Assembly (NCBI GenBank): GCA_016219235.1
Contig: JACRBO010000128.1
Location: 1-12,404, forward strand
DNA length: 12,404 bases
Reading direction: 5' to 3'
Source: Chloroflexota bacterium
GTDB taxonomy: Bacteria > Chloroflexota > Anaerolineae > Fen-1058
Shown piece by piece: positions 1 through 12,404 of the stretch (positions within the stretch are counted from its first letter, which is position 1; every line of letters starts with the position of its first letter). The notes under the pieces were generated by a model. That model had not been told where the DNA came from, made no database searches, and saw only the letters and a list, made by a program, of their open reading frames with translations. The position numbers and the translations under genes were made by a program.

Positions 1-2
1 TG

Positions 3-2483
3 ATCTGGGATGTGCAAATGCAGTTAGCCCCGCCGGGACGGGATACACCTGCTAACCTGGCCGCCGCCCGCCAATTCACGCTGAATCTGTTGAGTTCTGG
101 CAAGGCGCCGGCTGTGCCCGGCCTGATGGAGCAAACTATCCAGCGCGCCGACGGCACGCAGCGGATCACTCAAACGCAGTCGGTGCCCGTGCCTACTGCG
201 CGCGGTTATATGCTGGTCGGTACCGTGCGCGATGTCACTGTTCTGAAGCAGCTGGAAGCGAATCTGCGGCGCAGTGAAGTACGCTATCGCGCGCTGTTTG
301 AGCAAGCCAACGATGCGATCATGCTGGAAAACGAGCGCGATGAGATCATCGATGTCAATCAGCGTGCGGCCGATCTGCTGGGGTACACGCGCGCCGAACT
401 GCTGGCACTGCACGTGTCCGATCTGCAGGCGCCGGAAGTGCGCGGCCGATCGGGACAGGTGGTGGCCGATGAGTTAGCCCGGTACAACGGGCGGCCGTTT
501 GAATCGATCGATCTGCGCCGCGATGGCAGCCGGGTGCCGGTCGAAGTTACCGAGACGCGCCTGTCCGGCCAGGAGGCCGGGCTGGTGTTGACCATCGTCC
601 GTGACATCACCGACCGTAAACGCGTCGAACAGGCGCTGCGTGAGAACGAAGAACGCTTTCGGCTGGCATTTCAAGCCGCCGTCGTTGGCAAGGCCCTGGT
701 AGCCGCGAACGGCCGCTTCTTGCGCGTCAACGCGGCGCTGTGCCAGATGCTGGCCTATACGGAAGAGGAATTGCTGGCCAAGACGGTTAGCGAGGTGACA
801 CATCCAGCCGATGTCGCGATTGGGCAAGACCACTATCGCCGTGTGCTGGCCGGAGAATTAGACAGCGTATCGTTTGAAAAACGCTATGTGCGCCAGGATG
901 GCACGCCGATCTGGGCCATTGTCAGCAGCTCGTTGATTCGCGACGCGCACGGGCAGCCGGTTCATTTTATTTCCGAGATGCAAGACATCAGTGAACGCAA
1001 ACGCGCCGAACTGGCGTTGCGTGACAGCGAAGGAAAATACCGTCAGTTGTTTGAACTGGAATCCGACGCCCTGTTTCTGATCGACAATGTGACCGGCCAG
1101 ATTTACGAAGCGAATTCGGCGGCGACGGCGCTGTACGGCTACACACACGACGAACTGCTGAAGCTGCGCAACACCGACCTGTCGGCTGAGCCGGAGCGAA
1201 TCCGGCAGGCGATGGCCGAGCAGCACCAGTTGATACCGACGCGCTGGCATCATCGGCGCGATGGCGCCATCTTCCCCGTCGAGATTACGGCCCGGCATCT
1301 GGTCTGGCGTGATCGCCCCGTACATATCGCCGCCATCCGCGACATTACCGAACGCACCCGCGTCGAGCAGGCGCTGCGCGCCGGCGAACAGCGGTATCGT
1401 GCCCTGGTCGAAATCTCGCCTGATGCGATTGTGCTGACCGATCTCACCGGCGTGATTCAGCTGTGTAATAACCGCACGGCCGAGCTGGCGGGCCTGGCAG
1501 GCGCCGATGATTTAATCGGCCTGAGTGTGCTGAATTTGGTGATGCCTGAGGAGCGCGAGCGGGTGATCGCGAATTTCCAGCGAGTGCTGGAAGACGGCCA
1601 GATGTACAACGTCGAATATTTGGGACGACATATCTCAGGCCGCATCGTCCCGCTCGAGATCAGCGGCACGCTGATCACCGATGGCCAGCAGCGGCCGGTA
1701 GGGGTGGTGTCCGTCGTGCGCGATATCACCGGGCGTAAACGGACCGAGCAGACACTGCTCGATCGCAATCGCGATCTGGCCGAACTCAATGCTGAACTGC
1801 GCACGCGCAACGAAGACCTGGATGCCTTTGCCCACACCGTGGCGCACGATTTGAAGAACCCGCTGCATCTGGTGGTTGGCTTTGCCGAAACATTGGCCGA
1901 AGCGGGATCAGACCTCACGGTTGACGAGCAGGCGGTAGTGCTAGGTAACGTGTCGCGCAATGCGCGCAAGATGAATAACATCATTGACGAGTTGTTGCTG
2001 CTGGCTGAAGTGCGCAAGACGCAGGTGGTCTTACGACCGCTTGACCTGTCCCGTATCCTGGCGGACGCCATGCAACGCCTGACAGACATGATCACGGACA
2101 GCCACGCGCAGATCAGCCTGCCGGCGACCTGGCCGATCGTGCTGGGCCATGCGCCGTGGGTGGAAGAAGTGTGGGTCAACTATGTGAGCAATGCCATCAA
2201 ATACGGCGGCCAGCCGCCGTGGGTCGAACTGGGCGCCGATATCTTGCCGGATAACGCGGTTCGCCTGTGGGTGGCTGACAACGGCCAGGGGCTGCCGCCA
2301 GAGGTGCATGCGCGCTTGTTTACCCCGTTTACGCGGCTCGATCAAGTCCGGGCACGCGGCCACGGGCTGGGCCTGTCCATCGTTCGCCGGATCGTGGAAA
2401 AAATGGGCGGCCAGGTTGGCGTGCAGAGCGGCGGACCCGGCGCCGGCTGCCTGTTCTATTTCACGCTGTCTCAACTCGATTAG
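3..2483 (+). CDS. Multi-PAS sensor histidine kinase, 5'-truncated by the window edge
   Basis: A soluble-looking sensor kinase that would autophosphorylate on histidine after signals are read by stacked PAS domains. The frame is open to the window edge, so the true start lies upstream; a GTG at 12 is the first candidate start but lies inside a PAS domain. Numbering from that GTG: end of a PAS domain (1-80), then four further PAS domains (about 91-205, 214-330, 342-450, 460-577), each closing with a D-I-[TS]-x-R-[KT]-R type motif. A short helical linker leads to HisKA with phosphoacceptor H612 in HDLKNPL. The HATPase domain has an N box near 721 (NYVSNAIKYG), G1 DNGQG near 756 and G2 GHGLGLS near 783. 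No membrane segment is visible in the part present. No receiver follows in the same protein, so the partner is probably encoded elsewhere, perhaps by the genes just downstream. The ligands of the PAS domains cannot be read from the sequence. Confidence 0.93.
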   Translation: MWDVQMQLAPPGRDTPANLAAARQFTLNLLSSGKAPAVPGLMEQTIQRADGTQRITQTQSVPVPTARGYMLVGTVRDVTVLKQLEANLRRSEVRYRALFEQANDAIMLENERDEIIDVNQRAADLLGYTRAELLALHVSDLQAPEVRGRSGQVVADELARYNGRPFESIDLRRDGSRVPVEVTETRLSGQEAGLVLTIVRDITDRKRVEQALRENEERFRLAFQAAVVGKALVAANGRFLRVNAALCQMLAYTEEELLAKTVSEVTHPADVAIGQDHYRRVLAGELDSVSFEKRYVRQDGTPIWAIVSSSLIRDAHGQPVHFISEMQDISERKRAELALRDSEGKYRQLFELESDALFLIDNVTGQIYEANSAATALYGYTHDELLKLRNTDLSAEPERIRQAMAEQHQLIPTRWHHRRDGAIFPVEITARHLVWRDRPVHIAAIRDITERTRVEQALRAGEQRYRALVEISPDAIVLTDLTGVIQLCNNRTAELAGLAGADDLIGLSVLNLVMPEERERVIANFQRVLEDGQMYNVEYLGRHISGRIVPLEISGTLITDGQQRPVGVVSVVRDITGRKRTEQTLLDRNRDLAELNAELRTRNEDLDAFAHTVAHDLKNPLHLVVGFAETLAEAGSDLTVDEQAVVLGNVSRNARKMNNIIDELLLLAEVRKTQVVLRPLDLSRILADAMQRLTDMITDSHAQISLPATWPIVLGHAPWVEEVWVNYVSNAIKYGGQPPWVELGADILPDNAVRLWVADNGQGLPPEVHARLFTPFTRLDQVRARGHGLGLSIVRRIVEKMGGQVGVQSGGPGAGCLFYFTLSQLD

Positions 2484-2534
2484 CGATACACACCCGGTTT
2501 CTTTCGCTGACCCCGGTCAAGCTGAATAACCCCG

Positions 2535-2591
2535 TTGTAATCACCTTGTAACGCTCTCGATACGCCGCGCCATCACGCGCTGTACTACAAT
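2535..2591 (+). promoter_or_regulatory. Possible promoter region of the hybrid kinase operon
   Basis: The gap between the two kinase genes holds TTGTAA twice (2535-2540 and 2546-2551), spaced 11 bp or about one helical turn, and a -10-like TACAAT at 2586-2591. No good -35 stands 16-18 bp before TACAAT, so this is only a candidate. The repeated TTGTAA may be a regulator site or chance. No convincing terminator for the upstream gene is visible in the gap. Confidence 0.25.
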
Positions 2592-2706
2592 CAAATAGGT
2601 AGTTACCGTCGCTGTGAGAAGGATGGGGTGTGTCCGGCAATGTGTCTGCCTGTTGCCGAAGGACATTCAGGCGTGGCTGCTATCAGCCGCCCGCCGGGGA
2701 GCCGCT

Positions 2707-5565
2707 ATGAATTCGCGCGAGCGCATTCTACTGGTCGACGACGAGCCGAAGATGCACGCTTTGCTGCGGGTCTGTCTGGCCCCGCTGGGCTATGACATCG
2801 AGTCGGCGGCGAACGGACCGCAGGCCCTGACGATGCTGAAAGACAGCCAGTACAGCGTGACGACGCTCGATCTGATGATGCCGATGATGCCGGGCCTGGA
2901 CGTGCTGCGCGATATCCGGCAGCAGCGCCTGCCGACCGAGGTGGTGGTCATCACGGCGTATGGTTCGCTGCAAAGCGCCATCGAGGCGCTGCGGCTGGGG
3001 GCGTATGATTACGTGCTTAAGCCGTTTCACCCCGAAGCGGTACGTTCGGCCGTGCGCGGCGCAATCGACAAGCAGGCATTGACTCGGAAACTGGCCGCGA
3101 TTCACGATCTCAGCCAGGAGGTGACCCTGGCGCGCACCGTCAACCAGGTGGCGCAAGCGGTCGGGGATGTGGCCCACCGCGTGCTGGCCTTTGAGGACTG
3201 CGGCTTATGGTTAATCGATCAGCCGCGCGGCGAACTACATCGCATTCAGGTGGACACCGCGGCGGCCGGGCCGCCCCTGGATGTGTTGTCGATCGAGGGG
3301 CACGGCGTGATCGCCGCCGCCGCGCGCAGCGGCCAGCTGATTTATGTGCCCGACACCGCACGCGATCCGCGCTATCGGGCGGGACCGTTGTCGATTGCGT
3401 CTGAGCTGGCTGTGCCGCTGTGCATCAAAGATCGCGTGGTGGGCGTGCTGAATATGGAGCATGGTGAGGCGCAGGCGTTTACGCCGGAAGCGCAACAGCT
3501 GGCCGCCATTCTGGCGGCTCAAGCTGCCGTGGCTATTGAAAATGCGCGATTGCATCAAGCGGAGCAGCGCGAAATTGCCGAGCGCCGCCGCGCGATGGCT
3601 GAACTGCGCGCCGCCAAAGAAGCCGCCGAAGCGGCTAATCAGGCCAAGAGCGAGTTTCTGGCGCGCATGAGCCATGAGATTCGCACTCCCATTCACGCCA
3701 TCATCGGCACGACGGATTTGACGCTGGAGACGCCGTTGACGCGCGAACAGCAAGACTACCTGACGCTGGCCCGCACTTCTGCCGAGGCGCTGCAAAACTT
3801 CATCGACGATATTCTTGACTTTTCCAAGATCGAAGCACATCGCCTCGAGCTTGATTCAACCGATTTTGATCTGCGCACGGTGGTCGAGAAATCCGTCGGC
3901 ATGATGGCGTTGCGAGCGCATCGCAAACATCTGGAGTTGATCTGCCACGTCCCACCCGGCGTACCGACCGCGCTGGTCGGCGATCCGGGGCGCTTGCAGC
4001 AGGTGCTGGTCAATCTGGTGGGCAATGCCGTCAAGTTCACGGAGCAGGGCGAAGTGGCTGTGCGCGTGGATTTGATTCGCTATGACGAACACACGGCACA
4101 GTTGAACTTCAGCGTGCAGGATACCGGCATCGGCATCGCGCGTGATAAACAGGCCGTCATGTTTGACGCCTTCACCCAGGCCGATGGTTCGGCCTCGCGC
4201 CGCTACGGCGGAACCGGCCTGGGCCTGACTATTGCGCGCCAGTTGGTGGAACTGATGGGCGGTCGCATTGAAGTGGACAGTGAATTGGGCGCGGGTAGTC
4301 GCTTCTCATTTACGCTGCGTTTGACCAAGCAAGCCAGCCTGGGCCAGGGTGTGCCGGAACCGTGTGCGCCGCTGCACCTGTCCGGCGCACCGGCGTTGAT
4401 TGCCGCCGGCAGCCCTGCGCTGCGCCGCGTGCTGCGCGATATGTTGTCACCGCTGGACATTGCGATTACCGAGACCGATCGGGCCGAGGCACTGCCCGGC
4501 TTGATCGAGCAAGCCGCCGCGGCCAATCGTCCCTTCCGCTTGATCGTGCTGGACAGCTGGCTAATGTCTGGCAAGGAGTCGATCGCGCAGCCGCTAATGC
4601 AGGCGATCCGTGACCGGCTGGTGCTGTTGCTGCCCGGTGATAATCTGGGCGAAGACGTGGCCGGCTGCCGCACGCTGGGCCTGGCCGCGCACCTGGTGAA
4701 GCCCCTCAAACAGCACGAAGTTTGGGACATCGTCGTGACCATGCTGGGCCTGGCGGTGCAGCCGGCGCGCGCGACCGAGCGGGTCGTGGCGCGTCAATTG
4801 GAAGGGCCGCGTTTGAATGTGCTGCTGGCGGAAGACAGCGTGGCCGGTCAACTCATCGGGCGGCAGACCTTGCAGAAGATGGGCCACACCGTGCAGATTG
4901 CGGCTACCGGGCGCGAGGTGCTGCGCTTGCTGGAGGCGCAGAGTGCGCAGAGTACGGGCGGCATCGATCTGGTCTTGATGGATGTCGAGATGCCGGACAT
5001 GGACGGGCTGGAAGCGATGCAAGCGATTCGCGAGGCCGAGCGTGAGACCGGCCAGCACCTGCCCATTCTGGCGATGACGGCGTATGCCATGAAGGCCGAT
5101 CTCGATCGCTGCCTGGCCGCCGGGGCCGACGGCTACGTTGCCAAACCGATCGCGCCCGATCAGCTGCTCAGCGCCATCGAGCGGTTTTGGGCCACGGCGC
5201 ACGTGCTGCATCCGATCGCAACCCCCGTCGATCTGGAAGTGGCGCTGGACATGGTGGCTGGCGATCGCGATTTGCTGCTTGAATCGGTGAATTTGTTCTT
5301 GACGCAAGACCTGCCACGGCATTGGCGTGAACTGGAAACCGGATTGGCTCAACAGACGCCGGTGGCTGTGAAGCGGGCCGCGCACGGCCTCAAGGGTGCA
5401 CTGGATAGCTTTGGCGGCCGGCCCGCGCGCGACGTCGCACTGCGGCTGGAGGCGATTGGCCGATCGGGTGATTTGACGGCCGCGCCAGCCGTGGCCGCCG
5501 AATTGCAGGAAGAAGTGCATCGCTTCGCCACGTTCTATCACCGCCTGGCCGAAGCGCAGCCGTAA
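2707..5565 (+). CDS. Hybrid histidine kinase, REC-GAF-HisKA-HATPase-pseudoREC-REC-HPt
   Basis: A 952-residue cytoplasmic phosphorelay protein. The ATG at 2707 is chosen because GGGGAG stands 6 nt before it and the receiver fold begins at once (RILLVDDE); an in-frame GTG at 2614 would add 31 residues of no receiver character. Order of domains: receiver 1 (D55 acceptor, K105), NtrC/FixJ-like in sequence; GAF (about 132-285); a short coiled linker; HisKA with H323 in MSHEIRTP; HATPase with N box near 434, DTGIGI near 472 and GGTGLGL near 500; a degenerate receiver (about 560-690) that keeps D616 and K665 but has lost the acidic pair of the first strand; a full receiver (E709/D710, D759, K813); and HPt with H893 in AHGLKGA. 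The relay would run H323 to D759 to H893, then to a separate receiver, with D55 as a likely input from another kinase. The next gene follows after 18 nt and is the obvious partner. No transmembrane helix is seen. Confidence 0.95.
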   Translation: MNSRERILLVDDEPKMHALLRVCLAPLGYDIESAANGPQALTMLKDSQYSVTTLDLMMPMMPGLDVLRDIRQQRLPTEVVVITAYGSLQSAIEALRLGAYDYVLKPFHPEAVRSAVRGAIDKQALTRKLAAIHDLSQEVTLARTVNQVAQAVGDVAHRVLAFEDCGLWLIDQPRGELHRIQVDTAAAGPPLDVLSIEGHGVIAAAARSGQLIYVPDTARDPRYRAGPLSIASELAVPLCIKDRVVGVLNMEHGEAQAFTPEAQQLAAILAAQAAVAIENARLHQAEQREIAERRRAMAELRAAKEAAEAANQAKSEFLARMSHEIRTPIHAIIGTTDLTLETPLTREQQDYLTLARTSAEALQNFIDDILDFSKIEAHRLELDSTDFDLRTVVEKSVGMMALRAHRKHLELICHVPPGVPTALVGDPGRLQQVLVNLVGNAVKFTEQGEVAVRVDLIRYDEHTAQLNFSVQDTGIGIARDKQAVMFDAFTQADGSASRRYGGTGLGLTIARQLVELMGGRIEVDSELGAGSRFSFTLRLTKQASLGQGVPEPCAPLHLSGAPALIAAGSPALRRVLRDMLSPLDIAITETDRAEALPGLIEQAAAANRPFRLIVLDSWLMSGKESIAQPLMQAIRDRLVLLLPGDNLGEDVAGCRTLGLAAHLVKPLKQHEVWDIVVTMLGLAVQPARATERVVARQLEGPRLNVLLAEDSVAGQLIGRQTLQKMGHTVQIAATGREVLRLLEAQSAQSTGGIDLVLMDVEMPDMDGLEAMQAIREAERETGQHLPILAMTAYAMKADLDRCLAAGADGYVAKPIAPDQLLSAIERFWATAHVLHPIATPVDLEVALDMVAGDRDLLLESVNLFLTQDLPRHWRELETGLAQQTPVAVKRAAHGLKGALDSFGGRPARDVALRLEAIGRSGDLTAAPAVAAELQEEVHRFATFYHRLAEAQP

Positions 5566-5583
5566 ACACGCAAGGAGGTTCGC

Positions 5584-6027
5584 ATGGCAAGTATCGGCAG
5601 AATTCTAGTCGTAGACGACAATGTGTCGCTGGTGCGCATGCTGGAAGGCGTGCTGCGCCGTCAGGACTTTGACGTGGCGGTGGCTTACGACGGCGTGGAG
5701 GCGCTGGCGCAGGTTGCGGCGCAGCCACCCGATTTGATTGTGTTGGACATCGTCATGCCGCGCCTGAACGGTTATGAAGTGTGCCGCCGCTTGCGTGATG
5801 ATCCGGCCACGGCGGCCATTCCCGTGATCTTGTTGACGGTGAAGGGGCAGGTGGATGATCCCGTACTTGACCATGCCGGACTTGAAGCGCGCATTGCCGA
5901 ACAGATGGCAGGTTATGAAGTGGGCGCCGTGGATTTTATTCCCAAGCCGGTGAAGGCCGTTGAATTGTTGGAGCGCATCAAGAGCCATCTGGTGCTCGAT
6001 CGGGTGGCGGCGGATCGAACGAAATAA
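5584..6027 (+). CDS. Stand-alone receiver-domain response regulator with a lengthened beta4-beta5 segment
   Basis: A 147-residue single-domain response regulator. A strong AAGGAGG (5572-5578) stands 5 nt before the ATG, and the gene lies 18 nt after the hybrid kinase, so the two are probably co-transcribed. Conserved receiver residues are D11/D12, acceptor D55 in VLDIVMP, T85 and K121 in PKPVKA. T85 to K121 is 36 residues, against about 22 in CheY-type receivers, so there is an insertion of roughly 14 residues in the beta4-alpha4-beta5 part, the face often used for signalling. The same spacing appears in the receiver at 9400-9843. There is no output domain; it probably acts by protein contact or as a phosphate shuttle from the HPt domain of the preceding kinase. 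The partnership is inferred from gene order. Confidence 0.92.
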   Translation: MASIGRILVVDDNVSLVRMLEGVLRRQDFDVAVAYDGVEALAQVAAQPPDLIVLDIVMPRLNGYEVCRRLRDDPATAAIPVILLTVKGQVDDPVLDHAGLEARIAEQMAGYEVGAVDFIPKPVKAVELLERIKSHLVLDRVAADRTK

Positions 6028-6128
6028 CAGCGTCATCGTTTGCAATCAAACGCTCGGGCTGCTTATCACAGTCCGCGAGTTGATTTGAAGACATATGAGG
6101 TTGGTAGCGGCTGAGCGCCGTGTTGGGC
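6022..6128 (-). other. Possible second attC-like element (weak)
   Basis: Read on the minus strand this stretch begins with GCCCAAC (6128-6122), a match to the integron R'' form RYYYAAC, followed by ACGGCGCTCAGCCGC. It ends near 6022-6036 with TGACGCTGTTA, which pairs imperfectly with the start. The 12-mer CGCCGTGTTGGG (plus strand, 6116-6127) recurs exactly at 6255-6266, showing that the two elements are related. The far end does not give a good GTTRRRY, so this is weaker than the neighbouring element. It also holds a small CGTTTG-CAAT-CAAACG hairpin (6037-6052). Confidence 0.22.
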
Positions 6129-6135
6129 GCTCCCC

Positions 6136-6267
6136 GCGGAACAAGTGCGTTGCTGGCCGACCTAAGCCTCAATCTACAAAGATTCAGCCGAGCACGTGTC
6201 CGTTTCTAGTCCGCTTGTCCGATTCGCGAAGCGGTCCGTTGTCAGCCCGCTGCACGCCGTGTTGGGT
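6136..6267 (-). other. attC-like imperfect inverted-repeat element downstream of the orphan gene
   Basis: On the minus strand this element starts with ACCCAAC (6267-6261), 6 nt after the stop codon of the orphan gene, and continues ACGGCGTGCAGCGGGCTGAC. The other end, read from 6136 on the plus strand, is GCGGAACAAGTGCGTTGCTG followed by GCCGAC. The two arms pair imperfectly over about 24 nt. Between them lies a shorter inverted repeat, CCGCTT (6211-6216) with AAGCGG (6229-6234). This resembles the R''-L''-L'-R' plan of integron attC sites, and the length of about 132 bp is in the range of long attC sites. The distal core triplet reads GTTCCGC rather than GTTRRRY, and no integrase gene is in the window, so the assignment is tentative. 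Confidence 0.35.
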
Positions 6268-6273
6268 ACCGAT

Positions 6274-6894
6274 CTATTTGATTAGGGCCGCTAACTGTTG
6301 AAGCAGCCCAGTCGCAATTAAACTGCCTATCGTGCCTTCCAATATTGCTCTCAATGATTTTAGACATTCACTTATGATGTTTGACTTGGGCCGCGGAGAC
6401 TTGACTTGGGCTTCTATTGTTTCAATATCAGATTCTACTTGTGCCTGATCCAATGTGTCTATCCCCAAGTCATTGAGATGAACTTTCAAATCGTCGATAA
6501 ACTTACTTACCGCTTCAAGATCAGTGGTTGAGTATGAATAGACCTGAGTACTCTGATTCGTGCCTTGCTGTATTTGCGATCCAACCATCTTCTCAACATG
6601 AATGATATTGACTGGTGGAAAATAAGTTGTTGGTTCATCTGGCCGAGTTGGTGCGCTTTCAATTTCTACAATGCCATAGTGGGTGATAGCAATTTTCGTA
6701 CCGGCAATACCTTGAATCAGATTCTCTCCACGTAAATAATCATCAATTCTATTAGTTTCATCTCTGGGAAAGCCTAATTGATCCCCCAATTCGAATGCAT
6801 CGATAGAGAATAATTCATCGCCGTTTGATAACTCAAAGAGCTTCAATAAAAATTGAAATCGCCTTTGTTGCGTTTCTCGTATCTTATTGTCCAT
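6274..6894 (-). CDS. Orphan AT-rich protein with winged-helix-like N-terminus and hydrophobic C-terminus
   Basis: A 206-residue protein of unknown function. GGAGG at 6903-6907 stands 8 nt before the ATG, which fixes the start. Visible parts: residues about 5-80 have a helix-helix-wing rhythm, ending in a strand-like GTKIAITHYGIVEIE, consistent with a winged-helix domain; residues about 95-117 hold a short polar motif, VGSQIQQGTNQSTQ; 124-165 is a charged helical stretch; 176-206 is a helix ending in a glycine-containing hydrophobic run, EGTIGSLIATGLLQQLAALI. From memory, similar polar QQGT-type motifs before a glycine-rich hydrophobic end occur in small bacterial proteins, some linked to phage defence. 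I cannot confirm homology here. Base composition is clearly AT-richer than all neighbours, and attC-like sequence lies 6 nt after the stop, so recent acquisition is likely. It could be a regulator, a toxin or a membrane-active effector. Confidence 0.8.
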   Translation of the reverse strand: MDNKIRETQQRRFQFLLKLFELSNGDELFSIDAFELGDQLGFPRDETNRIDDYLRGENLIQGIAGTKIAITHYGIVEIESAPTRPDEPTTYFPPVNIIHVEKMVGSQIQQGTNQSTQVYSYSTTDLEAVSKFIDDLKVHLNDLGIDTLDQAQVESDIETIEAQVKSPRPKSNIISECLKSLRAILEGTIGSLIATGLLQQLAALIK

Positions 6895-6926
6895 ATCGTA
6901 TTCCTCCCGATATATGCAAGTCTGGT

Positions 6927-6933
6927 GCCCAAC
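6927..6933 (-). other. GTTGGGC core-site-like sequence at the 5' side of the orphan gene
   Basis: The minus strand reads GTTGGGC (GTTRRRY form) 32 nt before the start codon of the orphan gene, where the left boundary of an integron cassette would be expected. With the element at 6136-6267 it would bracket a cassette of about 0.8 kb. A 7-mer alone is weak evidence. Confidence 0.25.
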
Positions 6934-6942
6934 TCTAAGTAG

Positions 6943-6988
6943 ACGACAAAACTGCGCCGCTGCATTTTAGGGTTGCCGCTTTTGTCGT
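6943..6988. repeat. 9-bp inverted repeat in the 5' leader of the orphan gene
   Basis: ACGACAAAA (6943-6951) is a perfect inverted copy of TTTTGTCGT (6980-6988), separated by 28 nt. The right arm touches the predicted -10 and start point, and the left arm lies in the leader, so it could be an operator or an RNA hairpin controlling the orphan gene. A short insertion-type element is another reading. Confidence 0.45.
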
Positions 6989-7016
6989 ATATAACCTTAC
7001 ATCCGATTTGTGGCAA
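6988..7016 (-). promoter_or_regulatory. Predicted sigma70-type promoter of the orphan gene
   Basis: On the minus strand, TTGCCA (7016-7011, five of six matches to TTGACA) is followed after exactly 17 nt by TATATA (6993-6988, four of six matches to TATAAT). It would start transcription near 6981 and give a leader of about 85 nt. Confidence 0.5.
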
Positions 7017-7070
7017 CGCTGACCGCAACGCCCTTAGTATAGGCCCACTTCCCACCCCTCGTCAACGCCG

Positions 7071-7109
7071 AAAAAAATCGTGCGAGGGACATCCATCACC
7101 CCTCGCACG
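7071..7109 (-). terminator. Intrinsic terminator of the duplicated-domain gene
   Basis: A perfect 10-bp stem, CGTGCGAGGG (7109-7100 on the minus strand) against CCCTCGCACG (7088-7079), with an 11-nt loop, followed on the minus strand by ATTTTTTT (7078-7071). It lies about 20 nt after the stop codon at 7130. Confidence 0.92.
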
Positions 7110-7129
7110 CGTGACCCCGTTGGTTACGC

Positions 7130-7831
7130 CTACTTCTTCGCGGCCCTGCTCGCCGCCGCCTTTTTCGGCGCGGCCTTTTGCGCCGCCGTCTTGCTCGTGC
7201 GCGCCAGCACGCCGATCTTTTCCAGCAGTTGTTTCTTGCCGCGCAGCGCCACCCTGGCGATCTTTAAGTATTGCGCTACCCACTCGCTCATCGCAGCAAG
7301 GGCCGCATCTTGATCTTGTGTAGCCTGCTGCGCCGACCCCTTCGCCATTTCCTGCGCCTGATTAGCCTGATCGTAAGCCTCGATCTTGGCGCGTTCGGCA
7401 GCGAGCCGCTCGGCATCGTAGCCGTATTCGGCCAGCGCGGCTATTTCGCCCGCGTTATCGAACAGCGTGTAGCCCGCCGCGATGAAGGCCGCCGTGCCGC
7501 GCGGTTCTTTGCCCAGCCCTAACATGGCCTGCTCTTCTTTGCTCAACGCGGCCCGCGCCACCTTCGCCAGCGCCTGATAGGCGTCGCGCGCGTCAGTCAG
7601 CGCCGCTTTCAACTGCGCGGTGGTGTCTTTCTGTGTGCCCTTGCCCGACTTCTGCGCGTTGACGGCGGCCAGGGCCGCGTCGTACAACGCCTTGCCCTTG
7701 TTCAACTTGGCCGTGGTAAAGCCAAACTGCGCCACGGCGGCCTTGATTTCGGGGTCGGCCAGTGAGTTGGCAATGGCCAGTTGCGCAGCGTTCAACTGCT
7801 GGGCGGCGGACTTCATCGGTCGAGTAGACAT
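7130..7831 (-). CDS. Unknown all-alpha protein with internal duplication and Lys/Ala-rich tail
   Basis: A 233-residue protein, Ala-rich and predicted all-helical, with no signal peptide or membrane helix. AAAGGA (7841-7846) stands 9 nt before the ATG; a second ATG six codons in is possible. Residues about 28-96 and 129-196 are two copies of the same unit: both begin E-I-x(1,2)-A followed by an aromatic-Gly-aromatic (FGF / YGY), then a Leu helix, a Lys/Gly/Gln turn, and end in [VI]AR-x-AL. The last 20 residues (AAQKAAPKKAAASRAAKK type) resemble histone-H1-like tails and could bind nucleic acid or another polyanion. I do not recognise a family with a known function. It is transcribed alone: terminator after it, repeats before it. 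A structural or DNA-associated role is a guess from the tail only. Confidence 0.82.
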   Translation of the reverse strand: MSTRPMKSAAQQLNAAQLAIANSLADPEIKAAVAQFGFTTAKLNKGKALYDAALAAVNAQKSGKGTQKDTTAQLKAALTDARDAYQALAKVARAALSKEEQAMLGLGKEPRGTAAFIAAGYTLFDNAGEIAALAEYGYDAERLAAERAKIEAYDQANQAQEMAKGSAQQATQDQDAALAAMSEWVAQYLKIARVALRGKKQLLEKIGVLARTSKTAAQKAAPKKAAASRAAKK

Positions 7832-7857
7832 GTTCCATAATCCTTTCGCAATAATTT

Positions 7858-7876
7858 ATCAACCGGTCTGGTTGAT
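7858..7876. promoter_or_regulatory. Operator-like palindrome upstream of the duplicated-domain gene
   Basis: ATCAACC and GGTTGAT form a perfect 7-bp inverted repeat with a 5-nt centre (GGTCT), ending 26 nt before the start codon at 7831. A weak -10-like TAAATT (minus strand) lies just inside it. It may be a repressor site or a leader hairpin. Confidence 0.4.
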
Positions 7877-7890
7877 GTGCGCACGTGGGC

Positions 7891-8111
7891 GGCACGACGT
7901 TACTGCATGACTGCTGGCGGTTACTTGATGGTTGCTGGCAGTTACTCAAAAGCTGCTTGAAGTTACGCTATGTTTGCTTGAAGTTACTCAACAGTTGCTT
8001 GACGTTACGCGATGCTCGCTTGAAGTTCCTCACAGGCTGCTTGAAGTTACGTTATAGTTGCTTGATGATGTCTGATGATTGCTTGACAGTGCCCAGTATT
8101 TGCTTGAAGCC
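7891..8111. repeat. 21-bp tandem repeat array, about 10.5 copies
   Basis: Units of exactly 21 bp start at 7891, 7912, 7933, 7954, 7975, 7996, 8017, 8038, 8059, 8080 and, partial, 8101. The core is TGCTTGAAGTTAC followed by about eight variable bases; the first and last units are most diverged. Since 21 is seven codons, the plus strand stays open through the whole array and would encode heptads such as CLKLRYV and CLKLLNS, but no ribosome binding site precedes the only start (GTG, 7885). It fills the gap between the minus-strand gene ending upstream at 7831 and the REPIN array. I treat it as non-coding. Confidence 0.88.
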
Positions 8112-8138
8112 AAGCAGGCACATGGCGCGCTGCCGACT

Positions 8139-8319
8139 AGACCTCGGAGGTTTTCACAGACCATCAGGCAATGGCTGACAGTCCTGCGAGCCGACCAGCA
8201 GGCAAAGCCAACCGGCCCGTTAAACCTCCGAGGTCTTTCACCTGCGCGGCGCACCAGACCTCGGAGGTTTTACGCGATAGTCGCTCACGCCAGATAATCG
8301 TTGAAAACCTCCGAGGTCT
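8139..8319. repeat. REPIN block, left: two inverted REP pairs
   Basis: Two units built from the 16-mer AGACCTCGGAGGTTTT and its inverse AAAACCTCCGAGGTCT. Unit 1: arms at 8139-8154 and 8221-8236 (one mismatch) with a diverged 66-nt centre. Unit 2: arms at 8256-8271 and 8304-8319 with a 32-nt centre. The 19-nt spacer TTCACCTGCGCGGCGCACC (8237-8255) is the same as in the right block. Unit 2 ends exactly next to the stop codon of the transposase gene, so its 16-bp stem would be the 3' hairpin of that transcript. Confidence 0.92.
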
Positions 8320-8898
8320 TCAGTCCGCTTCGTCCAGCAACACAGCCTGCAAGTCCTTTTCCTCGGCAAGTTCTTGATGTCGCTTAACAAAGCCGTCACA
8401 TCCGCCAAACCAATCCAGGACTTCAACGCGCTTCACAAAGGTTGGCTTGTCCATCAGAAAGAGATGATACGATGAGTAGGGATAATCGCGAAAGTCCGGT
8501 ACAAAGCCGTGTTTCTGCGGGTTCCAGTGAATGTAATGGATCAGCCGTTGAAAGTAGCGATCGGTCGTTACGGCCTTGCGGCGAAAGCGATTCTCGAACA
8601 GACTACCGGTGCGTCCATAGGCACGGTTGATGGCTTTGCTATAGGCGTTGAAGAAGTTGGCGAAGTGTTGACCGGGATTTGTTAGACCTTCGAGGTTTTC
8701 TTTGATGCGTACGCCGATATGAAAATGATTGCGCAGCAGGCAATAGGCAAAGGTCTCGGCGACCGGCGCGATATGTCGGGCATACAAGTTCATGAAGTGC
8801 GTGTAGTTACGCTCTTCGATGAAAATGTTGTCGCCGTTGTTGCCGCGATTGTAGATGTGGTAATACTTGCCCGGTTCAAGTGGAATGGTCTGTTGCAT
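8320..8898 (-). CDS. REP-associated tyrosine transposase (RAYT, Y1/HUH family)
   Basis: A 192-residue single-strand DNA nuclease/transposase of the IS200-like Y1 superfamily, RAYT branch, which in known cases cuts and joins REP hairpins. The ATG at 8898 is chosen because GTAGGAG ends 5 nt before it; a GTG at 8904 would overlap that site. Family marks: the opening YYHIYNRGNNG, the HUH pair H58-F-H60 in LLRNHFHIGV, the central FFNAYSKAINRAY and GSLFENRFRRK, and DRYFQRLIHYIHWNPQKHGF, where Y115 (or Y122) is the likely catalytic tyrosine. The length is usual for RAYTs and no frame break is seen, so it may be active. It is flanked on both sides by REPIN units, its presumed substrates. Codons for NLEGL carry a REP-like sequence (8684-8699). 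Transcription probably comes from the promoter at 9240-9268. Confidence 0.95.
   Translation of the reverse strand: MQQTIPLEPGKYYHIYNRGNNGDNIFIEERNYTHFMNLYARHIAPVAETFAYCLLRNHFHIGVRIKENLEGLTNPGQHFANFFNAYSKAINRAYGRTGSLFENRFRRKAVTTDRYFQRLIHYIHWNPQKHGFVPDFRDYPYSSYHLFLMDKPTFVKRVEVLDWFGGCDGFVKRHQELAEEKDLQAVLLDEAD
8684..8699. repeat. REP-like sequence inside the transposase gene
   Basis: AGACCTTCGAGGTTTT matches the REP 16-mer AGACCTCGGAGGTTTT at 14 of 16 positions, differing only at the two central bases. It encodes ENLEGL on the minus strand, in frame with the transposase. Confidence 0.6.
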
Positions 8899-8917
8899 GT
8901 TCACTCCTACGCCAGAT

Positions 8918-9147
8918 AGACCTCGGAGGTTTTACGCGATGGTCGCTCATACCAGATAATCGTTGAAAACCTCCGAGGTCTATCACCTGCGCGGCGCACC
9001 AGACCTCGGAGGTTTTATGCGATGGTCGCTCATGCCAGATAATCGTTGAAAACCTCCGAGGTCTTTCACCTGCGCGGCGCACCAGACCTCGGAGGTTTTA
9101 CGCGATGGTCGCTCATGCCAGATAATCGTTGAAAACCTCCGAGGTCT
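8918..9147. repeat. REPIN block, right: three inverted REP pairs in exact 83-bp period
   Basis: Three units at 8918-8981, 9001-9064 and 9084-9147. Each has the 16-bp arm AGACCTCGGAGGTTTT, a 32-nt centre and the exact inverse arm; 19-nt spacers (8982-9000, 9065-9083) are nearly identical, giving a period of 83 bp. The centre holds a small nested inverted repeat, GCGA-TGG-TCGC. Differences between units are a few single bases, which points to recent tandem copying. The plan (two inverted REPs around a short centre) is that of REPINs mobilised by RAYTs. Confidence 0.95.
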
Positions 9148-9210
9148 TTCACCATACAATTCGGCGAGTTGCGCTTCAAAATGCTGGCGGGGAGTGATTG
9201 ATCTAGACAT
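9148..9210 (-). pseudogene. Possible 5' remnant of a gene cut by the REPIN array
   Basis: From an ATG at 9210 the minus strand encodes MSRSITPRQHFEAQLAELYG, which looks like a normal protein start, and then the frame runs into repeat-encoded sequence. A near-consensus promoter (9240-9268) stands about 25 nt upstream of the ATG at its expected start point. A gene broken by array growth is one reading; a leader peptide for the transposase transcript is another. No strong ribosome binding site is seen. Confidence 0.3.
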
Positions 9211-9239
9211 GGTCTTCGTCTGGTGAAAGGGATGCGGCA

Positions 9240-9268
9240 AGTATAGCCAGAATGAAGGTAGGGGTCAA
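9240..9268 (-). promoter_or_regulatory. Near-consensus sigma70-type promoter facing the REPIN array and transposase
   Basis: On the minus strand TTGACC (9268-9263, five of six) and TATACT (9245-9240, five of six) are 17 nt apart. Transcription would begin near 9233 and run through the possible gene remnant, three REPIN units and the transposase. It is one of the best promoter matches in the window. Confidence 0.6.
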
Positions 9269-9297
9269 ACGGGGTTAGGTCTGATGCCTTCGCCACG

Positions 9298-9339
9298 CGA
9301 AACAAACCCGCCAGACGATCACTCGATCATCCGGCGGGT
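9298..9339 (-). terminator. Intrinsic terminator of the right-hand kinase operon
   Basis: On the minus strand ACCCGCC (9339-9333) pairs with GGCGGGT (9312-9306), with a further inner GATC/GATC pairing, followed by TTTGTTTCG (9306-9298). It lies about 60 nt after the stop of the last receiver gene. The T-run is interrupted, so it may be moderately efficient. Confidence 0.65.
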
Positions 9340-9341
9340 GG

Positions 9342-9366
9342 ATGCCCGACGACAACATTCGGGCAT
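9342..9366. repeat. Second hairpin next to the operon terminator
   Basis: ATGCCCGA (9342-9349) and TCGGGCAT (9359-9366) form a perfect 8-bp stem with a 9-nt loop. It has no T-tract. It would lie just before the terminator in the minus-strand transcript and could protect the 3' end. Confidence 0.6.
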
Positions 9367-9399
9367 GACGTTTATGTAGTACGCATTACGTATTACTCG

Positions 9400-9843
9400 T
9401 TAATCCTCGTGTGGCACAAAGCCGGTACCGGTGGCCCACAACACAGCCTTCACCCGCTGCACCAGGTCTTTGGCCTTGACGGGTTTGGTCAAGAAATCCA
9501 CTGCGCCAGAGTCAAAGCCCTTCAGGCGGTCTTGCACGCGCGTCGCCAGCTTGTAGGCTTCCTTCACGTTTTCATCCACGCCGCCCTTGGCCGTCAGCAT
9601 CAGCACGCCAATGTGCGCCGTGTCGGGATCGGCCTTAAGTGTTTTCGTAGCCTGAAAGCCGTCCAGCCCCGGCATCATCACATCCATGATGATCAAATCG
9701 GGTTTCCAGTCGCGGGCTTTCTTCAGGCCCTCGTTGCCGTCGCGCGCCGTCTCGACAAGGTAGCCCTCTTTTTTCAGCACCATCGAGATGATGGTCAACT
9801 GTGGCACATCATCATCCACGCACAGAATCCGGGTGGGTGTCAT
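9400..9843 (-). CDS. Stand-alone receiver-domain response regulator with the same long beta4-beta5 segment
   Basis: A 147-residue single-domain receiver. Its ATG overlaps the stop of the hybrid kinase gene by one base (TAATG), and AGGAGGTG (9848-9855) lies inside the end of that gene, so translation is probably coupled. Conserved residues: D10-D12, acceptor D54 in IIMDVMMPG, T84 and K120 in TKPVKAKDL. T84 to K120 is 36 residues, the same lengthened spacing as in the receiver at 5584-6027, with a charged helical insert (DENVKEAYKLATRVQDRLKG). It is the last gene of the operon and the likely phosphate acceptor of the HPt domain encoded just upstream. No output domain is present. Confidence 0.92.
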   Translation of the reverse strand: MTPTRILCVDDDVPQLTIISMVLKKEGYLVETARDGNEGLKKARDWKPDLIIMDVMMPGLDGFQATKTLKADPDTAHIGVLMLTAKGGVDENVKEAYKLATRVQDRLKGFDSGAVDFLTKPVKAKDLVQRVKAVLWATGTGFVPHED

Positions 9844-11837
9844 TACGCACCTCCTGCCTCAGCCAGCGCCATCAGTTCTGCTTGCTGTTGAGCCTGCTGT
9901 GCCCAGCGTGGGTCTTCGTAGAAAGTCACCACGCGCCGGAGTTCGTGCTCAAAGCGCTTCAACGCTTCGGGTGCCTGAGCCAGATTGCCCTGCTCACCCA
10001 TCGATTCAAGTTGTTGGCCCGCGGCGTGAGCGAGAGTGCCGCCCAGTGCGCCCATGACGCCTTTCAAGCGATGCGCCCTGGCTTCTACTTCTTTGGCATT
10101 CGACGTGCCAACCGCCGCGCGCAGCGCGGCCAATTCACCGGCCACCTCTTCCAGCGAGAGCGACACGGCCTCGCGCAGGATGTCCACATCACCGCCGACG
10201 ACCTCCAGGGCCGCCGTCAGATCGATCGGGCCGGGGGCGGCAACTTCGGTTCCCGATCCCTGATCTTCGATCCCTGATTCCCGATCTCCGGTCTCTGTCA
10301 GCAGCGGCTCCAATGTTTTGTTCAACTCGTCGATGCGCACCGGCTTGGTGACATAGCCATCCATGCCGGATTCAAAGCACTTATCGTGATATTCCTTGGT
10401 GGCAAAGGCCGTCATCGCCACGATGGGGATGTGACCGCTGCCGGGCGTTTGCTCCTTCACGCGAATCGCCCGCGTGGCATCCAACCCATCCATTTCCGGC
10501 ATGGACACATCCATCAGTATCAGGTCAATCGGTGCGTGCTGCGCGCGAGCCTGCTCGTCAGCCTTGACCGCTTCCAGGCCGTTGACGGCGATGGTAACTT
10601 GATGCCCCGCTTTCTTCAGGCTGGACCTGGCAATCAGCTGATTGGTGGGGCTGTCCTCGGCCACCAAAATGTTGAGCGGGCGCGGCCAGTTGCGGGCGGG
10701 CGTGGCCGGCGCAGCCTGTGCTACGGCCATCATTTTCACGGTGAAGTGGAAGGTACTGCCCTGTCCCGGCTCGCTCTCGACCCACAGGCGGCCATTCATC
10801 AACTTGACCAACTGCCTGGCCATGGCCAGACCCATCCCCAGCCCGCCATAGCGGCGCGTGGCCGACACATCCGCTTGTTGGAACGGCTCAAAGATCACCG
10901 CATGCCGATCGGCCGGGATGCCGATGCCGGTGTCTGTCACACGGACGTGCAGTTCCACCGCCCGATCGACTTGCGACGCCAGATCGACCCGCACGCTGAT
11001 GTCGCCGCGCTCGGTGAACTTGATGGCGTTTGCGACCAGGTTGTCCAAAATTTGCCGCAGCCGGTTGCCGTCACCGTGCAGGGCGTGCGGTACCTGTGGC
11101 GCACAGCCGGTGGAGAACCTTAGGCCCTTGTCTTGCGCGCGCGCGCCCATGATCTCGATCACCCGCTGAATGGGATCGGCCAGATCGAAATCTTTGGGAT
11201 GCAGTTCCAGTTGGCCCGCTTCCAGTTCAGAAAATTCGATCACGTCGCTGATCAAGCTCAGCAGCGCGTTGGACGAACGTTTGGCTGTTTCCAGATAGGC
11301 TTGCTGTTCGGCGTTCAACTCCGTGCCGTACAACAGTTCCGTCATGCCCATGATCTCGTGTAGCGGCGTGCGCAGTTCGTGGCTCATGTTTGCCAGAAAA
11401 TCGCTGCGCGCCTGGTTGGCATTGGCCGCCTGCCGGCGCAACTGCTCCAACTCGGCTTGATCGTTGAGCGCAGCGTGCCCGTTGGCTAACTCGCTGACTT
11501 TGCCGATCAGTCCACGCGGATCATACGGCTTGATCAAGAACTGCGGCAGGTTCGCGCCCGACGGCATCTCGGCAGCTTCCTCGGCCGTGGGCAGCATCAA
11601 GATGGGAATGTGCCGCGTGCTGGGATCCAGCTTCAGGCGGCCACAGGCTTCAAAGCCGTTCATCTGCGGCATCAGAGTGTCCAGCACAATCAAATCGGGC
11701 TTGTCCTGCGCAGCCTTAACCAGGCCCTCGTGTCCGTCGGTCGCCAGGCTGACGCGAAAACCCTCGCGCTCCAGGATCAAACGCGCCTTGAGTGATTCGG
11801 TCCGGCTATCATCGACAATGAGCACGTGTTTGGACAT
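9843..11837 (-). CDS. Hybrid histidine kinase, REC-HisKA-HATPase-REC-HPt
   Basis: A 664-residue soluble phosphorelay kinase. The ATG at 11837 has AAGGA 8 nt upstream. Domains: receiver 1 (D9/D10, D53, K103), in which the usual Thr/Ser after strand 4 appears replaced by Pro (P83-T84); a short coiled linker; HisKA with H153 in MSHELRTP; HATPase with N box near 264-275, DTGIGI at 302-307 and GGLGMGLAMA at 331-340; receiver 2 (E394/D395, D443, K498); a low-complexity linker (about 514-535); and HPt with H589 in AHRLKG. Expected relay: H153 to D443 to H589 to the stand-alone receiver encoded next. The catalytic core, last receiver and HPt are clearly paralogous to those of the protein at 2707-5565, which differs by a GAF domain and a pseudoreceiver. 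There is no sensor domain of its own, so receiver 1 is probably the input. Confidence 0.95.
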   Translation of the reverse strand: MSKHVLIVDDSRTESLKARLILEREGFRVSLATDGHEGLVKAAQDKPDLIVLDTLMPQMNGFEACGRLKLDPSTRHIPILMLPTAEEAAEMPSGANLPQFLIKPYDPRGLIGKVSELANGHAALNDQAELEQLRRQAANANQARSDFLANMSHELRTPLHEIMGMTELLYGTELNAEQQAYLETAKRSSNALLSLISDVIEFSELEAGQLELHPKDFDLADPIQRVIEIMGARAQDKGLRFSTGCAPQVPHALHGDGNRLRQILDNLVANAIKFTERGDISVRVDLASQVDRAVELHVRVTDTGIGIPADRHAVIFEPFQQADVSATRRYGGLGMGLAMARQLVKLMNGRLWVESEPGQGSTFHFTVKMMAVAQAAPATPARNWPRPLNILVAEDSPTNQLIARSSLKKAGHQVTIAVNGLEAVKADEQARAQHAPIDLILMDVSMPEMDGLDATRAIRVKEQTPGSGHIPIVAMTAFATKEYHDKCFESGMDGYVTKPVRIDELNKTLEPLLTETGDRESGIEDQGSGTEVAAPGPIDLTAALEVVGGDVDILREAVSLSLEEVAGELAALRAAVGTSNAKEVEARAHRLKGVMGALGGTLAHAAGQQLESMGEQGNLAQAPEALKRFEHELRRVVTFYEDPRWAQQAQQQAELMALAEAGGA
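10251..10297. repeat. Short degenerate repeat inside the kinase linker
   Basis: The plus strand repeats GATCCCTGAT / GATTCCCGAT motifs (TCCCGATCCCTGATCTTCGA and onward). On the coding strand it encodes a Gly/Asp/Glu/Ser linker between receiver 2 and HPt. It looks like a spread microrepeat accepted in a flexible linker. Confidence 0.5.
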
Positions 11838-11897
11838 GGGAGAAGTCCTTGCGTGAAGCCCGCTGCAACAGACGTCGAGTCCGCGACAAAGGCCGCG

Positions 11898-12335
11898 TTA
11901 ATTTTCCGCTGACGAGACCGGCGGCGAAAATTTGATCTGCGCCACCTGGCGCACTTTGGCGACCAATTCAACCTGAATCGCTTCAAAGCCTTTGACGGAC
12001 AGAGCACTGGGCTTCTGCACAATTTCCAGCGCGCCCACCAGCAAGATATCCAAACCCTGCCGGATCATTTCCTGGCGCGAGATCGTCGTCACCACCACGA
12101 TCGGGGTGGGGGTGGCCGCCAGGATCTGGCGCGTCGCCTCGTGCCCGTTGACGCGCGGCATATTGATGTCCATCGTGATCACATCGGGCCTCAGACGCGC
12201 GGCCAGTTCAATGCCCTCTGCGCCGTTGCTCGCTTCGCCGATCACTTCGATGTCGGGCGCGCTGCGCAGCATCATCGTGATGGCCTCGCGGGCGGTAGCA
12301 GAATCATCGACAATGAGTACTCGAATCACGGTCAT
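11898..12335 (-). CDS. CheB-type stand-alone receiver
   Basis: A 145-residue receiver most like the N-terminal domain of CheB: LIVDDSATAREAI, SAPDIEVIGEASNG, PDVITMDINMPRVNGHEATRQI and TPTPIVVVTTIS follow the CheB pattern closely. Acceptor is D56, with D10/D11 and K108 in VQKP. The methylesterase domain of a full CheB (a further ~200 residues) is missing; the protein ends in a short tail. The ATG at 12335 has AAGGAG only 2 nt away, so the GTG at 12329, with 8-nt spacing and starting MIRVLIVDDS, may be the real start. It lies 7 nt after what looks like the end of a CheB-like gene and 60 nt before the hybrid kinase, apparently in one operon. It could act as a phosphate sink or as a regulator in trans. 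Confidence 0.88.
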   Translation of the reverse strand: MTVIRVLIVDDSATAREAITMMLRSAPDIEVIGEASNGAEGIELAARLRPDVITMDINMPRVNGHEATRQILAATPTPIVVVTTISRQEMIRQGLDILLVGALEIVQKPSALSVKGFEAIQVELVAKVRQVAQIKFSPPVSSAEN

Positions 12336-12342
12336 TACTCCT

Positions 12343-12404
12343 TCAGACGTTAATCAGACTCTGAATCATCGCGGCCATCTTGTCCAATGGCACCACGTGC
12401 TGCA
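12343..12404 (-). CDS. C-terminal end of a CheB-like methylesterase, cut by the window edge
   Basis: The minus strand encodes the last 19 codons of a gene, reading QHVVPLDKMAAMIQSLINV and a TGA at 12345-12343. The V-V-P-L-D-x-[IM]-A-x-x-I pattern is the usual last helix of CheB protein-glutamate methylesterases. Its stop lies 7 nt before the ATG of the CheB-type receiver and its final codons carry that gene's ribosome binding site, so the two are coupled. Only the tail is seen; the call rests on this motif and on the CheB-type receiver next door. Confidence 0.5.
   Translation of the reverse strand, partial: QHVVPLDKMAAMIQSLINV

Follow-up and report, generated by a model that had tools for sequence, protein, structure and literature searches.

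Tandem clusters of REPINs beside REP-associated tyrosine transposase (RAYT) genes were published in 2011 for P. fluorescens SBW25 (PMC3116915). In-frame REPs residing inside the tnpAREP gene itself have been described for subclass 2.4, which corresponds to RAYT group 4, and the cited part of that work calls such REPs unique to this subclass (PMC6006769). Palindromic repeats that lie in frame within other genes are represented by the Rickettsia palindromic elements and by intragenic REPs (PMC3733652), and other TnpAREPs process single-stranded REP DNA in vitro (PMC8266576).

The stretch analysed here (the window) comprises 12,404 nucleotides of a Chloroflexota genome (contig JACRBO010000128.1), and its coordinates and sequence, as given in a first-pass annotation, were found to be correct on re-examination. 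Ten intact REP arms of 15–16 nt, AGACCTCGGAGGTTT(T), were identified in the region 8139–9147, where they form five REPINs (U1–U5) accompanied by one decayed arm. U1 (8139–8236) and U2 (8256–8319) are located downstream, and U3 (8918–8981), U4 (9001–9064), and U5 (9084–9147) upstream, of a minus-strand RAYT gene (8320–8898; ATG at 8896–8898), which encodes a TnpAREP-like HUH transposase of 192 amino acids. U2–U5 are each 64 bp in length and show pairwise differences at 1–3 of 64 positions (1–2 of 64 within the U3–U5 tandem). U1 spans 98 bp, with 15-bp arms (8139–8153 and 8222–8236) and a middle part unrelated to the other units, and thus cannot be counted among the copies of the 64-nt unit. The starts of U3–U5 follow an exact 83-bp period. 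Neighbouring units are separated by 19-nt spacers; those between U1 and U2 (TTCACCTGCGCGGCGCACC; 8237–8255) and between U4 and U5 (9065–9083) are identical, and that between U3 and U4 (8982–9000) differs from them by one base. The arm of U2 ends at 8319 and abuts the stop codon (8320–8322), and U3 begins 20 nt from the start codon. The period, the spacers, and the close fit of the arms to the gene had all been reported in the annotation and are borne out here. Its description of five inverted REP pairs with 16-bp arms, two on the 3′ side and three on the 5′ side of the gene, holds for the number and distribution of the pairs but not for U1, with its shorter arms and longer unit; it also overlooked an eleventh, decayed arm at 8684–8698.

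When up to three mismatches were allowed, the 15-mer gave 22 matches in the window (11 sites, each on both strands) versus 0.15 expected, and none of 200 shuffled sequences reached 22, which excludes a chance origin of the arms. Three of the four 64-nt units (U2, U3, and U5) each fold into a single DNA hairpin (−19.8 to −21.0 kcal/mol; z = −6.4 to −7.6), and the corresponding values for U1 are −24.8 kcal/mol and z = −5.3. All four units folded (U1, U2, U3, and U5) therefore consist of two inverted REPs in one hairpin, the arrangement by which REPINs are recognised.

The encoded protein contains the motifs NHFH (residues 57–60) and YIHWNP (residues 122–127, with Y122), i.e. the HuH motif and the Y in YIxxNP that are RAYT traits, and the flanking of its gene by REPs is a further such trait. 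The closest solved chain, both by sequence (E = 2.2e-5) and by fold (E = 4e-7; AlphaFold model with a pLDDT of 84), is that of E. coli TnpAREP with a REP hairpin (PDB 4er8), although the identity in the fold alignment is only 18%, and the REPs of the E. coli protein, as described in the literature consulted, form a bulged hairpin and carry a GTAG motif, unlike the window arms. A homology search yielded 5603 homologues, and among the 120 listed, some had been named RayT or putative transposase by their sources. A search of PHROGs returned one family of unknown function, and a plasmid search returned no match. Two results count against the identification as a RAYT: a Pfam search gave no match up to E = 0.1, and the score with the NCBIfam RAYT model NF047646 was 54.3 bits, below the cut-off of 80, which is a naming threshold and not a defining trait. 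As the fold and motifs nevertheless agree, the protein is read as a member of a divergent branch, and the assignment made in the annotation, a RAYT with its own REPINs, is upheld by the HUH motif, the TnpAREP-like fold, and the flanking REPs.

On the left side, a PQLLE-family gene (7130–7831, minus strand) is the neighbour that marks the same site in relatives. Between this gene and the array, upstream of the gene, are 21-bp tandem repeats (7899–8109; core GCTTGAAGTTAC), which end in a small palindrome, are common to orthologous loci, and are not part of the RAYT–REPIN unit. The PQLLE-family gene has 10 matches in genome G001 and 18 in genome G028 (some weak, partial, or containing stops), and it may therefore itself be amplified. 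On the right side, the segment 9157–9252 (minus strand) is 76% identical over 97 bp to a region of G028 and corresponds to the start of an MmeI-like restriction-modification gene, taking in its promoter region and its initial 18 codons; the copy of this gene in G028 encodes N6_Mtase and MmeI_Mtase domains scoring above cut-off. Because the remainder of this gene is absent from the window, the array lies where a former gene has been broken. An ORF at 8983–9240 was rejected as a real gene, since its first 18 codons from the ATG at 9210 match the start of the restriction-modification gene and the rest is derived from the array. Short stretches at 9236–9274 and 9339–9371 recur at many places in the G001-family genomes; the latter, part of a palindrome, may represent another repeat family.

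In the contig scan, at least 592 stretches were identified, at least 549 of them with a relative, and the best 80 of these at least 549 were kept, giving 81 loci with the window. Among the best 80 relatives, 47 belong to Chloroflexota according to their record titles, and the others include members of Bacteroidota, Beggiatoa-like and methanotrophic Proteobacteria, and Geobacter. A flanking arm was found in 74 of the 81 loci, i.e. in 73 of the best 80 relatives, from several phyla. The flanking arms typically read AGACCYNNNRGGTTT and form one class without a GTRG foot; an orientation giving this reading could be assigned to 307 of 445 arms, and in it the G and the TT result from the way of orienting, whereas the leading A (97%) does not. 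A GTRG foot was present within 8 nt of 18 of 403 arms (4.5%) versus 2.8% in the background, a result that counts against the interpretation preferred below; being near background, it indicates that these arms are not the GTRG REPs seen beside most subclass 2.2, 2.4, 2.5, 2.7, and 2.8 genes in the cited part of PMC6006769. Inside the gene, arm density in the 81 loci was 1.35 per kb; outside it, the density fell from 4.99 per kb in the nearest 300 bp to 0.30 at 300–1000 bp and 0.08 beyond 1 kb. The first downstream arm lies at a median of 9 nt after the stop codon (39 loci with an arm within 300 bp) and the last upstream arm at a median of 21 nt before the start codon (47 loci with an arm within 300 bp), so that the tight fit between arms and gene in the window is the rule in the clade. 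Long arrays beside the gene were found in several of the best 80 loci (e.g. L034, L039, and L074). Together with the clusters published in 2011 (PMC3116915), these features contradict the earlier suggestion that an array with the gene inside is less usual.

Compared with the described systems, the locus shares with subclass 2.4 a REP-flanked RAYT, in-frame REPs between HuH and Y, a loop of variable length, and occurrence in several phyla, but the REPs of that subclass carry a GT[AG]G foot or a double foot, whereas those found here, AGACCYNNNRGGTTT, are footless (PMC6006769). Of the subclass 2.4 motifs NH[IFV]H, WQ, and YIxNNP, the first accommodates the NHFH of the window protein, whereas F-E, by our reading of the alignment, stands in place of W-Q, and YIHWNP departs from the third. 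Subclass 2.6 (RAYT group 5) is similar in having atypical REPs without GTRG, but its motifs, NH[LIV]H and YIH[QN]NP, differ from NHFH and YIHWNP (PMC6006769). The SBW25 loci resemble the window in that near-identical REPINs, including their flanking sequence, are repeated in tandem in clusters adjoining each RAYT; however, a different REP family is involved, and the cluster lies beside the gene there, whereas the gene lies between like units here (PMC3116915). The Rickettsia elements and intragenic REPs are likewise palindromic repeats in frame in coding sequences, but they reside in many unrelated host genes, whereas the host gene here is the cognate transposase; the CGTC kind described in the same paper seems to be without a dedicated transposase (PMC3733652).

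The decayed arm in the window (AGACCTTCGAGGTTT; 8684–8698, approximately codons 67–72) retains an intact stem and has two mismatches, both at loop bases. It is in frame between HuH and Y, as in subclass 2.4, and in the predicted model it falls in the loop between the strand of residues 59–65 and the helix of residues 75–93, after the HUH strand. In relatives, the same loop is variable in length and often contains REP-derived residues. At L040, where the loop has 47 residues, residues 81–101 are predicted to be disordered (pLDDT of approximately 42), the remainder of the model being confident. In a de novo word count, many genes showed inverted palindrome pairs on both sides and often inside as well, with a core that differs by locus and internal palindromes located mostly at nt 190–310 of the gene. 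Using the pattern ACCYNNNRGGT, an internal arm was found in 50 of the 81 loci (the window and the best 80 relatives), 49 of which have both internal and flanking arms, and no recognisable internal arm was found in the other 31. In 41 of these 49 loci, the main type inside the gene also occurs in the flanks of that locus, compared with a mean of 8.1 and a maximum of 18 in 10,000 permutations; the window is one of the eight loci in which the internal type is unlike the flank, which also counts against the preferred interpretation. An 11-mer is common to the loop and its own flank in 51 of the 81 loci, the figure for the loop and a foreign flank being 16%. Other parts of the gene share an 11-mer with their own flank in 14 of the 81 loci, probably owing to arms that overlap the gene ends, or to chance. 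The internal arms (67 in total, two of them near the C-terminus) are distributed over all six orientation and frame classes (20, 17, 14, 8, 7, and 1), and the peptide is therefore not what is conserved. A peptide-level function of the insert was considered and is unlikely, given the use of all six classes and the predicted disorder of the L040 segment.

On one RAYT tree, flanking and internal REPs underwent approximately 20 joint changes of type. This tree contains 76 RAYTs and was built with the loop excluded, five loci having been dropped for a missing motif; 25 of its 73 inner branches are drawn open. Of the 46 tree loci with both kinds of arm, 38 have a main internal type identical to the main flanking type. 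Parsimony gave 18 changes of flank type, 21 changes of internal type, and 22 joint changes, the last being near the floor of 21, whereas shuffling the internal types over the tips (300 shuffles), a weak null that ignores relatedness, gave an average of 36.7 joint changes and a minimum of 33. No statement on joint switching of internal and flanking types was found in the main text of open-licence papers, and no title on REPs was among the matches listed when six arm cores were used as a literature query.

The generic arm is dispersed in all 15 of the relatives' genomes searched for it, with 5–273 copies versus 0–6 for the reversed pattern. The excess is weakest in G013 (5 versus 1), G015 (20 versus 6), and G011 (20 versus 5), and many of the dispersed places listed are inverted pairs 18 nt apart. 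Three of the five G001-family genomes, G031, G029, and G030, contain 99, 20, and 20 arms, respectively, and gave no RAYT match at E = 1e-10 in assemblies of many contigs, which argues against a simple one-to-one link between arms and RAYT.

At the orthologous site of a Thermoflexales MAG (L001), the PQLLE neighbour, the 21-bp repeats, and the RAYT gene are found at the same place as in the window. L001 has one downstream REPIN versus two in the window, two intact internal arms versus one decayed arm, and one 36-bp REPIN upstream (a minimum, as the contig begins there) versus three of 64 bp. Unit number, which the annotation had named as a point of comparison between relatives, thus varies at the same site. 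U3–U5 are closely similar to U2 and partly similar to the downstream unit of L001, a pattern that may reflect spreading of copies to the 5′ side of the gene from its 3′ side. Two Marithrix loci, L039 and L053, contain 15 and 10 core copies within 500 bp, respectively, with a gene region that is 95% identical. At L041 (5300–6862), two RAYTs with 83% identity are arranged in tandem, each with its own internal REPIN, and this pair is a possible intermediate in the movement of units across the gene.

Of 23 Methylobacter genomes, 20 contain the left flank of the intergenic site at which L036 resides. The RAYT and REPINs are present at this site in three of the 20, both flanks are present without the RAYT in five (one with approximately 500 bp of other sequence between them), and only the left flank was found in 12, with no RAYT in the stretch examined (two of these stretches end within approximately 100 bp). 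Gain and loss of the RAYT at this site are indistinguishable. One of the filled loci has one internal REPIN, and the other two have two; in the latter genes, the order and orientation of the double internal REPIN are the same as in the upstream pair, which is the clearest sign of copying between the flank and the coding loop. For the window array, the array is missing at the PQLLE orthologues of G029, G030, and G031, but homology with the window extends no further than 8118–8129 there, and the sequence beyond each break differs from the window; the array is also absent at the response-regulator orthologue of G030. A clean empty site, of the kind that the annotation proposed to look for in related strains, was thus not seen for the window array itself.

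Two candidates for a moved or copied unit were rejected. The RAYT blocks of L021 and L023 share 97% identity and terminate within REP arms, and thus looked like a transposition of the entire unit; however, the left flank of L023 (90%) is present on the contig of the L021 RAYT, approximately 200 bp away, indicating one site with a shorter array. The two RAYTs found in one genome (L066 and L073) are not a recent copy, only the gene being alike (68%). The contig of L023 is binned as Spartobacteria; its RAYT is 97% identical to that of Chloroploca, and its 135-bp left flank is also found beside the Chloroploca RAYT, a likeness that reflects either a binning error or transfer.

The locus is very probably a REPtron, in which a RAYT (an HUH/Y1 single-strand DNA endonuclease) is accompanied by cognate REPINs that it spreads. 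The RAYT would recognise the single-stranded REP hairpin AGACCY-NNN-RGGTTT (with G.T wobble) and cut and rejoin DNA there, whereby REPINs would spread through the genome and into the neighbourhood of the RAYT itself. Recombination or slippage between near-identical REPINs would make and trim tandem units such as the 83-bp array and, occasionally, duplicate the gene together with its REPINs. Of the rolling or slippage-type amplification suggested in the annotation, slippage or recombination is retained as this presumed step, and nothing was found that favours rolling. REPINs would enter the RAYT gene in frame at a single surface loop that follows the HUH strand and tolerates insertion, and re-insertion or gene conversion would hold internal REPINs to the flanking type, with the window gene retaining only a worn arm. 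This reading draws on the anatomy of the locus, the likeness to TnpAREP, the dispersal in relatives, the same-site change in copy number, the one case of presence and absence in Methylobacter, and the match between internal and flanking arms, from which we infer the activity of the enzyme, the route of copying, and any benefit.

Three other explanations were weighed against the REPtron. The annotation had raised a self-carrying element, in which REPIN–RAYT–REPIN would move as a unit in the manner of IS200/IS605, the array being a by-product of repeated arrivals. The median distances of the arms from both gene ends, the Methylobacter site with and without the RAYT, the end of homology short of the array in three G001-family genomes, and the truncation of the restriction-modification gene by the array would all be compatible with such an element. 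However, among 24 relatives' genomes searched at E = 1e-20, 15 gave one RAYT match and three more gave two pieces that were read as halves of one gene, so that 18 of 24 have a single copy and not the many near-identical copies per genome that are a trait of IS200/IS605. Moreover, L066 and L073 share only the gene, L021 and L023 represent the same site, and in the stretches examined, the three filled Methylobacter loci lack a REP arm on their right side. The G001-family neighbourhoods are wholly different, hence the absence of a clean empty site, and the Methylobacter pattern would fit loss as well as gain. A self-carrying element is thus quite unlikely. It is very improbable that the array is a local tandem repeat generated by slippage or unequal recombination next to a RAYT that is a bystander and does not act on the repeats: the exact tandem of U3–U5, with 1–2 differences in 64, and the occurrence in G013 of tandem arrays of a related unit (a repeat of approximately 92 bp matching the downstream REPIN region of L023) on contigs other than that of the RAYT are in line with this view, but a generic-class arm flanks the gene in 73 of the 80 best relatives, arm density near the gene is approximately 60-fold that beyond 1 kb, and the arms are scattered through the genomes of relatives and switch type in parallel within the gene and in its flanks.

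The repeats could also serve mainly as regulatory hairpins of the RAYT transcript (in the 5′ leader, the loop, and the 3′ end), selected for expression control, with mobility being secondary. An arm is positioned 10–54 nt before the start codon in 45 of the 47 loci with one within 300 bp upstream and no more than 31 nt from the stop codon in 37 of the 39 loci with one within 300 bp downstream, and the use of all six frame and orientation classes by internal arms would suit a role in the transcript. Such a role is nevertheless unlikely to be the main one, because the number, spacing, and orientation of the repeats vary between orthologues, 31 of the 81 loci have no recognisable internal arm, and the dispersed copies elsewhere would need a separate explanation.

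A REPtron of this kind combines features that are already known, namely a RAYT/REPIN locus, tandem clusters beside RAYTs, and in-frame REPs as in subclass 2.4. Less ordinary are the footless REP class in 73 of the 80 best relatives and the match between internal and flanking types in 41 of 49 loci. It is conceivable, albeit rather doubtful, that a large cross-phylum branch of GTRG-free RAYTs keeps its current cognate REPIN in frame as a working part, i.e. as a built-in substrate or self-targeting switch that moves along with the enzyme, is rewritten whenever REP specificity changes, and limits the enzyme or seeds new REPIN families. If this is true, limitation would operate through nicking or folding of the RAYT's own gene or message, and seeding would follow transfer to a new host. 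Orthologous sites differ in the number of REPINs that lie in frame inside the RAYT gene. These findings bear on the maintenance of RAYTs as single genes and on shifts of type within REP families, and they extend RAYT biology to REPs without the guide tetranucleotide that is the basis of most present models.
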